In this document: positions 1 through 64,000 of the stretch, one piece after another | Numbering within the stretch: the first letter of the stretch is position 1 | Layout: every line of letters begins with the position of its first letter | From: Dehalococcoidia bacterium | GTDB lineage: Bacteria > Chloroflexota > Dehalococcoidia > Tepidiformales > Tepidiformaceae | Assembly (NCBI GenBank): GCA_009839725.1 | Contig: VXPF01000117.1 | Location: forward strand, 83,531 to 147,530 | DNA length: 64,000 nt | Direction of reading: 5' to 3' | Program-made: the position numbers and the translations under genes | Notes under the pieces: generated by a model | Databases searched by the model: none | Seen by the model: only the letters and a program-made list of their open reading frames with translations | Told to the model about the DNA's origin: nothing

Positions 1-4
1 GCCG

Positions 5-1528
5 ATGCTTGCACGCGTGCAGTCGAGCGCGGTCGTTGGGCTCGACGGCGTCATGGTCGACGTCGAGGTCGACATTTCCCGTGCGCAGAACCCGACGACG
101 GCGATCGTCGGGCTGCCCGACGCGGCCGTACAGGAGTCGAAGGAGCGGGTGCGGGCAGCCATCCGCAATAGCGCGCTCACGTGGCCGTTCAACAGCCGCA
201 TCGTCGTGAATCTGGCGCCGGCCGACCTGCGCAAGGAGGGCCCCGCCTACGACCTGCCCATCGCAGCGGGAGTGATGGTCGCGAGCGGGCAGGTGGAAGC
301 CGACCTCGGCGACGCGGTGTTCGTGGGGGAGCTGGCGCTCGATGGGGAGGTGCGGAGCGTGCGGGGGGCACTGCCGATGGTGGCGGTGGCGCGGGACCGG
401 GGCGCGCGGCGAGCGTTCGTGCCGGCCCCGAACGCGCCCGAGGCAGCACTGGTGGACGGGCTCGAGGTGTATCCCGTGGAGTCGCTCACGCAGCTGGCGG
501 CGCACCTGCTGGGGAAGGCGCCGATCGCCCCGTACTCGCCGGACGACATAGACGAGGACGCGGAGTCACTGGGCCCGGACCTGGCCGACGTCATCGGGCA
601 AGAGCACGCGAAGCGGGCGCTGGCGATGGCCGCGGCGGGCGGTCACAACCTGCTGATGCGGGGTCCGCCCGGCAGCGGAAAGACGCTGCTGGCGCGGGCC
701 ATCCCCTCGATCCTGCCGCCGATGACGAACGACGAGGCGCTGGAGGTGACGCGCATCTACAGCGTCGCGGGCCTCCTGCCGGCAGGCGCGGGGCTCGTGC
801 GCGAGCGGCCGTTCCGGGCGCCCCACCACACGATCTCGCACGCGGGACTGGTGGGGGGAGGGTCCGTGCCGCGACCGGGAGAGATCACCCTGAGCCACCA
901 CGGCGTGCTCTTCCTCGATGAGCTTCCCGAGTTCGGGACGCAGGTGCTGGAGGTGCTGCGCCAGCCTCTGGAGGACCGCATCGTGACCATCAGCCGGGCG
1001 CGGCAATCGGCCACGTTCCCGGCGAGCTTCGCGCTGGTGGCGGCGCAGAACCCCTGTCCCTGCGGCTACCTCGGCGACCCCGTGCGGGAGTGCCGCTGTC
1101 CGGCGAACGCGGCGGCCCGCTACCAGCGGCGCGTCTCGGGGCCGGTGCTGGACCGGATCGACATCTTCATCGACGTGCCCCGCGTCGACTACGAGAAGCT
1201 GGCGGCGGGGGCGAAGGGGGAGGCGTCGTCGGTGGTGGCGGCGCGGGTGCGGGAGGTGCGGGCGATCCAGCGGGAGCGCTTCGCGGGGACGGCCACGCGC
1301 CTGAACGCGGAGATGGGGCCGACGGAGGTGCGGGAGCACGCCCAGTGGAAGCTGGACGAGCAGGCGCAACGCATCCTGAGCCAGGCGACGGCGCAGATGG
1401 CGCTCTCGGCACGGGCGTTCCACCGCGTGCTCAAGGTCGCGCGCACGGTGGCGGACTTCGACGGCAGCGATGTGATCGGGAGCGCGCACGTGGCGGAGGC
1501 GTTGCAGTACCGGGAGCGGGCGGAGTAG
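5..1528 (+). CDS. comM: YifB/ComM-family AAA+ magnesium-chelatase-like protein
   Basis: The 507-residue product matches the full usual length of the YifB/ComM family, AAA+ ATPases related to magnesium chelatase subunit I. In naturally competent bacteria ComM is a branch-migration helicase that helps integrate transformed DNA. The N-terminal ~170 residues form the Lon-protease-like domain. Walker A GPPGSGKT lies at residues 220-227, Walker B LFLDELPEF near residue 305, followed by a Cys-rich NPCPCGYLGD stretch and the Mg-chelatase C-terminal domain. The ATG at base 5 gives the classic family N-terminus (MLARVQSSAVVGLDG), so the gene appears complete although it begins at the window edge; its promoter is outside. 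Whether this organism is competent cannot be judged here. Confidence 0.93.
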   Translation: MLARVQSSAVVGLDGVMVDVEVDISRAQNPTTAIVGLPDAAVQESKERVRAAIRNSALTWPFNSRIVVNLAPADLRKEGPAYDLPIAAGVMVASGQVEADLGDAVFVGELALDGEVRSVRGALPMVAVARDRGARRAFVPAPNAPEAALVDGLEVYPVESLTQLAAHLLGKAPIAPYSPDDIDEDAESLGPDLADVIGQEHAKRALAMAAAGGHNLLMRGPPGSGKTLLARAIPSILPPMTNDEALEVTRIYSVAGLLPAGAGLVRERPFRAPHHTISHAGLVGGGSVPRPGEITLSHHGVLFLDELPEFGTQVLEVLRQPLEDRIVTISRARQSATFPASFALVAAQNPCPCGYLGDPVRECRCPANAAARYQRRVSGPVLDRIDIFIDVPRVDYEKLAAGAKGEASSVVAARVREVRAIQRERFAGTATRLNAEMGPTEVREHAQWKLDEQAQRILSQATAQMALSARAFHRVLKVARTVADFDGSDVIGSAHVAEALQYRERAE

Positions 1529-1540
1529 GCAAACACGGTT

Positions 1541-1607
1541 AGAACATACGTGTTGACAGGCGAACGGACGTTCGCTATGGTGTTCGGACCCTGCGAACGG
1601 ATGTGCT
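1541..1607 (+). promoter_or_regulatory. SOS-type promoter with LexA box
   Basis: TTGACA (1553-1558) and TATGGT (1576-1581) are 17 bases apart, a near-consensus housekeeping promoter. The spacer holds the perfect inverted repeat CGAACGGACGTTCG (1561-1574), which fits the Bacillus-type LexA/DinR consensus CGAACRNRYGTTYC at 13 of 14 positions. Weaker matches lie at 1541-1554 (11 of 14) and 1594-1607 (12 of 14, reaching the start codon). A repressor on the central box would block RNA polymerase. The Gram-positive-type box is known for Dehalococcoides LexA, which fits the suggested lineage. Confidence 0.8.
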
Positions 1608-1611
1608 AGCC

Positions 1612-1869
1612 ATGGTGAACACCATCCCCACCATCATCGTCGAAGTTCTCCTCGCCGGATCTGCGGTCGCGCTTCTTGGAGCGACCATTCGCTCCATGCT
1701 TCCGCGGCGGGGAGCGCGGCGCCGGGGTGGGTTGCGCGTGCTGGACGTCCCGCGAGTGGCCCTGTGGCAACCGCGGCGGCGGTCCGTTCGAGGAGAGTTG
1801 CGTCCGGCCCTGGGCCGCGTGGAACCCCTCGCCACGCGGCGCCAGGAGCTGGCGCGGCGCGCTTCGTAG
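1612..1869 (+). CDS. Small single-pass membrane protein, predicted SOS-induced
   Basis: An 85-residue product with one hydrophobic helix at about residues 5-25 (IPTIIVEVLLAGSAVALLGA) followed by a very Arg-rich tail of ~55 residues. Positive charge after the helix predicts N-out, C-in topology. I do not recognise a family. ATG 1612 is preferred, ~24 bases after the predicted transcription start; an in-frame GTG at 1603 is possible. There is no strong ribosome binding site. The gene does not overlap rel, which ends tail-to-tail 4 bases away. The upstream LexA box suggests DNA-damage induction. Small SOS-induced membrane proteins in other bacteria (YneA, SidA, DivS, ChiZ types) inhibit cell division, but that role here is inference from layout only. 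Confidence 0.6.
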   Translation: MVNTIPTIIVEVLLAGSAVALLGATIRSMLPRRGARRRGGLRVLDVPRVALWQPRRRSVRGELRPALGRVEPLATRRQELARRAS

Positions 1870-1873
1870 CAGC

Positions 1874-4069
1874 CTAGTTGGTCTTGCGCGCGCAGCTGCG
1901 CACGCCGCGAATCGTCTCGATTCGGGTGAGCAGCCTCGATATCTGTGACAACCCGCTTGTTTCCAGCGTGGCGAGGACGGAAACGGTTCCGTTGCCGTTC
2001 TTGGTCGTGTTGACGTTGACCATGTTGACGTCTTCCGCCGCCACCAGCGTGCTGATATCGCGAAGAAGCCCGACGCGGTCCCAGGCGTCGATGTGGACGG
2101 TGGCCGGGTAGCGCTGCTCGTCAGTGCGGCCCCAGTCGAGATCGATGAGGCGGTCGGGCTCGCGCTCGTGCAGGACGTTGTGGCAATCGGCGCGGTGGAC
2201 GGTGACGCCACGGCTGCGCGTGACGTAGCCGCGCACGCTGTCTCCGGGCACGGGATTGCAGCAGCGCGCGAGGGTTGTCTCCAGGCCTCCGGCGGCGAGG
2301 CCGCGCAGGCCCGGGCCGCTGCCCGGGCTGGAGGGACGGCCCAGGGGAATCTCGTCGAGGTCGTCGGGTTCGTGGTGCTGCTGGAGGAGGGCGCTCGCCT
2401 TGTGCGTGACCGATTCGACGCTGACATCGCCGTAGCCGATGTTGGCGAGCAGGTCGTTCCAGGTCTTTCCGGGGAAGAGGGCAACGAGCTCGTCCTGGTG
2501 GTCGGCGATGTCGAAGCCGAGGCGGCGCAGCTCGCGCTCCAGCATGTCGCGCCCGCGATCGATGCTCTCCGCCTTGCGCTGCTTGCGGAACCATTGCCGC
2601 ACCTTCTGGCGGCCGGTGGTGGTCTGCAGGTAGCCGAGGCTCTCGCTGAGCCAGTCGCGCGAGGGGCCGCTGCGGGAGCGGCTGCGCATGATCTCGACGA
2701 CGTCGCCGTTCTGCAGGGTTGAGTTGAGCGCCGCCATCTTGCCGTTGACCTTGGCGCCGATGGTCTGGTGGCCGAGGTCGGTGTGGATGCGGTAGGCGAA
2801 GTCGAGGGGGGTGGCGCCGGCGGGGAGGTCGAGCACATCGCCCCGGGGCGAGAGCACGAACACCTGGTCGTCGAACACGTCGGTCTTGACGCTCTCGACG
2901 AACTCCTCGGCGCCCGAAAGTTCGCGCTGCCACTCAAGCAGCTGGCGCAGCCAGGCGATGCGCTCCTCATCCTGGGAAGAGCGGTCGGTGGACCCCTTGT
3001 AGCGCCAGTGGGCGGCGACGCCGTACTCGGCCACGCGGTGCATCTCGTAGGTGCGGATCTGCACTTCGAGGGGGCGGTTTCCCGGGCCGATGACGGTCGT
3101 GTGCAGGGACTGGTACATGCTCGCCTTGGGGCTGGCGATGTAGTCATCGAACTGCCCCGGGAGGGGACGCCAGGTGGAGTGGACCACGCCGAGGGCGGCG
3201 TAGCAGTCGGAGACGTCCTTCACGAGGATGCGGAGGGCGAGGAGGTCGTAAATCTGATCGAAAGACTTGGCCTCGCGGCCGTAGCGATTCGCCTTCTGGA
3301 AGATGGAGTAGATGTGCTTGGCGCGGCCGGTCACCTCGGCCTCGATGCGGGCGTCGTCGAGCTGGGTTCGCAGCCCCGCGGCGACGTCCTCGATGTAGCG
3401 TTCGCGGGCAAGCCGGGTCGCGTCGAGGCGGGCGGCAATCTCCTGGTAGCGCTCCGGCTCGAGGTAACGGAAGGCGAGATCCTCCAGCTCCCACTTGATC
3501 TGCCAGATCCCGAGGCGGGTCGCGAGTGGGGCGAAGATCTCCATGGTCTCGCGGGCGATGCGGTGCTGCTTCTCATCGGAGAGCGCATAGAGCGTGCGCA
3601 TGTTGTGGAGGCGATCGCAGAGCTTGATGAGGACGACGCGCACGTCGGCGGCCATAGCGAGCAGCATCTTGCGGAGGTTCTGGGCCTGGACCCCGCCGCC
3701 CTCCTCCTCCGTCACGCGCAGGGGGAGGCTATCGAGCTTGGTCAGCCCCTCGACGAGCTGGGCGGCGTCGTCGCCGAAGCGGTCGGCGATCTCCTCGTTG
3801 GGCACGCCGCAGTCCTCCTGCACGTCGTGCAGGAGGGCGGCGATGAGGGAAGGCTGGTCGAGCTCGAGCCCGGCGACGAGCTTGGTCACTTCCAGGGGAT
3901 GGGTGATGTAGGGGTCGCCGGTGCGGCGCATCTGGCCCTGGTGGCTCTTCTCGGCGAAGGCGTAGGCCTCGGCGATACGCTCGACTCGCTCGGATGGGAG
4001 GTAGCTCCCGACGGTGTCGAGGAGGTCCGTGACGGCGGTGGTTTCCGGAGAGCTCTCCAGGACGCTCAC
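1874..4069 (-). CDS. rel: Bifunctional (p)ppGpp synthetase/hydrolase (Rel/SpoT family)
   Basis: The 731-residue protein makes and degrades the stringent-response alarmone (p)ppGpp. The N-terminal HD hydrolase domain has an intact HDVQED motif (around residues 81-86). The synthetase domain carries GRAKHIYSIFQK near residue 250 and the YDLLALRI strand. A TGS domain follows (about 385-445), and a C-terminal ACT domain ends the protein. Both catalytic domains look intact, so this is probably the only long RSH enzyme. The start is GTG at 4069. It is divergent from hisS, with about 65 bases between; an extended -10 (TGCTAAGAT on the minus strand) lies in that gap. It converges on the small membrane gene downstream. 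Confidence 0.96.
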   Translation of the reverse strand: MSVLESSPETTAVTDLLDTVGSYLPSERVERIAEAYAFAEKSHQGQMRRTGDPYITHPLEVTKLVAGLELDQPSLIAALLHDVQEDCGVPNEEIADRFGDDAAQLVEGLTKLDSLPLRVTEEEGGGVQAQNLRKMLLAMAADVRVVLIKLCDRLHNMRTLYALSDEKQHRIARETMEIFAPLATRLGIWQIKWELEDLAFRYLEPERYQEIAARLDATRLARERYIEDVAAGLRTQLDDARIEAEVTGRAKHIYSIFQKANRYGREAKSFDQIYDLLALRILVKDVSDCYAALGVVHSTWRPLPGQFDDYIASPKASMYQSLHTTVIGPGNRPLEVQIRTYEMHRVAEYGVAAHWRYKGSTDRSSQDEERIAWLRQLLEWQRELSGAEEFVESVKTDVFDDQVFVLSPRGDVLDLPAGATPLDFAYRIHTDLGHQTIGAKVNGKMAALNSTLQNGDVVEIMRSRSRSGPSRDWLSESLGYLQTTTGRQKVRQWFRKQRKAESIDRGRDMLERELRRLGFDIADHQDELVALFPGKTWNDLLANIGYGDVSVESVTHKASALLQQHHEPDDLDEIPLGRPSSPGSGPGLRGLAAGGLETTLARCCNPVPGDSVRGYVTRSRGVTVHRADCHNVLHEREPDRLIDLDWGRTDEQRYPATVHIDAWDRVGLLRDISTLVAAEDVNMVNVNTTKNGNGTVSVLATLETSGLSQISRLLTRIETIRGVRSCARKTN

Positions 4070-4138
4070 ACGCTTTCTCGTTGGGCCTTTTCTGCCAGTA
4101 TCTTAGCAGGCAACCCCACTACACCTGACGGGATGGGC

Positions 4139-5413
4139 ATGAGCGGACGGTACCAGACGCCGCGGGGGACGGAGGACATCCTCCCCGAAGAGCAGCCGTA
4201 CTGGCGCGCGATTCGCGACGCCGCCGAGGACGTGACGCGGCTGTTCGGCTACGAGCGGCTCGATACGCCGACCTTCGAGGACGCCGCCCTCTTCGAGAAG
4301 GGGACGGGCGACACGACGGACATCGTCGAGAAGGAGATGTACGGCTTCGAGGACCAGGGGGGCGAGTCGCTCTCGCTCATCCCGGAGGCGACGCCGGCTA
4401 TCTGCCGGGCCTACCTCGAGCACGGGCTCGCCAGCCGTCCGCAACCGGTGCGGCTCTTCACGATCGCGCGCATGTTCCGCTACAACCGCCCGCAGCTCGG
4501 GCGGCTGCGCCAGTTCAACCAGTTCGACTGCGAGGTGCTGGGCTCGGACACGGCGTTGGTCGACGCCGAGCTGATCGAGCTGCACTGGCGCTTCTACGAG
4601 CGGCTCGGACTGCGCGACCTGGAGATCCGGCTGGGGAGCATCGACGACCCGGAGCCGCGCCGCGCCTATCTCGACCGGCTGCGCGCGTACTACCTGCCCC
4701 TCCGGGACCAGCTCTCGGAAGACAGCCAGCGCCGGCTCGAGCGCAACCCCCTGCGCCTGCTCGACAGCAACGACCCGGGCGACCAGGCGCTGCGCGAGGG
4801 CGCGCCGACGATGATCGACGCGCTGAGCGCGGAGGCGAGGGAGCACTTCGAGGGCGTGAAGGACGCACTCACGGCGGCGGGCGTGCCCTTCGTGGTCGAC
4901 CCGCTGCTGGTGCGGGGGCTCGACTACTACAACCGCACGGTCTGGGAGATCGTGCCGAAGGGCGACGGGCGCCAGCAGAGCTCGATCGGCGCAGGCGGGC
5001 GGTACGACGGCCTGATCGAGACGATCGGGGGCAAGCCCACGCCGGCGAGCGGCTTCGCCACCGGCCTCGAGCGGGTGATCATCGAGATGAAGCGGCAGGA
5101 GCTGACCCTGGCCGAGGCCGGGGCGCCCGACGTGTTCATCGTGCACGCCGGCGAGGAGGGGGCGCGGGGGGCGGTGCGCGCGGGCGCGGACCTGCGCGCC
5201 GCGGGCTTCGTGACGCTGCTGGGGGAGTCGGGGCGCTCGTTCCGGGCGCAGCTGCGCCGCGCGAACGGGAGCGGTGCGCGGTTCGCGGTCATCATCGGGG
5301 AGGACGAGGCGGCGCGGGGCGTGGCCGCGCTGAAGGACCTGCGCGAAGAGGGGGAGCAGGAGGACGTTCCCCTCGGCGAAGTCGCCGCCCGGCTCGGCCG
5401 GGAGCTGCGCTAG
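4139..5413 (+). CDS. hisS: Histidyl-tRNA synthetase
   Basis: A class II synthetase of 424 residues that charges tRNA-His. The opening [13 protein letters not shown] is the typical HisRS N-terminus. Motif 2 ([19 protein letters not shown]) begins near residue 108, the histidine-binding [14 protein letters not shown] segment is present, and [10 protein letters not shown] marks the histidine A loop region. The C-terminal anticodon-binding domain is complete. An in-frame ATG two codons earlier (4133) is an equally possible start. Divergent from rel; the pairing of a synthetase and the stringent-response enzyme on opposite strands may be coincidental. Confidence 0.95.
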
Positions 5414-5450
5414 CCGAGCGCGAAGGGCGTGCCGCCCGCAGAATAGACCC

Positions 5451-6527
5451 ATGGACGAGGCCGTTCGCCAGAGGCTCAGCGAGATCCGGGTCCGATTCGA
5501 CGCGATCACGGAGGAGATGGGGCAACCCGAGGTTGCCGCCGACTACGACCAGGTCGCGAAGCTTGCGCGCGAGCGCTCCGAGATCGCACCGATAGTCGAG
5601 CTGCTGACCGCGTACACCGAGGCTGAATCGGCCCGTGCGGACGCGCAGGAGCTGCTGGACGAGGGCGACGAGGAGATGCGCGAGCTGGCGGAGGCGGAGC
5701 TCGCCGGGGCCGACGAGAAGCTGGAGCAGCTCGACGGGGAGATCCTGCGGGCGCTCCTGCCGAAGGACGAGCGCGACAGCCGCAACGTGATCATGGAGAT
5801 CCGGGCGGGGACGGGCGGCGAGGAGGCGGCCCTGTTCGCGCAGGAGCTGTACCGCGCCTACTACCGCTACGCCGAGCGGCGCGGCTGGCGCACGCAGGTG
5901 CTGAACGTCTCGGAGACGGGCCTCGGCGGGTACAAGGAGGTCATCTTCAGCGTGACCGGCGAGGGCGCCTTCTCGAGGCTGAAGTACGAGAGCGGCGTTC
6001 ACCGCGTCCAGCGCGTACCCGAGACGGAGGCGCAGGGCCGGATTCACACCTCCACGGCCACGGCGGCGGTCCTGCCCGAGGCGGAAGAGGTGGACGTGGA
6101 CGTCCAGGAGAAGGACCTGCGGGTCGACATCTTCCACGCCTCGGGGGCGGGCGGCCAGAACGTGAACAAGGTCGCGACGGCCGTGCGCTTGACCCACCTC
6201 CCCACGGGGCAGGTGGTGGTGTGCCAGGACGAGCGCTCGCAGCTCAAGAACCGGGCGAAGGCGATGACGGTCCTGCGCTCGCGGCTGCTGGCGATGGAGC
6301 AGGAAAAGCAGGAGGCGGAGCTGGCGGCCGATCGCCGCACGCAGGTGGGGAGCGGCGACCGCAGCGAGAAGATCAGGACCTACAACTTCCCGCAGGACCG
6401 AATCACGGACCACCGCATCGGGCTGACCGTGCACAACATCCCCGACCGGCTGGACGGCAACATCGACGACATCATCGATGCCGTGGCGGCGGCGGAAGAG
6501 GCTGCGAAGCTGCAGGCGACGGCGTGA
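5451..6527 (+). CDS. prfA: Peptide chain release factor 1
   Basis: The 358-residue protein reads UAA and UAG stop codons and releases the nascent peptide. The universally conserved GGQ (in [19 protein letters not shown]) sits near residue 235. The following gene encodes its methyltransferase PrmC, which modifies the Gln of GGQ; the two overlap by 4 bases (GTGA), implying translational coupling. ATG 5451 has no clear ribosome binding site. A CAGAAT hexamer ends 6 bases before it, close to the leaderless pattern seen elsewhere in this window. Confidence 0.96.
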
Positions 6528-7345
6528 AAGCCCGGGAGGCGGCGGCTCAGGTTCGCGCCGAGCTGGAAGCCGCCGGCATTCCCGATGCGGCCATGGAGGC
6601 GGAACTGCTCACGCGCCACGCGAGCGGACTCAGCCGGAGCGCGTTCTTCGCCGACGAGCCCGTGGCGGAGGGCGCCTGGGACGAGCTCCGGGCGCTCATG
6701 ACGCGAAGGCTCCGGCGCGAGCCAACCCCCTACCTGACGGGATTGCGGGAGTTTCACGGACTCGAGCTGGTGGTGGGGCCGGGCGCCCTTATCCCACGGC
6801 CGGAGACGGAGCTGCTGGTGGAGGTGGGGCTGCGCGAGCTCGAACGCGACCCGGCGGCGACCGTGCTCGACCTGGGCACGGGCTGCGGGGCCATCGCTAT
6901 CGCCGTAGCGAAAGCGGCGCCGGGGACGCGCGTGATCGCGGCCGATGTGAGCGCCGAAGCCCTGCGGGTCGCGGCCCTGAACGTGAAGCGGCACGGCGTG
7001 CCGGTCTCGCTCGTGCAGAGCGACCTGGCACGGGCCATCCGTCGGGCGGACATCATCCTGGCGAACCTGCCGTACGTGCCCGAGGGCATCATCGAGACGT
7101 TGCAGCCCGAGGTTCAGCACTACGAACCGCGCGTCGCGCTCAACGGCGGCGAGGACGGGCTCGACCTCGTGCGGGCGCTGCTCGCGGACTGCGAGTCGCG
7201 ATTGCGGCCGCGGCTGGTGGCCTTCGAAATCGGGATGGGGCAGGCCAGGCACGTGGTGGAGGCGGCGGAGGCGCTGGGGGCGGAAGCGGGCATCGAGCAC
7301 GACCTGGTGGGGTGGGAACGGGTGGTCACGGCACGGTGGGCGTGA
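6524..7345 (+). CDS. prmC: Release-factor glutamine N5-methyltransferase PrmC/HemK
   Basis: A 273-residue SAM-dependent enzyme that methylates the GGQ glutamine of release factors. An N-terminal helical substrate-binding domain is followed by a Rossmann fold with SAM motif [13 protein letters not shown]. The catalytic NPPY motif appears as NLPY near residues 181-184. GTG 6524 overlaps the prfA stop codon, and its own stop overlaps the next gene's GTG by 4 bases, so prfA-prmC-HAD is one tightly coupled operon. Confidence 0.93.
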
Positions 7346-8127
7346 AACTGATCGCCCTCGATATAGACGGCACGCTCCTGCCCTACGAGGGACCGTACAA
7401 GGGGGAGCTCTCGCCGCGCCTGCGGGCGGCGGTACGGGCGCTCGTGGAGCACGGCCACACGGTCATGCTGGCGAGCGGGCGGATGCGGGCAGGCGTCATG
7501 AGCATCGCCCGCGAGCTTGGTCTCGACACGCCCTTCGTCGCGCAGGAGGGCTGCCTGATCGCGGAGGCGAGTGGGAAGATCGTGCAGGAGATCAAGCTGG
7601 AGCGGCGGCTGGCGCTGGCCGTCTCCGACTACGCGCGCGAAGCGGGCTACGCCTACGAGTGGTTCAGCTCGGATCGCTATGCGGTGACGGAGCGGTCGCC
7701 GGCCACGGACTACTACTCGGAGCTGGGCGAGGTGACGCCGGAGTACCACCCACGGCCGGAGTCGCTGGGCTTCGAGCCGAGCGGGGTGGGGGTGCTGGGC
7801 GACCGGGACAGCTCGTCGGAGGTGCACAGGACCCTCGACGCGCTGCACGGGGACTCGCTCCACCTGCTCGACTTCCCCTTCGTGACGGTCGCGCTGGCGC
7901 CGGAGGCGACCAAGGGGAACGCCCTCTCGCTCATCGCCGGCGACCTCGGCGTCGCACGCAGCGAGACGGTCGCGATCGGGGACAGCGTGAACGATGTCTC
8001 CATGCTCGCGTGGGCGGGGCGGGGCCTCGCGACGGCGAAGGCCGATCCCCGTGCACAGGCAGCCGCCAACGAGTCCCTCCCGGACGAGGTGGACGCGGTG
8101 GCGCAGGCGCTCGAGGAGCTGCTCTAG
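7342..8127 (+). CDS. Cof-type HAD-superfamily phosphatase
   Basis: A 261-residue haloacid-dehalogenase-fold phosphatase of the Cof/IIB subfamily. Motif I LDIDGTLL (residues 5-12) supplies the nucleophile Asp and acid/base Asp. The large type-IIB cap occupies the middle, and motif IV GDSVNDVSML lies near the C-terminus. Such enzymes dephosphorylate sugar phosphates or nucleotides; the substrate cannot be read from the sequence. GTG 7342 overlaps the prmC stop by 4 bases. Confidence 0.88.
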   Translation: MKLIALDIDGTLLPYEGPYKGELSPRLRAAVRALVEHGHTVMLASGRMRAGVMSIARELGLDTPFVAQEGCLIAEASGKIVQEIKLERRLALAVSDYAREAGYAYEWFSSDRYAVTERSPATDYYSELGEVTPEYHPRPESLGFEPSGVGVLGDRDSSSEVHRTLDALHGDSLHLLDFPFVTVALAPEATKGNALSLIAGDLGVARSETVAIGDSVNDVSMLAWAGRGLATAKADPRAQAAANESLPDEVDAVAQALEELL

Positions 8128-8720
8128 CCCTCCGGGTCGATGCGGTGCCAGATACGGAGGAGGACGAGCGCGATCCCGAGGATGAGGATGGCCGCCAGCG
8201 TGACCGGCAGGACAACTCGCAGCCAGTCGATGGAGGCGCCCTCGGACTCGTCGACGGCAAGAACGGCGTACTGGCCGCTCACCTCGCGGATGCGTGAGAC
8301 GAGCTCGTCCTCGGGGAGGGACACGGGCGCGTCTCCACCGTTGGTCGCGATGCCGCCCTCGACCACGAAGAGGGCGGCGGGGACGGGCCACTGGAACGTG
8401 CGCCCATCCCGGCGGAGGCCGACGACGACGCGGGCGCCCTCGGACGGTTCTTCGGCGCGAGGGCACTCGGATGGGGCGGTCGAGAACCTGAGGTCCTGGG
8501 CGATGGCGGAGCCCTTCAGGTAGACCTCGGGCTGGACCGCCGGCGCCCCACCGAGCGCCACTACCTCGCCGACAACGATCACGTCCAGGTCCTCGATGGA
8601 CGCCCAGAGGTCATCCAGGTCGAAGTGGGGGCAGTCGTCGTGGGCGCGGGCCGTTTCGGCTTGCGCCGTCGCGAGCCCGACAAGAGCTGTCGCCAGCGCG
8701 AAGAGCGCCGCGAAGACCAC
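8124..8720 (-). CDS. Exported protein with C-terminal membrane anchor, unknown function
   Basis: From GTG 8720 the 198-residue product starts with a hydrophobic signal-like stretch (VVFAALFALATALVGLATAQA). A predicted extracellular domain of ~125 residues follows, and a C-terminal transmembrane helix (VVLPVTLAAILILGIALVLL) ends in a short basic tail. The segment DVIVVGEVVALGG, a later VYLKGS, and one Cys on either side weakly resemble the OB-fold netrin/TIMP-like domain of many secreted bacterial proteins. No catalytic motif is visible. It lies 32 bases after guaB3 on the same strand and converges on the HAD gene, overlapping it by 4 bases. The exact start is uncertain because no strong ribosome binding site is seen. 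Confidence 0.6.
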   Translation of the reverse strand: MVFAALFALATALVGLATAQAETARAHDDCPHFDLDDLWASIEDLDVIVVGEVVALGGAPAVQPEVYLKGSAIAQDLRFSTAPSECPRAEEPSEGARVVVGLRRDGRTFQWPVPAALFVVEGGIATNGGDAPVSLPEDELVSRIREVSGQYAVLAVDESEGASIDWLRVVLPVTLAAILILGIALVLLRIWHRIDPEG

Positions 8721-8752
8721 CCGGGGAGCGCCGGTCGTTTCCGTCGGACGGC

Positions 8753-9898
8753 CTACGATTCGGCCTGGGCGAACTGGTAAATCTTGCCCTCGGTCTTGAT
8801 GGAGGGCGCGATGACCATCTCGGCGTCCTGGAACTCGCGGATGGTGTGGGCGCCGCACATGCCCATCGCCGTCTTGAGCGCGCCGGCCAGGTTCTCCGTG
8901 CCGTCGGTGCGGCTGGTCGGGCCGAAGAGGGTCTTCTGCAGCGTCGTGTTGACGCCGACGAAGACGCGGGTGCCCCGGGGGAGGTCGGCGTGGGAGGTGG
9001 CCATGCCCCAGTGATAGCCGCGCCCAGGCGCCTCGGTGGTGGCGGCGAAGGGCGAGCCCATCATGACGCCGTCGGCGCCGGCGGCGAAGCACTTGCAGAC
9101 GTCACCGCCGGTGCGGATGCCGCCGTCGGTGATGATGGGGATGTAGTTGCCGGTCTCGGCGAGGTAGGCCTCGCGGGCGGCGGCGCAGTCGATGGTGGCG
9201 GTCACCTGGGGGACACCGATGCCGAGGACCTCGCGGCTGGTGCAGCCGGCCCCGGGCCCCACGCCCACGAGGACGCCGGCGACGCCCGAGCGCATCACCT
9301 CGAGGGTGGCGCTAAAGCCGACCGTGTTCCCAACGACGACGGGGATGTGAATCTGCTCGAAAAGCTTCTCGAAGCGCAAACCCTCGATGCTGGTGGACTC
9401 GTGACGGGCGGTCGTGACCGTGCTCTGGACGACGAGGATATCGGCGCCCGCTTCCTGCACGAGGGGCGCGTACTGCTTGGTGCTCTTGGGGGTCACGGAC
9501 ACGGAGGCGACGGCGCCGCCCGCCTTCATCTCCTTGATGCGCTGGGCGATGAGGTCGTCGCGAATGGGCTGCTGGAAGGCCGACTGGAGGATGGCCGTGG
9601 CCTCGTCGCGATTGACGGAAGCGACCTCGTCGAGGATGGGGCGGGGGTCATCGTAGCGGGTCCAGATGCCCTCGAGGTTGAGGACGCCGAGGCCGCCAGC
9701 CTCGTGCATCAGAAGGGCGAACTCCGGGTCGACGACCGCATCCATGGCGGAAGCGATGAAGGGCAGCCCGAAGTGGTAGTCGCCGATGTCCAGGCCGATC
9801 TCGACCAGCTCGGGGTTGATCGTGACCTCGCCGGGAACGATGGCGACGTCGTCGAACCCGTAGGCATGTTTGAGCTGCTTGAATCGCGGTGCAGGCAC
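8753..9898 (-). CDS. guaB3: GuaB3-type IMP dehydrogenase family protein
   Basis: A 381-residue TIM-barrel protein of the IMPDH/GMP reductase family lacking the CBS domains of classical GuaB. The loop GVGPGAGCTSREVLG holds the catalytic Cys. The glycine-rich phosphate-binding segment IITDGGIRTGGDVCKC is present, and the C-terminal half contains the GVNTTLQKTLFGP segment typical of the GuaB3 group. IMPDH activity has been shown for some GuaB3 proteins, but the role here is inferred. GTG 9898 is chosen because AGGAGGAGGG precedes it at good spacing. It has its own promoter and a terminator-like hairpin in the leader. Confidence 0.85.
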   Translation of the reverse strand: MPAPRFKQLKHAYGFDDVAIVPGEVTINPELVEIGLDIGDYHFGLPFIASAMDAVVDPEFALLMHEAGGLGVLNLEGIWTRYDDPRPILDEVASVNRDEATAILQSAFQQPIRDDLIAQRIKEMKAGGAVASVSVTPKSTKQYAPLVQEAGADILVVQSTVTTARHESTSIEGLRFEKLFEQIHIPVVVGNTVGFSATLEVMRSGVAGVLVGVGPGAGCTSREVLGIGVPQVTATIDCAAAREAYLAETGNYIPIITDGGIRTGGDVCKCFAAGADGVMMGSPFAATTEAPGRGYHWGMATSHADLPRGTRVFVGVNTTLQKTLFGPTSRTDGTENLAGALKTAMGMCGAHTIREFQDAEMVIAPSIKTEGKIYQFAQAES

Positions 9899-9923
9899 GG
9901 ACAAACCCTCCTCCTGGGTATGC

Positions 9924-9956
9924 AAAACGCCGCGCTCTGGCGAATCAGGCGCGGCG
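9924..9956 (-). terminator. Intrinsic terminator/attenuator in the guaB3 leader
   Basis: Reading the minus strand, CGCCGCGC (9956-9949) pairs perfectly with GCGCGGCG (9935-9928) across a 13-base loop, and the stem is followed directly by TTTT (9927-9924). It lies between the predicted promoter and the guaB3 ribosome binding site, so it would act as an attenuator rather than an end-of-operon terminator. Confidence 0.6.
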
Positions 9957-10043
9957 ACGGTTGCGGGTGCTGTTTCGAGGCTCACCGAGGCAGTTTCCGT
10001 TCGATGCTGGATGACTCGAATGGGAGTGTCACGGCTATGCAGA

Positions 10044-10073
10044 AAGCGTATCCCGAGCGGGCTGCAAGGGTCA
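10044..10073 (-). promoter_or_regulatory. Predicted guaB3 promoter
   Basis: On the minus strand TTGACC (10073-10068) and TACGCT (10049-10044) are separated by 18 bases. Transcription would start near 10037, giving a leader of about 140 bases that contains the terminator-like hairpin at 9924-9956. A 16-codon reading frame (GTG to TGA) also fits inside the leader but has no telling composition. Confidence 0.5.
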
Positions 10074-10129
10074 ATGAACAGCCACCAGAATTCGCGCTCG
10101 CCGCGCGCTTCTGTGAAGCTGACCGAAGC

Positions 10130-10957
10130 ATGAATGACCTCGCGCCCGGCCTCTACGTCGTCGCTACGCCGATCGGGAACCTCGGCGACCTGAGCGAGCG
10201 CGCGGCGGCTGTGCTCCAGGCAGCGTCGCTCATCGCCGCGGAGGATACGCGCGTGCTGCGCACGCTCACGGAACGGGTCGGCAGCGGGGCGACGCCCCTG
10301 AGCCTGACCGAACACAACGTGGAGGCGCGCATCCCGCGGCTGCTGGAGGCGGCGCGCGAGGGGGTCGTGGCGCTCACCTCGGACGCAGGCACGCCCGTGG
10401 TGGCCGACCCCGGAGGGCGCGCGGTCGAGGCCGCGCACGAGGCGGGCATCCCCGTCTTCGCGGTGCCGGGACCCTCCGCGCTGGCGGCGGCCGTGTCGGT
10501 GGCGGGGTTCGACGGGAGCGACGTGCACTTCCTCGGCTTCCTGCCCCGCGCGCAAGGCGACCGGCGGCGGCGGTTGACGGGGGCCGCATCGACGGCGAAC
10601 ACGCTCGTGTTCTTCGAGAGCCCGCGACGGGTGGCGGCGTCACTCGGGGACGTGGCGGACGCGCTCGGGGATCCACCGGCGGTGGTCTGCCGGGAGCTCA
10701 CGAAGGTGCACGAGGAGGCGGTGCGTGGGCGCGCCTCGGAGCTGGCGGAACGCTTCGGGGAGACGCGCGGGGAGTGCACAGTGGTGGTCGACGTGCGGGG
10801 CTGGGCGGCCGGGAGCGACGAGCGCGAGCTTCGCGCCTACCTGGAGGAGATGCGGGAGGCGGGGGCGCAGCGCAGCTCGGCAGCGAGCGCGGCGGCGCGC
10901 CGCTTCGGCGTGTCGCGGGCGGAGGCGTACGAGGCGTGGCCGGACGACAAGGAATAG
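10130..10957 (+). CDS. rsmI: 16S rRNA (cytidine-1402 2'-O)-methyltransferase RsmI
   Basis: A 275-residue tetrapyrrole-methylase-fold enzyme that 2'-O-methylates C1402 in the decoding centre of 16S rRNA. Diagnostic motifs are YVVATPIGNLGDLSERA at the N-terminus, AEDTRVLRTL, SDAGTPVVADPGG, and VFFESPRRVAASL. The C-terminal helical region is also present. ATG 10130 is the first start giving the family N-terminus. The gene is divergent from guaB3; the 230 bases between hold the guaB3 promoter and leader and nothing else I recognise. Confidence 0.94.
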   Translation: MNDLAPGLYVVATPIGNLGDLSERAAAVLQAASLIAAEDTRVLRTLTERVGSGATPLSLTEHNVEARIPRLLEAAREGVVALTSDAGTPVVADPGGRAVEAAHEAGIPVFAVPGPSALAAAVSVAGFDGSDVHFLGFLPRAQGDRRRRLTGAASTANTLVFFESPRRVAASLGDVADALGDPPAVVCRELTKVHEEAVRGRASELAERFGETRGECTVVVDVRGWAAGSDERELRAYLEEMREAGAQRSSAASAAARRFGVSRAEAYEAWPDDKE

Positions 10958-11039
10958 GAAACGCCTGCTTTACCCGCTCTAAGCCGTAAAGCGGCGCGGT
11001 GCTAGACTCGCCACCGAGGGCTCTCCCAAAGGGGCATCC

Positions 11040-12689
11040 ATGGCCGAACGCATCTTCGTGGCGGTGGCCTGGCCGTACGCGAACTACCTCCTGCACGCCG
11101 GACAGGCGGCGGGGGCGTACCTCCCCGCAGACATCTTCGCCCGCTACCACCGCATGCGCGGCAACGACGTCCTCATGGTCTCCGGCTCGGACTGCCACGG
11201 AACGCCCATCACCGTGGCGGCCGACAACGAGGGCATCACGCCCCGGGAGATCGTCGACCGCTACCACCCGAAGATCCTGGAGGCGTGGGAGCGTTTTGGC
11301 ATCTCGTTCGACCTCTACACCACGACCCTGACCGATAACCACTACGAGACGACACAGGACCTGTTCACGCGGCTGCTGGAGCAGGATCTGCTCTACACCG
11401 GAACCCAGGAGCAGCTCTACGACCCCGAGGCCCAGCGCTTCCTGCCCGACCGCTACGTGGAGGGCACCTGCCCGCTCTGCGGGTACACCGAGGCGCGCGG
11501 CGACCAGTGCGACCAGTGCGGCTCGCAGCTCGACGCGATCGACCTGATCGAGCCGCGCAGCAAGGTGAGCGGGGCCACGCCCGAGGTGCGCGAGTCGGAG
11601 CACTTCATGCTGCGTCTGTCCGCGTTCAACCAGCAGCTGCGCGAGTGGGTGAGCGCCCAGCCGCACTGGCGCCGGAACGTGGCCAACTTCACGCTCGGCA
11701 TCCTCGAAGAGGGGCTGAAGGACCGCGCGATCACACGCGATATCAGTTGGGGCGTGCCGGTGCCGGTCGAGGGGTACGAGGACAAGCGCATTTATGTCTG
11801 GTTCGACGCCGTCATCGGCTACCTTTCGGCGGCGAAGGAGTGGGCCAGCCAGAGCGGGGACCCCGAAGCCTGGCGCCTCTACTGGGAAGACGAGGACACG
11901 AAGGCGTACTACTTCATCGGGAAGGACAACATCCCCTTCCACACCCTCATCTGGCCGGCGATGCTGCTCGGCTACGGGGGCCTGAACCTCCCCCACGACG
12001 TTCCCGCAAACCAGTACGTCAACTTCAGCGACGGACAGAAGCAGAGCAAGTCGAAGGGCACGGCGACGTGGCTGCTGGACCTGCTCGACACGTACGACGC
12101 CGACGTCGTGCGTTTCTACCTGACGCAGATCATGCCCGAAACGAGCGACTCCGAGTTCCGCGAGGAGGAGCTGATCCGGGCGAACAACGAGGTCCTGATC
12201 GCGACCTGGGGGAACCTGGCGAACCGCGTGCTCGCGATGATCCGGCGGAACTTCGACGGCGTCGTGCCGGACCCGGGCGCGCTGGGCGCGGAGAGCGAAG
12301 CGCTGCTCGCGACCGTGCGCGAGGGCTTCGAGCGCGCGGGCGCCGAGTACGCAGCCTGCCAGTTTCGGGGAGCGCTGCGCGAGGGGCTCGCCGTCGCCCA
12401 GGCCGCCAACAAGTACCTCGACGACCGCGCCCCCTGGCGAGCGGTGAAGGAAGACCGCGATCACGCAGCGGAGACCCTCTACACGGCGTTGCAGGCAATC
12501 TCGGGACTGTGCGCGCTGCTGCACCCCATCCTGCCCTTCTCCACGAACCAGCTCCACGCCACGCTCGGGAACGAGGGGACGCCCGAGATGTCGGGCTGGA
12601 ATCTGACGGAGGCCCCCGCAGGGCGGGCCCTCGGCGAGGGCGGCGCGCTCTACCGCAAGCTGGACCTGCCCGAGCCGGTCTCGACCTGA
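11040..12689 (+). CDS. metG: Methionyl-tRNA synthetase
   Basis: A 549-residue class I synthetase that charges initiator and elongator tRNA-Met. A zinc knuckle CPLCGY...CDQCG lies at about residues 143-160, the anticodon helix bundle follows, and no C-terminal tRNA-binding extension is present. The signature motifs are unusual: HIGH reads HAGQ (residues 19-22), losing the final ATP-binding His, and KMSKS reads KQSKS (about 335-339). The nearby VSGSDCHGTPIT strand is normal. ATG 11040 opens the gene; tatD starts inside its stop codon. An inverted repeat upstream (GCTTTAC at 10967, GTAAAGC ending 10992) lacks a T-run. Confidence 0.92.
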   Translation: MAERIFVAVAWPYANYLLHAGQAAGAYLPADIFARYHRMRGNDVLMVSGSDCHGTPITVAADNEGITPREIVDRYHPKILEAWERFGISFDLYTTTLTDNHYETTQDLFTRLLEQDLLYTGTQEQLYDPEAQRFLPDRYVEGTCPLCGYTEARGDQCDQCGSQLDAIDLIEPRSKVSGATPEVRESEHFMLRLSAFNQQLREWVSAQPHWRRNVANFTLGILEEGLKDRAITRDISWGVPVPVEGYEDKRIYVWFDAVIGYLSAAKEWASQSGDPEAWRLYWEDEDTKAYYFIGKDNIPFHTLIWPAMLLGYGGLNLPHDVPANQYVNFSDGQKQSKSKGTATWLLDLLDTYDADVVRFYLTQIMPETSDSEFREEELIRANNEVLIATWGNLANRVLAMIRRNFDGVVPDPGALGAESEALLATVREGFERAGAEYAACQFRGALREGLAVAQAANKYLDDRAPWRAVKEDRDHAAETLYTALQAISGLCALLHPILPFSTNQLHATLGNEGTPEMSGWNLTEAPAGRALGEGGALYRKLDLPEPVST

Positions 12690-13510
12690 TGCGCTTCTTC
12701 GACTCCCACAGCCACCTCCAGGACGAGCGCTTCGACGAGGACCGCGCGGCGGTCCTCGGGCGCGCGGCCGCGGCGGGCGTAGAGACGATCGTCGTGTGCG
12801 GAGAGGATGTTGCGTCAAGCGAAGCGGCGATCAGCCTGGCCGAGCGGACGGAGCGCCCGGGACTGCTGGCGACCGCGGGCTTCCACCCGCACGAAGCGTC
12901 ACGGGCGACCACGGCCGCGCTCAGCGCGATCGAGACCCTGGCCAGGAACGCCGGAGTAGCGGCGATCGGCGAGATCGGGCTCGACTTCTACCGCGACCTC
13001 TCGCCCCGCGACGTGCAGCGCCGCGTCTTCGACGCACAGCTCGCGATCGCGGCGCGGCTAGGGCTGCCGGTGACGGTTCACTCCCGCGACGCCGAGGAAG
13101 ACCTGGCCCCGCACCTGGAGACGTTCGCAGCCGAGTCGCCGCTCGGCGGCGAGGGGCGACCGCTGGGCGTCCTGCACGCCTTCGGGGGAACGCTCGAGCA
13201 AGCGCAGCGGCACGTCGAGCTGGGCTTCCTCATCTCGCTGACCTGCGCGGCGGGCTACCCGCGCAACGACGAGGCCCGGCGCATCGCCGCGGGCCTGCCC
13301 CTTTCGGCGCTGTTGATCGAGACCGACAGCCCGGCCCTGCCGCCGCAATCGGCGCGGGGCACCCGCAACGAGCCCGCCAACGTGCGCGCCGCCGCCGAGG
13401 TTGTGGCCGAAGCTCGGGGCATCGGCGTGGAGGCGGTCGCCGCCGCGACCACGGCCACCGCGGAGGCGCTCTTCGCGGCGCCCGTCCCGGTGGTGGAGGC
13501 CCCGGCGTGA
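12689..13510 (+). CDS. tatD: TatD-family metal-dependent deoxyribonuclease
   Basis: A 273-residue amidohydrolase-fold TIM barrel. The metal-binding HxH sits in FFDSHSHLQD at the N-terminus, GEIGLDFYRD provides the bridging Glu, TVHSRDAEED the third strand His, and LLIETDSPALPP the final Asp. TatD proteins are Mg2+-dependent 3'-5' DNases. The ATG overlaps the metG TGA by one base (TGATG), and the stop overlaps the next gene by 4, so metG-tatD-prenyl synthase form one transcription unit. The metG-tatD linkage is common in bacteria. Confidence 0.92.
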   Translation: MRFFDSHSHLQDERFDEDRAAVLGRAAAAGVETIVVCGEDVASSEAAISLAERTERPGLLATAGFHPHEASRATTAALSAIETLARNAGVAAIGEIGLDFYRDLSPRDVQRRVFDAQLAIAARLGLPVTVHSRDAEEDLAPHLETFAAESPLGGEGRPLGVLHAFGGTLEQAQRHVELGFLISLTCAAGYPRNDEARRIAAGLPLSALLIETDSPALPPQSARGTRNEPANVRAAAEVVAEARGIGVEAVAAATTATAEALFAAPVPVVEAPA

Positions 13511-14481
13511 CGCAGACGCAGATGTCGCTGTACGGCCCCGTGGCGGAGGACCTGATCCTGGTCGAGGACCTGCTCGAGTCGGTGAAGCGCGTGGACCTCG
13601 CGCCCCTGCGCCTGATGCTGGACCACGCACTGGCGCCGCGAGGCAAGCGACTGCGGCCCGCCCTCGTGCTGCTGGCGGGCACCTTCGGCGACTACAACCT
13701 GAACCGGCTCGTCCCGCTGGGAACGGCGATCGAGCTCCTCCACACGGCGAGCCTCGTGCACGACGACGTGGTCGACGGAGCGACGAGCCGCCGGGGCCGC
13801 CCCACCGCCAACGCCGTCTTCGACAACGCGCTGACGGTGCTGCTGGGCGACTTCATGTTCGCGAACGCGGCTGAGATGGTGACGCGCACGGGCAGCCTGC
13901 CAGTGACGCGGCTCTTCGCACTGGCGCTCATGAAGATGACGAACGGCGAGCTGGACCAGGACTCGGCCGCCTTCGACGTTGGGCGCGACGTGCAGCACTA
14001 CCTCTGGCGCATCGGCGGAAAGACGGCGGCGCTGTTCGGGCACTCGACCCAGGGCGGGGCCCTGCTGGCGGGCTGCAGCGAGGGACAGGTCGAGGCGCTG
14101 CGGAGCTACGGCTACAACCTGGGCATGGCCTTCCAGATTGTCGACGACATCCTCGACTTCACGGGGGACGAGGCGGAGATGGGGAAGCCGGCGGGGGGCG
14201 ACCTTCTCGAAGGCACGATCACGCTGCCGGCGCTCTTCTACCTGGACTCGGCGCCGCAGGAGAACCCGGTGCGCCGCTTCCTCGCGGCGGACGGCGACCG
14301 CGCGGCGGTCCTGCCGGACGCGCTGGAGGCGGTGGTGGAATCGGAAGCGATCGGGCGGGCGCAGGGGATGGCGCAGGAGTTCGTGGACCGCGCCCTCCAG
14401 GGCCTCTCGACCCTGGAGGCGACCGACGCCCGCCGCACGCTCGAAGAGCTGAGCGGCTACGTGCTGTCCCGGCGAAGCTAG
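13507..14481 (+). CDS. Trans-polyprenyl diphosphate synthase
   Basis: A 324-residue all-helical prenyltransferase that extends allylic diphosphates with isopentenyl diphosphate, probably to make the side chain of a respiratory quinone. The first Asp-rich motif DDVVD is at residues 85-89 (LVHDDVVDGATSRRGRPT) and the second, DDILD, near 212-216. Product length is set by residues just before the first motif and cannot be read reliably. GTG 13507 overlaps the tatD stop (GTGA). It converges on the FmdB gene; the two stop codons overlap by 4 bases. Confidence 0.88.
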   Translation: MTQTQMSLYGPVAEDLILVEDLLESVKRVDLAPLRLMLDHALAPRGKRLRPALVLLAGTFGDYNLNRLVPLGTAIELLHTASLVHDDVVDGATSRRGRPTANAVFDNALTVLLGDFMFANAAEMVTRTGSLPVTRLFALALMKMTNGELDQDSAAFDVGRDVQHYLWRIGGKTAALFGHSTQGGALLAGCSEGQVEALRSYGYNLGMAFQIVDDILDFTGDEAEMGKPAGGDLLEGTITLPALFYLDSAPQENPVRRFLAADGDRAAVLPDALEAVVESEAIGRAQGMAQEFVDRALQGLSTLEATDARRTLEELSGYVLSRRS

Positions 14482-14945
14482 CGGAACTTCCTCTTCAGGT
14501 CCTTGTGGATGCGGGCGGGCACGCCCTTCTTGATGACGTCGCGCCGCTCGTAGGCATCCTTCACCTCCCGGGGGGAGATGGGGTTGTTGAACATGTCGAC
14601 GAGGTCGCCCCTGGCGGCCACTTCGCGCATGTCGTTGAGGGCGGAACGCTCGCCCCTGCTGAGGCGCTTCTTCGGAACGGGCTTGTTGATCTCGGGGTGC
14701 TCGTTAGGGCGGCCACCCGTGAGGCGCTTGCTGACCTTCTGGCCCAGGTGCCAGTAGGTACCGTCATCGGGAATCTTGCGGGGGTACCCGTCACGGAACG
14801 TGAACGCCGCGAACGATGTGGGCATGATGCGCTCGGCATCCACGTAGCACTCGGGGCAGGGAACGGCCTCGCCGGCCTCGCGCATGGGCCGCAGCTCTTC
14901 GAACACGCCGTGGCAGGGGTCGCAGTAGTACTCGTAGAGGGGCAT
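14478..14945 (-). CDS. FmdB-type zinc-ribbon protein with long C-terminal extension
   Basis: The first ~40 residues of this 155-residue protein are the FmdB/CxxC zinc ribbon, with Cys pairs C8/C11 and C30/C33 (MPLYEYYCDPCHGVFE and PCPECY). The remaining ~110 residues are basic and rich in Lys/Arg with no recognised domain. Most FmdB-type proteins are 70-110 residues, so the extension is notable. The family was first described as a putative regulator, but its molecular role is unknown. The start ATG 14945 is clear from the family N-terminus. Confidence 0.75.
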   Translation of the reverse strand: MPLYEYYCDPCHGVFEELRPMREAGEAVPCPECYVDAERIMPTSFAAFTFRDGYPRKIPDDGTYWHLGQKVSKRLTGGRPNEHPEINKPVPKKRLSRGERSALNDMREVAARGDLVDMFNNPISPREVKDAYERRDVIKKGVPARIHKDLKRKFR

Positions 14946-15025
14946 GGAGAACCTCCGCTCGCCTTTGGAGCGACTCTTCGTAACGAAGATTCTACCGCGA
15001 TCGTCAAATCTGGGAACGTTGCCGG

Positions 15026-15796
15026 TTACTCGCCCTTGTCGAGCGCGCTCACACCCTCGACGAAGCGGCGGGCGTTGGGGTCGCGGTCGAGGTGGTAGCG
15101 GACCAACTCGGCGATGGCCGTTCGCAGCTCCCGCTGGACCTCGGGAGGGATGCCTACGGCGGCGAATTCGGCGGCGGTGGCGCGCCTCGCGAAGCGCAGC
15201 AGCTTGATCACGGGCACTGAGACGATCCGTCCGCCGCCCGCCTCGGGCCGGCACTCGCGGCAGACGAGTCCGCCCGCTGAGGGAGAGAGCAGCGTCTCCT
15301 CCTCGGGCAGGCGATCCCCGCAGGCCACGCAGCCGTCGATGTGCGGCTCGTAACCGAGGAGGGCGAGGAGGCGCAGCTCGAAGTGGCGCGTGACGGAAGC
15401 CCCCTTGCCGCCTTCGAGCAGCTCCAGGGCGTTCACGAGGAGGGCATAGAGCTCGGGAAGCGGCTCGCGCTCCTCGGTGAAGCGGTCGACGAGCTCGAGG
15501 CAGTAGAGCGCCTCGGCGCTGGCGTCGAGGTCCTCGCGCAGGCGCCGGTAGGCGTCGACGGTTTCGGCCTGGGTGAACACGTCGAGGCTGCGGCCGTGGG
15601 CGACGAGGACGCGGCTGCGGGTCAGCGGTTCGAGGTGGCCGCGCATGCGGCTGCGGGCCTTGCGCACGCCCTTCGCGATCGCCTCGAACTTGCCTTCGCT
15701 GCCGCTGAAGACGGTGAGAATGCTGTCGGCCTCGCCGAGATTGCGGCGGCGCAGGACGACTCCCTCGGCACGGTAGACGCGGGGCCGCGCGGCCAC
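15026..15796 (-). CDS. recO: DNA repair protein RecO
   Basis: A 256-residue recombination mediator that works with RecR to load RecA on gapped DNA. The N-terminal OB-fold begins YRAEGVVLRRRNLGEADSIL, the helical middle follows, and a four-Cys zinc site is visible (GCVACG and VCRECR). GTG 15796 is one base after the recR stop (TAGcGTG), so the two partner proteins are translationally linked. It is the last gene of the dnaX-ybaB-recR-recO operon. Confidence 0.92.
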   Translation of the reverse strand: MAARPRVYRAEGVVLRRRNLGEADSILTVFSGSEGKFEAIAKGVRKARSRMRGHLEPLTRSRVLVAHGRSLDVFTQAETVDAYRRLREDLDASAEALYCLELVDRFTEEREPLPELYALLVNALELLEGGKGASVTRHFELRLLALLGYEPHIDGCVACGDRLPEEETLLSPSAGGLVCRECRPEAGGGRIVSVPVIKLLRFARRATAAEFAAVGIPPEVQRELRTAIAELVRYHLDRDPNARRFVEGVSALDKGE

Positions 15797-15797
15797 G

Positions 15798-16403
15798 CTA
15801 CAGCTCCTGCCGCCCCTCGAGCGCGCGGGAGAGGGTGAGGTCGTCCATGTATTCGATGTCAGCGCCGCTGGGGAGGCCACGGGCGAGACGGGTGACGCGC
15901 ACCCCGAGGGGCTGGAGGAGGCGCTGCACGTACATGGAGGTGGCCTCTCCCTCGAGGCTCGGATTGGTGGCCATGATGACCTCGGCCACCGCGCCCGCTT
16001 CCACGCGCCGCAGCAGCTCCTGGATGCGCAACTGTTCGGGGCCGACGCCGTCGATCGGGTTCAGCGACCCGTGGAGCACATGGTAGAGGCCGCGGAAGCC
16101 GCCGGTGCGCTCGACGACCAGCACATCGAGGGGCTGCTCGACGACGCAGACGAGGGTGCGGTCGCGTTGCTCATCGTCGCAGAGGGCGCAGGGGTCGCTC
16201 ACGGTGATGTTGAAGCAGGACTCGCAGAGGACGACGCGCTCCTTCACGTCGGCGAGGGCCTGGCCGAGAGCGCGGGCGTCGTCCTCGGGGGCCCTGAGCA
16301 CGTGGTAGGCGAGTCGCTGGGCCGACTTGGGGCCGATACCCGGGAGCTTGGAGAACTCCTGGATCAGGCGGGCGATCGGCTCGGGCGCGCCGGCCTCGGG
16401 CAC
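15798..16403 (-). CDS. recR: Recombination protein RecR
   Basis: A 201-residue subunit of the RecFOR pathway that forms a DNA clamp. The helix-hairpin-helix LSKLPGIGPKSAQRLAYH-like segment is N-terminal, the zinc finger uses C60, C63, C72 and C75, and the TOPRIM domain begins at LVCVVEQPLDVLVVER. Length is normal for the family. Start GTG 16403 follows the ybaB stop by 6 bases. The order dnaX-ybaB-recR is one of the best-conserved bacterial gene strings. Confidence 0.96.
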   Translation of the reverse strand: MPEAGAPEPIARLIQEFSKLPGIGPKSAQRLAYHVLRAPEDDARALGQALADVKERVVLCESCFNITVSDPCALCDDEQRDRTLVCVVEQPLDVLVVERTGGFRGLYHVLHGSLNPIDGVGPEQLRIQELLRRVEAGAVAEVIMATNPSLEGEATSMYVQRLLQPLGVRVTRLARGLPSGADIEYMDDLTLSRALEGRQEL

Positions 16404-16409
16404 GCCGCC

Positions 16410-16781
16410 TCAGCCGCCGAGTCCCGGCAGGTCGAGCCCGCCGGTGAACATGCCGAGGGAATCCGCCTGGAGCGCATTGGCGCGCTCGGCGGCATCGTGG
16501 ATGGCGGCCAGCACGAGGTCCTCCAGCATCTCGACGTCTTCCGGGTCGACGACGTCGGGCTCGATGGCGATGGCTTGGATCTTCTGCTCGCCATTCATAG
16601 TGACGCGCACGGCGCCGCCGCCGGCGGTGCCCTCGACGGTCTTGGCGGCAAGCTCTTCCTGCGCGCGCTGGAGCATGGCCTGGGCCTCGGCGAGCTGCCC
16701 CGCCTGGGCGCCGCCCCGGCCACGCTGGCCGCCGCCGCCTCCGCGACGCATGTACCGGTTGCGACCACTGCTCTTGGCCAT
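16410..16781 (-). CDS. ybaB: YbaB/EbfC nucleoid-associated protein
   Basis: A 123-residue member of the YbaB/EbfC family of small dimeric DNA-binding proteins. The conserved core runs from about residue 27 (AEAQAMLQRAQEELAAKTVEG) to the end (IHDAAERANAL...GGLDLPGLGG). The first ~25 residues are a Gly/Arg-rich extension (RRGGGGGQRGRGG) not usual in the family, which may add nonspecific nucleic-acid binding. Its ATG overlaps the dnaX stop by one base. Confidence 0.92.
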   Translation of the reverse strand: MAKSSGRNRYMRRGGGGGQRGRGGAQAGQLAEAQAMLQRAQEELAAKTVEGTAGGGAVRVTMNGEQKIQAIAIEPDVVDPEDVEMLEDLVLAAIHDAAERANALQADSLGMFTGGLDLPGLGG

Positions 16782-18268
16782 CAGGCGTTCTCCTCGGGGG
16801 GCTGGGGGCGTTGGGGAGGTTCGGGCGACTCGACGGGTTTCGCGCCCATCTCGCGCGCGGCGGCCGCCAGGTGGCCGCCCTTGGCGGGGCGGCTTGCGGG
16901 CGCGGTCCGCTCGATACGCTCGACCGCAAGGGTGACGGGGCGCTTCAGCAGCTCCTCCGCCTTCTGCTCCACCAGGGTGCGTCCGTCGCTCGCGATCTTG
17001 TTCATGTGGATGGGATGGTAGAAGCCGAGCCGCAACTCGTCACCGTCCATCGCCAGCACCTTGCAGGAGTCGTTCAGCCAGGCGGCGAGGGCCGGCTGGG
17101 TCATCCGGCAGCGCTGGTAGAGCTCCCTGAGGAAGCGATCCTCGCGGCTTTCGCTGGCGGGGTCGCGACGACGGGCCCGGGACCCGCGTTGCGGGCGCTG
17201 GCCGCCGCGGGTCGGCTGTCCGTTCGCAGCGGCGGCTGCCGGAGCGGCGGCGGGTTGGGCGGGGCCGAGGACGGCGGCCGCACAGGCGACCTCAAGGGGC
17301 ACGGGGCTACCGGGGTCGCGGCGGAAGTCGGCGGCGGCGAGCTCCGCCACCGCCGTCGTCAGGACGCCGACGTCGGGCGTGCGCTCGCGGGCGGCCACGA
17401 GCAGGCGCTCGCGGAGGGTGTCGATGGCCTCGCGCGTGAAGCGGGCGATATCGAGGCCGTCGCCGGCGACCTCGCGGGCGATCTCGAGAGCCGCGCCGAG
17501 ATCACGGTCGGCGATGGCACCGGCGAGCTTCTCGGTGCGCTCGTCGCGCACGAGCCCGAGGGATTCGAGCACGTCGTCGGTGCTCGGGGAGTTGCCGTAC
17601 ATGGAGGCGATCTGTTCGAGCAGGGTGATGGCGTCGCGGAGCGCGCCCCGCGCCTCGCGGGCGATGGCCAGGAGGCCTTCCTCGGGGAGGCTGTAGCCCT
17701 CCTCTCCGGCGATGAAGCGCAGGCGTTCGACCATCGCCTCGATGGGGATGCGGCGAAAGTCGAAGCGCTGGCAGCGGGAGGTGATGGTGGCGGGGATCTC
17801 GTGCAGCTCGGTGGTCGCGAGGATGAAGATGGCGTGGGGCGGGGGCTCCTCGAGCGTCTTGAGGAGGGCGTTGAAGGCGCCGGTCGTGAGCATGTGAACC
17901 TCATCGAGGAGGTACACCTTCCGCTCGAGGTCGCTTGGGGCGAAGGCAATCTTGTCGCGGAGCTCGCGCACGTCGTCGATGCCGCGGTTGCTGGCGGCGT
18001 CCATCTCGATCAGGTCGAGGGCGGCGCCGCGGTTGATGGCGTCGCAGGAGGGGCAGGCGTTGCAGGGCTCGCCGCTCACGCGAGTCGTGCAGTTCACGGC
18101 CTTGGCGAGGATGCGGGCGGTGGTGGTCTTGCCGGTGCCGCGAGGCCCGGCGAAGAGGTAGGCGTGGGCGACCTTATCCGTTACGAGGGCATTGCGAAGG
18201 GTCTCGACGACGTGGTCCTGGCCGACCACTTCCTCGAAGCCGCGTGGGCGCCACTTCCCGTAGAGCAC
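16781..18268 (-). CDS. dnaX: DNA polymerase III subunit gamma/tau
   Basis: The 495-residue clamp-loader ATPase of the replicative polymerase. Walker A GPRGTGKT lies at residues 41-48, a zinc module has CTTRVSGEPCNACPSC, and Walker B reads VYLLDEVHML. Domain III follows, and a Gln/Ala/Arg-rich linker near residue 350 leads to a short C-terminal domain. GTG 18268 is chosen because GGGGAGGGACG precedes it; a TTG seven codons upstream (18289) is the alternative. A -10-like TATACT lies at 18316-18311 on the minus strand without a good -35. Confidence 0.95.
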   Translation of the reverse strand: MLYGKWRPRGFEEVVGQDHVVETLRNALVTDKVAHAYLFAGPRGTGKTTTARILAKAVNCTTRVSGEPCNACPSCDAINRGAALDLIEMDAASNRGIDDVRELRDKIAFAPSDLERKVYLLDEVHMLTTGAFNALLKTLEEPPPHAIFILATTELHEIPATITSRCQRFDFRRIPIEAMVERLRFIAGEEGYSLPEEGLLAIAREARGALRDAITLLEQIASMYGNSPSTDDVLESLGLVRDERTEKLAGAIADRDLGAALEIAREVAGDGLDIARFTREAIDTLRERLLVAARERTPDVGVLTTAVAELAAADFRRDPGSPVPLEVACAAAVLGPAQPAAAPAAAAANGQPTRGGQRPQRGSRARRRDPASESREDRFLRELYQRCRMTQPALAAWLNDSCKVLAMDGDELRLGFYHPIHMNKIASDGRTLVEQKAEELLKRPVTLAVERIERTAPASRPAKGGHLAAAAREMGAKPVESPEPPQRPQPPEENA

Positions 18269-18344
18269 CGTCCCTCCCCGGAGAGCCAACGTACAGCGTT
18301 GACACGGGAGAGTATAGAACGGATGTCCCGCCGTGGATCACGAA

Positions 18345-18368
18345 GGAGGGGGCCGATCGGCCCCCTCC
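18345..18368. terminator. Perfect 24-bp palindrome, probable bidirectional terminator
   Basis: GGAGGGGGCCGA is followed directly by its reverse complement TCGGCCCCCTCC, a perfect 24-base palindrome between the micro-gene pair (which ends at 18425) and the dnaX promoter region. It has no strong T-run on either strand, so it could be a Rho-assisted terminator or a protein-binding site. Confidence 0.45.
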
Positions 18369-18424
18369 TCCCGTTGGTACCCAGACCGGAGCCTCGCCCG
18401 GGGCGAGGTCCCAGGTTGAGGCGG

Positions 18425-18613
18425 TTACGCCGCCCGATCGAGCTCCTTCCCCTGCAGGAAGACGTCGACGGGATGCAGCCCCGCTTCGCTGTCGCTGATG
18501 CGCTCCTTGTTGGAGCGCAGGGCCTGCCACTCCTTGCGGAATCGAGCCTTGGGCGAGTTCGCCTCGTGAAGGCGCCCCAGAAGGACCGCGCGGGCCAGTT
18601 CATACTCAGTCAC
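18425..18613 (-). CDS. 62-residue protein of unknown function, second gene of riboswitch operon
   Basis: A short, charged, soluble protein with no Cys, no signal peptide and no membrane segment; the first half looks helical (EYELARAVLLGRLHEA) and the Lys/Arg-rich middle is followed by an acidic end. I do not recognise a family. GTG 18613 is well supported: GGAGGAG precedes it by 5 bases, and it overlaps the stop of the upstream 50-codon gene by 4 bases (GTGA), indicating translational coupling. The c-di-AMP riboswitch at 18765-18895 lies upstream on the same strand, and a palindromic terminator candidate follows. A role downstream of c-di-AMP is inference from context. Confidence 0.6.
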   Translation of the reverse strand: MTEYELARAVLLGRLHEANSPKARFRKEWQALRSNKERISDSEAGLHPVDVFLQGKELDRAA

Positions 18614-18762
18614 AGATACTCCTCCGATTGAGCAATGGCGGCGGCGCTCCCGCCACGGGAGCATCGCCAGGCGACGCCGTCGGGGTCCCACGACTGCTTG
18701 CGGCCGTTTCGGGTCTGGGCGTTCGCTGCGAACCGGAGTCGAAGCGATCGAGAGACCCCCAC
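18610..18762 (-). CDS. 50-residue protein of unknown function, first gene of riboswitch operon
   Basis: An open frame of 50 codons from GTG 18762 to TGA. Its ribosome binding site GGAGGG (18775-18770) is 7 bases before the start and forms the 3' edge of the c-di-AMP riboswitch, as expected for a translation-regulating switch. About three quarters of third codon positions are G or C, consistent with coding but not decisive. The N-terminal half is basic (RSLRLRFAANAQTRNGRKQ), followed by WDPDGVAWRCSRGG. No family is recognised. Its stop overlaps the next gene's start by 4 bases. A non-coding leader is the alternative. Confidence 0.45.
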   Translation of the reverse strand: MGVSRSLRLRFAANAQTRNGRKQSWDPDGVAWRCSRGGSAAAIAQSEEYL

Positions 18763-18764
18763 GT

Positions 18765-18895
18765 GAGGTCCCTCCTACGCCGGCGGGGTTAGCTGTCGGG
18801 CTACGACTGGAGGTGCCGTCCGCTTTCGCGGTACGCCCCTGAATGTGGCGGTTCCCCCGCTCCCCCGGAGGGGATTTGGCGGCAGCAGATGCTGC
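18765..18895 (-). ncRNA. c-di-AMP riboswitch (ydaO/yuaA class)
   Basis: On the minus strand the order and sequence of the conserved ydaO/yuaA blocks are reproduced. CGCCAAATCCCC opens the element (~18883), a stem leads to GGAGCGGGGGAACCG, then GGGGCGTACC, a GCGAAAGC tetraloop hairpin, CACCTCC (18815-18809), and the hallmark AGCCCGACAGCTAACC (ending at 18788), then GGCGTAGGAGGGACC. CACCTCC can pair with the downstream GGAGGG (18775-18770), which is the ribosome binding site of the 50-codon gene. Ligand binding would therefore hide the site and switch translation off, as is usual for this class. It begins ~55 bases after the cupin gene stop. The remaining intergenic bases (18896-18950) hold no clear promoter. 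Confidence 0.88.
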
Positions 18896-18950
18896 CCATC
18901 CAGCGTTTCAGGTCGCCCCGCAACAAGCAAGGGGCCGGCGCCACAGTGGG

Positions 18951-19268
18951 TCAGAAATGGAGCGCGAGCCAGACCGTGGGCTCGTCCGGGGCCGTCCAGG
19001 CGACGCGGTGGCGGCGGTGCGGGGGGATGTCGGTCCAGCCGCCGGCCTCCAGATCCAGCGTCTCGCCGTCATCGAACTCGAGGCGGGCGCGGCCCTGAAC
19101 GACGAGCACGAACTCGCGCCCGGGCTGGTCGTACCAGAACCCCTCGGGCGAGGCGTGCCCCGTAGAGACGATGCGCTCGATGCGGACGCCGTCGCCCTCC
19201 ACAAGCGTCTCGACCAGCTCTTCCGGGAGGTCCGGCGGGAGGTCGCGGAGGAGGTCGCCGGCGCTCAC
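18951..19268 (-). CDS. Small cupin-domain protein
   Basis: A 105-residue single-domain cupin beta-barrel. The segment ASPEGFWYDQPGREFVLVVQGRARLEF and the later GGWTDIPPHRRHRVAWTAPDEPTVWLALHF match the two cupin motifs. Metal-ligand positions are partly preserved: the Glu of motif 1 and the His of motif 2 are seen, but the usual HxH of motif 1 is not obvious. GTG 19268 overlaps the stop of the upstream TIM-barrel gene by 4 bases. It is the last gene of a methyltransferase-TIM barrel-cupin operon; the substrate is unknown. Confidence 0.75.
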   Translation of the reverse strand: MSAGDLLRDLPPDLPEELVETLVEGDGVRIERIVSTGHASPEGFWYDQPGREFVLVVQGRARLEFDDGETLDLEAGGWTDIPPHRRHRVAWTAPDEPTVWLALHF

Positions 19269-20089
19269 CGGGAGGCTGCCAGCACCGTGCGGGCTGCATC
19301 GGAGGCGAGGCGGGCGCCCTCGTCGATGGGGTGGCCGCGGAGCCAGTCGCTGAAGACCTCGACGGCGGTCGGGCCTCGCCGGCCCGTCTCGTCGAGGATG
19401 CGGAGGAGGCCAGCCAGGTCGACATCGCCCTGGCCGGGGAGGAGGCGGTGGCCGATCGTCTCTGCGACGACGTCGGGCGAGGGTTGGGCGGGGGCATCGC
19501 TGATCTGGAGGTGGATCACCTTCTCGCCGGGGATGGCGCGGAGCAGATCGGGGTCGGGGCCTGAGCGGAACCAGTGCCAGGCGTCGAGGACGAGGCCGGC
19601 GTTGAAGCGTTCCGCATCACGGACGACGGGCCAAGCCGCAGCCAGGTTGGGGATGCCAGTCCAGGGAAGGAACTCGACGCCGAGCTGCTGCCCGTGGCGC
19701 GCGGCCACGTCGCAGGCGATGGCGAGGCCCTCGGCAGCGGCGGCAAGGTCTGTTGCCGGCTCCATGGTCACCGCCAGCACGGTGTCAGCCCCCAGCTCCT
19801 CGGCGATGCCACAGATGCGGGCGGTTTGCTCGACGATGGCGTCGCGATCGCCGGGGCCGTTCGCCCAGGCGGTGATGTACTCCAGCATCGCGAGAACGAC
19901 GCCCGCATCGTCGAGGAGGGCGCGCATGTCAGCGTGCGAGAGGCCCTCGGCGCGGGCCTCGTCGTAGTGCGACATCCACATGGAGATGCCCGCGAAGCCG
20001 TTCGCGCGGGCGGCGCGGACACGCTCGGCGAAGGGCGCGGTCTGGACCGCCCCGAGGCAGAGGACGAGGTCAGCGGGCGTCAGCACCAC
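19265..20089 (-). CDS. Sugar-phosphate isomerase/epimerase-like TIM-barrel protein
   Basis: A 274-residue protein of the xylose-isomerase-like TIM-barrel superfamily (AP endonuclease 2 fold). Recognisable strands include ANGFAGISMWMSHYD, GADTVLAVTMEP, GVEFLPWTGIPN with a metal-binding Glu, NAGLVLDAWHWFRSG with the Asp/His pair, IHLQISDA, and GPTAVEVFSDWL with the last Glu. Members are isomerases, epimerases or dehydratases acting on sugars or cyclitols; the substrate cannot be assigned. GTG 20089 has GGGAGAG before it and lies within the end of the upstream methyltransferase gene. Confidence 0.8.
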   Translation of the reverse strand: MVLTPADLVLCLGAVQTAPFAERVRAARANGFAGISMWMSHYDEARAEGLSHADMRALLDDAGVVLAMLEYITAWANGPGDRDAIVEQTARICGIAEELGADTVLAVTMEPATDLAAAAEGLAIACDVAARHGQQLGVEFLPWTGIPNLAAAWPVVRDAERFNAGLVLDAWHWFRSGPDPDLLRAIPGEKVIHLQISDAPAQPSPDVVAETIGHRLLPGQGDVDLAGLLRILDETGRRGPTAVEVFSDWLRGHPIDEGARLASDAARTVLAASR

Positions 20090-20915
20090 CGCTCTCCCAG
20101 GTAATGAGCAGGCCTTGGAGGGGCGGCCGCCAGGTGGGGAGCCACTCACCGCCGGGGCCGCGTTCGAACAGCTCGTCGAGGCGGGCGGCGACGCGCTCCG
20201 CCGCCCCGGCCGCGCCCGTCGCCTCAACGTCCTCGAGTGCGAAGGCGACGGCCTCCTCCTCGCTCGCGGGGTAGGCGACGCGCTCGGGCCAGGTGAAGGG
20301 CTCGGGAAGGAGGCGAACCTCCGGGAGGAGGCCGGCATCCCACATGACGGGCAGCAGCTCGCGATGGTCAGGGGAGCGGACCATCTCGACCCCGTGGGCG
20401 ATGCGGAAGAGGCGGGCATTTCGGGCAGGGGGCGTAGGGCTCCAGATCCAGATGGCGGCGCGGCGTGAGGCGGCGCGGTCGAGCTTCAGCACGAACTCGT
20501 CGATCTCGCGCACGAAGTAGACGACATCGACGCTGATGACGAAGTCGCCCTCAGCCCCGGCATCGAGCCAGGGGGCGCGTTCGAGCGCGGCGGTCGTGAT
20601 TCCGGCTTCCTCGGCGGAGGCGAGAAACTCATCGCCCATGCCCGGGGCGGGCTCGGCGTTGGTGAGGGCGCGGCAGCGCAGGGCGAGGGGCAGGCCGACG
20701 CGGCCTGCCCCGCCCCCCACGTCGACGACGTGGTCGTCGGGCCGGACGAGGGCCGCGATCTCGACGAGATTCGCATCGAGGGGACGGTGCGGGTCGAAGC
20801 GGTAGGAGGGAGCGTGCTTGCTCCAGCGATCCGCATTGAGCTCGTCTAGTCCGAGCGCCTGGCGTTGCTCCCGCCGGGCGTCGATCAGGGACTGGTAGCG
20901 ATCGAGGGCGGTCAT
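20070..20915 (-). CDS. Class I SAM-dependent methyltransferase
   Basis: A 281-residue Rossmann-fold methyltransferase. SAM motif I reads VVDVGGGAGRVGLPLAL (about residues 65-81). GDFVISVDVVYFV is the motif IV strand, and the long C-terminal half is substrate-specific. No substrate is evident. It overlaps the following TIM-barrel gene by 20 bases, indicating co-expression. A TATCCT hexamer ends 9 bases before ATG 20915, slightly farther than the leaderless pattern elsewhere. Confidence 0.82.
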   Translation of the reverse strand: MTALDRYQSLIDARREQRQALGLDELNADRWSKHAPSYRFDPHRPLDANLVEIAALVRPDDHVVDVGGGAGRVGLPLALRCRALTNAEPAPGMGDEFLASAEEAGITTAALERAPWLDAGAEGDFVISVDVVYFVREIDEFVLKLDRAASRRAAIWIWSPTPPARNARLFRIAHGVEMVRSPDHRELLPVMWDAGLLPEVRLLPEPFTWPERVAYPASEEEAVAFALEDVEATGAAGAAERVAARLDELFERGPGGEWLPTWRPPLQGLLITWESGGADAR

Positions 20916-20958
20916 GACAGGGGCAGGATAGCCCGTCGACGGCGAGTCGTCGTTCGCG

Positions 20959-21705
20959 TTATGACGAGTCGTTGGCCGGCGAGCGCCGCGCTCGCAGGAG
21001 CGAATACACAAGCACGGCGAGCGTTGCCCCCACGACCGGCCCGACCCAGTAGATCCAGTGCGCGCTCCACTCGCCACCGGCGATGGCGGGGCCGAGGGAG
21101 CGGGCGGGATTCATGGAGGCGTTGCCGACGGGACCCCAGGCAAGGATCGCGAGGCCGACGTAGGAGCCGACCGCGATAGCGGCGAAGCTGCCCTGGGCCC
21201 GCTCGTCGGTGGCCACGCCCATGATCACGAGAGCGAGGAAGAAGGTGAGGATGACCTCGGCGAGGAAGGCGGCATCCACGCCGCCGATGCGAGGGGCGGT
21301 CGCCCCGGCGTCGCCGGCATCGCCCACGATGGCGACGATGGCGAGCCCCGCGAGGACGCTCCCGATGAGCTGCGCCACGACGTAGGCGAGGGCGCGGAGG
21401 GAGCCGATGCGGCCCGCCAGCCGGAAGGCCAGCGTCACGACCGGGTTGATGTGCGCGCCGGAGACGTGGCCCAGCGCGAAGATGGCGGCGACCACGACCA
21501 GGCCGGCGGCAAGCCCCATCCCCACGGGCGTGACACCGCCACCACTGGCAGCGTCCACGGCCACCGCGCCCGCGCTGAAGAACACGAGCGCGAACGTGCC
21601 AAGCACCTCGGAGAGCAGGGTGGCGGCTGCGCCACGGCGATCGCCGCGCCACTCCCGGTCGATCGCGGTTCCCGTCACGGCCTGCGCGAGGCTTCTCTCG
21701 GTCAC
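20959..21705 (-). CDS. Major intrinsic protein (aquaporin/glycerol-channel family)
   Basis: A 248-residue membrane channel with six predicted helices and two pore half-helices. The second pore motif is canonical NPA (GNASMNPARSLGP), but the first is NPV (SGAHINPVVT, about residues 87-89). The Arg after the second NPA is present (NPAR). It could pass water, glycerol or another small solute. GTG 21705 is preceded by a G-rich stretch, and TATACT (21738-21733, minus strand) lies 27 bases upstream as a likely -10 element. Confidence 0.87.
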   Translation of the reverse strand: MTERSLAQAVTGTAIDREWRGDRRGAAATLLSEVLGTFALVFFSAGAVAVDAASGGGVTPVGMGLAAGLVVVAAIFALGHVSGAHINPVVTLAFRLAGRIGSLRALAYVVAQLIGSVLAGLAIVAIVGDAGDAGATAPRIGGVDAAFLAEVILTFFLALVIMGVATDERAQGSFAAIAVGSYVGLAILAWGPVGNASMNPARSLGPAIAGGEWSAHWIYWVGPVVGATLAVLVYSLLRARRSPANDSS

Positions 21706-21766
21706 GGTCGCACACCCCCGGTGCGGCGACGGAGTATACGGACGCGATGTGGTCGGACGGCTGCGC

Positions 21767-23098
21767 TCAGCGGACGGACTCGTCGTACTTCGTGGCGATG
21801 TGGCCCTCGGCGACGAGGCGGTCGTACTCGTCGTCGGAGACACCCAGCAAGTCGCGGTAGACGTAGTCGTTGTCCTGTCCGAGGGCCACGGGGGGCCGGC
21901 GAATGCCACCCTCGGACGCGGGCAGGGCGTAGAGGGGTCCGGGGTAGAGGTACTCCCCGATGTCGTCCTCGATCTCGCAGGGCTGGTACAGATCGCGCGA
22001 CTGGACGTGGGGGTCGGCGAGCACCCGCCATGCGTGGAGGACGGGCGCGGCGGGGATCCCCGCTTCCTGCAGGCGGTGGAAGAGGCGCTCATCCTCGAAC
22101 TGGCAGGTCCACTCCGCCAAATTCGCGTCGAGGAGGTCGTGGTGGGCGGCGCGGCCGGCGCCGGTTGCGAGTTCGGGCGCGGCTGCCCAGGCGGGATCGC
22201 CCATGACGCCCCGGAGCGCCTCCCACTCGGCGTCGCTGGAAATGGTGATGGCGATCCAGCAGTCGTCGCCCTCGCCACCGTGGTCGGCGGGAAGGCAGGG
22301 GTAGAGGCCCGCGGGGGCGACGCCGTCGGCGGCGTAGATCGAGCGGTTGCCGATGGCGCGCTGCACGTTCCCGGTGAGGGCGTAGTCGAGGTACGCATGG
22401 GAGAACATGGCGACGGCGTTCTCGGCCTGGGCAAGCTCGATGAGCTGCCCCTCGCCAGTGTTGTTCCGATGCCACAGGGCAAAGAGGACCGAGAGCGCGA
22501 TCTGGGTGCCGCTCACGTAGTCGGCGGCGAAGACGCCGATGATGGGGTCGTCGCCCTCGTAGCCGCGCAGCATCTGGTGGCCCATGACGCTCTCGAGGTG
22601 GATGCCGAGGACGCGGGCATCGGAATAGTCGCCGCTCAGGCCGTAGCCGGAGGCGCGCACGAAGATGATGTCGTCGCGCTGTTCACGCAGCCACTCGTAG
22701 GTGATGCCGAGCTTCTCCATCGTTCCGGCGAGGCTGTTTTCGATGACCACGTCCGACTCGGCGATGACGCGCCCGAGGATCTCGCGGCCCTCGGGACGGC
22801 GGAGGTCGACGGTGAAGCTGCGCTTGTTCCGGAACATACCGACAAAGAGCGAGCAGTAGTTCCAGGAGCGTTCGCCGGGATCGTTGTTGGGGAAGCAGAT
22901 GGTGGAGGGGTAGTTCTTGACCTCTTCGGGGGTGGGGTGGGCGCGCGATCCGCGCGTGAGCGGCTGCCAGACGTACTGGTTCTCGGCCTTCAGCACCTCG
23001 GCGCCGAGGTCGCCGAGGATGGCGGTGGAGAAGGATCCCGCCCACACGCCCGTCAGGTCGACGACACGCACGCCTTCAAGGGGGAGAGGAACGGTCAC
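21767..23098 (-). CDS. CaiB/BaiF family III CoA-transferase
   Basis: A 443-residue family III CoA-transferase, which moves CoA between carboxylic acids. The N-terminal block LEGVRVVDLTGVWAGSFSTAILGDLGAEVLKAEN is typical, and the Asp in GVFAADYVSGTQ is the expected covalent catalytic residue. The C-terminal part has the interlocked-dimer region. The acyl substrate is unknown; the neighbouring dehalogenase does not settle it. GTG 23098 is used because a -10 hexamer ends 7 bases before it, predicting a leaderless transcript. Confidence 0.88.
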   Translation of the reverse strand: MTVPLPLEGVRVVDLTGVWAGSFSTAILGDLGAEVLKAENQYVWQPLTRGSRAHPTPEEVKNYPSTICFPNNDPGERSWNYCSLFVGMFRNKRSFTVDLRRPEGREILGRVIAESDVVIENSLAGTMEKLGITYEWLREQRDDIIFVRASGYGLSGDYSDARVLGIHLESVMGHQMLRGYEGDDPIIGVFAADYVSGTQIALSVLFALWHRNNTGEGQLIELAQAENAVAMFSHAYLDYALTGNVQRAIGNRSIYAADGVAPAGLYPCLPADHGGEGDDCWIAITISSDAEWEALRGVMGDPAWAAAPELATGAGRAAHHDLLDANLAEWTCQFEDERLFHRLQEAGIPAAPVLHAWRVLADPHVQSRDLYQPCEIEDDIGEYLYPGPLYALPASEGGIRRPPVALGQDNDYVYRDLLGVSDDEYDRLVAEGHIATKYDESVR

Positions 23099-23111
23099 GG
23101 CGCGCACCGTA
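23099..23111 (-). promoter_or_regulatory. Leaderless-type -10 element of the CoA-transferase gene
   Basis: TACGGT (23111-23106, minus strand) is followed by 7 bases and then the GTG start codon, so transcription should begin at or next to the start codon. Confidence 0.5.
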
Positions 23112-23150
23112 CGCCTCGATCGTGACAATCGCGAGTCCGCGCGGCGGGCG

Positions 23151-23846
23151 TCACAGGAGAGCGTCGGCGAGTTCGGTGAAGGTGGACACGGTCAGGTCGG
23201 GCTGGAGAGGCGAGTCCTCGTAGGGCAGGTTCTGGCGGTTGACGAAGGCGGCGCGGAAGCCGCAGGCGCGCGCGCCGAGCACGTCGAAGGAGTTGGCGGA
23301 GACCATGAAGCACTCGGCCGGCTCGAGACCCAGCCTGGCGGCGGCGTGGCGGTAGACGGCGGGGTGCGGCTTGAACGCCCCGATCTCGGCGACGGAGATG
23401 ATGGCATCGAAGTCCCAGCCGATGCGGTTGGTTGCGAGGTGCTCGAGGAAGTGCGGGTCGCCGTTGGAGAGGGCGACGAGGTCGTAGCTCTTCTTGAGCC
23501 GGTGGAGTGCATCAAGCACCTCGGGGTAGGGGTGCAGGTCCTGCCAGAAGGCCATGATCTCGTCGTCCGCGCCGTCGTCGGAGTCGATGCGGTTGAGCCG
23601 CAGGGTGTAGCGGAGGGCGCGGCGGCAGGTCTCGAGGTAGCCGCTGTGGCCAAGCAGAAGGATGTTGTCCTGGTACTGCTCGATGCGCTGGCGGGCGCGC
23701 CACTGCGCCCAGAACTCCGCCGGGTCGGCGTCGATCCCGCGTTCGGCGAACCAGCGTCCCACCGGCGGCTCGAGGCTGCCGCCGAGGTCGAGCACGGTCC
23801 CGAAGAGGTCGAAGGTCAGGGCGCGGACGCCACCGAGGCGGGTCAT
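23151..23846 (-). CDS. HAD-superfamily hydrolase, haloacid dehalogenase type II-like
   Basis: A 231-residue enzyme. Motif I is ALTFDLFGTVLDLGG with the nucleophilic Asp, followed by a helical cap. Motif II is LVALSNGDPHFL, the conserved Lys lies in FKPHPAVYRHA, and motif III region reads FMVSANSFDVLGARACGFRAAFVNR. The S/N-rich motif III matches (S)-2-haloacid dehalogenases, which hydrolyse short 2-haloacids, but related phosphatases cannot be excluded. ATG 23846 has a -10 hexamer 8 bases upstream. Confidence 0.82.
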   Translation of the reverse strand: MTRLGGVRALTFDLFGTVLDLGGSLEPPVGRWFAERGIDADPAEFWAQWRARQRIEQYQDNILLLGHSGYLETCRRALRYTLRLNRIDSDDGADDEIMAFWQDLHPYPEVLDALHRLKKSYDLVALSNGDPHFLEHLATNRIGWDFDAIISVAEIGAFKPHPAVYRHAAARLGLEPAECFMVSANSFDVLGARACGFRAAFVNRQNLPYEDSPLQPDLTVSTFTELADALL

Positions 23847-23860
23847 GGGCCGGGAGGATA
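23847..23860 (-). promoter_or_regulatory. Leaderless-type -10 element of the dehalogenase gene
   Basis: TATCCT (23860-23855, minus strand) ends 8 bases before the ATG at 23846, so the transcript should have almost no 5' leader. Confidence 0.45.
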
Positions 23861-23966
23861 GCCGGTTCGCACATCGTGGACGCGGGCGCAGGTTCGACAA
23901 GAACGGCGAAAGTGTCCACGATTGCCGTTGACTCGCGGCCGCCCGGTTCGCGAGGGGAGCAACAGC

Positions 23967-25085
23967 ATGAAGTTCGGGGTCTTCTTCGAGATATCGGTGC
24001 CGCGTCCGTGGGGCCCGGAGACCGAGTACACGGTGTACCAGAACTGCCTGGAGCAGGCTCGGGTCGCCGACGAACTGGGGTTCGACCAGGCATGGGCGGT
24101 GGAGCACCACTTCCTGGAGGAGTACTCGCACTGCTCGGCGCCGGAGATCTTCCTGACGGCGATCGCGATGCAGACGAAGCAGATCCGCGTGGGGCACGGC
24201 ATCGTGACGTGCGTTCCCGAGCTGAACAGCCCGATCCGTGCGGCCAAGCGCGGCGCCGTGCTCGACCTCGTGTCGGGCGGGCGGCTGGAGTTCGGCACGG
24301 GCCGCTCGGCGACGTGGACGGAGCTCGGCGGCTTCGGCGCGAACCCGGACGAGACGAAGAAGACGTGGGACGAGTACGTGCGCGTCATCCCGAAGATGTG
24401 GACGCAGGACCGCTTCAGCTGGCAGGGCCGGGCGTTCTCGATGCCCGAGCGCAGCGTCCTCCCGAAGCCGTACCAGAAACCGCACCCGCCTATGTGGGTG
24501 GCAGTGACGAGCGTGGGCACGGAAATCGACGCGGCCGAGCGGGGGCTCGGCAGCCTGGGGCTCTCCTTTGGGGGCGTGGGCGAGCAGGCACAGAAGATCG
24601 CCGGCTACCGCAAGCGCATCCAGTCATGCGACCCCGTGGGCGAGTTCGTGAACGAGCAGGTCAACACCGTCAGCTTCCTCTACTGCCACGAGGACGACGA
24701 GAAGGGGATCACGACGGGCCAGCGCATGGCCGGGACGTTCAACTACCTCTCCGAGCAGACGCTGGCGACGCGGCAGGCGTACCCGACGCCGTCGTACCTG
24801 TCGCCGGGGCTGCTGTACCAGCTGCGGCAGGAGTCGACGAGCGGACCCGAGGGCCGGGTGCCCGAGGGCCTCACGATCGGCGATCCGCACCGGGTGGCGC
24901 AGGCCGTGCGTCGCTGGGAAGAGGCAGGCGTGGACCGCATCAACTTCCTGCTGAACGTGCACGAGATGGTCCCGCAGGAGGACGTGCTCGCCTCGATGCG
25001 GCTGTTCGCGAGGGAAGTGATGCCGCAGTTCCAGGGCGACCAGGCGGCTGAGCCCGCCGGGGCCACGGCGGCGGGCGGCGCCTGA
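23967..25085 (+). CDS. Luciferase-like flavin-dependent monooxygenase (LLM class)
   Basis: A 372-residue TIM-barrel flavoenzyme of the bacterial luciferase-like superfamily. The opening MKFGVFFEISVPRPW, the segment GFDQAWAVEHHFLEEYSHCSAPEIFL, and GRLEFGTGRSATWTELGGFG are typical of FMN-using group members; an F420-using enzyme is possible. The segment HPPMWVAVTS binds the cofactor phosphate in relatives. ATG 23967 follows GAGGGGAGC. Its stop overlaps the ATG of the next gene (TGATG), so it is coupled to the acetoacetate-decarboxylase-like protein. Substrate unknown. Confidence 0.87.
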   Translation: MKFGVFFEISVPRPWGPETEYTVYQNCLEQARVADELGFDQAWAVEHHFLEEYSHCSAPEIFLTAIAMQTKQIRVGHGIVTCVPELNSPIRAAKRGAVLDLVSGGRLEFGTGRSATWTELGGFGANPDETKKTWDEYVRVIPKMWTQDRFSWQGRAFSMPERSVLPKPYQKPHPPMWVAVTSVGTEIDAAERGLGSLGLSFGGVGEQAQKIAGYRKRIQSCDPVGEFVNEQVNTVSFLYCHEDDEKGITTGQRMAGTFNYLSEQTLATRQAYPTPSYLSPGLLYQLRQESTSGPEGRVPEGLTIGDPHRVAQAVRRWEEAGVDRINFLLNVHEMVPQEDVLASMRLFAREVMPQFQGDQAAEPAGATAAGGA

Positions 25086-25846
25086 TGCCACTGACAGGCA
25101 CCCGCGACCTCTCCGAGATCGCCGACACCGCCCCGCTCCTCGCGAGCCTCGAGACAGAGGAGTGGGAGTTGAAGGGCGCCCAGCATCTGCAGCTCCACTA
25201 CGAGCTCGGCGGCGACCGTGAGGCCCTGTTGCCTCCGGCTCTCCACCCCAGCATTCCCCCGACGCTGCTGGTCAACGTGACGCAGGTTCCCGACAGCGAG
25301 GTGGGCGCGTTCACGTTCGCGACGGTGCGCGTGGGATGCCGCGCGGGGGCGCGGCCGCGAGGGCTGCTGGTAAGGGGCTACTGCGACTCGGCCGCGGCGG
25401 CGAGCGTGCTGCGGGAGCGCTGGGGCCTCCCGCTGGAGGTTGCGGACGTGGAGCTCGACCCGAGCTACGCCCGCGCCACGACGAGCGTGACCGTCGACGG
25501 TACGTGCGTGCTGGCGGGGGAGCTGGTCGACCCGCAGCCCATCACGGGCGCGGACGTGCAGTACATGGCGACGCTGGCCCTCGCGCGGGTGGCTCGCGAC
25601 GGCGAGGAGACGCTGCTGCTCCAGGTCGACCCCGACTACACGTTCGACCGGGCGCAGCGGGGCCGCGCGAGACTCACCGCCTTCGAGGCGGAGGCGTGGA
25701 ACCTGCCCGGCGCGAGCGCCTCGCACCCGATCTCGGCCTCGCTGACGACGGTCGACATGACGCTGCCGCGGCTGCGCTACCTGATCCACCCGGACAAGGA
25801 TCCGCTGAGCGCGGTCGAGCGGCTCCCGCAGCCGCAGCCGGCCTGA
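25085..25846 (+). CDS. Acetoacetate-decarboxylase-like protein lacking the catalytic lysine
   Basis: A 253-residue protein whose first two thirds resemble the acetoacetate decarboxylase fold (LHYELGGDREALLPPALHPSIPP, then a beta strand with GAFTFATVRVGCRAG). In true decarboxylases the active-site Lys pair lies in a GREIWGFPKK-type segment; here it reads RERWGLPLEV, so no Schiff-base Lys is present. The fold is shared by other enzymes that do not use Lys. Its ATG overlaps the stop of the luciferase-like monooxygenase, so the two proteins probably act in one reaction sequence. Function unknown. Confidence 0.65.
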   Translation: MPLTGTRDLSEIADTAPLLASLETEEWELKGAQHLQLHYELGGDREALLPPALHPSIPPTLLVNVTQVPDSEVGAFTFATVRVGCRAGARPRGLLVRGYCDSAAAASVLRERWGLPLEVADVELDPSYARATTSVTVDGTCVLAGELVDPQPITGADVQYMATLALARVARDGEETLLLQVDPDYTFDRAQRGRARLTAFEAEAWNLPGASASHPISASLTTVDMTLPRLRYLIHPDKDPLSAVERLPQPQPA

Positions 25847-25891
25847 GGGGCGCTTGGGACACCTCTCGCAGCCTGCAGCGGAGAGCTACGG

Positions 25892-26995
25892 TCACTCCGG
25901 TGGCTCTGGAGACCTGCACCCCCGTCCACGGGACGCTGTCCGGTTCTCGCCACGCCACTCAAGGGAGGCTCTGATCTCGCGAAACAGAGCGCCTACATCC
26001 CTCAGGCTCGCATCGTCCGAACCTGACGATGCCTGCTCGATGAGCTCGCGTCCCGCCTCTTCCCCAGCCTCATCGAACCAGATGCTGGAACCACTCTCCA
26101 CATCGGTGAGACCCGTGCACCAGCCGCCCGTGTAGGCGCCACCGACCCGAACGGTCATGCCGTCCGGAATCGTGACGATCAGATTGTCGCTTATCCAGTA
26201 GCGCCCTGGGCCCGGAACCGGCTCCCCGAAGACCTCCCGCACACCATCTGGTCCCACCAACCATGGCGGTTGGCGCCAGCGAAACTGCACTGGCTGGAGT
26301 TCATCAGGGTCTGTCAGTTCATCACCACAACCCCGGTAGTCGTGGGCAAGACTCTCGACGACGAGCAGGGTACGCAGGCGATGGCCCGTGGGGTCAGGCC
26401 GTAGCTCCGCCACCTTGAACCGGACCAGGCACTGGTCTCCCCAAGTCCAGTCGATACGGTCTCCCGCCTCAATCGTCCCATAGAACGCCGCCCGGGAGGC
26501 TCCTGTGGCGTCCGCAACATGCAGCAGCAGGCCTACGGGCGTGTATCGATCGGGCCAGTCGATAGTGCTCGTCAAGTCGTTCACATCGGAGAGGAAGGCG
26601 TAGGAGCCCGGCGCTGACACAGCCCCCATCGTGTGGAGGTTGTAGGACGTGGACTCCACCCTGAAAGCGGCCGCCACAGCCACCGGCCCATCCACAGTGA
26701 AGCTTGCCGTGCTCGTCTCCGTGCCCCTCGTCGTCGTCACCGCGGCCGGTCCGGCCGTGACGGTGGCGCCCTTCGGGAGACTCCTCCACACGCTGAAGTC
26801 GTACCCCTTTTCTGCCTCCGCCACCAGCGTCACCACTGTACCGAGGACGTACGTTCCGTCCTCGCGCGGCTCAGGATTAACCGCCACACTCCCACCCTCG
26901 CCCACCATCACCGCCAGCACGTATCCCCGTGGCGCCCCCGTGAAGTGTGCCGTCGCCGTTGTGTCCCGGGTGAGCCGGAACTGCGTGGGATTCAT
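25892..26995 (-). CDS. InlB-type repeat protein, C-terminal part of a split gene
   Basis: A 367-residue frame from ATG 26995. The start MNPTQFRLTRDTTATAHF is the tail of a divergent InlB B-repeat whose first half is encoded in the upstream gene. A complete repeat follows (VGEGGSVAVNPEPREDGTY...TVDGPVAVAAAF). Then comes a ~230-residue domain with two Cys pairs that I do not recognise. It has no signal peptide of its own. The ATG overlaps the upstream TGA by 4 bases (ATGA), so either a frameshift broke one gene or the ribosome re-initiates. An earlier in-frame ATG is at 27037. Third-position GC looks lower than in neighbours. Confidence 0.6.
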   Translation of the reverse strand: MNPTQFRLTRDTTATAHFTGAPRGYVLAVMVGEGGSVAVNPEPREDGTYVLGTVVTLVAEAEKGYDFSVWRSLPKGATVTAGPAAVTTTRGTETSTASFTVDGPVAVAAAFRVESTSYNLHTMGAVSAPGSYAFLSDVNDLTSTIDWPDRYTPVGLLLHVADATGASRAAFYGTIEAGDRIDWTWGDQCLVRFKVAELRPDPTGHRLRTLLVVESLAHDYRGCGDELTDPDELQPVQFRWRQPPWLVGPDGVREVFGEPVPGPGRYWISDNLIVTIPDGMTVRVGGAYTGGWCTGLTDVESGSSIWFDEAGEEAGRELIEQASSGSDDASLRDVGALFREIRASLEWRGENRTASRGRGCRSPEPPE

Positions 26996-27294
26996 GGCCG
27001 CTTCAACGACGCCCCGCTTCCGTCTTCGAGCGTCCATCGGCTGAATGTACAGCCCTCATCGGCCAACGCTTCAACTTCGATGGAGACGTCCCCGGGAAGA
27101 GTCCACTCCCTCGCGGGGTCGGAAGCCAGGCCACCGTTGCTCGCCTCGCGGACAAGGACCGTGCCGCATCCCTCCGGGGTGACGGGAGTTAGCAGCCGAT
27201 GGGTGGAGCCGCGCGTAGCGAGAACTCCCGCAGTCACCATCCCGGCAACCACGGCCAAGGCCCACAGCGCAAGGGCGATGTTGCGCTTGCTCAC
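26992..27294 (-). CDS. Signal-anchored N-terminal part of the split InlB-repeat protein
   Basis: A 100-residue frame beginning with a short basic stretch and a hydrophobic helix (IALALWALAVVAGMVTAGVLA), which would act as signal peptide or membrane anchor. The first half of an InlB B-repeat follows (ASNGGLASDPAREWTLPGDVSIEVEALADEGCTFSRWTL, given here only as a region). The frame stops inside the repeat, and the missing repeat half is in the next frame. GTG 27294 has GGGGGAGGTGAGCT before it, a very good ribosome binding site. The protein is probably exported to the cell surface. Confidence 0.6.
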   Translation of the reverse strand: MSKRNIALALWALAVVAGMVTAGVLATRGSTHRLLTPVTPEGCGTVLVREASNGGLASDPAREWTLPGDVSIEVEALADEGCTFSRWTLEDGSGASLKRP

Positions 27295-27378
27295 AGCTCA
27301 CCTCCCCCGGGGGCGACCCCAACGCGCCCTCGCGAGCGTAGCAGGGGCCGCGTGATGCGGATAAGAGGCGTGGCGGCC

Positions 27379-28125
27379 TTAGCGCCCGAAGAGCTTGGAG
27401 CCGAGCCAGCGGATGGGGTCGAAGTAGCGGTCGGCGACGCGCTCCTTCAGGGGGATGATGGCGTTGTCCGTGATGTGGATCTCTTCCGGACAGACCTCGG
27501 TGCAGCACTTGGTGATGTTGCAGTAGCCGACGCCCGCATCCTGGCGGGCCAGCTCGAGCCGGTCCTCGGTGTCGAGGGGGTGCATCTCGAGCTCGGCGAG
27601 GCGCACGAAGAAGCGCGGACCGGCGAACTCGGGCTTGTTCTCGGGATGGTCGCGGATGACGTGGCAGACGTTCTGGCAGAGGAAGCACTCGATGCACTTG
27701 CGGAATTCCTGCCCGCGCTCGATGTCTTCCTGCATCATGCGATAGGTGCCGTCGGCCTCCCGAGGGCGAGGCTTGAAGGCGGGAATGGTCTTGGCGACCT
27801 CGTAGTTGAAGGAGACGTCGGTCACGAGGTCGCGGATGAGCGGCCACGTCTTCATGGGAGCGACGGTAATCTGCTCGCCGGGCTCGTAGAGGTTCATGCG
27901 CGTCATGCACATGAGGCGGGGTTCGCCATTGATCTCGGCGCTGCAGGAGCCGCACTTGCCGGCCTTGCAGTTCCAGCGGACGGCGAGGTCGGGGGCTTCG
28001 GTGGCCTGGATGCGATGGATGACGTCGAGGACGACCTGGCCTTCCTCAACCTCGACCGAGTAGTCCTGCCAATCGCCGCTCTCGCCGTCGCCACGGAACA
28101 CGCGCATGTTCGCTGTTTCGCTCAT
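27379..28125 (-). CDS. sdhB: Succinate dehydrogenase/fumarate reductase iron-sulfur subunit
   Basis: A 248-residue electron-transfer subunit. The plant-type [2Fe-2S] site is CKAGKCGSCSAEINGEPRLMC, a [4Fe-4S] site is CIECFLCQNVC, and the [3Fe-4S] site is CNITKCCTEVCP. Electrons pass from the FAD of SdhA to the quinone at SdhC. ATG 28125 comes 2 bases after the sdhA stop. It is the last gene of sdhCAB. Confidence 0.95.
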   Translation of the reverse strand: MSETANMRVFRGDGESGDWQDYSVEVEEGQVVLDVIHRIQATEAPDLAVRWNCKAGKCGSCSAEINGEPRLMCMTRMNLYEPGEQITVAPMKTWPLIRDLVTDVSFNYEVAKTIPAFKPRPREADGTYRMMQEDIERGQEFRKCIECFLCQNVCHVIRDHPENKPEFAGPRFFVRLAELEMHPLDTEDRLELARQDAGVGYCNITKCCTEVCPEEIHITDNAIIPLKERVADRYFDPIRWLGSKLFGR

Positions 28126-28127
28126 GG

Positions 28128-29924
28128 TTACTCCTCGAACAGCTCCTGCAGGTCGGCGGGCATCTCGGGAAGGGGCGAGGTGGTGACCTCCATCTCCCCG
28201 TCCGCGCCCTGGCGGATGACGACGTTCTTGTTGCCCCACTCTGCATCGTTGGGGCCGGGGTAGTCGTCGCGGGTGTGGCCGCCACGGCTCTCCTGGCGGA
28301 CGTTGGCGGCGCGCGCGGTGGCCTCGGAGACGGTCAGGAGGGCCTGCAGGTCGATGGCCAGGTGCCAGCCCGGGTTGTACTGCTGGTGCCCGTAGACGCC
28401 CACGCTGGCGGCGCGCCCCTTGTAGCCCTCGATGCGCTCCTGCGCCTCGATCAGCTCCGACTCGGTGCGGATGATGCCGACGAGGTTGTGCATCGTGTCC
28501 TGGAGGTCTCGCTGGATGTCGTAGGGACCCTCGGCGCCGTCGCGCTCGAAGGGGGCGCGCATGGCCGCCACGATCTCCTCGACCTGCGCATCGTCCGCCT
28601 CGGGAGCGGAGGCCTGGGCGGCGGCGTCCTCGGCGGCGCCCAGGCCGGCGCGGCGTCCGAAGACGACGAGGTCGGAGAGGGAGTTGCCGCCGAGGCGGTT
28701 GGCGCCATGCATGCCGCCGGCGCACTCGCCCGCGGCGTAGAGCCCGGGGACGGTCGTGGCAGCGGTGTCGGCATCGACACGGATGCCGCCCATGATGTAG
28801 TGCATCGTGGGACCGACTTCCATCGCCTGGGAGGTGATGTCGACGTCGGCGAGCTGCTTGAACTGGTGATACATGCTCGGCAGGCGGCGGCGGATGTACT
28901 CGGTGGAACGGCGCGTGGCGATGTCGAGGAAGACGCCGCCGTGGGGGCTGCCGCGCCCCGCCTTCACCTCGGAGTTGATGGCGCGGGCCACCTCGTCGCG
29001 GGGGAGGAGGTCGGGGGTGCGGCGGTTGTTGACCTTGTCCTCGTACCAGGCGTCCGCTTCCTCGATCGAGTCGGCCGTCTCTGCCGCGAAGAACTCGGGG
29101 ATGTAGTTGAACATGAAGCGCTCGCCGTCGCTGTTGCGCAGCGTGCCGCCGTCGCCGCGGACGCCTTCGGTCACGAGAATGCCGCGCACGCTCGGGGGCC
29201 AGACCATCCCGGTCGGGTGGAACTGGACGCACTCCATGTCGATGAGCTCGGCGCCGGCCCAGTAGGCGAGGGCGTGACCGTCGCCGGTGTACTCCCAGGA
29301 GTTCGAGGTGACGGCAAAGGCCTTGCCCGTGCCGCCAGTAGCGAGCACGGTCGACTTCGCGTTGAAGACCAGCAGGTTGCCGCTTTCGCGCCAGTAGGCC
29401 ACAGCGCCGGAGACGCGGTCGCCATCCTTGAGCAGCCGCGAGACCGTGCACTCCATGAACACGTCGATGCCGTTGTGGACGGCGTGCTGCTGGAGCGTGC
29501 GGATGAGCTCGAGGCCGGTGCGGTCGCCAACGTGGGCGAGGCGGGCGTAGCGGTGGCCGCCGAAGTCGCGCTGGAGGATGCGGCCGTCGTTGGTGCGGTC
29601 GAAGAGGGCGCCCCACTCCTCGAGCTCGTTCACGCGGTCGGGGGCTTCCTGGGCATGGAGCTGGGCCATGCGCCAGTTGTTGAGCATCTTGCCGCCGCGC
29701 ATGGTGTCGCGGAAGTGGACCTGCCAGTTGTCCTGGGGCCAGACGTTGCCGAGCGCGGCGGCGATGCCGCCCTCGGCCATCACGGTGTGGGCCTTGCCCA
29801 GCAGTGACTTGCAGATGAGGGCGGTGCGGGCGCCCCGAGCGGACGCCTCAATGGCGGCCCGTAGCCCGGCGCCGCCGGCCCCGATGACGATGACGTCGTA
29901 GTCGTGGCGTTCGTACTCAACCAT
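28128..29924 (-). CDS. sdhA: Succinate dehydrogenase/fumarate reductase flavoprotein subunit
   Basis: A 598-residue catalytic subunit of complex II. The dinucleotide-binding GAGGAGLRAAIEA is N-terminal, H46 in KAHTVMAEGGIAAALG should carry covalent FAD, and FHPTGMVWP, the Arg-containing RGDGGTL segment and HYIMGGIRVD line the active site. It oxidises succinate to fumarate in the citric acid cycle. The gene lies between the membrane anchor and iron-sulfur genes with 2-3-base gaps. Length and domains are normal. Confidence 0.96.
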   Translation of the reverse strand: MVEYERHDYDVIVIGAGGAGLRAAIEASARGARTALICKSLLGKAHTVMAEGGIAAALGNVWPQDNWQVHFRDTMRGGKMLNNWRMAQLHAQEAPDRVNELEEWGALFDRTNDGRILQRDFGGHRYARLAHVGDRTGLELIRTLQQHAVHNGIDVFMECTVSRLLKDGDRVSGAVAYWRESGNLLVFNAKSTVLATGGTGKAFAVTSNSWEYTGDGHALAYWAGAELIDMECVQFHPTGMVWPPSVRGILVTEGVRGDGGTLRNSDGERFMFNYIPEFFAAETADSIEEADAWYEDKVNNRRTPDLLPRDEVARAINSEVKAGRGSPHGGVFLDIATRRSTEYIRRRLPSMYHQFKQLADVDITSQAMEVGPTMHYIMGGIRVDADTAATTVPGLYAAGECAGGMHGANRLGGNSLSDLVVFGRRAGLGAAEDAAAQASAPEADDAQVEEIVAAMRAPFERDGAEGPYDIQRDLQDTMHNLVGIIRTESELIEAQERIEGYKGRAASVGVYGHQQYNPGWHLAIDLQALLTVSEATARAANVRQESRGGHTRDDYPGPNDAEWGNKNVVIRQGADGEMEVTTSPLPEMPADLQELFEE

Positions 29925-29927
29925 CGG

Positions 29928-30728
29928 CTAGAAGTGGCTCCAGGTGTTCGGGTCGGTCATGTGGCCGTTGGCGACCAGCCGGATGTAGACATCGACGGTG
30001 ACGATGACCAGGAGGCTCGACCATGCCCAGAAGCGGTGGTTCTCGTTCCAGATCGTGACGTAGTCCCAGACGCGCTTGCGGGCGCGGGTGAAGGCGGAGC
30101 AGCTGAAGCAGTTCAGTCCACCGCCCACGAAGTGGCGCAGGGAGTGGCAGGAGAAGGTGTACATCATGAGGAGGAAAGCGTTGAGGATGAGGAGGGTGGA
30201 GCCGACCCCGATGCCCCAGCCCTCGCCTGAGACGTAGAGGCTGCGGATGGCGCCGATCCAGAGCAGGGGTACGAACACGAGGGCGACGTACATCACGTAG
30301 CGGTGCAGGTTCTGCATGATGAGGGGGAAGGTTGACTCGCCCTTGTAGGTCGGTCCCACATCGCCCACGGCGCAGGCGGGCGGGCTCAGGAAGTAGGAGC
30401 GGTAGTAGGCGCGCCGGTAGTAGTAGCAGGTGGCGCGGAAGGGGACGGGGCCGATGAGCACGATGAAGGCCGGGGAGAGGTACCAGGCGCCCTCCCAGTC
30501 GGCGTTGATCATGGTGAGCCAGGTGGGCTCGAAGACGGGACTGAGGAGGTGGGTGCCCTCGACCTCGTAGTGCCCGATGGGGCCGAAATCCATGATGATG
30601 GAGACGGTGAGCCAGCCGAAGAAGAGCCCGATGCTGGCGAAGACGAGGACCGGTTCAACCCACCAGCGGTCCTCCCGGAGCGTGGTCAGAAATCCGCGTC
30701 GAAGGGGCGCGGCGACAGCCTGAGCCAT
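29928..30728 (-). CDS. sdhC: Succinate dehydrogenase membrane anchor/cytochrome b-like subunit
   Basis: A 266-residue membrane protein with five predicted helices, followed by sdhA and sdhB. Its size and single-subunit anchor resemble the mycobacterial Sdh1 anchor (Rv0249c type) rather than the paired SdhC/SdhD of E. coli. Several His residues in the helices (NLHRYVMY, SCHSLRHFVGG) could ligate haem. Cys residues in CHSLRHFVGGGLNCFSC are notable. ATG 30728 with a GAGGGTAACC leader is the likely start. The 175 bases upstream hold a short direct repeat and no other gene. Confidence 0.87.
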   Translation of the reverse strand: MAQAVAAPLRRGFLTTLREDRWWVEPVLVFASIGLFFGWLTVSIIMDFGPIGHYEVEGTHLLSPVFEPTWLTMINADWEGAWYLSPAFIVLIGPVPFRATCYYYRRAYYRSYFLSPPACAVGDVGPTYKGESTFPLIMQNLHRYVMYVALVFVPLLWIGAIRSLYVSGEGWGIGVGSTLLILNAFLLMMYTFSCHSLRHFVGGGLNCFSCSAFTRARKRVWDYVTIWNENHRFWAWSSLLVIVTVDVYIRLVANGHMTDPNTWSHF

Positions 30729-30812
30729 GGTTACCCTCGGAAGTGTCAGACCCGCGTAGCGGGCCGTCGGGCATCGTACCGCTGGCCCCAACAGCGGGCA
30801 ATTGCGGGGCGT

Positions 30813-30835
30813 GGTGATCGGTGGTCGGTGATCGG
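30813..30835. repeat. Short direct repeat GGTGATCGG
   Basis: GGTGATCGG occurs at 30813-30821 and 30827-30835, 14 bases apart, within a GATCGGTGG-rich stretch between the divergent sdhC and VOC genes. It may be simple slippage or a minor regulatory repeat. Confidence 0.35.
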
Positions 30836-30904
30836 CGGTTGGTGGCCGGGGCGCGTTGACGGTGCTCGCAGCGCCGTGCTACCAACCCTCCGCAGGAGTG
30901 GCCC

Positions 30905-31282
30905 ATGCTTGGATCGAGTGACCTGACCGTGCTCGTGGGAACCGCCCGCCTCGAAGAGACGCGCGCCTTCTACGAGGAGACCCTTGGACTCACGCTGATC
31001 TCCGAAGATCCCTTCGCCGCCGTTTTCGATGCGCATGGCACCACGCTGCGCCTCTCGAAGGTCGAGGAGCTGACGCCGCAGCCCTTCGCCGTGCTCGGCT
31101 GGTCGGTTCCCGACATCGAGACTGCCGTGGACGCGCTCGGCGGGCGCGGCGTCGGGTTTGAGCGGTATCCGGGCATGGAGCAGGACGACCGCGGCCTCTG
31201 GCAGGCGCCGGGCGGGCCCCGCGTCGCCTGGTTCCGGGATCCGGACGGGAACACCCTCTCACTCACCGAGGCTTCCGCATGA
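30905..31282 (+). CDS. VOC-superfamily (glyoxalase/bleomycin-resistance fold) protein
   Basis: A 125-residue single VOC domain built of two beta-alpha-beta-beta-beta modules (ETRAFYEETLGLTLISE and AWFRDPDGNTLSLTE). The C-terminal DPDGN turn and final Glu are typical; a metal site with the usual first His is not evident because the first strand reads DLTVLVG. The start follows GCAGGAGTGGCCC. Its stop overlaps the P450 ATG by 4 bases (ATGA), suggesting action on the same compound. The substrate is unknown. Confidence 0.8.
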   Translation: MLGSSDLTVLVGTARLEETRAFYEETLGLTLISEDPFAAVFDAHGTTLRLSKVEELTPQPFAVLGWSVPDIETAVDALGGRGVGFERYPGMEQDDRGLWQAPGGPRVAWFRDPDGNTLSLTEASA

Positions 31283-32505
31283 CCGCAACTGCCGACCTGA
31301 ATCCGTACAACGCCGACGTGATCGAGTGTCCGTACCCGATGTACGAGCGCATGCGCGAGCAGGGCGCGTACTACCTCGAGTCGGCGGACGCCTGGATCGT
31401 GACGCGCTGGGAGGACGTGCAGTTCGTCCTGAAGCGGTCGGACCTGTTCTCGAACTTGCCCGGGGTTGATCCGCACGGAGTCACCCCTGAGCAGGTGCAG
31501 ATGGCCCGCGAGACGGGAGCGCTGCCGGCGAGCGATCCGCCCGAGCACACGCATTACCGGCGGCTTGCGGGCCCGTGGCTCTCGAAGCGCGGCATCGAGT
31601 CGTTCGAGCCGAACGTCTACCGCGTGATCGACGGGCTCATCGACCGCTTTATCGACGACGGCGAGGTGGAGCTGGCGAGCCAGTTCTCGACGCCGCTGAC
31701 GGTGCTGGTGTTCGTCGAGCTGATGGGCATCCTCGACGAGGACATTCCGCAGGTGACGAGCTGGGTGAACGACACGATCGAACTGATGGGCGCAGGCTTC
31801 GGGCTGGTGGAGCGGGAGCGAGTGGGGGAGCTGCTCGCGAGCGGCGAGGAGTTCCGGCGCTACCTGCTGAACCTGGCCGAGGGCCGCCGCCGTGAGCCCC
31901 GGGACGACATGCTCACGGACCTCGTGACGGGGCCGCTGAAGGGCTTCGGCGGGCGCACGCTCCACGAGCAGGAGCTGCAGGGGATGCTCGTGACCCTCCT
32001 GATGGGCGGCACGGAGACGACCCTGAACATGGTCGACAGCGGCATGTGGCTGCTGCTGGAGCATCCGGAGACGATGGCCCAGCTACGTGCGGACCAGTCG
32101 CTCATCGAGAACTTCGTGGAGGAGGCGCTGCGGATAGAGTCGCCGGTGCAGCAACTCTCGCGGCGGGCGGTGGTCGACACCAAGATCGGTGGGGTGGCCA
32201 TACCGGCGGGCGCGCGCATCTCGGTGTTCTACGCGGCCGCCAACCGCGACCCCGAACACTGGGAGGCGCCCGAGGCGTTCGACATCCACCGCGAGGAAGC
32301 GAAGCGGCACGTGGGATTCGGGGCCGGTGTGCACTACTGCATCGGGGCGCCCCTGGCGCGGATGGAGGGGCGCATCGCCTTCGAGCGCCTGCTGACGCGC
32401 CTCAAGAACATCCGCTACAGCCCGGGCAAGAACGACTTCCGCCACGGCCCGAACCACGTCATCCGCGGCTTCCGGGAGCTGTGGCTGGAGTTCGACAGGG
32501 CGTAG
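31279..32505 (+). CDS. Cytochrome P450
   Basis: A 408-residue soluble bacterial P450. The I-helix oxygen-binding motif reads LLMGGTETTLNMV, the K-helix ExxR is EALR, and the haem-ligand loop is FGAGVHYCIGAPLA with Cys at about residue 354. It needs external electron donors (ferredoxin and reductase), none of which are adjacent. It is coupled to the upstream VOC gene by a 4-base overlap. Substrate class cannot be assigned from sequence alone. Confidence 0.94.
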   Translation: MTATADLNPYNADVIECPYPMYERMREQGAYYLESADAWIVTRWEDVQFVLKRSDLFSNLPGVDPHGVTPEQVQMARETGALPASDPPEHTHYRRLAGPWLSKRGIESFEPNVYRVIDGLIDRFIDDGEVELASQFSTPLTVLVFVELMGILDEDIPQVTSWVNDTIELMGAGFGLVERERVGELLASGEEFRRYLLNLAEGRRREPRDDMLTDLVTGPLKGFGGRTLHEQELQGMLVTLLMGGTETTLNMVDSGMWLLLEHPETMAQLRADQSLIENFVEEALRIESPVQQLSRRAVVDTKIGGVAIPAGARISVFYAAANRDPEHWEAPEAFDIHREEAKRHVGFGAGVHYCIGAPLARMEGRIAFERLLTRLKNIRYSPGKNDFRHGPNHVIRGFRELWLEFDRA

Positions 32506-32627
32506 GGACACACCGGCGGCGCCCGCCTCTCTCCTCGCTCGCCGCAGGTTCCGTAGGATGGCGGCCAGTCGGGCAGCGCTACACGTAAGGCATAGTCGCC
32601 GGTCGGGCCCCATCGCGGAGTCGACAG

Positions 32628-34358
32628 ATGGCCGAGAACATCCGGTACGAGCCGGAGGAGCAGTCTCCACCCCTGACGACGCTGGCCGTGGGCGTCCAGG
32701 GCACGGCCCTGATCGTGTCGAACACGGTCATGATCGCGAGCATCTTCGCGGCCGCGTTCGACGACGACGGGAGCTACCTGGAGTGGGCGCTCTTCGCGGG
32801 CCTTGTCGTTGCCGGTGCGGTCGTCGCTCTGCAGGCAACCCGATTCGGGCGGCTGGGATCCGGGTACGTGCTGCTGATGGGCCCGGGCGTGCCCTTCCTG
32901 GCGGTGTGCGTGCTGGCCGTCCACGAGGGCGGTCTGGCGCTCATGTCGAGCCTCGTGGTCGCCTCATCGCTGGTCCAGTTCGCGGTGGGGGCCTGGCTCG
33001 CGCAGCTGCGCCGCCTGATCACTCCCGTCGTGGCGGGGGTGGCGTTCATGATGATCGCAGTCTCCGCCATGCCCATCGCCCTGGGACGGCTCAACGATGT
33101 CCCGGCCGATGCCTCCCCGGGAGCGGGCGTGGCCGTGGCGGCGGTCACGCTGGGCGCGGCGGCGCTGCTGATGCTGCGGGGCAGGGGGCTCTGGCGATTG
33201 TGGGCCCTGCCGATCGCCATTGTGGCGGGCTGCGCCGTCGCCGTACCGCTTGGTGTCTACGACGCGCAGCATGCACTCGACACGCCGTGGTTCTACCTCC
33301 CGGACGGCTCGGCCTGGCCCGGCTTCGCCTCGATCTTCGACGAAGACTTCTGGGCGCTGCTGCTCGTGTTCCTCGTCGTGAGTGCGGTGGTCGCCGTCAG
33401 GGCCAGCAACGAGGGCGCGGTGATCCAGCAGGTCTCCCGGCGGACCCCCCGCACGATCGATTTCCGCAGCGTGCAGGGAACCCTGAATGCGGGGGGGATC
33501 GCGATCCTGCTCTCGGGAATCGCGGGCACGCCACCGACCATCATCTACCTGCCCACGACGATCTCGCTCATCGACTTCACCGGCGTGGCCGCGCGGCGAG
33601 TGGCCGTGGTCATGGGAGCGATGGTTGTCGTGCTGGCCCTGCTTCCGAAGATCGTCGCGGTCTTGCACACGGTCCCTCGCTCGGTGACGGGCGCCCTGCT
33701 GTTGATCATCATGGGGCTGTTCTTCGTCGAGGGAACGCGAAGCGTGTTCCGGGAGGGGCTCAGCCGGCAGCGGGCCTTCATCGTCGGCGTTTCCCTCTCG
33801 ATCGCGGTCGGTTTGCAGAGCCAGAACATCCTCGCGGGCGTGATCGCCAGCCCGTGGGATGTGGCGCTGGGGAACGGCGTGGTGCTAGGCGTGTTCGTTG
33901 CGGTCCTGCTGACCCTGGTTCTGGACGTGACCGGATCTCGTCGCAGGCGCCTCGAGACGGAGTTGGACGACTCTGCCTTCCCCAAGGTCGAGGCGTTTCT
34001 CCGCGAACTCGGCGCGGGTGCAGGGTGGGGCGAGGCCGCGAGGGACCGGCTCTGCGCGGCGGGCGAAGAGACCGTGTCGGCGATGCTGCAGCTACGCGAC
34101 GACTACGAGTCCGAGAAGCCTCCGCGACTCGTCGTGCTCGCGCGTCCGGCAACGGAGGCGGTCGAGCTGGAATTCCTGGCGGTGTTCTCGGAGGAGAACA
34201 TCGAGGACCGTCTCGCCTACCTCAGTGAGCAGGCCGAGGAGCCAGACGTGAGCGACATCTCGTTCCGCCTGCTGCGGCACTACGCCTCCTCCGTCCGCCA
34301 CCGCAAGTACCACGGCCTCGACATCGTCACGGTCGAGGTCGAGGGCTCCCGGCAATGA
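32628..34358 (+). CDS. NCS2-type nucleobase permease fused to a degenerate GHKL-like domain
   Basis: Residues ~15-432 hold about 12 hydrophobic helices with the layout of the NCS2 xanthine/uracil permease family (GTPPTIIYLPTTISLIDFTGV is the conserved NxGxxxxT-like region, altered). Residues ~448-576 form a soluble tail that resembles RsbW-type HATPase (GHKL) domains: GWGEAARDRLCAAGEETVSAML looks like the N-box helix, and SFRLLRHYASSVRHRKYHGLDIVTVEV like the C-terminal half. The Asn and glycine-rich nucleotide motifs are not clearly kept. The tail may sense or regulate transport. Substrate unknown. Start ATG 32628; stands alone. Confidence 0.7.
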   Translation: MAENIRYEPEEQSPPLTTLAVGVQGTALIVSNTVMIASIFAAAFDDDGSYLEWALFAGLVVAGAVVALQATRFGRLGSGYVLLMGPGVPFLAVCVLAVHEGGLALMSSLVVASSLVQFAVGAWLAQLRRLITPVVAGVAFMMIAVSAMPIALGRLNDVPADASPGAGVAVAAVTLGAAALLMLRGRGLWRLWALPIAIVAGCAVAVPLGVYDAQHALDTPWFYLPDGSAWPGFASIFDEDFWALLLVFLVVSAVVAVRASNEGAVIQQVSRRTPRTIDFRSVQGTLNAGGIAILLSGIAGTPPTIIYLPTTISLIDFTGVAARRVAVVMGAMVVVLALLPKIVAVLHTVPRSVTGALLLIIMGLFFVEGTRSVFREGLSRQRAFIVGVSLSIAVGLQSQNILAGVIASPWDVALGNGVVLGVFVAVLLTLVLDVTGSRRRRLETELDDSAFPKVEAFLRELGAGAGWGEAARDRLCAAGEETVSAMLQLRDDYESEKPPRLVVLARPATEAVELEFLAVFSEENIEDRLAYLSEQAEEPDVSDISFRLLRHYASSVRHRKYHGLDIVTVEVEGSRQ

Positions 34359-34428
34359 GTCCGCCTTCGTGGGAGCGTGGCAGAATGCGCGCGCTGGCCT
34401 ACGGGTTCTGAATAGAGGAGTCACTCAC

Positions 34429-34734
34429 ATGAACGGCTACATGATCATCAACACCGAGGTGTTCGACCCGGACGTCTTCGCCGAATTCCGCCCGAAGATC
34501 GCAGAAGCCATGCAGGCGCATGGGGGAAGGTTCCTGGTGCGCGGCGGCACGGTCGACGTCACCGAGGGGGACTGGGAGTTTCAGCGCGTCGTGATCATGG
34601 AGTTCGACAGCTTCGAGCGCGCACGCGGCTTTGTGCGGTCGCCGGAGTACACGGCGCTCCAGGGCCTTCGCGATCGGTGCATGCACTCGAAGACGATGGT
34701 GGTCGAGGGGTACAACCCGGACGCCGACTCCTGA
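34429..34734 (+). CDS. DUF1330 dimeric alpha/beta-barrel family protein
   Basis: A 101-residue ferredoxin-like (dimeric alpha-beta barrel) protein. MNGYMIINTEVFDPDVFAEFRPKIAEA at the start, GGRFLVRGGTVDVTEGDW in the middle and EFDSFERARGFVRSPEYTAL match DUF1330. Function of the family is not established. ATG 34429 is preceded by AGAGGAG at good spacing, unlike the leaderless genes nearby. It stands alone between the permease and the toxin-antitoxin pair. Confidence 0.82.
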   Translation: MNGYMIINTEVFDPDVFAEFRPKIAEAMQAHGGRFLVRGGTVDVTEGDWEFQRVVIMEFDSFERARGFVRSPEYTALQGLRDRCMHSKTMVVEGYNPDADS

Positions 34735-34789
34735 TAGAGGTCTAGCGTGGTCGGCGCCAGCAGGGCACAGGTCGAGGCGGCGACATCAA

Positions 34790-34826
34790 CCTTGCCAAGG
34801 CTTGCCAAGCTGGCTAGCGTTACAGC
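34790..34826 (+). promoter_or_regulatory. parDE operator and leaderless-type promoter
   Basis: Two 11-base palindromes abut, sharing one base: CCTTGCCAAGG (34790-34800) and GCTTGCCAAGC (34800-34810). They sit just before a TAGCGT -10 hexamer (34815-34820), which ends 6 bases before the parD ATG. Tandem half-turn-spaced palindromes over the promoter are what an autoregulating ribbon-helix-helix antitoxin would bind. Confidence 0.65.
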
Positions 34827-35066
34827 ATGAGCACGATGAATGTCTCGCTGCCCGAGTCCCTCAAGGCCTTTGTGGACGAGCAGGTCAGCGCCCGCGGTTA
34901 CGGCTCGACGAGCGAGTATGTGCGCGAGCTGATCCGGAAGGAACAAGACATCCAGCACCTGCGCGACCTGCTCCTCGAAGGGGCCGCATCGCCCGTGGCG
35001 GGTGTTGCCGACAAGGCCTTTTTCCAGAGTCTCCGTGAAGAGGTACGGGAAGCCACGCAAGAGTGA
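34827..35066 (+). CDS. parD: ParD-type ribbon-helix-helix antitoxin
   Basis: A 79-residue antitoxin. The first ~45 residues form the ribbon-helix-helix DNA-binding fold (MNVSLPESLKAFVDEQVSA, GSTSEYVRELIRKEQ). The C-terminal tail (DLLLEGAASPVAGVADKAFF) should wrap the toxin. It neutralises ParE and represses its own promoter together with it. It overlaps parE by 4 bases. The upstream tandem palindromes are the likely operator, and the start codon lies at the predicted transcription start. Confidence 0.9.
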   Translation: MSTMNVSLPESLKAFVDEQVSARGYGSTSEYVRELIRKEQDIQHLRDLLLEGAASPVAGVADKAFFQSLREEVREATQE

Positions 35067-35383
35067 GCCCGAAGCCTGTCGTCTACCGTCAACGGGCGAG
35101 ACGCGACATCGATGAGGCCAGGGAGCGCTACCTGTCCGAAGCCTCGGCAGCGGTCGCCCTGAGATTCGTTGACGCCCTTGAACTCGCCTTCGAACGCATG
35201 GGGGAGCACCCTTCCAGCGGTTCGCCACGGTACGCGAGCGTTCTGGGCATCGCGGGCCTGCGGTCCTGGAACGTGACAGGGTTCCCCTACCTGGTCTTCG
35301 CCGTCGAGGAGGAGGACGTCGTCAACGTCTGGAGGGTCCTGCACACGTCAAGCGATATCGCCGCCTGGCTGCAGGAGCCGTAA
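35063..35383 (+). CDS. parE: ParE-type toxin (RelE/ParE superfamily)
   Basis: A 106-residue toxin. VVYRQRARRDIDEARERYLSEAS is the N-terminal helical hairpin, GSPRYASVLGIAGLRSWNVTGFPYLVFAVEEEDVVNVWRVLHTSSD is the central sheet region with the conserved Arg and final His/Tyr-rich strand. ParE toxins poison DNA gyrase, while close RelE relatives cleave mRNA; the sequence and ParD partner favour ParE. GTG 35063 overlaps parD by 4 bases. Confidence 0.88.
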   Translation: MSPKPVVYRQRARRDIDEARERYLSEASAAVALRFVDALELAFERMGEHPSSGSPRYASVLGIAGLRSWNVTGFPYLVFAVEEEDVVNVWRVLHTSSDIAAWLQEP

Positions 35384-35413
35384 GTCGACTGAGCGCTGGG
35401 GGCTGCGCTCGCC

Positions 35414-36709
35414 TTACACCACCGCCAGCGCGTCGACCGCCGTGCCGCGGAGGGCGAAGGGGCCGGCGTGGTCGATGCGCACCTCGACGAGGGCGCCGGG
35501 GCGGGCAGGGGCGTCCAGGTGGACGAGCTTGCCGGTGCGAGTGCGGCCGTAGTGCTGCCCCTTCTTGCTGACACCCTCGACGAGGATCTCCTGCGTCGTG
35601 CCGAGCAGGGATTCGTTGATCTCGCGGGAGATGCGCTCCTCGATCGCGTTGACACGCTGCAGCCGCTCGGACTTGACCTCGGCGGGAACGTCGTCGGGCA
35701 TCTTGCGGTAGGCGATCGTGCCGGGCCGGGGGGAGTAGGCGGCGGAGTGAACCTTATCGAAGCGCAAATCCTCGAGTAGCTCCAGCGTCTCCTCGAAGTC
35801 GTCCTCGGTCTCGCCGGGGTAGCCGACGATGACGTCGGTGGTGATGCCGGCATCGGGCATGAGGGCGCGTACCTCGTCCACCTTCTCCAGGTACTCGGCC
35901 TTCGTGTAGCCGCGCCTCATCGACTCGAGGACGGCGTCGCTGCCGGCCTGGACGGGCAGGGAGAAGCACTCCATGACCTTCGGCAGCTCGGCAACAGCTT
36001 CAAGGATGCGCGGGGTCATGTCCTTGGGGTAGGAGGTGAGGAAGCGGATGCGGGCGAGCCGCTCGATGGCGGAAAGCTCCCGCATGAGGTCCCCGAGGTC
36101 GGGGGCGCCGTCGAGGTCATGGCCGTAGGCCTCGACGGTCTGGCCGAGCAGGGTCACCTCGCGCACGTCGTTGGCAGCGAGGTAGGCGACCTCGCGCACG
36201 ACCTCGTCGACCGGGCGGCTACGCTCGCGGCCGCGGCGGTAAGGAACGATGCAGTAGGTGCAGAACTTGTCGCAGCCGTGGACGACGGGCACGTAGGCGG
36301 TGGGGCCGTCGGGCACGGCGAAGGTCGAGGGCCAAAACTCGCCGCCGAGGTCCTCGGCGGGCTCCTCGACGAGCGCCATGATGGGCTCGAACTGCTGCGG
36401 GCGGGCGAAGACGTCGACGAAGGGGAAGCGCTTCTCGAGGTCGGTCGTGCGGAGGCCGACCATGCAGCCCATGACGGCGACCTTGAGGTCGGGGCGCTCC
36501 TCCTTGACGAGGCGCACGCGGCCAAGCAGGGAGTAGGCGCGATCCTCGGCGTGCTGGCGGACGCTGCAGGTGTTGATCACGACGATGTCGGCGTCGCCGG
36601 CCTCGGGAACGGGCTCCATGCCGAGGCGCGTGAAGCCGGCGGCAAGCTTCTCGCTATCCGCGACGTTCATCTGGCAGCCGACGGTCCAGAGAAAGTAGCG
36701 CTCGGTCAT
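35414..36709 (-). CDS. miaB: tRNA-2-methylthio-N6-dimethylallyladenosine synthase MiaB
   Basis: A 431-residue radical-SAM methylthiotransferase that modifies A37 of tRNAs reading UNN codons. The auxiliary [4Fe-4S] cluster ligands are C12, C48 and C82, and the radical-SAM CxxxCxxC is C146, C150 and C153 (CDKFCTYC). YRRGRERSRP follows as in MiaB. The C-terminal TRAM domain contains YGRTRTGKLVHLD. MiaB is preferred over MtaB or RimO because of the TCSVR and YRRGRE signatures. The start ATG 36709 is close to a tRNA-Ser gene, itself a MiaB substrate class only for UNN-reading isoacceptors. Confidence 0.92.
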   Translation of the reverse strand: MTERYFLWTVGCQMNVADSEKLAAGFTRLGMEPVPEAGDADIVVINTCSVRQHAEDRAYSLLGRVRLVKEERPDLKVAVMGCMVGLRTTDLEKRFPFVDVFARPQQFEPIMALVEEPAEDLGGEFWPSTFAVPDGPTAYVPVVHGCDKFCTYCIVPYRRGRERSRPVDEVVREVAYLAANDVREVTLLGQTVEAYGHDLDGAPDLGDLMRELSAIERLARIRFLTSYPKDMTPRILEAVAELPKVMECFSLPVQAGSDAVLESMRRGYTKAEYLEKVDEVRALMPDAGITTDVIVGYPGETEDDFEETLELLEDLRFDKVHSAAYSPRPGTIAYRKMPDDVPAEVKSERLQRVNAIEERISREINESLLGTTQEILVEGVSKKGQHYGRTRTGKLVHLDAPARPGALVEVRIDHAGPFALRGTAVDALAVV

Positions 36710-36730
36710 TCGTTGCTCTCGGGTCGCGAG

Positions 36731-36822
36731 TGGCGGAGGGGGAGGGATTCGAACCCTCGACCGACGTTTCCACCGGTAAGCGCTTAGCAGGCGCCCGCAC
36801 TAGGCCACTATGCGACCCCTCC
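36731..36822 (-). tRNA. tRNA-Ser (anticodon GCU)
   Basis: On the minus strand GGAGGGG pairs with CCCCTCC, the anticodon loop reads CTGCTAA (anticodon GCT), a long variable arm is present as in serine tRNAs, and the T arm is GAGGG-TTCGAAT-CCCTC. The 3' CCA is encoded (plus-strand TGG at 36731-36733). It reads AGC and AGU codons. Confidence 0.95.
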
Positions 36823-36887
36823 GCAGGCATTGTAGGCACGGGATCGCTTGCGCCACATCCGGCCCGGTTTCGTTTGCCGGCACGTCC

Positions 36888-36899
36888 TACACTCTCCCT
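36888..36899 (+). promoter_or_regulatory. Leaderless-type -10 element of the Nudix gene
   Basis: TACACT (36888-36893) is followed by exactly 6 bases and the ATG, predicting transcription start at the start codon. Confidence 0.55.
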
Positions 36900-37508
36900 A
36901 TGGCACCCGCAGTGGTCGTGGTCATCTTCACCGTGCTGGAGGGACGACTCTCCGTGCTCCTGATCGAGCGCGCGGCGGAACCCTGCCAGGGGGAGTGGGC
37001 ACTGCCGGGGGGCCTGCTTCAGGCGAACGAGACGCTCGACGGGGCAGCCAGCCGCAAGCTCCAGGACGAGACGGGCCTCACGGACGTGTTCCTCGAACAG
37101 CTCTACAGCTTCGACGCGACGGACGAGGGGAACGCGGGGATCGTCGTGGCGTACTTCGCGCTGCTGCCCGCAGCGCAGGCGCGGCTGCGGCGGGAGCTGG
37201 AGTGGCGTCCCGCCTGGCACGCGCTGCGCGACCTGGAGTCCCTGGCGTTCGAGAACGAGCGCATCCTCGAATACGCGCGCGAGCGGCTGCGGAACAAGCT
37301 CGCCTACACGAACGTGGCCTACAGCTTCCTGCCCCGCCGCTTCACGCTGCGGGAGCTGCAGGGCGTCTACGAGGCGATCCTCGAGGAGCCGGTGGACAAG
37401 CGGAACTTCCGCAGGCGGATGGTCGGGCTGGGCATCGTCCGGGCGACGAACGAGACCCGCAAGGAAGGCGCCCACCGCCCCGCCCGCCTCTACGAGTTTT
37501 CTTCCTGA
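36900..37508 (+). CDS. NrtR-like Nudix-domain regulator/hydrolase
   Basis: A 202-residue protein: a Nudix domain (residues ~1-140) followed by a C-terminal winged-helix-like region (SFLPRRFTLRELQGVYEAIL...RRRMVGLGIV). This is the NrtR architecture, in which an ADP-ribose-binding Nudix domain controls NAD metabolism genes. The Nudix box at residues 38-60 is altered: the REUxEE core reads RKLQDE, so hydrolysis may be impaired as in several NrtR proteins that only bind ligand. No NAD genes are adjacent. Predicted leaderless start at 36900. Confidence 0.8.
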   Translation: MAPAVVVVIFTVLEGRLSVLLIERAAEPCQGEWALPGGLLQANETLDGAASRKLQDETGLTDVFLEQLYSFDATDEGNAGIVVAYFALLPAAQARLRRELEWRPAWHALRDLESLAFENERILEYARERLRNKLAYTNVAYSFLPRRFTLRELQGVYEAILEEPVDKRNFRRRMVGLGIVRATNETRKEGAHRPARLYEFSS

Positions 37509-37575
37509 AGCCGGCAGCCTTCGAGCCAGCGCACGGGAGGCGTGGAGAACAGGAGGCGACCGCGGCTGCTGGGCG

Positions 37576-38670
37576 TTACAAGGGCGGTGACCACTCGTCG
37601 CGGAGCGCTTCGTAGAACACGTCGTCGACGCGGGAGCCGCGGTGGAAGCGGTTCTGGCGGGCGACTCCGGTGCGGGTCATGCCGACCTTCTCCATGACTC
37701 GCCAGGAGGCAGCGTTGCGGACGTCGGTCGAAGTCTGGATGCGGGCCAGGTCAGCCTTCCCAAAGCCAAAAGCGAGCACCGCGGTCGCGGCCTGGGTCAT
37801 CAACCCCCGGCCCCAGAGGGACCGCGTGAGGCTGTACCCCATCTCGGCAGAACCGGGGCGGTAGACGGTGAGGCTGATACCGCCGACCACGCGGCTCCCG
37901 TGGACGATGGCCCAGACCGGCGCCTTGTCGGGATCGGCGAGGACCGCCCGGGCCACGTCGGCTTCGGCGCTGCGACGGGTGTAGGGCTCGGGCACGTCCA
38001 GGTAGCGGGCCCACTCGGGGTCCTTCCCGTATTCGAAGACTGCGTCGACATCAGACATGCGGTAGGGGCGGAGGAGGAGACGGTCGGTGCCGAGCTCGGG
38101 TGACCCTTCCTCGGCGGACGCTGCCGCCGTGCGCTCGTCTGGCGGTAGCGAGTCGTCCCGGACTAGCGAGTAGAGGACGTCGTCGACGTACTCACCGCGA
38201 ATCATGCGGCGACGGCGCAGGATGCCCTCTCGCTGCATCCCAAGCTTCTCCATGACGCGCCAGGAGGCCTCGTTGTCGACGACTGCATAGGCGTAGATCC
38301 GGGCCAGTCCGAGCGCCTGGAATCCGTGCTCGATGACAGCGGCTACGCCCTCTGTCGCAAGCCCCTTTCCCCAGAGAGGCCGAGCGATGCCGCAGCCGAT
38401 TTCGGCCGCGCCGGCCGAGGGCATGAGGTTGAGGAACCCTGAGACGTGAGCCTCGTGGACAATCGCCCACCTCAGCTTCCCTCCCACGTCGGGGAGGACC
38501 GCACCAGCAACAAATTCTTCCGCGTCGCGTCGGGAGAAGGGCACAGGAACCTCGATGTAGCGTCCCCACTCCGGGTCGGAGGAGAACGAGAACACGTCGT
38601 CGACATCGTCCGCGCGGAAGGGGCGCAACAGGAGGCGCTCGGTGCGGATCTCGGGCGGGCGTTCGGTCAC
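37576..38670 (-). CDS. Tandem GNAT (RimJ/RimL-type) acetyltransferase, two domains
   Basis: A 364-residue protein made of two RimJ/RimL-type GNAT domains of ~170 residues each, starting EIRTERLLLRPFRADDV and ELGTDRLLLRPYRMSDV. Both keep the acetyl-CoA-binding strand and loop (GIARPLWGKGLATEGVAAV and SLTRSLWGRGLMTQAATAV) and the ASWRVMEKLGM signature. The upstream gene is a close paralogue, also two-domain, 7 bases away. Likely substrates are protein N-termini or amines. GTG 38670 is used because it starts the first domain; upstream sequence is the end of the preceding gene. Confidence 0.87.
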   Translation of the reverse strand: MTERPPEIRTERLLLRPFRADDVDDVFSFSSDPEWGRYIEVPVPFSRRDAEEFVAGAVLPDVGGKLRWAIVHEAHVSGFLNLMPSAGAAEIGCGIARPLWGKGLATEGVAAVIEHGFQALGLARIYAYAVVDNEASWRVMEKLGMQREGILRRRRMIRGEYVDDVLYSLVRDDSLPPDERTAAASAEEGSPELGTDRLLLRPYRMSDVDAVFEYGKDPEWARYLDVPEPYTRRSAEADVARAVLADPDKAPVWAIVHGSRVVGGISLTVYRPGSAEMGYSLTRSLWGRGLMTQAATAVLAFGFGKADLARIQTSTDVRNAASWRVMEKVGMTRTGVARQNRFHRGSRVDDVFYEALRDEWSPPL

Positions 38671-38677
38671 GGCTGCA

Positions 38678-39799
38678 TCACCCGCCGGTCTCCGACGGCG
38701 ACCACTCCTCGCGGAGGATGGAATAGAACGCATCGTCCACGTACTCGCCGCGGATTCGGCGGTGGCGGCGCAGGACGCCTTCCTGCTTCATGCCCAGCTT
38801 CTCCATGACGCGCCGGGAGGCGGCGTTGGCGGAGACGGCATAGCCGAAGATTCGCACGAGGCCCATCGACTCAAAGCCATGGGCGAGGACCGCCTCCGCG
38901 GCCTCCGTCACCAGGCCCCGGCCCCAGAGCGGCCAGGCGAGGGCGAAGCCCAGCTCGGCTACTCCCACGGGCCCAGGAGTAAGGTCAACGTTCCCCGCTA
39001 CGCGCCCCTCGTGGACAAGCGCCCACCGCAGGTTCTCCTCCGGGTCGGTGAGGACGAGGCGGGCCACGAATTCCTCGGCATCGCGCGGGGTGTAGGGAGC
39101 GGGAACCTGGATGTAGCGGCCCCACTCCGGGTCTGAGGCGTTGGCGAACACGTCGTCGACATCAGCCATGCAGAAGGGGCGGAGGAGGAGGCGGTCGGTG
39201 CGGAGCTCGGGCGGGGCTTCGGGAGCGGGTTCCGCATCCGATGGCGGTTCCGGCGGCGGCCAGTCGCCACCGACAATGGCGTAGAGCACGTCGTCGATGG
39301 ATTCGCCACGGATGGCGCCGTTGCTGCGCAACACGCCCTCCCGCTTCATGCCGGCCTTCTCCATGACCCGCCAGGAGCCCTTGTTTCGCGAGGCGGCATA
39401 GGCCTGGATGCGGACGATGCCCATCGATTCGAAGGCGTGCCCGATGACGGCTCGCACCGCCTCGGTCATGAACCCCTGGCCCCAGAGGCGCTGGGCGATG
39501 CTGTAGCCCATCTCCGCGAGGCCGGGGCGGCGAATCCTCAGGTCGATGCCTCCGCAGACGCGCCCTTCGTGGACGATGGCCCACATCGGGTTCTTCTCGG
39601 GGTCCGCGAGGATGGCCCTCGCGACGAACTCCTCGGCCATGCCGCGGGTGTAGGGCTCAGGCAGCCCGAGGTAGCGGTTCCACTCCGGGTCGGTGGCGTA
39701 GGCGAATACGTCATCGACATCGCCGTAGCGAAAGGGGCGGAGGAGGAGGCGTTCGGTACGGAGTTCGGGGAGGTCTTCCATCGATTGAGTATTCGGCAT
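38678..39799 (-). CDS. Tandem GNAT (RimJ/RimL-type) acetyltransferase, two domains, paralogue
   Basis: A 373-residue protein with two RimJ/RimL-type GNAT domains beginning ELRTERLLLRPFRYGDV and ELRTDRLLLRPFCMADV, joined by a Pro/Glu-rich linker (PPPEPPSDAEPAPEAPP). Loops SIAQRLWGQGFMTEAVRAV and ALAWPLWGRGLVTEAAEAV bind acetyl-CoA. All four domains of this gene and the next are similar, so they arose by repeated duplication. ATG 39799 and in-frame ATG 39781 are both possible starts. TATCCT lies on the minus strand 16 bases before 39799. Confidence 0.87.
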   Translation of the reverse strand: MPNTQSMEDLPELRTERLLLRPFRYGDVDDVFAYATDPEWNRYLGLPEPYTRGMAEEFVARAILADPEKNPMWAIVHEGRVCGGIDLRIRRPGLAEMGYSIAQRLWGQGFMTEAVRAVIGHAFESMGIVRIQAYAASRNKGSWRVMEKAGMKREGVLRSNGAIRGESIDDVLYAIVGGDWPPPEPPSDAEPAPEAPPELRTDRLLLRPFCMADVDDVFANASDPEWGRYIQVPAPYTPRDAEEFVARLVLTDPEENLRWALVHEGRVAGNVDLTPGPVGVAELGFALAWPLWGRGLVTEAAEAVLAHGFESMGLVRIFGYAVSANAASRRVMEKLGMKQEGVLRRHRRIRGEYVDDAFYSILREEWSPSETGG

Positions 39800-39862
39800 C
39801 CCCGGGCTTTACGCGAGGATAGGGCGACCCTGCTGTATTCTTGAGGGTGAGGCTCGCCGGCC

Positions 39863-40126
39863 GTGCATCCCTACGTCGCCCAGTTCACGATGACGTTCCT
39901 GACGATCCTGACGTGGTCGATCGTGGCGCGCGCGCTGCTCAGCTTCCTGCCGATCGACCAGGGGAGCACCATCTACCAGGTGCTGTTCCGGATCACGGAG
40001 CCGGTCATCGACCCAATCAGGCGGGTGCTGCCGAGCACGGGGATGCTGGACCTGAGCCCACTCGCGGCGATCCTCCTGCTGATCATGCTGCAGCAGGTGG
40101 TCCACCAGCTCTCGGAGATCAACTGA
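39863..40126 (+). CDS. YggT-family integral membrane protein
   Basis: An 87-residue protein with two hydrophobic helices (FTMTFLTILTWSIVARALLSFL and LAAILLLIMLQQVVHQL) and the conserved IDPIRRVLP segment between them. YggT proteins often sit in cell-division gene clusters in Gram-positive and cyanobacterial genomes; here it is alone. GTG 39863 follows TTGAGGGTGAGG at usable spacing, and TGTATTCT (-10 TATTCT at 39836-39841) lies upstream. Confidence 0.85.
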   Translation: MHPYVAQFTMTFLTILTWSIVARALLSFLPIDQGSTIYQVLFRITEPVIDPIRRVLPSTGMLDLSPLAAILLLIMLQQVVHQLSEIN

Positions 40127-40136
40127 GGGAACGGGG

Positions 40137-40490
40137 TCAGGCGGCTTCCTTGGCGCGCTCGGCGACGCGGGCGAACGCGTCCGGCCGCGTGACGGCGAGG
40201 TGCGCGAGCATCTTGCGGTCGAGTTCGATGCCGGCCTTCTTCAGCCCGCTGATGAGGCGCGAGTAGCTGATGCCCTCACGGCGGGCGGCAGCGTTGATGC
40301 GGATGATCCAGAGGCGGCGGAAGTCGCCCTTGCGGGCGCGGCGGTCCTCGTAGCTGTAGCGGAGGGCGTGCATGACGCTCTCGTTGGCGCGCCGGAAGAC
40401 GCGGTGGCGCTGGCCGTGGTGGCCCTTCGCCAGGGACAGGATCTTCTTGTGGCGGCGGTGCGAGGTGACACCCCGCTTCACTCGACTCAT
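40137..40490 (-). CDS. rplT: 50S ribosomal protein L20
   Basis: The 117-residue 23S rRNA-binding assembly protein L20. [26 protein letters not shown] is the standard N-terminal extension, and RIRINAA-type and [15 protein letters not shown] segments follow. It ends the infC-rpmI-rplT operon, in which L20 commonly represses translation of its own operon; no specific operator was identified here. Confidence 0.97.
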
Positions 40491-40535
40491 GGGATGGGCT
40501 CCTTCGTGAACCCGGCGCGGAGCCGGGTGAGCGGG

Positions 40536-40730
40536 CTAGTTGCTGAGCATCTCCCGGATTGTCCGGGACTGCGACACGGAGACGGGAACGGTGCGGCCGT
40601 ACTTGACGCGGACCGGCTTGCGCTTCTTTCGCCGAAACTTGTTACGGCTTCCGTACATCCGCATGATCTTGCCGCCGCCGGTTACGCGAAAGCGCGAGGC
40701 GGCGCCCTTGTGGGTCTTGAGCTTTGGCAC
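40536..40730 (-). CDS. rpmI: 50S ribosomal protein L35
   Basis: A 64-residue, highly basic ribosomal protein. MPKLKTHKGAASRFRVTGGGKI is diagnostic. It lies 3 bases after infC and 45 bases before rplT, the universal gene order. Confidence 0.97.
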   Translation of the reverse strand: MPKLKTHKGAASRFRVTGGGKIMRMYGSRNKFRRKKRKPVRVKYGRTVPVSVSQSRTIREMLSN

Positions 40731-40733
40731 TGG

Positions 40734-41405
40734 CTAGTCCCCGGACGCGGCCGCGGTGACCGGTTCTCCGCTCTCGCTCTCGGCCTCTTCCTCCGGCTGG
40801 GCGGCGCCGTTCTGGGCTTCCGCCTCGAGCTGGGCGGCGCGGTCCCGCGCCGCGATCCCGCGCTTGTCGGGAATCAGGATCATCGACATGTGCCGGCCTT
40901 CGAGCGCTGCGTCCTTCTCCTTCGTCGCTACATCTTCAAGGTTCCCGAAGATACGATCGAGGAGGTTCTTGCCGATCTGCGGGTGGGTGATCTCGCGCCC
41001 GCGGAACATCACGGTGACCTTCACCTTGTCGCCCTGGCGCAGGAGCTTCTCGACGGTGCGCGTCTTGAAGTCGATGTCATGGACGTCGATCTTCGGCTTC
41101 ATGCGCACTTCGCGGAGGCGCGTCTTGGCCTGGTGCTTGCGCGCTTCGCTCTCCTTCTTCGACTGCTCGTACTTGAAGCGGCCGAAGTCCATGAGGCGGG
41201 CAACGGGCGGGGTGGCCTGGCCGGAGACCTCGACGAGGTCGACGTCGCGCTCGCGAGCCATGGCGATTGCGTCTGCGGTTGGGAGCACGCCCACCTGCTG
41301 ACCCTCTTCGTCGATAACCCGCACTTCGGGAACGCGAATGCGCTCGTTAATGCGCGGCTGCGGCGGCGGTGGCTTGGGCGGAACCTTCGAGCGTCGTTTT
41401 CTCAA
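40734..41405 (-). CDS. infC: Translation initiation factor IF-3
   Basis: A 223-residue factor that keeps ribosomal subunits apart and checks initiator pairing. INERIRVPEVRVIDEEGQQVGVL begins the N-domain and KPKIDVHDIDFKTRTVEKLLRQGDKVKVTVMFRGRE spans linker and C-domain (positions only). About 45 extra residues at the C-terminus are Ala/Glu-rich. TTG 41405 is chosen because GGGGAG lies 4 bases before it and infC typically uses rare starts; an ATG at 41447 would add 14 unconserved residues. TGCTATCAT upstream is an extended -10 element on the minus strand. Confidence 0.94.
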   Translation of the reverse strand: MRKRRSKVPPKPPPPQPRINERIRVPEVRVIDEEGQQVGVLPTADAIAMARERDVDLVEVSGQATPPVARLMDFGRFKYEQSKKESEARKHQAKTRLREVRMKPKIDVHDIDFKTRTVEKLLRQGDKVKVTVMFRGREITHPQIGKNLLDRIFGNLEDVATKEKDAALEGRHMSMILIPDKRGIAARDRAAQLEAEAQNGAAQPEEEAESESGEPVTAAASGD

Positions 41406-41480
41406 GCTGCTCCCCGTTGAACGTGCGGAGGATGATAGCACCCCCATTTACGCCCTGTATATCGGAAGGGCTTCGCGCTC

Positions 41481-41492
41481 TACCATGCCTTT
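41481..41492 (+). promoter_or_regulatory. Leaderless-type -10 element of galU
   Basis: TACCAT (41481-41486) ends 6 bases before the galU ATG, predicting a leaderless transcript. It is divergent from the infC promoter, which lies within the same 90 bases. Confidence 0.5.
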
Positions 41493-42371
41493 ATGGCGAG
41501 CGTGCGACGAGCGGTCATCCTCGCGGCCGGGCTCGGCACCCGCATGCTGCCGGCCACCAAGTCCGTCGCCAAAGAGATGCTGCCGATCGTCGACCGGCCC
41601 ATCATCCAGTACGCGGTCGAGGAAGCGGCGGCGGCGGGGATCGAGGAGATCGTGATGGTGCTCGCGCCCGACCGGGGCGCCATCCGCGAGCACTTCGGCG
41701 GGGGTTCGCGCACCGAGGCGATCGCTCGGGCACGCGGGAACGCGGCCCTGATCGAGCGCGTGGTCGCGCCCGAGCGCCTGGCCAGGTTCACGTTCGTGGA
41801 GCAGCGGGAGCCGCTGGGCACCGGACACGCCGTCCAGCAGGCACGGCCCTACCTGGAAGGCGAACCCTTCGCCCTCCTGTTCCCGGACGACATCATCCTC
41901 GGGGCCCCGCCCTGCACGGCGCAGCTCATCGCCACATACGAGGGCTGCGGCGCGGCTGCGGTCGTCGCGGTCCAGCAGGTAGCGGCGGAGCAGATCCCGC
42001 AGTACGGCATCGTGGACCCGGAGGGCCCGGGGAACCCCACCCGCCTTCGCGGCATCGTGGAGAAGCCGGCGGCGGACGAGGCGCCCTCCGACCTCGGGGT
42101 GGTCGGACGCTACGTGCTCGGCCCTTCCATCTTCGACCAGATCGAGAAGCTCGAGCCCGGCGCGGGCGGCGAACTCCAGCTGACCGACGCCATCGCCGGA
42201 CAGATCGCGTCGGGCGAGGCGGTCTACGCCTGCCGCTTCGAAGGCCGGCGCTACGATGCGGGACGGCCGGCGGGGGCAATCGCCGCCGCGGTCGCGGCCG
42301 CGTTCGATCGGGAGGAGATCCGCACGGACCTCCTCGCCCACCTCACCACCCTCATGCCAAGGGAGCAGTAG
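41493..42371 (+). CDS. galU: UTP-glucose-1-phosphate uridylyltransferase
   Basis: A 292-residue nucleotidyltransferase that makes UDP-glucose for cell-envelope sugars. GLGTRMLPATKSVAKEMLP is the GalU signature (distinct from RfbA's GxGTRLxPxT). REPLGTGHAVQQARP, LLFPDDIIL and VEKPAADEAPS mark the active site. ELQLTDAIA is the C-terminal conserved helix. Length is normal. The unknown 451-residue gene follows by 2 bases. Confidence 0.95.
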   Translation: MASVRRAVILAAGLGTRMLPATKSVAKEMLPIVDRPIIQYAVEEAAAAGIEEIVMVLAPDRGAIREHFGGGSRTEAIARARGNAALIERVVAPERLARFTFVEQREPLGTGHAVQQARPYLEGEPFALLFPDDIILGAPPCTAQLIATYEGCGAAAVVAVQQVAAEQIPQYGIVDPEGPGNPTRLRGIVEKPAADEAPSDLGVVGRYVLGPSIFDQIEKLEPGAGGELQLTDAIAGQIASGEAVYACRFEGRRYDAGRPAGAIAAAVAAAFDREEIRTDLLAHLTTLMPREQ

Positions 42372-42373
42372 CC

Positions 42374-43729
42374 ATGCGCATCCTGACAATCGGGTATTCC
42401 TTGCCGAACCAGGTCGTGGATAACCACACGGTCCTCAACGCCCCCAGCCTCACGGACTACGACGCGGCGTTCATCGACCCGGAGGCGATCACGGGGGCGG
42501 TCCAGCAGCTGCTGGAGGGGGAACGCCCCTTCAACGCGCAGGACGGACGTCCGGTGGTCAACGGGGCGACAACGGCGACGCAGGTTTCGGCCGCGGAGCA
42601 GCTCCTGCGGCGGGCCGAGGAGGCGGAGCGGCTGCTCGAGCAGGGCGGGACGCTGTTCATCGTAGGACGCCCGAACGCCGTGCTCCCGGGGGTCGTCGGC
42701 TTCGAGGGGTTCGACCGCTACAGCTGGCTGCCGGCGCCGAAGGGTGGGGGCTGGAATCCGCCCCACCTGCGGGCCGCCGAAGGGAAGAACATCCGCATCG
42801 CGGACGACCAGCACCCCCTCAGCGGGGTCCTGCGCGAGTACCGCCGTCACATCACCTACCGGGCCGTGCTCGATCCGGCTGTGTTGACGGCCGATCGTGA
42901 GGGACACGTCATCGCGACGGGGGGCGCGAACATGCCCATCGCCGCCGAGTTCGATGTCCTCGCCGGCCACGTGGTCGTGACCCCGGTGTTCGGCAGCGTC
43001 ACGGGAACGATCCGCGCAAAACTGGCCCAGGAGCTCGTCGACGCCATGACGCAGGTGGCGACAGGGCTCAGGAACGAGGATCCGCCCACCTGGACTCGCA
43101 CCTACGCCCTGCCCGGCTCGGAGCAGATCGAGGCTGAGCTGGAGGAGGCGCAGGAAGCGGAGTCCGCGGCGGTGGCGAGGACGGCCGCCGTCAGCGAGCG
43201 GCTCGGCCGGCTGACGGCCCATCGCCGGCTCCTCTGGGCCAGCGGCCCCGCCTTCGAGGCGGCTGTGCGCGACGCCCTGGCGCTGGTCGGGCTCGCAGCC
43301 ACGGAGGCGGACGAGGGGCTCGCGGTCACGGAGGGTGAGCACACCGCCCTGGTGGAGGTCGAGAGCTCGCAGGAAGACGTGGCCGAGTGGCCGTACGTGC
43401 GACTCCAGCGGCGGCTGGAGCGGCGCCTGCTCGACGAGGGGGAGCAGCTGCGCGGAATCATCGTGGCGAACGGGAGGCGGGGCTCCAGCCCGCCGGGCCG
43501 CCGGAGCCAGTACACGGACGCCCTGCGCATCGCCTGCGAGAACTACGGCTACGCGCTGGTCACCGCCGACACGCTCTTCTCGCTCGTTCAGCGCGCGCTG
43601 GGAACGGACGCGGAGGGGACGACCCCCTATGAGGCCGCGGGGCGGCGTCTCATCCACGGCCGGGGCCTGATCACGACGGAGCAGGCCATGGGCGAAGCCG
43701 AAGAGGAGAGCGACGCAAGCATCTTCTAG
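42374..43729 (+). CDS. Protein of unknown function with putative PD-(D/E)XK-like C-terminal domain
   Basis: I do not recognise this 451-residue protein. Residues ~1-240 look alpha/beta (MRILTIGYSLPNQVVDNHTVL, a GGTLFIVGRPNAVLPGVVG strand-loop) and are reminiscent of a glutamine-amidotransferase-like Rossmann domain. Residues ~255-285 form an Ala/Glu-rich probable coiled coil. Residues ~290-430 resemble a restriction-endonuclease-like fold: FEAAVRDALALVGLAA helix, then HTALVEVESSQEDV, where E-V-E would replace the E-x-K catalytic pair, and a QYTDALRIACENYGYALVTADTLFSLVQRALG end. It lies 2 bases after galU, so it is probably co-transcribed with it. No signal or membrane segment. Confidence 0.6.
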   Translation: MRILTIGYSLPNQVVDNHTVLNAPSLTDYDAAFIDPEAITGAVQQLLEGERPFNAQDGRPVVNGATTATQVSAAEQLLRRAEEAERLLEQGGTLFIVGRPNAVLPGVVGFEGFDRYSWLPAPKGGGWNPPHLRAAEGKNIRIADDQHPLSGVLREYRRHITYRAVLDPAVLTADREGHVIATGGANMPIAAEFDVLAGHVVVTPVFGSVTGTIRAKLAQELVDAMTQVATGLRNEDPPTWTRTYALPGSEQIEAELEEAQEAESAAVARTAAVSERLGRLTAHRRLLWASGPAFEAAVRDALALVGLAATEADEGLAVTEGEHTALVEVESSQEDVAEWPYVRLQRRLERRLLDEGEQLRGIIVANGRRGSSPPGRRSQYTDALRIACENYGYALVTADTLFSLVQRALGTDAEGTTPYEAAGRRLIHGRGLITTEQAMGEAEEESDASIF

Positions 43730-43753
43730 GGCGCGCTCACGGCGAGCGACCGC

Positions 43754-43990
43754 CTAGGCGTCTGGGAAGGTTACGCAGGTGGTCGTGCTCTCGATGCCCT
43801 CCACCACGCGGATGTGCTGGCTGATCAGCGCCGGCACCTGCGTGATGCTGGGGGCCTCGATGACCGCGACGATGTCGTACGGCCCCATGACCTGGTACAC
43901 CTCGGCGATGCCGTCGACATCCTGTAGCGAGTCGAAGACGCGCTGGGTTTCGGCGGGGTCGACGACGATGAGCACGAACGCCTTGATCAT
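43754..43990 (-). CDS. Stand-alone Lrp/AsnC ligand-binding domain protein
   Basis: A 78-residue protein consisting only of the RAM (AsnC_trans_reg) domain, without the DNA-binding helix-turn-helix. IKAFVLIVVDPAETQRVFDSL, VMGPYDIVAVIEAPS and VVEGIESTTTCVTF are the typical strands. Such single-domain proteins bind amino acids and can heterooligomerise with full-length Lrp. It lies 9 bases after lepA on the same strand. Confidence 0.88.
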   Translation of the reverse strand: MIKAFVLIVVDPAETQRVFDSLQDVDGIAEVYQVMGPYDIVAVIEAPSITQVPALISQHIRVVEGIESTTTCVTFPDA

Positions 43991-43999
43991 CTGTAGCTC

Positions 44000-45826
44000 C
44001 TAGTCCTCACGTAGCTGCAGGACGGCCATGAAGGCCTCCTGCGGAATCTCAACGTTGCCGACGCGCTTCATGCGCTTCTTGCCCTCGGCCTGCCGCTCGA
44101 GCAGCTTCCGCTTTCGCGTTATGTCGCCACCGTAGCACTTGGCGAGGACGTTCTTGCGCAGCGCGCGGACCGTCTCGCGGGCAATGATACGGCCACCGAT
44201 CGCGGCCTGCAGGGGCACGTCGAACATCTGGCGGGGGATGAGGCCACGCAGCTTGAGCACGAGGGAACGCCCCTCCCGCGTGGCGTTCTCGCGGTGCGTG
44301 ATGATGGAGAGCGCATCGACGACCTGGCCGTTCACCAGCACGTCGACCTTCACGAGCGAAGCGGCGCGGTAGCCGGCGGGCTGGTAGTCGAGGCTGGCGT
44401 ATCCGCTCGTGGACCCCTTCAGGTTGTCGTAAAAGTCGACGAGTATCTCGGCCATGGGGATCTCGTAGGCGAGGAGGACGCGGGCCTCGCCGGGGGCGAG
44501 GTCGTTCTCCGGTTCGAGGTACTCCATCCGCAGGAACTGGCCTCGCCGGTTCGTCACGAGGTCCATCACCTGGCCGATGTGGCGGCTGGGAGTGACGACG
44601 TCGATGGTGGCCCAGGGCTCCCGTATCTCCTCGATGCGGGAGGGGTCGGGCAGGCGGGAGGGGTTCTCGATGGCGACCACCTCCCCGGAGCGGAGCTCGA
44701 CCTCGTACTCGACGCTCGGCGCGGTGGTCAGCAGGCCGAGGTCGTACTCGCGCTCGAGCCGCTCCACGACGATCTCGAGGTGCAGCAGCCCGAGGAAGCC
44801 GCAGCGGAAGCCGAACCCGAGCGCCGCCGACGACTCGGGCTCGTACACGAGCGAGGCGTCGTTGAGGGCAAGGCGCTCAAGCGCCTCGCGCAGCTCCTGG
44901 TACTGGTCGGAGTCCGTCGGGTAGATGCCGGCGAAGACCATCGGCTTGGCCTGTCGGTAGCCGGGGAGGGGTTCGGCGGCGGGGCGCCCGGCGAGCGTGA
45001 CGGTGTCGCCCACGCGGCAGTCGGCGACCTCCTTGAGGCCGGTGGCGATGTAGCCGACCTCCCCGGCGGCAAGCCCCGGAAGGGGCTGCATGGCCGGCGC
45101 GAAGGTGCCGAACTCCAGGGGCTCGAAGCTCTTGCCCGTCTGCATCAGGCGGAGGTCGGCGCGGCCCTCCATCGCGCCGTCGACGACGCGGACGTGCGCG
45201 AGGACTCCCTTATAGGCGTCGTACTTGGAATCGAAGATGAGCGCCTTCACCTCCCCGGCGCGTTCGCCGGCGGGTGGGGGCACGCGCTCGCGGATGGCCT
45301 CGAGTATCTCGTCGATGCCGCTGCCTTCCTTGGCGCTCGCGAGGATGATCTCGTCCTCGGAGAAGCCGACGACGCGCTCCAGCTCGTGGGCGACGCGCTC
45401 GGTCTCGGCGTGGGAGAGGTCGATCTTGTTGATGACGGGGATGAGGGTGAGGCCCTGGTCGAGGGCGAGGTAGACGTTGGCGAGGGTCTGCGCCTCGATG
45501 CCCTGGGAGGCGTCGACGACGAGGATGGCGCCTTCGCAGGCGGCGAGGGAGCGCGAGACCTCGTAGGTGAAGTCGACGTGCCCGGGGGTGTCGATGAGGT
45601 TGTACTGGTACTCCTCGCCGTCGGCTCCGCGGTAGTTCATGCGGGCGGCGGCGGCCTTGATGGTGATGCCGCGCTCGCGCTCGAGGTCCATGGTGTCGAG
45701 CACCTGGTCGGCCATGGCGCGCACGGCGACGGTGCCCGTCACCTCCAGGAAGCGATCGGCGAGCGTCGACTTGCCGTGGTCGATGTGGGCGATGATGCAG
45801 AAGTTGCGGATGCGGGACTGATCCAC
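44000..45826 (-). CDS. lepA: Elongation factor 4 (LepA)
   Basis: A 608-residue translational GTPase that aids ribosome assembly or back-translocation. G1 is [10 protein letters not shown]3 DTPGHVDF, and G4 NKID. Domain order EF-G-like I, II, III, V, then the LepA-specific C-terminal domain ([31 protein letters not shown], stated as a region) is complete. GTG 45826 starts [18 protein letters not shown]. It is divergent from malate dehydrogenase. Confidence 0.96.
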
Positions 45827-45896
45827 GGCCTCAGTGTATGGGCAGACCGGCCTGCGAGCTTGCGCAGGCGCGGCGGCGGTCCCTAGGGAGGGCCCG

Positions 45897-45905
45897 TGCT
45901 AGTCT
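45897..45905 (+). promoter_or_regulatory. Extended -10 element of the malate dehydrogenase gene
   Basis: TGCTAGTCT (45897-45905; hexamer TAGTCT) lies 38 bases before the mdh ATG. Unlike the leaderless genes, mdh has a leader with an AGAGGAAA ribosome binding site. Confidence 0.45.
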
Positions 45906-45943
45906 CGCCGCACCAACCTGCACCCCCAGAGGAAACAGAAACG

Positions 45944-46882
45944 ATGGCACGAAAGAAGGTCACGATCGTTGGCGCCGGCATGACGGGCGGCGCCATGGCG
46001 CAACGGCTCATCGAGCGCGACATCTGCGACGTCGTCCTGCAGGACGACCCCCAGTTCGCCCGCACCATGCACTTCGGCAAGGCGCTGGACGAGTCGCAGG
46101 CGGCCGCCTGGAGCGGCTTCAGCGCCTCCATCAGCGCCACCGACGGCTGGGACGAGACGGCCGGTTCGGACGTGGTGGTCGTGACTGCGGGGGCGCCCCG
46201 CAAGCCGGGCATGAGCCGCGAGGAGCTACTGAACAGCAACGCCGCCATCGTTCGGGCGAAGGTGGCCGATGCGGCCAAGGCCTCGCCGGATGCGGCACTC
46301 GTGATCTTCTCGAACCCGATGGATGCGATGTGCCACGTCGCCCTTGAGGCGAGCGGCTTCCCGCGGGAGCGCGTCATCGGACAGGGGGGCGCGCTGGACA
46401 GTGCCCGCTACCGGCACTTCGTCGCCAACGCCTGCGGCGTCTCACCGCAGGACGTGCACGGCTACGTCATCGGCGGACACACGGACACAACGATGGTGCC
46501 GGTCGTCTCGCAGACCCGGGTCGGGGGCGTGCCGCTGACCAGCCTGCTATCGGCGGAGAAGATCGACGAAGTCGTGGCCCGCACGATGCGGGGCGGGGCC
46601 GAGATCACCGAATTGATGGGCGTCGGCAGCGCCTTCTACGCGCCCTCGGCGGGGACGATCGCGATGGTCACGGCGATCCTGCTCGACCAGCGCCGGCTGA
46701 TGCCGTGCTCGACGCTCCACCAGGGCGAGTACGGTATCGAGGGCGTGTTCTCGGGCACGGTCGTGCAGCTCGGGGAGGGCGGCATCCAGCGCACCTTCGA
46801 GCTGGAGCTCTCGGACGAGGAGCGTGAGCGGGTGGTGGCTGCAGCGGAGGCGACGAAGGGCCTGGTCGCGCAGCTGGACTAG
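45944..46882 (+). CDS. mdh: Malate dehydrogenase (lactate/malate dehydrogenase family)
   Basis: A 312-residue NAD-dependent dehydrogenase. The dinucleotide fold starts KVTIVGAGMTGG. The substrate-specificity loop AGAPRKPGMSREELL has the double Arg typical of MDH, and IGQGGALDSARYRHF holds the catalytic Asp-Arg pair. The catalytic His is H179 in GGHTDTTMVP, which carries one extra residue compared with the usual GGHGDxMVP. ATG 45944 follows AGAGGAAA. It would oxidise malate to oxaloacetate, complementing the sdhCAB operon in this window. Confidence 0.88.
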   Translation: MARKKVTIVGAGMTGGAMAQRLIERDICDVVLQDDPQFARTMHFGKALDESQAAAWSGFSASISATDGWDETAGSDVVVVTAGAPRKPGMSREELLNSNAAIVRAKVADAAKASPDAALVIFSNPMDAMCHVALEASGFPRERVIGQGGALDSARYRHFVANACGVSPQDVHGYVIGGHTDTTMVPVVSQTRVGGVPLTSLLSAEKIDEVVARTMRGGAEITELMGVGSAFYAPSAGTIAMVTAILLDQRRLMPCSTLHQGEYGIEGVFSGTVVQLGEGGIQRTFELELSDEERERVVAAAEATKGLVAQLD

Positions 46883-46888
46883 CGCCAG

Positions 46889-47287
46889 CTACCCAGCCAC
46901 CACTCGAGTCCAGGCGAGGTCATCGACGTGTTCGAAGTGGGAGTCGGCCGACACCAGGTCGGCACCGGTTTCCATCGCGTGGGCAGCGATCCAGATGTCG
47001 TTGGTGGGAATGGGCCGTCCCTTTGCACGCAGGGCGGAGGCTATCCGCCCATAGCGGTCGGAAGTAGCCGGGCCCACTTCCACTACCGACGTGTGAGGCG
47101 CCTGAAGGAACGACTGGAGTCGTTCCATGTTCGCTTCGAAGTGGGTGCCCCAGCGGAATCCGTAGAGGAGTTCCCCAAGGACGATCACCGACAGGATCAC
47201 CTCTTCCGCCCCGCGCACAAGTTCCGAGACCTGTGGGTCGCCTTCCACTGAGAGCCGGTAGGCGTTGGCGTCGAGAAGGATTTTCAC
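46889..47287 (-). CDS. vapC: VapC-type PIN-domain toxin ribonuclease
   Basis: A 132-residue PIN-domain nuclease. The acidic active-site residues appear in LLDANAYR (Asp), SVIVLGELLYG (Glu), TNDIWIAAHAM (Asp) and GADLVSADSHF (Asp). VapC toxins cleave tRNA or rRNA. Its start overlaps the antitoxin stop by 4 bases. Length is typical. Confidence 0.9.
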   Translation of the reverse strand: MKILLDANAYRLSVEGDPQVSELVRGAEEVILSVIVLGELLYGFRWGTHFEANMERLQSFLQAPHTSVVEVGPATSDRYGRIASALRAKGRPIPTNDIWIAAHAMETGADLVSADSHFEHVDDLAWTRVVAG

Positions 47288-47547
47288 TGCCAGATCGACT
47301 CGTCGATGACGTCAAAGTACTGCAGTGCTTCCCGCAGTTCCGCAGATTCCTCCGCAGTCATGGAGCCGATGAGGTGGTCGAGCGACTTGCCAATGGTGCG
47401 GGAAGGGAGGGCCTCTTCCGGCAGTCCGGCTCCCTTCCGGAGCAGCCGTAACGCAGCCTCACTCGTCGAGATCCCCTCACGAGCCGCTAGTTCGCAGATG
47501 CGGGAGTCGAGTTCGCCATCAATGTCGCTGACGGTCAGTTGACTCAC
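47284..47547 (-). CDS. vapB: VapB-type antitoxin
   Basis: An 87-residue antitoxin with an N-terminal ribbon-helix-helix-like segment (QLTVSDIDGELDSRICELAAREGISTSEAALRLLRKG as a region) and a C-terminal toxin-binding tail ending DVIDESIWQ. GTG 47547 is preceded by GGGAGGGGG. It overlaps vapC by 4 bases. A palindrome over the promoter is the likely autoregulatory operator. Confidence 0.83.
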   Translation of the reverse strand: MSQLTVSDIDGELDSRICELAAREGISTSEAALRLLRKGAGLPEEALPSRTIGKSLDHLIGSMTAEESAELREALQYFDVIDESIWQ

Positions 47548-47567
47548 GCTGCACCCCCTCCCGGTGG

Positions 47568-47603
47568 CTACATTGTAGGCAACAAGAACCGGCCTTGTCA
47601 GCC
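47568..47603 (-). promoter_or_regulatory. vapBC promoter and palindromic operator
   Basis: The 11-base palindrome CTACATTGTAG (47568-47578) overlaps a TACAAT -10 hexamer on the minus strand, and CTGACA lies 18 bases further upstream as a -35. Binding of VapBC at the palindrome would block transcription. Confidence 0.55.
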
Positions 47604-48974
47604 CCTGGCCTCTCGCCGAAGGATCTCGGCGGCTTCGCGAACGCGTGCCGGGGCGGTGCCGCCGACGGCATCGCGGGCGGCGAGGGCGGAGTCGACGTCG
47701 ATCTGCAACACGTCGCCCTCAAACAGGTCGCTGGCGGCGGCGTAGACCTCGAACGGGAGCTCATGGAGCTCGCAGCCACGGTCCTCGGCCTCGCGCACGA
47801 GGCCACCGGTGACGGCGTGTGCATCACGGAAGGGCATGCCCTTGCGCACGAGGTAGTCGGCAACGTCGGTGGCGAGCGCGAAGCCGCCGGAGGCGGCGTT
47901 CCGCATGCGCGCCAGATCGAACTCAAGCGCGGGAACCATCGCCGCGAAGATGCGCAGCGAGGGGACGACGACCGCCGACGCGTTGAGGATGGCGGCCTTG
48001 TCCTCCTGGAGGTCGCGGTTGTAGGCGAGGGGCTGGCCCTTGAGGTTCGTCAGGAGGTTCACCAGCTCGCCGAAGACGCGGCCGGAGCGGCCCCGGGCCA
48101 GCTCGGCGACGTCGGCGTTCTTCTTCTGGGGCATCATGCTGGAGCCGGTGGCGAACGCGTCGGGGAGGCGCACAAACGCAAACTCGGCGCTCGACCAGAT
48201 GACGACTTCCTCGGCCAGGCGCGAGACATGCGCCTGCGTGATGGCGCAGCACGATAGGAACTCGATGGCGTAGTCGCGGTCGGCGACGGCGTCGAGGCTG
48301 TTCCGGGAGACGCCGTCGAAGCCGAGTTCGCGCGCGACCATGTCGCGGTCGAGCGGGTAAGGGGATCCCGAGAGCGCGCCCGAGCCAAGGGGGAGCACGT
48401 TCGCGCGGGCGCGGCAGGCGCGGAAGCGGTCGCGGTCGCGCAGGAGCATCTCGCCGTAGGCGAGCAGGTGGTGGCCGAGCGTGACCGGCTGCGCCCGCTG
48501 CAGGTGCGTGTAGCCCGGCATGGGGTCGGCGGCGTGCGTGAGGGCGAGGTCGCACAGCGCTTCTACGAGGCTCCCGGCGGCGGCCGCCGCGAGGTCACAC
48601 TGCTCGCGCACGAGCATGCGGTTGAGCAGCGACACCTGGTCGTTGCGTGAGCGGGCGGTGTGGAGGCGCCCGGCGGCCGCGCCGATCTGGTCCCGCAGGA
48701 GCACCTCGACGTGGGTGTGGATGTCCTCCAGATCGGGGCGCCACTCGACCTCGCCCGCGCGGAACTGCTCCAGCACGCGGCCAAGGCCGGCGACGATCGC
48801 GTCGGCGTCGGCCTCGGGGATGATTCCCGTGGCCCCGAGCATGCGCGCATGCGCGACCGAGCCCGCGATGTCGTGCTCGTACAGGTCGCGATCGGCGCCC
48901 GCCGTGTAGTCGCGCGTGAGGTCATCCATCGAGCCTTCGAAGCGACCGCCCCACGTCCGCTGTGCTTCGCTCAT
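47598..48974 (-). CDS. argH: Argininosuccinate lyase
   Basis: A 458-residue fumarase/aspartase-superfamily enzyme catalysing the last step of arginine synthesis. WGGRFEGSMDDLTRDYTAG opens the protein, HTARSRNDQVSLL and YTHLQRAQPVTLGHHLLA are conserved blocks, and GSSMMPQKKNADVAELARG is the signature loop with the catalytic Ser. Length is normal. The start is ATG 48974; a GACAAT hexamer ends 6 bases before it on the minus strand. No other arg gene is near. Confidence 0.96.
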   Translation of the reverse strand: MSEAQRTWGGRFEGSMDDLTRDYTAGADRDLYEHDIAGSVAHARMLGATGIIPEADADAIVAGLGRVLEQFRAGEVEWRPDLEDIHTHVEVLLRDQIGAAAGRLHTARSRNDQVSLLNRMLVREQCDLAAAAAGSLVEALCDLALTHAADPMPGYTHLQRAQPVTLGHHLLAYGEMLLRDRDRFRACRARANVLPLGSGALSGSPYPLDRDMVARELGFDGVSRNSLDAVADRDYAIEFLSCCAITQAHVSRLAEEVVIWSSAEFAFVRLPDAFATGSSMMPQKKNADVAELARGRSGRVFGELVNLLTNLKGQPLAYNRDLQEDKAAILNASAVVVPSLRIFAAMVPALEFDLARMRNAASGGFALATDVADYLVRKGMPFRDAHAVTGGLVREAEDRGCELHELPFEVYAAASDLFEGDVLQIDVDSALAARDAVGGTAPARVREAAEILRREARG

Positions 48975-49032
48975 CGGTCCATTGTCCCTTGCGGGAGCGC
49001 TGTGTCCTACCGAGGCCTGCAGGAGGGCCGGG

Positions 49033-49044
49033 TACACTGCGCGC
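49033..49044 (+). promoter_or_regulatory. Leaderless-type -10 element of mazG
   Basis: TACACT (49033-49038) ends exactly 6 bases before the GTG start at 49045. Confidence 0.5.
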
Positions 49045-49851
49045 GTGGAAGCCGACACGACCCCGGAGCCCATCCCCGACGACCTGCGACAGTTCGAAGC
49101 GCTGGAGGCGATCATCCGCCGTCTGCACGGCCCCGAGGGGTGCCCCTGGGACCGGGAACAGACCCACGAGTCGCTCCGTCCGCACCTGCTGGAGGAGGCG
49201 TACGAGCTCCTCGAAGCGATCGACTCGGGCAAGGGGGACGCGATCGCGGAGGAGCTGGGGGATGTGCTTCTGCAGGTGCTGATGCACTCGGCGGTGGCGG
49301 AACGGACCGGCGAGTTCGAGTTCGGTGACGTGTACTCACGCATCGCCGCGAAACTCGTCGCGCGCCATCCCCACGTCTTCGCGGACGCCGAGGCGGAGAC
49401 GGCCGAGGACGTGCGCGAGAGCTGGGAAGTGCTCAAGCAGAAGGAGCGGCCGAACCGGCCGCGGCTCGAGGGCGTGCCGGCCACGCTGCCCGCCCTGGCG
49501 GAGTCGCAGACGATCCAGGGTCGGGCGCGGCGGGCCGGGTTCGACTGGCCTGACATCCACGGCCCCCTGGAGAAGCTCTCCGAGGAGATCACGGAGCTGG
49601 CGCTGGCGGAGACGGATGAGGACCGCGAGGAGGAGTTCGGCGACGTGCTCTTCGTGATCGCGCACATCGCGGCGACGATGGGCATCGACGGCGAGCAGGC
49701 GCTGCGGAAGGCGAACGGGAAGTTCCGCCGCCGCTTCGGACTCGTCGAGCAGTGGGCCAACGAGGAATCGCTGGACCTGCAAGAGATGGACATCGACGCA
49801 CTCGACGAACTGTGGACGCGGGCGAAGGCGTTGGAGCGGGGCGAGTTGTAG
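49045..49851 (+). CDS. mazG: Nucleoside triphosphate pyrophosphohydrolase MazG
   Basis: A 268-residue two-domain MazG that hydrolyses NTPs to NMP and PPi, clearing damaged or excess nucleotides. The N-terminal domain has GCPWDREQTHESLRPHLLEEAYELLEAID and the ExxE...ExxD metal site (EELGDVLLQ). The C-terminal domain repeats it (KLSEEITELALAE and EEFGDVLFVIAHI). GTG 49045 is the predicted transcription start. Divergent from argH, with a 70-base gap. Confidence 0.93.
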   Translation: MEADTTPEPIPDDLRQFEALEAIIRRLHGPEGCPWDREQTHESLRPHLLEEAYELLEAIDSGKGDAIAEELGDVLLQVLMHSAVAERTGEFEFGDVYSRIAAKLVARHPHVFADAEAETAEDVRESWEVLKQKERPNRPRLEGVPATLPALAESQTIQGRARRAGFDWPDIHGPLEKLSEEITELALAETDEDREEEFGDVLFVIAHIAATMGIDGEQALRKANGKFRRRFGLVEQWANEESLDLQEMDIDALDELWTRAKALERGEL

Positions 49852-49905
49852 CACCCGCGCGCCGTCGATAGGCTGAACTCACAGAGACCGGCACGGGAGA
49901 GAGCA

Positions 49906-50544
49906 GTGGCGCAGGCAACGGAATCGGTGATCACGCGCGAGCGCTTCGCGCAGGGCAAGACCTACCAGGAATACATCGACTCGGGCATCCGCAACCGCGA
50001 GCAGTTCGACGACAACTACGCGAGCCTCAGCATCAGCGAGGAGCAGCAAGCCGCCCTGGGCGAGCTGGCGGGCCACTCGAACGGGCCCGACCACATGGTC
50101 ATCATCGGTGAGGACTGGTGCCCGGACGTGTACCGGGGCATGCCGGTGGGGGTTCGCATCGCCGAAGCGCTCGGCATCGAAGTGCGCATCTTCGAGCGAG
50201 ACGAGAACAAGGACATGATCGCGGAGTACCTGAAGGACGGGGAGTTCGAGTCCATCCCCGTCTACATCTTCTACAACGCCGAGCACATGGAATTGGGGCA
50301 CTTCATCGAGCGGCCGGTGCTCGCGAACGAGCAGATGGACCAGCTCTACGCCGTGCTCGGCGATATGCGTCCGGAGGCGATTGCCCAGCGGATCGGGCAC
50401 GAGCCGAGCGAGGAAGAGATCCAGCAGGCTCGGGCGGAAGGGCGCGAGCGCTACCTGGAGTGGCAGCGCACGAGCGAAACGTGGGCGAACTGGCGCGTGG
50501 CTGCAGTGGACGAAGTCATCGAGCTGTTGCGCGGGGCGGTGTGA
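49906..50544 (+). CDS. Thioredoxin-like fold protein with a single active-site cysteine
   Basis: A 212-residue protein with a thioredoxin-like segment at about residues 60-150. The active-site loop reads EDWCPDVYRG: C72 is present but the second Cys of the usual WCPDC is Val. FERDENKDMIAEYLKDGEFESIPVYIFY includes the conserved cis-Pro (SIP). The flanking N- and C-terminal regions are charged helices. It may act through a monothiol mechanism or only bind thiols. GTG 49906 has CGGGAGAGAGCA before it; TAGGCT (49869-49874) is a possible -10. Confidence 0.72.
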   Translation: MAQATESVITRERFAQGKTYQEYIDSGIRNREQFDDNYASLSISEEQQAALGELAGHSNGPDHMVIIGEDWCPDVYRGMPVGVRIAEALGIEVRIFERDENKDMIAEYLKDGEFESIPVYIFYNAEHMELGHFIERPVLANEQMDQLYAVLGDMRPEAIAQRIGHEPSEEEIQQARAEGRERYLEWQRTSETWANWRVAAVDEVIELLRGAV

Positions 50545-50581
50545 TCGATCCGGGAGCTTTCCCGGGTGTCTCCCGGAGTTG

Positions 50582-50611
50582 TTGTCGGGCGCGAAGCCGC
50601 TTCGGTATACT
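50582..50611 (+). promoter_or_regulatory. Promoter of the tRNA-Lys/tRNA-Leu genes
   Basis: TTGTCG (50582-50587) and TATACT (50606-50611) are 18 bases apart. Transcription would start about 7 bases before the mature tRNA-Lys 5' end. Confidence 0.6.
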
Positions 50612-50624
50612 CCGCGCGACCTTG

Positions 50625-50700
50625 GGGCCGCTAGCTCAATTGGCAGAGCAAGTGACTCTTAATCACTAGGTTGAAGGTTCGAGTCCTTCGCGGCTCACCA
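50625..50700 (+). tRNA. tRNA-Lys (anticodon CUU)
   Basis: GGGCCGC pairs with GCGGCTC, the D arm is AGCTC...GAGC, the anticodon loop CTCTTAA gives CTT, the T arm is GAAGG-TTCGAGT-CCTTC, and CCA is encoded. 76 bases. Confidence 0.96.
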
Positions 50701-50747
50701 CTTTTCGGAAAGGTCTCGCCGGATGGTTCGCCAGCCGGCTCAGGACC

Positions 50748-50829
50748 GGGGAAGTGTCGGAATTGGCAGACGAGCATGATTTAGGATCATGTGCCGCAAG
50801 GCGTAGGAGTTCGAATCTCCTCTTCCCCA
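50748..50829 (+). tRNA. tRNA-Leu (anticodon UAG)
   Basis: GGGGAAG pairs with CTTCCCC, the anticodon loop contains TTTAGGA (anticodon TAG), a long variable arm (TGCCGCAAGGCG) is present, and the T arm GGAGTTCGAATCTCC is complete. The 3' CCA is not encoded, unlike the other two tRNAs. It lies 47 bases after tRNA-Lys, probably in the same transcript. Confidence 0.95.
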
Positions 50830-50901
50830 TGGCCCCATGGGGAGCCCGTTTCTCGTCGGAGCGGTGCGCAGGAAAATCCGAGTCGGGGGAAAGGGGGCGT
50901 C

Positions 50902-51903
<1,002 letters not shown>

Positions 51904-51922
51904 CACCGTCGAAGAGGCCACG

Positions 51923-52918
51923 ATGAGTAACGGGGCGGGCGATGCCCTCCTCGAAGTCGAGGACCTTGAGGTCTACTTCCCAGTCACCGCCGGCCTGATC
52001 ATCCAGCGTCGCGTGGCCGACGTGAAAGCAGTCGACGGCGTCACCTTTGACGTGAAGCGCGGCGAGACCCTCGGTCTCGTGGGCGAGTCGGGCTGCGGCA
52101 AGAGCACGACCGGCAAGGCCATCCTCCAGTTGAACCGCCCCACGGCGGGCACGGTCAACTTCGCGGGCACGGACCTGACCAGGGTGCGTGGCCGTTCCCT
52201 GCGGAATTACCGGCGCCGTATGCAGATGATCTTCCAGGACCCGTACGCGAGCCTGAACCCGCGTATGTCGGTCGGGTCGATCGTTTCGGAGCCGATCACG
52301 ATCCACAACCTGGCACGGGGCCAGGAGAAGCGCGACCGCGTCCACAGCCTGCTGCAGACGGTGGGCCTGAACCCGTACTTCGCCAGCCGCTACCCGCACG
52401 AGTTCTCGGGCGGCCAGCGGCAGCGCATCGGCATCGCCCGGGCGCTGGCGGTGGAGCCGGAGTTCATCGTCTGCGACGAGCCCGTCTCGGCGCTCGACGT
52501 GTCGATCCAGGCGCAGATCATCAACCTCCTGCAGGACCTGCAGGAAGAGTTCAACCTCACGTACCTCTTCATCGCACACGACCTCTCGGTCGTGCGCCAC
52601 ATCAGCGATCGAGTGGCGGTGATGTACCTCGGGCACATCATGGAGCTGACCGACCGCGACACGATTTTCGACGACCCCCTGCATCCGTACACGAAGGCGC
52701 TGCTTTCGGCGGTTCCGATTCCGGACCCCGAGGTGGAGCGAGAGCGCGAGCGCATCATCCTGCTCGGCGACGTGCCGAGCCCGCTGTCGCCGCCTCCGGG
52801 CTGCGTGTTCAACACGCGCTGCCCGATCGCCGTGGACGAGTGCCGCGAGCGCATCCCCGAGTGGCGCAACGTCGGCACGGCCGGCAAGGAGCATTGGGTC
52901 TGGTGCCACCGCGTCTAG
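51923..52918 (+). CDS. Oligopeptide/dipeptide ABC transporter ATPase (DppF/OppF type)
   Basis: A 331-residue second ATPase of the same transporter. Walker A GESGCGKS, signature [15 protein letters not shown], and Walker [14 protein letters not shown] are intact, and the tail [21 protein letters not shown] is the OppF-type Cys motif. ATG 51923 has AGAGGCCACG before it. A TTG at 51886 with GGGAGAGGCC is an alternative that would overlap the preceding gene. A strong terminator follows. Confidence 0.92.
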
Positions 52919-52942
52919 CGCGCGGCTCACGGAACCGAACCG

Positions 52943-52970
52943 GAAGGGGTGGCCACGAGGCCACCCCTTC
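52943..52970. terminator. Intrinsic-type terminator shared by converging genes
   Basis: GAAGGGGTGGCC and GGCCACCCCTTC form a perfect 12-bp stem with the loop ACGA. It is followed by a weak T-rich stretch (TTGGTGTT). It lies between the ABC ATPase gene and the end of ilvC and can serve both strands. Confidence 0.75.
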
Positions 52971-52996
52971 TTGGTGTTCCGGCAGGAGACGGGGCC

Positions 52997-53995
<999 letters not shown>

Positions 53996-54050
53996 GCGGG
54001 CACTCCTTGTGGGGTTGGGCCGCAGCGGGGAGGCGCGGCGGTTCGGGCGG

Positions 54051-54857
54051 CTAGGTGGGCAGGATCACCTGGCGGCGATGGCGGTCGCGGGCGTACTCCA
54101 CGAAGGGATTGATCCCGATCTCGCGCAGCATCCAGTGGCGCTCGATGACCTGGACCTTGCCCTCGACGATCCGCACCCAGTCCGCGATGCGGGGGCGGGC
54201 GGGGTCGATGGCGATCTCGACGGCGGCGTCCTTCTCGCCGGCCACCACCGCCGTCAGACGGGGGTAGCCGAAGGCGGGGCGGGGTGTCGCATCGAGCAGG
54301 TCGAGCACCGCGTCGACGCCGGAGACGATGCCGTAGACGGAGTCGACGAGGGTGATCTTCTCGTCGAGGGAGGCGGCCGCCTCGTCACGCTCGCCGGCGA
54401 TGAGCTGCTCGTAGAGCCCGCGTACGAGCCGGCGCGTCGAGCGGGCCGAGCCGCCGCGGAACTCGTTGGCGGCATCCATGGCCGCCAGAGCGGGCTTGTC
54501 GAGCTCGATGTCACGCATCATGCCGTAGAGCCGGCGGTCGACGATCAGGTCGTCCTCGACCCGCGAGATATCGAGCACCCGCTGCTGGAAGGCGCGCCAG
54601 TCGTAGCCCTTGGCCTCGATGGTGGCGCGGACGGCGACGGCGCCGCCGTCCTCCACCGCCTCCACCTCGGTGTAGGTGCAATCGGCATAGCGCTCAAGCA
54701 GCTCGTGGTGGAAGTCGCGAACGGCCACGCTGTCGCGCAGCATGGGGCTGCGGAACGAGTGGAAGACGACGCCCGGGGCGTGCAGGTCCTGGATCTCGTC
54801 GAAGCGGTCGTAATTGATGGCGGTGACGAGCGCCTCGACAACGGCACTGTTGGGCAT
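54051..54857 (-). CDS. Tandem NTF2/SnoaL-like fold protein
   Basis: A 268-residue protein that appears to hold two NTF2-like (SnoaL) domains. The first ([29 protein letters not shown]...) covers ~1-120, the second starts near residue 145 ([33 protein letters not shown] as a region). NTF2-like proteins include polyketide cyclases, ketosteroid isomerases and binding proteins; no catalytic residues can be assigned. A TACAAT -10 lies 34 bases upstream. It is next to ilvC on the same strand, and divergent from pepN. Confidence 0.72.
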
Positions 54858-54995
54858 GAAAGCGGGACACCTCGGGCTGAGCTTGGGCGATTGTACCCCG
54901 CGTCACGAACGCGGGACAGGAGCGCCCGGCCTGACGCTGAGGGCGTCGAGCGGTAGCCTTGGCGGGCCACCTCCCCACGAGAAGCGAGGACACCC

Positions 54996-57542
54996 GTGAC
55001 CGAGCCAATCCCCACCCAGGAACGCGACATTCTCACCGAGACCGACGCCTCGGCGCGGGCGGAGCGCGTCTCCAACTGCCGCTACGAGCTGGCGCTCAAC
55101 CTGACCAAGGGCGCCCCCACCTACGGCGGCGCCGTCACGATCACCTTCGACCAGGACGGCGACGACGACCTGATGCTGAACTTCCGGGGGAAGCGCATCG
55201 ACCTGCTGGAGCTCAACGGCACGGCGGTCGACTTCGAGTGGCGCGGGCGCGAGCTGACGCTGCCGTGCGCGGCGCTCGCGGCCTCGAACACCCTGCGAAT
55301 CGAGTACGAGAACGAGTACGACCACGGCGGCGACGGCATCCACCAGTTCGTCGACCCGGAGGACGGCGAGGAGTACCTGTACACGAACTTCGAGCCGTTC
55401 GACGCCCACCGCCTGTTCCCCTGCTTCGACCAACCCGACATCAAGGCGCGCTACCAGCTGACCGTGACGGCGCCGTCCGAGTGGACGCTGACGGCGAACT
55501 CGCAGGAGGTCTCCGCGGAGACGCTCGGGGACGGGCGCACCAGGCGGGTGTACGCGGAGACGCCGCCGTTCAGTACCTACCTGTTCGCGCTGATCGCGGG
55601 GCCGTACCACGTGGCCATGGCCGAGCACAACGGGATTCCGCTCGGCCTGCTGTGCCGGAAGTCGATGGCGCAGTACCTCGACACGGACGAGCTGTTCACG
55701 ATCACGCGGCAGGGGCTCGACTTCTTCGGGGAGTTCTTCGACTACCCCTACGCCTTCGGGAAGTACGACCAGATCTTCGTGCCGGAGTTCAACCACGGGG
55801 CGATGGAGAACGTGGGGGCGGTGACCTTCAACGAGTCGATGGTGTACCGCGATCCGCCCACCGAGAACCAGCGCCGGCGCCGGGCCGAAGTGATCCTTCA
55901 CGAGATGGCGCACATGTGGTTCGGCAACCTCGTGACGATGAAGTGGTGGAACGACCTCTGGCTGAACGAGAGCTTCGCGACCTACATGTCCTACCTTGCG
56001 ATGGAGGGGGCCACCCGCTTCCAGTCGGGGTGGCAGGACTTCAACAACGGGATCAAGAACTGGGCCTACCGGCAGGACCAGCTCATCACGACCCACCCGA
56101 TCGCCGGGACGGTGCGGGACACCGACGAGACGTTCCTGAACTTCGACGGGATCACGTACGGGAAGGGCGCCTCGGTGCTGAAGCAGCTCGTCGCGACGAT
56201 CGGCATCGACGGGTTCCGGGAGGGGATGCGGCATTACTTCCGCACGTATGACTACGGCAACGCCTCGCTGCACGACTTCCTGGGCGCGCTGGAGGAGGGG
56301 AGCGGACGCGATCTCGGCGAGTGGTCCCGGCTCTGGCTGGAGACCTCGTCCCTGAACACGATCCGGGCAGATTGGGAGAGCGATGGGGAGCGCGTAACGC
56401 GGCTTGAGCTGAGCCAGACCGCCCCGGTCGACTACCCAACCATCCGCCCCCACACCCTCGAGACGGGCCTCCTGACCGACGACGGCGCCACGACCGCCAT
56501 CGAGGCCGTGCCGGCGGTGCTCGAAGGCGAGAGCACCGAGATCGAGGCGGCTCGGGGACAACCCCGGCCTGCCCTCGTCTACCCGAACTTCAACGACCAC
56601 GCCTACGCCAAGATCGCCCTCGACGACGAGTCGGTGGCGTGGGCGCGGGAGAACATCGAGCGGGTCGGGGACGACCTGCTGCGCCAGCAGCTCTGGTCGA
56701 CGCTCTGGAGCATGGTGCGTGACCAGCAGCTCAAGTCGACGGACTTCCTCGCGATCGTGCGGGAGAAGATCGGGTTCGAGCAGAACATCGAGCTGGTCGA
56801 CTCCGTCCTCGGGCACGCGGCCAGCTCCCAGAGCCGCTACGTCCCGGCCGAACGGCGGGACGCCGAGGCGCACCTGCTGTTCGAAACCGCGCGGGAGGGG
56901 CTCCTAGCCGCTTCCGAGAACGACACGCGGATCATCTGGGGGCGGGCGCTGGTCGGCCTCGCCGTGAACCCGGACGACCTCGCCTACGTCGGCCGCCTTG
57001 CGGACGGCGAGGAATTGATCGCGGGTTTCGAGCTCGACCAGGACATGCGCTGGGGCGTTGCCGCGCGGCACGTGGCCTTCGGCCTGCCCGGGGCGGCTGA
57101 GCGCGTTGCCACCGAGGCCGAGCGCGACCCTTCCGACCGGGGCCAGCGCGCGCAGCTCCGCTGCGAGACGGCAGTGCCGGACGCGGGCGTGAAGGCGGAT
57201 GCGTGGGAGCGCTTCAATGGCGAAGGGTACGGCTCACGCTACCTGAACCAGGCGGCGATGAGCGGCTTCAACTGGACGCACCAGGCGGACCTGCTGGCGC
57301 CCTACGTCGACGCCTTCTTCGATCAGGTCGGCGGCATCTTCGTGGAGCGCGACCGAGAGTTCGCGACGGTGTTCTACGGGGGGCTGTTCCCGAGCTACCG
57401 GGTCGAGCAGGACACGCTCGATCGGGCGCAGGCGCTCCTGGACGAGACGCCGGAGGAGCAGGCGGTGCTGCAGCGCATGCTGCGCGAGGCGATCGACGAC
57501 CTCGGCCGTGCGATCGCGTGCCGGGAGTTCGCGGCGAGCTAG
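54996..57542 (+). CDS. pepN: Aminopeptidase N (M1 family zinc metallopeptidase)
   Basis: An 848-residue cytosolic aminopeptidase. The GAMEN substrate-binding motif is in FNHGAMENVGAVTF. The zinc site HEMAH is at residues 302-306 with the third ligand Glu in WLNESFA about 18 residues later. An M1 C-terminal helical domain follows. The length matches the actinobacterial/PepN type rather than E. coli PepN. GTG 54996 follows AAGCGAGGA. It converges exactly on glyS with no gap. Confidence 0.95.
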   Translation: MTEPIPTQERDILTETDASARAERVSNCRYELALNLTKGAPTYGGAVTITFDQDGDDDLMLNFRGKRIDLLELNGTAVDFEWRGRELTLPCAALAASNTLRIEYENEYDHGGDGIHQFVDPEDGEEYLYTNFEPFDAHRLFPCFDQPDIKARYQLTVTAPSEWTLTANSQEVSAETLGDGRTRRVYAETPPFSTYLFALIAGPYHVAMAEHNGIPLGLLCRKSMAQYLDTDELFTITRQGLDFFGEFFDYPYAFGKYDQIFVPEFNHGAMENVGAVTFNESMVYRDPPTENQRRRRAEVILHEMAHMWFGNLVTMKWWNDLWLNESFATYMSYLAMEGATRFQSGWQDFNNGIKNWAYRQDQLITTHPIAGTVRDTDETFLNFDGITYGKGASVLKQLVATIGIDGFREGMRHYFRTYDYGNASLHDFLGALEEGSGRDLGEWSRLWLETSSLNTIRADWESDGERVTRLELSQTAPVDYPTIRPHTLETGLLTDDGATTAIEAVPAVLEGESTEIEAARGQPRPALVYPNFNDHAYAKIALDDESVAWARENIERVGDDLLRQQLWSTLWSMVRDQQLKSTDFLAIVREKIGFEQNIELVDSVLGHAASSQSRYVPAERRDAEAHLLFETAREGLLAASENDTRIIWGRALVGLAVNPDDLAYVGRLADGEELIAGFELDQDMRWGVAARHVAFGLPGAAERVATEAERDPSDRGQRAQLRCETAVPDAGVKADAWERFNGEGYGSRYLNQAAMSGFNWTHQADLLAPYVDAFFDQVGGIFVERDREFATVFYGGLFPSYRVEQDTLDRAQALLDETPEEQAVLQRMLREAIDDLGRAIACREFAAS

Positions 57543-58895
57543 CTAGCGGACTCCGGGGAGGCGCTCGGCGAGGGCCTCGACGAGGCCGGCGATGGGGACG
57601 CGTACCTGCTCCTGGGTGTCGCGCTCGCGGATGGTGACGGCCTCGTCCTCCAGCGTGTCGAAGTCGACGGTGACGCAGAGGGGAGTGCCGATCTCGTCCT
57701 GGCGACGGTAGCGGCGGCCGATCGACTGCGTCTCGTCGTACTGGGTCATCCAATGGGAGCGGATGAGGGCGTGGATGCGCTTCGCGGTGGGCGTGAGCGT
57801 GTTCTTCTTGGAGAGCGGCAGCACGGCCACCTTGATGGGCGCGATCACGGCGGGGAGCTTGAGTACGACGCGCTCGTCGCCCTTCTCGTCGGGCTCGACG
57901 GTGTAGTTCTCGAGGAGCGCGACGGCGAGGGTGCGGGTGAGACCGGCGGCGGGCTCGATCACGTAGGGCGTGAAGCGCTCGCGGGTCTCCTCGTCGAAAT
58001 AGCTGAGGTCCTGGCCGCTGTGCTCGCTGTGCGCCTTCAGGTCGAAGTCGGTGCGGTTGGCGATGCCTTCGAGCTCGCCCCAGCCCCAGGGGAACTCGTA
58101 CTCGATGTCGCTCGTGCCGGCGCTGTAGTGCGAGAGCTCCTCGGGCTCGTGGTCGCGGATGCGCATGCGGACGGGGTCGATGCCGATGGTCTCGGCGTAC
58201 CAGCGCTGGCGCTCGTCGATCCAGTAGCGGTGCCACTCGGCGGCGTCGGCGGGGCGGCAGAAGAACTCCATCTCCATCTGCTCGAACTCGAGCGTGCGGA
58301 AGATGAAGCGGCCGGGCGTGATCTCGTTGCGGAAGCTGACGCGGGTCTGGGCTATGCCGAAGGGGAGCTTCCGGCGCATGGAGCTGCGCACGTTCTCGAA
58401 GTTCACGAACATGCCCTGGGCGGTCTCGGGTGGCAGGTAGGCGGTGGAGCCCTCGTCGACGACCGTCCCCACCTGGGTGCTGAACATGAGGTTGAAGAGG
58501 CGGGGCTCGGTCAGCTCGCCGCCGCAGGTCGGGCAAAGGAGATTGCCCGCCTCGTCGCGCTGTACCGCACCGTACTGACCCTCCTCGATATGGTCGGGGC
58601 GGAAGCGCTGGCGGCAGGTCTTGCAGTCGACGAGGGGGTCGTTGAACGTCTCGGTGTGGCCGCTGGCGACCCAGACGCGGGGGTTGGTCATCATGGCCGC
58701 ATCGATGCCGACGACGTCGTCGCGCTCGCGCACCATGGCGCGCCACCAGGCGTCGCGGATGTTGCGCTTCAGCTCGACGCCGAGGGGGCCGTAGTCGTAG
58801 GCGTTGGCGAAACCGCCGTAAATCTCGGACGAGGGGAAGACGAAACCCCGGCGCTTGGCCAGGGAGACGATGGTGTCGAGGTCGGGTGCGGGCAC
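57543..58895 (-). CDS. glyQS: Glycyl-tRNA synthetase (single-chain, class IIA)
   Basis: A 450-residue dimeric (alpha2) GlyRS, unlike the two-subunit enzyme of many bacteria. GFVFPSSEIYGGFANAYDYGPLG opens the protein, FNLMFSTQVG and LPPETAQGMFVNFENV form the active-site region, and a zinc-like CKTC...CPTCGG lies near residues 85-130. The anticodon-binding domain is C-terminal. GTG 58895 has TTGGAGCCACCC before it. Its upstream neighbour pncC is 64 bases away on the same strand. Confidence 0.95.
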   Translation of the reverse strand: MPAPDLDTIVSLAKRRGFVFPSSEIYGGFANAYDYGPLGVELKRNIRDAWWRAMVRERDDVVGIDAAMMTNPRVWVASGHTETFNDPLVDCKTCRQRFRPDHIEEGQYGAVQRDEAGNLLCPTCGGELTEPRLFNLMFSTQVGTVVDEGSTAYLPPETAQGMFVNFENVRSSMRRKLPFGIAQTRVSFRNEITPGRFIFRTLEFEQMEMEFFCRPADAAEWHRYWIDERQRWYAETIGIDPVRMRIRDHEPEELSHYSAGTSDIEYEFPWGWGELEGIANRTDFDLKAHSEHSGQDLSYFDEETRERFTPYVIEPAAGLTRTLAVALLENYTVEPDEKGDERVVLKLPAVIAPIKVAVLPLSKKNTLTPTAKRIHALIRSHWMTQYDETQSIGRRYRRQDEIGTPLCVTVDFDTLEDEAVTIRERDTQEQVRVPIAGLVEALAERLPGVR

Positions 58896-58959
58896 GGGTG
58901 GCTCCAATCTCGCGCTGGCTGCGCAGCCTGGGGAGGCTTCACCTTCGCCCAACGGGGAG

Positions 58960-59454
58960 TTAGGCGCCAGAGTCGAGGGCGGCGACCAGCATCTCCAGGG
59001 CGTGCTCGGCGATCTGCTCCATGATGGCGACGCGCGAGCCCTCGAGCTGGAGCTCCTCGCTGATCGTGCCGTCGGGCCCGGCCACCGCGAAGGAGACGCC
59101 GCCGATGGGCCTGGAAGTGCGGCCCTTCGTGGGCCCGGCCATGCCGCTTTCGGCAATGACGTAGTCGGCTCCGGTGCGTTCGCGCACAGACTCGGCGATG
59201 GCGGTCACGCCCGCGGGGGTGACGGTGCCGTGCTCTCGCAGGAACTCGATGCTGACGCCGAGGGTGTCCGACTTCGAGGGCATCGTGTAGGCGACGAGGC
59301 CCCGGTCGAACCACTTCGAGGCGCCGGAAACGCTGATGAGGCGGGCGGAGATAAGGCCGCCGGCGGTGCTCTCCGCAACGGCCACGCGCGCCTCGCGGGC
59401 AAGCAGCAACTCGCCGACGCGGGCGGCGAGGGCATCGTTCTCTTGAATGGACAT
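58960..59454 (-). CDS. pncC: Nicotinamide-nucleotide amidohydrolase PncC (CinA C-terminal family)
   Basis: A 164-residue single-domain CinA_C protein that deamidates nicotinamide mononucleotide in the NAD pyridine cycle. VAVAESTAGGLISARL holds the nucleophilic Ser, YTMPSKSDTLGV the Tyr/Lys pair, and AESGMAGPTKGRTSRPIG the nucleotide loop (a variant of GIAGPGG). No CinA N-terminal domain is attached. Its start codon is 22 bases from the divergent phzF start. Confidence 0.9.
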   Translation of the reverse strand: MSIQENDALAARVGELLLAREARVAVAESTAGGLISARLISVSGASKWFDRGLVAYTMPSKSDTLGVSIEFLREHGTVTPAGVTAIAESVRERTGADYVIAESGMAGPTKGRTSRPIGGVSFAVAGPDGTISEELQLEGSRVAIMEQIAEHALEMLVAALDSGA

Positions 59455-59476
59455 GGCCCGATGCTACGCTGCCGCG
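59455..59476. promoter_or_regulatory. Overlapping divergent leaderless-type -10 elements (pncC/phzF)
   Basis: The 22 bases between the two divergent start codons contain TACGCT (59465-59470, plus), 6 bases before the phzF ATG, and TAGCAT (59466-59461, minus), 6 bases before the pncC ATG. The hexamers share two base pairs, so the two polymerases cannot bind at once. No room remains for ribosome binding sites. Confidence 0.6.
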
Positions 59477-60367
59477 ATGCCCGAGTACGAGATCACGATC
59501 GTCGATTCGTTCACCACAGAGCGGTACGCCGGCAACCCTTGCGCCGTGGTCACGCGGGCGGAGGGCCTCGCGCCGGAGCAGATGCAGGCGATCGCGCGCG
59601 AGATGAACCTGAGTGAAACGGCGTTCGTCACGCCCTCACAGGTGGCGGATGTGCGCGTGCGCTTCTTCACGCCCAGGAAGGAGATCCCGCTCGCGGGGCA
59701 CCCGACGATCGTCACGATGCACGCGCTCGTGGAGCAGAGCCGCTTCGAAGTTGGTGAGGAGCCGCGACGGATCACGCAGGAGCTGAACGTCGGTGTGCTG
59801 CCGGTGGACCTCTCCCGCGGGGACGGCGGGCGGGTGCGCGTCGCCATGACGCAGGCGACACCCCAGTTCCACCAGGAGCTCGACCGGGCCGCGTTCGCGG
59901 ACGTCCTCGGCATCTCCGCTTCCGACCTGCTCGCCGAGGCGCCACCCCAGGTCATAAGCACGGGCACACGGCAGGCGATGATCCCCGTGCGGTCGCTGGC
60001 TGTGCTGGAGCAGGTAAGTCCCGACCTGGAGCGGCTGGCCGCTCTGGAGACGGCGGAGGGCTACTTCAGCACGCACGTATTCGCGCTGGAGACGTACGAC
60101 CCGGCGAACCGTGTGCACTCGCGACACTTCGGCCCGTCGTCGGGGGTCTGGGAGGATCCCGTGACGGGGAGCGCCACGGGCGGCATGGCGGCGTACCTGT
60201 GGCGCCACGGCCTTCTGCGCGAGGCCTCTTACACGGTCGAGCAAGGGCACCTCATGGGGCGGCCGGGCAGGGTCGAGGTGGAGGTGGAGGGCGAGGGGGA
60301 CACGCCGATGGTCGTGCGCATCGCGGGGACAGCCGTCACGGTCCTGCGGGGGAGTATCACGATCTAG
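59477..60367 (+). CDS. PhzF-family isomerase-like protein
   Basis: A 296-residue protein with the duplicated diaminopimelate-epimerase-like fold of PhzF. DSFTTERYAGNPCAVVT, LSETAFVTPS with the catalytic Glu (E45-type), RFFTPRKEIPLAGHPTI, and the C-terminal half DPVTGSATGGMAAYLW are characteristic. Only phenazine producers use PhzF for that pathway; most homologues, including probably this one, have unknown substrates. Predicted leaderless start at ATG 59477. Confidence 0.9.
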   Translation: MPEYEITIVDSFTTERYAGNPCAVVTRAEGLAPEQMQAIAREMNLSETAFVTPSQVADVRVRFFTPRKEIPLAGHPTIVTMHALVEQSRFEVGEEPRRITQELNVGVLPVDLSRGDGGRVRVAMTQATPQFHQELDRAAFADVLGISASDLLAEAPPQVISTGTRQAMIPVRSLAVLEQVSPDLERLAALETAEGYFSTHVFALETYDPANRVHSRHFGPSSGVWEDPVTGSATGGMAAYLWRHGLLREASYTVEQGHLMGRPGRVEVEVEGEGDTPMVVRIAGTAVTVLRGSITI

Positions 60368-60394
60368 CGCTCCGCCGCGGGCGGAGGCCTCTGC

Positions 60395-60407
60395 TACGCT
60401 GCCCGCC
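60395..60407 (+). promoter_or_regulatory. Leaderless-type -10 element of the SCO1664-like gene
   Basis: TGCTACGCT (hexamer TACGCT, 60395-60400) ends 7 bases before the ATG at 60408. Confidence 0.5.
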
Positions 60408-61142
60408 ATGAGCCAGACCGTGGACATGGCCGGGGCCGAGAAGCTGCTCAGCGAGGCGGACTTCGAGGATGTGAAGCTGCTGTGGTCATCCAGCAACTAC
60501 GTCTACCTGGCGAAGCTCTGCAGCGGCGACGGCCAGGAGATCGCGGCCGTCTACAAGCCGGAGTCGGGCGAGACGCCGCTGTGGGACTTCCCCACGGGCA
60601 CGCTCTACGCGCGGGAGGTGGCGGCCTATCAGCTCGCGCAACTGCTGGGGTGGTCGTTCATCCCGCCGACGGTGGTGCGGGACGGGCCGCAGGGGGTGGG
60701 GTCGCTGCAGCTCTACGTCCCCCACGACCGCGCCTCGCACTTCTTCGAGCAGCGCGATGATCCGGCGCTCGTGCCGCAGCTCCAGCGCATGGCCGTGTTC
60801 GACTACGTGGCCAACAACGCCGACCGCAAGGGCGGTCACAGCCTGCTCGACGAGCAAGGGCGGATCTGGGGGATCGACCACGGCCTCTGCTTCCACCGGG
60901 AGTACAAGATGCGCACGGTCATCTGGGACTGGGCGGAGCAGCCCATCTCGGACGAGTGGCTCGCCGACGTCGAGCAGACGGCGCTGGCCGTCGCGGGGGA
61001 TGCCGACGAAACCGAAGCGCTAAGAGGCCTCCTCTCGCACGGCGAGATAGAGGCGCTGCTGGGACGGGCGGACCGCCTCCTGCGGACGCGCGCCATGCCC
61101 ACCCCGGGACCACACCGGAGCTATCCCTGGCCGCTGGTCTGA
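60408..61142 (+). CDS. SCO1664-family PI3/4-kinase-like protein
   Basis: A 244-residue protein with a phosphatidylinositol 3/4-kinase-like catalytic core. AVYKPESGETPLWDFPTG holds the likely ATP-binding Lys, DYVANNADRKGGHSLL the catalytic-loop D-x4-N-x-D pattern, and WGIDHGLCFH the metal-binding Asp. This family is best known from Actinobacteria, usually with no assigned substrate. Length is normal. Phosphorylation of a small molecule or protein is inferred only from the fold. Confidence 0.82.
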   Translation: MSQTVDMAGAEKLLSEADFEDVKLLWSSSNYVYLAKLCSGDGQEIAAVYKPESGETPLWDFPTGTLYAREVAAYQLAQLLGWSFIPPTVVRDGPQGVGSLQLYVPHDRASHFFEQRDDPALVPQLQRMAVFDYVANNADRKGGHSLLDEQGRIWGIDHGLCFHREYKMRTVIWDWAEQPISDEWLADVEQTALAVAGDADETEALRGLLSHGEIEALLGRADRLLRTRAMPTPGPHRSYPWPLV

Positions 61143-61155
61143 AGGACGCCGGTCC

Positions 61156-61536
61156 TCAGTCCGGGAGCTGCAGAAGCTGGAGCGTGTTCCCGTCGGGGTC
61201 GGCGAAGGTCGCGACCCAGCCTCCCCAGCGCTCCTGCTCGGGCGGACGCGAGAACGCGACGCCGCGGTCGGTCAGGCGGCGGTGGGCGGCGGCGATGTCC
61301 GGCACCTTGAAGTGCACCATGATGCGTAGAGGGTCACGGGCAGGACCGTGGACCTCGTCGTGGGCGGCCACGCTGAGGCGGAAGCCGCCCCACTCGAAGT
61401 TCGCGAAGGTGGGCCGCTCGCTGCGGGGCGCCAGGCCAAGCACGTCGCGGTAGAAGGCGAGCATCTCCGGGTACTGGTCCGTCCAGACGATGACGCCGGC
61501 GACACCCTCGATATCCGTGCCGTCTTGAGCAGCCAT
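61156..61536 (-). CDS. VOC-superfamily (glyoxalase fold) protein
   Basis: A 126-residue single VOC domain. VIVWTDQYPEMLAFYRDVLGLAPRS is the first module and GWVATFADPDGNTLQLLQLPD the second, with the characteristic DPDGN turn and final acidic residues. RIMVHFKVPDI supplies a possible metal-binding His. It is 3 bases after the metallo-hydrolase gene on the same strand, so the two are probably co-expressed. Substrate unknown. Confidence 0.85.
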   Translation of the reverse strand: MAAQDGTDIEGVAGVIVWTDQYPEMLAFYRDVLGLAPRSERPTFANFEWGGFRLSVAAHDEVHGPARDPLRIMVHFKVPDIAAAHRRLTDRGVAFSRPPEQERWGGWVATFADPDGNTLQLLQLPD

Positions 61537-61539
61537 GCG

Positions 61540-62382
61540 TCAGTTGAGGGGCTGGTAGGTGCGGCCGCCGTCGCCGGCGACCGCGTGACCGAGGCCGGGG
61601 AAGGGGAAGTGGCCGCTCGCGATGAGGGCGCCCTCTTCCTCGATTCGCGACATGAGCGCCTTGCGGCTCGCCGCCGAGGAGACCTTGTCAACGTCGGCGC
61701 CGGCGCACCAGCCATCCTCGCACACCTGCACGGGCTGGTGGGCGGCGTCGCCGATGAGGTAGGCACGCTCGCCGTCGCTGGCGAGGACGAAGGAGACGTG
61801 CCCGGGGGTGTGGCCGGGCGTGGGGACGGTCACCAGCTCGCTCGTGACGGCGTGCTCGCCCTCGACAAGGTCCAGGAGACCCGCCGACTCGATGGGACCG
61901 AGCACGTTGTCGTACTGGGCGGCGGCGCGAAGCTCGTCGCTTCCCGTCCAGTAGTCCCACTCGGTCTGCTGGACGACGTGGCGGGCGTTGGGGAAGAGGG
62001 GGACGGCCGCGCCGTCGTCGTCGACGGTGTTCCAGCCGGTGTGGTCGAAGTGGAGGTGGGTGTAGACGACGTAGTCGACGTCCGTGGGCGGTACGCCGGC
62101 CGCCTCCATGACGGAAGGGAGGGCAGTGTCTTCCTTCAGGGGCATGGGAGCGGGTCGTCCGCCCAGGCCGGTATCGACGAGGACGGCGTTGCCCTCGCTC
62201 ACGACGAGCCAGGCGCCGAGGTTGAGCGTGAGGTTGCCGTCGCCGTCGAGGAACTCGCCGTAGGCGGCCCAGGCGTCGGCGGGAACGTCGGGGTAGAACA
62301 TCGACGGAGGCATCGCCGTCCAGCTGTCCTGGAGGGCGATGATCTCGGCGTTACCGACCTGGTGGCGCTGGAACTGCCCCAT
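61540..62382 (-). CDS. Metallo-beta-lactamase-fold hydrolase
   Basis: A 280-residue MBL-fold enzyme. YTHLHFDHTG gives H109, H111, D113 and H114 of the HxHxDH zinc site. TVPTPGHTPGHVSFVL holds the next His, and ERAYLIGDAAHQPV the bridging Asp. Overall it resembles the lactonase-like (AiiA/AttM-type) and related quinolone-degrading groups. ATG 62382 follows GCAGGAGGATCGAG. Co-transcribed with the downstream VOC gene. Substrate not assignable. Confidence 0.85.
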   Translation of the reverse strand: MGQFQRHQVGNAEIIALQDSWTAMPPSMFYPDVPADAWAAYGEFLDGDGNLTLNLGAWLVVSEGNAVLVDTGLGGRPAPMPLKEDTALPSVMEAAGVPPTDVDYVVYTHLHFDHTGWNTVDDDGAAVPLFPNARHVVQQTEWDYWTGSDELRAAAQYDNVLGPIESAGLLDLVEGEHAVTSELVTVPTPGHTPGHVSFVLASDGERAYLIGDAAHQPVQVCEDGWCAGADVDKVSSAASRKALMSRIEEEGALIASGHFPFPGLGHAVAGDGGRTYQPLN

Positions 62383-62465
62383 CTCGATCCTCCTGCCGGC
62401 TGGCGCGGGCGCGGGCAGTATGTGACGGCGCGCCGCCCCGCGTCTATGGGCAGCCCCCCGACCGC

Positions 62466-62477
62466 TAGAATGCCTGC
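62466..62477 (+). promoter_or_regulatory. Leaderless-type -10 element of the DR2241-like gene
   Basis: TAGAAT (62466-62471) ends exactly 6 bases before the GTG start at 62478. Confidence 0.5.
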
Positions 62478-63143
62478 GTGGGCGGCATGGCGAGGGCAGC
62501 GATCGCAGCCAGGCGAGGCTTCACGCTCGGCGAGGTGGTCGTGGAGTTTCGTGGGGGAAGCGTCGTGCTCTCAGGACCATCATCGGGCGCCCCTCCGGCT
62601 GAGCTGGAACCCACAGTCGAGGCCTTGCAGGCACATGTGCGCCTCGACGAGCACGCTCGCTACCGGCCGCTGAGCGGGGCGCGCACGATGTCCGGGAACT
62701 GGCGGGTCTCGCTGCCGGAAAACCTAGCCGAAGCGGCAATTGACGCAATCTACCCCCAGGCATTACTCCACCAGGAGCAATCGGCAAGCGAGACGCTTCG
62801 CATCGTCACGTTCGACGAGATGGTGGGGCGGCAGCGGGGCCGGTATCGGGTTGCCGGGGAGCTGGGAGCGGCAGGCCGGGAACGGGCGCGCGAGGTCCTG
62901 TGCGGACGCTGCGTGCGGACCCCCGTGTGGGCCGGCGGGACGGCCGAGGAGCGGGACATTCCCTGCCCGGAGCCGTGCAGCGTCATGGTCGCCCTCGCCC
63001 GGGAAGCGGCGCTGTGGCAGGAGGATCCACCCCCGGTCGCGAGCCCGGACTCGACCGTGCCGTTCGCGGATTTCTCGACGCCGGGGAACGAGGTGCGCGA
63101 AGCCTACCTCGCGCGGACGCCCGCGGAGGTTCCCGGTGGATAA
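62478..63143 (+). CDS. DR2241-like [4Fe-4S]-binding protein, heme pathway neighbour
   Basis: A 221-residue protein resembling the domains of Deinococcus DR2241. A stabilising alpha/beta part covers ~1-110 (SGNWRVSLPENLAEAAIDAIYPQALLHQE as a region). A Cys-rich part follows with C142, C145, C163 and C167 (LCGRCVRTPVWAG, IPCPEPCSVM), which should bind a [4Fe-4S] cluster. In Deinococcus this part is fused to a CbiX-like chelatase; here it is separate and overlaps the hemL start by 8 bases, tying it to tetrapyrrole synthesis. Exact role unknown. Start GTG 62478 is the predicted transcription start. Confidence 0.7.
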   Translation: MGGMARAAIAARRGFTLGEVVVEFRGGSVVLSGPSSGAPPAELEPTVEALQAHVRLDEHARYRPLSGARTMSGNWRVSLPENLAEAAIDAIYPQALLHQEQSASETLRIVTFDEMVGRQRGRYRVAGELGAAGRERAREVLCGRCVRTPVWAGGTAEERDIPCPEPCSVMVALAREAALWQEDPPPVASPDSTVPFADFSTPGNEVREAYLARTPAEVPGG

Positions 63144-63939
63144 CGCCGAGCTGCGGGAGCGCGCGGGCGCGCTCTTCCCGGGCGGCGTCTCCAGCCCGGT
63201 GCGCTCCTTCAAGGCCGTGCCGGATGAGCCCGTCCCCATCGCGAGGGCGGCCGGGGCGCGCCTGTACGACACCGAGGGCGGGGAGTACATCGACTATGTC
63301 GCGGCCTACGGTCCCCTCATCCTCGGGCACGCGCATGCGGCGGTCGTCGAGGCGGTGGGGGAGGCGGCGGCAGGCGGCACGGCCTTCGGGGCGCTCTCGC
63401 CGGGGGAGGTGGATCTGGGGAAGCGCATCAAGGAGGCGACGGGGCTCGAGCGGCTCCGCTTCGTCAACTCCGGCACGGAATCGACGATGACGGCCATCCG
63501 CCTGGCTCGGGCGGCGACGGGTCGCGACCTGGTCGTGAAGTTCGACGGCTGCTACCACGGCCACAGCGACGGTCTGCTGGTGAAGGCTGGGAGCGGCGTG
63601 GCGACGCTGGGGCTGAGCGACTCGGCCGGGGTGCCGGAATCGATCGCGGCGGGGACCGGGGTCCTTCCCTACAACGACCCGGAGGCGCTGGCGCAGTGGT
63701 TCCGCGAGCATGGCGACGAAACGGCGGCGGTCATCGTCGAGCCGGTGGCGGGGAACATGGGGGTCGTGCCCCCCGAGGATGCGTTCCTGGAGGCGCTCCA
63801 GACCGTTCCGAAGCAGCACGGCGCGCTGCTGATCAACGACGAGATCATCACCGGGTTCCGGCTGCGGTACGGGCTCAGCGGGCTCCTTCCGGAGGCCGAC
63901 CTGGTCTGCCTGGGGAAGGTGATCGGGGGCGGGCTGTAA
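63136..63939 (+). CDS. hemL: Glutamate-1-semialdehyde aminomutase, truncated at the right edge
   Basis: This is the first 267 residues of HemL, which converts glutamate-1-semialdehyde to 5-aminolevulinate for heme. LFPGGVSSPVRSFKAV is the HemL N-terminus, FVNSGTESTMTAIRLARAATGR and FDGCYHGHSDGLLVKAGSG are core motifs, and LINDEIITGFR holds the PLP-contacting Asp. The PLP Lys lies in GKVIGGGL, where a full protein would continue (PVGAYGG...) to ~430 residues. A TAA follows at once, in sequence unlike the rest. The break is probably an assembly edge, not biology. GTG 63136 overlaps the upstream gene. Confidence 0.85.
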   Translation: MDNAELRERAGALFPGGVSSPVRSFKAVPDEPVPIARAAGARLYDTEGGEYIDYVAAYGPLILGHAHAAVVEAVGEAAAGGTAFGALSPGEVDLGKRIKEATGLERLRFVNSGTESTMTAIRLARAATGRDLVVKFDGCYHGHSDGLLVKAGSGVATLGLSDSAGVPESIAAGTGVLPYNDPEALAQWFREHGDETAAVIVEPVAGNMGVVPPEDAFLEALQTVPKQHGALLINDEIITGFRLRYGLSGLLPEADLVCLGKVIGGGL

Positions 63940-64000
63940 TCACAAACACCCAGCCAACCAGCCGTAGAGCAAGGGGGGGGTGAGAGAGGGGGTGATAAAA
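63940..64000. other. Aberrant terminal sequence, probable contig-end artefact
   Basis: The last ~60 bases do not continue hemL, have runs of G and a simple composition (AAGGGGGGGG-, GAGAGAGGGGG-like), and hold no recognisable element. Confidence 0.6.

Follow-up and report, generated by a model that had tools for sequence, protein, structure and literature searches.

How two divergent genes can share 22 bp of DNA as their only intergenic sequence is the question raised by the pncC/phzF locus, which lies in a 64,000-nt stretch of DNA (hereafter the window) from G000, a GC-rich (~69%) metagenome-assembled genome of 2.83 Mb in 160 contigs that is ~92% complete. The host lineage is known from metagenome assemblies only, and its same-genus relatives have been deposited as Dehalococcoidia or Chloroflexi assemblies. 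Positions 59452-59479 read CAT (59452-59454), GGCCCGATGCTACGCTGCCGCG (59455-59476, 22 bp) and ATG (59477-59479), and the sequence bears out the geometry of the original prediction exactly: the divergent ATGs are separated by 22 bp, and two -10 hexamers, one per strand and each 6 bases from its ATG, overlap by two base pairs. The overlap of TAGCAT and TACGCT is the TA step at 59465-59466, and the -11 and -12 positions of the two hexamers pair reciprocally, as in known bidirectional promoters. The bases before the two ATGs, CGGGCC and GCCGCG, contain no GGAGG-like motif. An upstream extension of pncC is blocked by an in-frame stop four codons up, which is the TAG of TAGCAT, thus the pncC start cannot lie further out.

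Table 1. Positions of genes and of predicted promoter elements at the pncC/phzF locus, numbered along the window
Feature	Position	Strand	Remarks
pncC (CinA C-terminal / nicotinamide-nucleotide amidase family)	58960..59454	-	164 aa; predicted leaderless start at 59454; PF02464
phzF-family gene	59477..60367	+	296 aa; predicted leaderless start at 59477; TIGR00654
-10 hexamer TAGCAT for pncC (predicted)	59461..59466	-	6 nt from ATG; complement strand
-10 hexamer TACGCT for phzF (predicted)	59465..59470	+	6 nt from ATG
Extended -10 TG of the phzF hexamer (TGCTACGCT)	59462-59463	+	Predicted
12-bp core CGATGCTACGCT, shared bidirectional element	59459..59470	none	Spans both hexamers; invariant in 9 sequences
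Possible -35 TTGAAT for phzF	59443..59448	+	16-bp spacer; within pncC codons 3-4; suggestive
glyS, glycyl-tRNA synthetase	57543..58895	-	64 nt downstream of pncC; Shine-Dalgarno-led (GGAG before GTG); NF003211
Separate leaderless -10 TACGCT (TGCTACGCT) of the SCO1664-family gene (60408-61142)	60395..60400	+	7 nt from ATG; retained in G004

Across bacteria (PMC3160421), including Actinobacteria, Deinococcus-Thermus and others (PMC3160421, PMC12340547), some genes are known to be leaderless and to carry a TANNNT box ~12 bp ahead of the start codon. Start signals were counted here from gene calls over ~0.25 Mb of G000 and ~0.4 Mb of the same-genus genome G003. TANNNT stands exactly 6 nt before the start in 6.3% of start-proximal ATGs of G000 versus 0.0% of 1108 internal ATGs, and in 4.2% versus 0.1% in G003; in the sampled DNA the motif is essentially absent 3-5 nt upstream of starts and peaks sharply at 6 nt, the very spacing of both the pncC and the phzF hexamer. 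Counted loosely, so that the figures are upper bounds, 44 of the 211 genes sampled from G000 and 43 of the 344 sampled from G003 have a possible start codon preceded by TANNNT at a distance of 6-9 nt. Because of the 6-nt peak and these gene counts, leaderless promoters like those of other bacteria are a real class in this genome. The likeness to known TANNNT systems (PMC3160421, PMC12340547) extends to the hexamer, its distance, the Shine-Dalgarno-free starts and the sizeable fraction of leaderless genes in the sampled DNA; the difference is that two such units are here joined back to back. While an earlier survey arrived at ~4.7% leaderless genes in those Chloroflexi genomes with any detected, the figure for this genus is roughly 13-21% by the looser count.

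A second leaderless promoter type, GNAATTC-N14-TANNNT-N6-RTG, was also identified, with 45 matches in 7 of the 9 genus genomes (13 in the source genome, at L109, L111-L115, L117-L120 and other loci) and 0 matches of the reversed control in the genus genomes. The genes below it encode LuxR-type HTH proteins with fn3 or RCC1-repeat regions, RCC1-repeat (lipo)proteins, secreted peptidase-like proteins and a DUF2339 membrane protein. Together they resemble a cell-surface regulon governed by an alternative sigma factor or a regulator.

The hexamer arrangement at pncC/phzF is not a product of chance, given the genome-wide TANNNT signal and the occurrence of its 28-bp pattern once per genome in 8 of the 9 same-genus genomes, each time at this locus. 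The window contains one match of this pattern versus 0.00 expected, and the reversed control matched at a single place in one genome of the same-genus set. The median gap between divergent genes is 124 bp in one sampled genome and 148 bp in the other; among the pairs sampled, pncC/phzF is the sole case of overlapping hexamers and, over the ~0.65 Mb sampled, the tightest pair with recognisable promoters on both sides. No genus member has the more compact 18-bp form, CATN5TANNNTAN5ATG. Elsewhere in the family the 28-bp pattern occurs in G017 (two places), G031 and G016. The flanking ORFs rule out the G017 and G031 matches as divergent leaderless pairs, both G017 sites having an ORF start at one side and none at the other, and the G016 match is a perfect palindrome. 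A general sigma-70 consensus scan reported no promoter at the site; it demands near-consensus -35 and -10 elements and is uninformative for this promoter type.

The comparison set comprised nine same-genus genomes, eight with phzF and one (G004) without it, together with contig L042. L042 is labelled Acidimicrobiia, carries a genus-type pncC (87%) with the conserved 22-bp gap and a glyS that is just 72% identical, and probably represents either an assembly under the wrong label or a neighbouring lineage. As the original prediction would have it, relatives keep both the gap and the hexamers: the eight genus members with phzF, and L042, all have a gap of exactly 22 bp, TAGCAT on the pncC side is kept in all nine genus-type loci and TGCTACGCT on the phzF side in 9 of 9 loci with phzF. 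Across these nine sequences the 12 contiguous bases of the core are invariant and the outer gap bases vary. By comparison, among amino-acid-invariant columns, only 5 of 68 fourfold-degenerate sites in pncC and 4 of 71 in phzF are invariant (9 of 139 together, 6.5%). It might be argued that the gap is coding, with phzF starting at 59447 or 59453 and overlapping pncC, so that the conservation would reflect an N-terminal extension; the phzF frame is indeed open upstream, giving an ORF of 306 aa from 59447. However, each of the codons CGA, TGC, TAC and GCT has the same third base in all nine genus-type loci while flanking codons change the encoded amino acid, the family model begins at the internal ATG (59477), and relatives in other genera show no comparable extension ahead of the corresponding ATG. 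This explanation is thus hardly credible, and the core was rejected as coding DNA on the invariance of its third positions: because these are fixed while neighbouring codons vary, it behaves as promoter DNA. In G003, a frame change near residue 197 splits phzF (L008 2605-2608; same genome as L037) with the promoter intact, putatively by recent decay or assembly error.

G004, the sole genus member breaking the arrangement, has lost phzF, and its pncC faces an SCO1664-family gene across 65 bp. Here TGCTACGCT is replaced by TGCTACCAC, with the plus-strand TACGCT changed to TACCAC and the -35-like TTGAAT to CCGAAC, and the pncC TAGCAT is retained. Although this comparison is a single event in one species, the deletion is consistent with two working promoters, neither of which outlasts the gene it serves. 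It bears directly on the alternative that a leaderless promoter works in just one direction, the second hexamer being a by-product of -10 symmetry whose gene is driven from elsewhere. Symmetry could do this, since TGCTA reads TAGCA on the other strand and an extended -10 preceded by A automatically gives TAGCAT, and the pncC side is the one without a -35. However, TAGCAT survives in G004 after the loss of phzF and TAGNNT stands before pncC in other genera, the phzF TANNNT is kept in other genera despite wide gaps, and both spacings fall exactly at the genome-wide peak; a single functional direction therefore seems unlikely.

Of the two directions, the phzF side looks the stronger, with its extended -10 and a possible -35; no recognisable -35 was seen for pncC at the locus. 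In leaderless promoters of the genus TTG is enriched 23 nt before the -10 (8 of 87), and the phzF TTGAAT stands at 22 nt. The pncC glutamine codon that yields TTGAAT is CAA in 9 of 9 loci and CGG in the phzF-less G004, while CAA makes up 7.3% of glutamine codons and 14% within the first ten codons. A role of TTGAAT as the phzF -35 is thus suggestive, confounded by the general AT-richness at gene starts.

The two halves of the promoter can be recognised apart from each other elsewhere in the family. In other genera with the divergent pair, gaps are 53-139 bp, TANNNT stands 5-7 nt before the phzF ATG, and pncC is mostly preceded by Shine-Dalgarno-like sequences. In other genera where phzF does not lie close by, a leaderless TAGNNT box of its own often precedes pncC, and the boxes a few nucleotides before pncC starts in other genera are TAG[GA]AT or TAGACT. 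From such boxes, which stand apart in other genera, this genus seems to have united two leaderless promoters on one symmetric element, a putative order of events. In the family at large, phzF has apparently been lost repeatedly (L014, L021, L028, L032 and L035), pncC then adjoining the SCO1664-family gene; a phzF remnant is present in L028.

As for the products, the enzyme names of the original prediction stand at family level only (PncC and PhzF), and, the equivalog cut-off having been missed, the NAD-salvage activity is no more than plausible. PncC matches Pfam PF02464 (E 3e-45) and TIGR00199 (110 bits versus a cut-off of 68.9), and failed the equivalog-level test for nicotinamide-nucleotide amidase (NF002975, 105.5 bits, cut-off 212). 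A Ser/Lys catalytic dyad (S31, K63) has been reported for A. tumefaciens CinA (PMC5384747); in the alignment with 2A9S the dyad is kept, as are S48, Y58 and probably R145, and C32, T33 and T105 differ. NMN deamidase activity is plausible. PhzF matches NCBIfam TIGR00654 (E 4e-79, 266 bits versus a cut-off of 76.2) and PDB 3EDN (E 6e-48), and its assignment by these matches is at family level only; position 2 of the TIGR00654 model aligns to residue 3, hence the chosen ATG fits the family start.

GlyS (NF003211, E 1e-187) is the sole glycyl-tRNA synthetase match in the ~92% complete assembly. It is probably co-transcribed from the pncC promoter, because in G000 the two genes are close together, glyS is led by a Shine-Dalgarno sequence and no TANNNT was found between the pncC start and glyS, an argument that presumes TANNNT to be the relevant promoter type. 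The pncC-glyS neighbourhood (57543-59454) is found in all nine genus members and is absent from the roughly 1.5 kb flanks examined in other genera of the family.

Bidirectional promoters have been described in E. coli by Warman, Grainger and colleagues (PMC12825309, PMC10268837). They are defined by start sites 7-25 bp apart (PMC10268837), spacings of 18, 10 and 23 bp being common (PMC12825309), and opposing polymerases are unable to occupy such an element together. The pncC/phzF promoter resembles them in its pseudo-symmetrical opposite-strand -10 elements with common bases, located between two divergent protein genes, and in its predicted start-site distance of 23 bp, one of the common spacings. 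It differs in that both predicted start sites coincide with start codons, that the promoter occupies the entire intergenic gap, and that the host belongs to a GC-rich Dehalococcoidia lineage. The locus would thus belong to a known type, with predicted leaderless mRNAs on both sides as the new twist; no doubly leaderless bidirectional promoter was found in the open-access literature searched, the coverage of which is incomplete. With 18- and 10-bp spacings common in E. coli, describing this promoter as among the most compact possible was an overstatement.

We therefore propose, with a probability of about 0.8, that a single bidirectional core promoter of the 23-bp class makes up the 22-bp gap, both mRNAs being leaderless and both genes expressed with weak interference. 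The leaderless nature of both promoters agrees with the TANNNT peak at 6 nt and with comparative conservation, and the leaderless, shared-promoter reading is well supported by sequence comparison. The gap would serve the housekeeping sigma factor through two opposite-strand TANNNT elements using a common TA step, in which -11A/-12T of one pair with -12T/-11A of the other. Transcription is predicted to begin at the A of each ATG (59454 and 59477), which puts the two starts 23 bp apart if both transcripts are leaderless. RNA polymerase, we infer, would bind in either orientation and never in both simultaneously, each initiation event producing phzF in one direction or, in the other, pncC, probably followed by glyS.

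Exclusion of one initiation by the other was part of the original prediction and is consistent with the literature, by which simultaneous binding would be sterically barred. The further claim of an obligate either/or switch, in which strong mutual exclusion makes cells express pncC or phzF, does not follow, for exclusion at a single event is not a switch in gene output. The common base pairs of the -10 elements would indeed bar simultaneous binding, and in E. coli interference was seen only with strong activation of one direction, which can repress the other (PMC12825309). However, basal activity of all five bidirectional promoters tested there was too low for more than little competition, none being measurable (PMC12825309), and no operator dyad or adjacent regulator gene that could bias direction was seen at the locus. 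Such a switch would also turn off a pncC unit that probably carries the only glyS match, which would be harmful, and for this reason we regard it as very improbable. A bidirectional promoter of ordinary strength would instead leave both genes on with weak mutual interference; since basal bidirectional promoters in E. coli operate without competition, low-to-moderate, coupled expression of both genes is most likely.

It is also conceivable, if doubtful, that competition between polymerases matters and is what maintains the fused promoter, with phzF initiation limiting or steadying expression of pncC and the essential glyS. If true, a two-bp overlap would couple PhzF activity to glycine tRNA charging and NAD recycling in this genus. 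Start-codon annotation in this uncultured Dehalococcoidia lineage has to reckon with leaderless initiation, which is common there. With two predicted leaderless genes on one core promoter and no other intergenic sequence, an arrangement conserved in the genus and separable in other genera, the locus is a clean natural setting in which to ask how bidirectional promoters arise and whether competition between polymerases carries a physiological cost.
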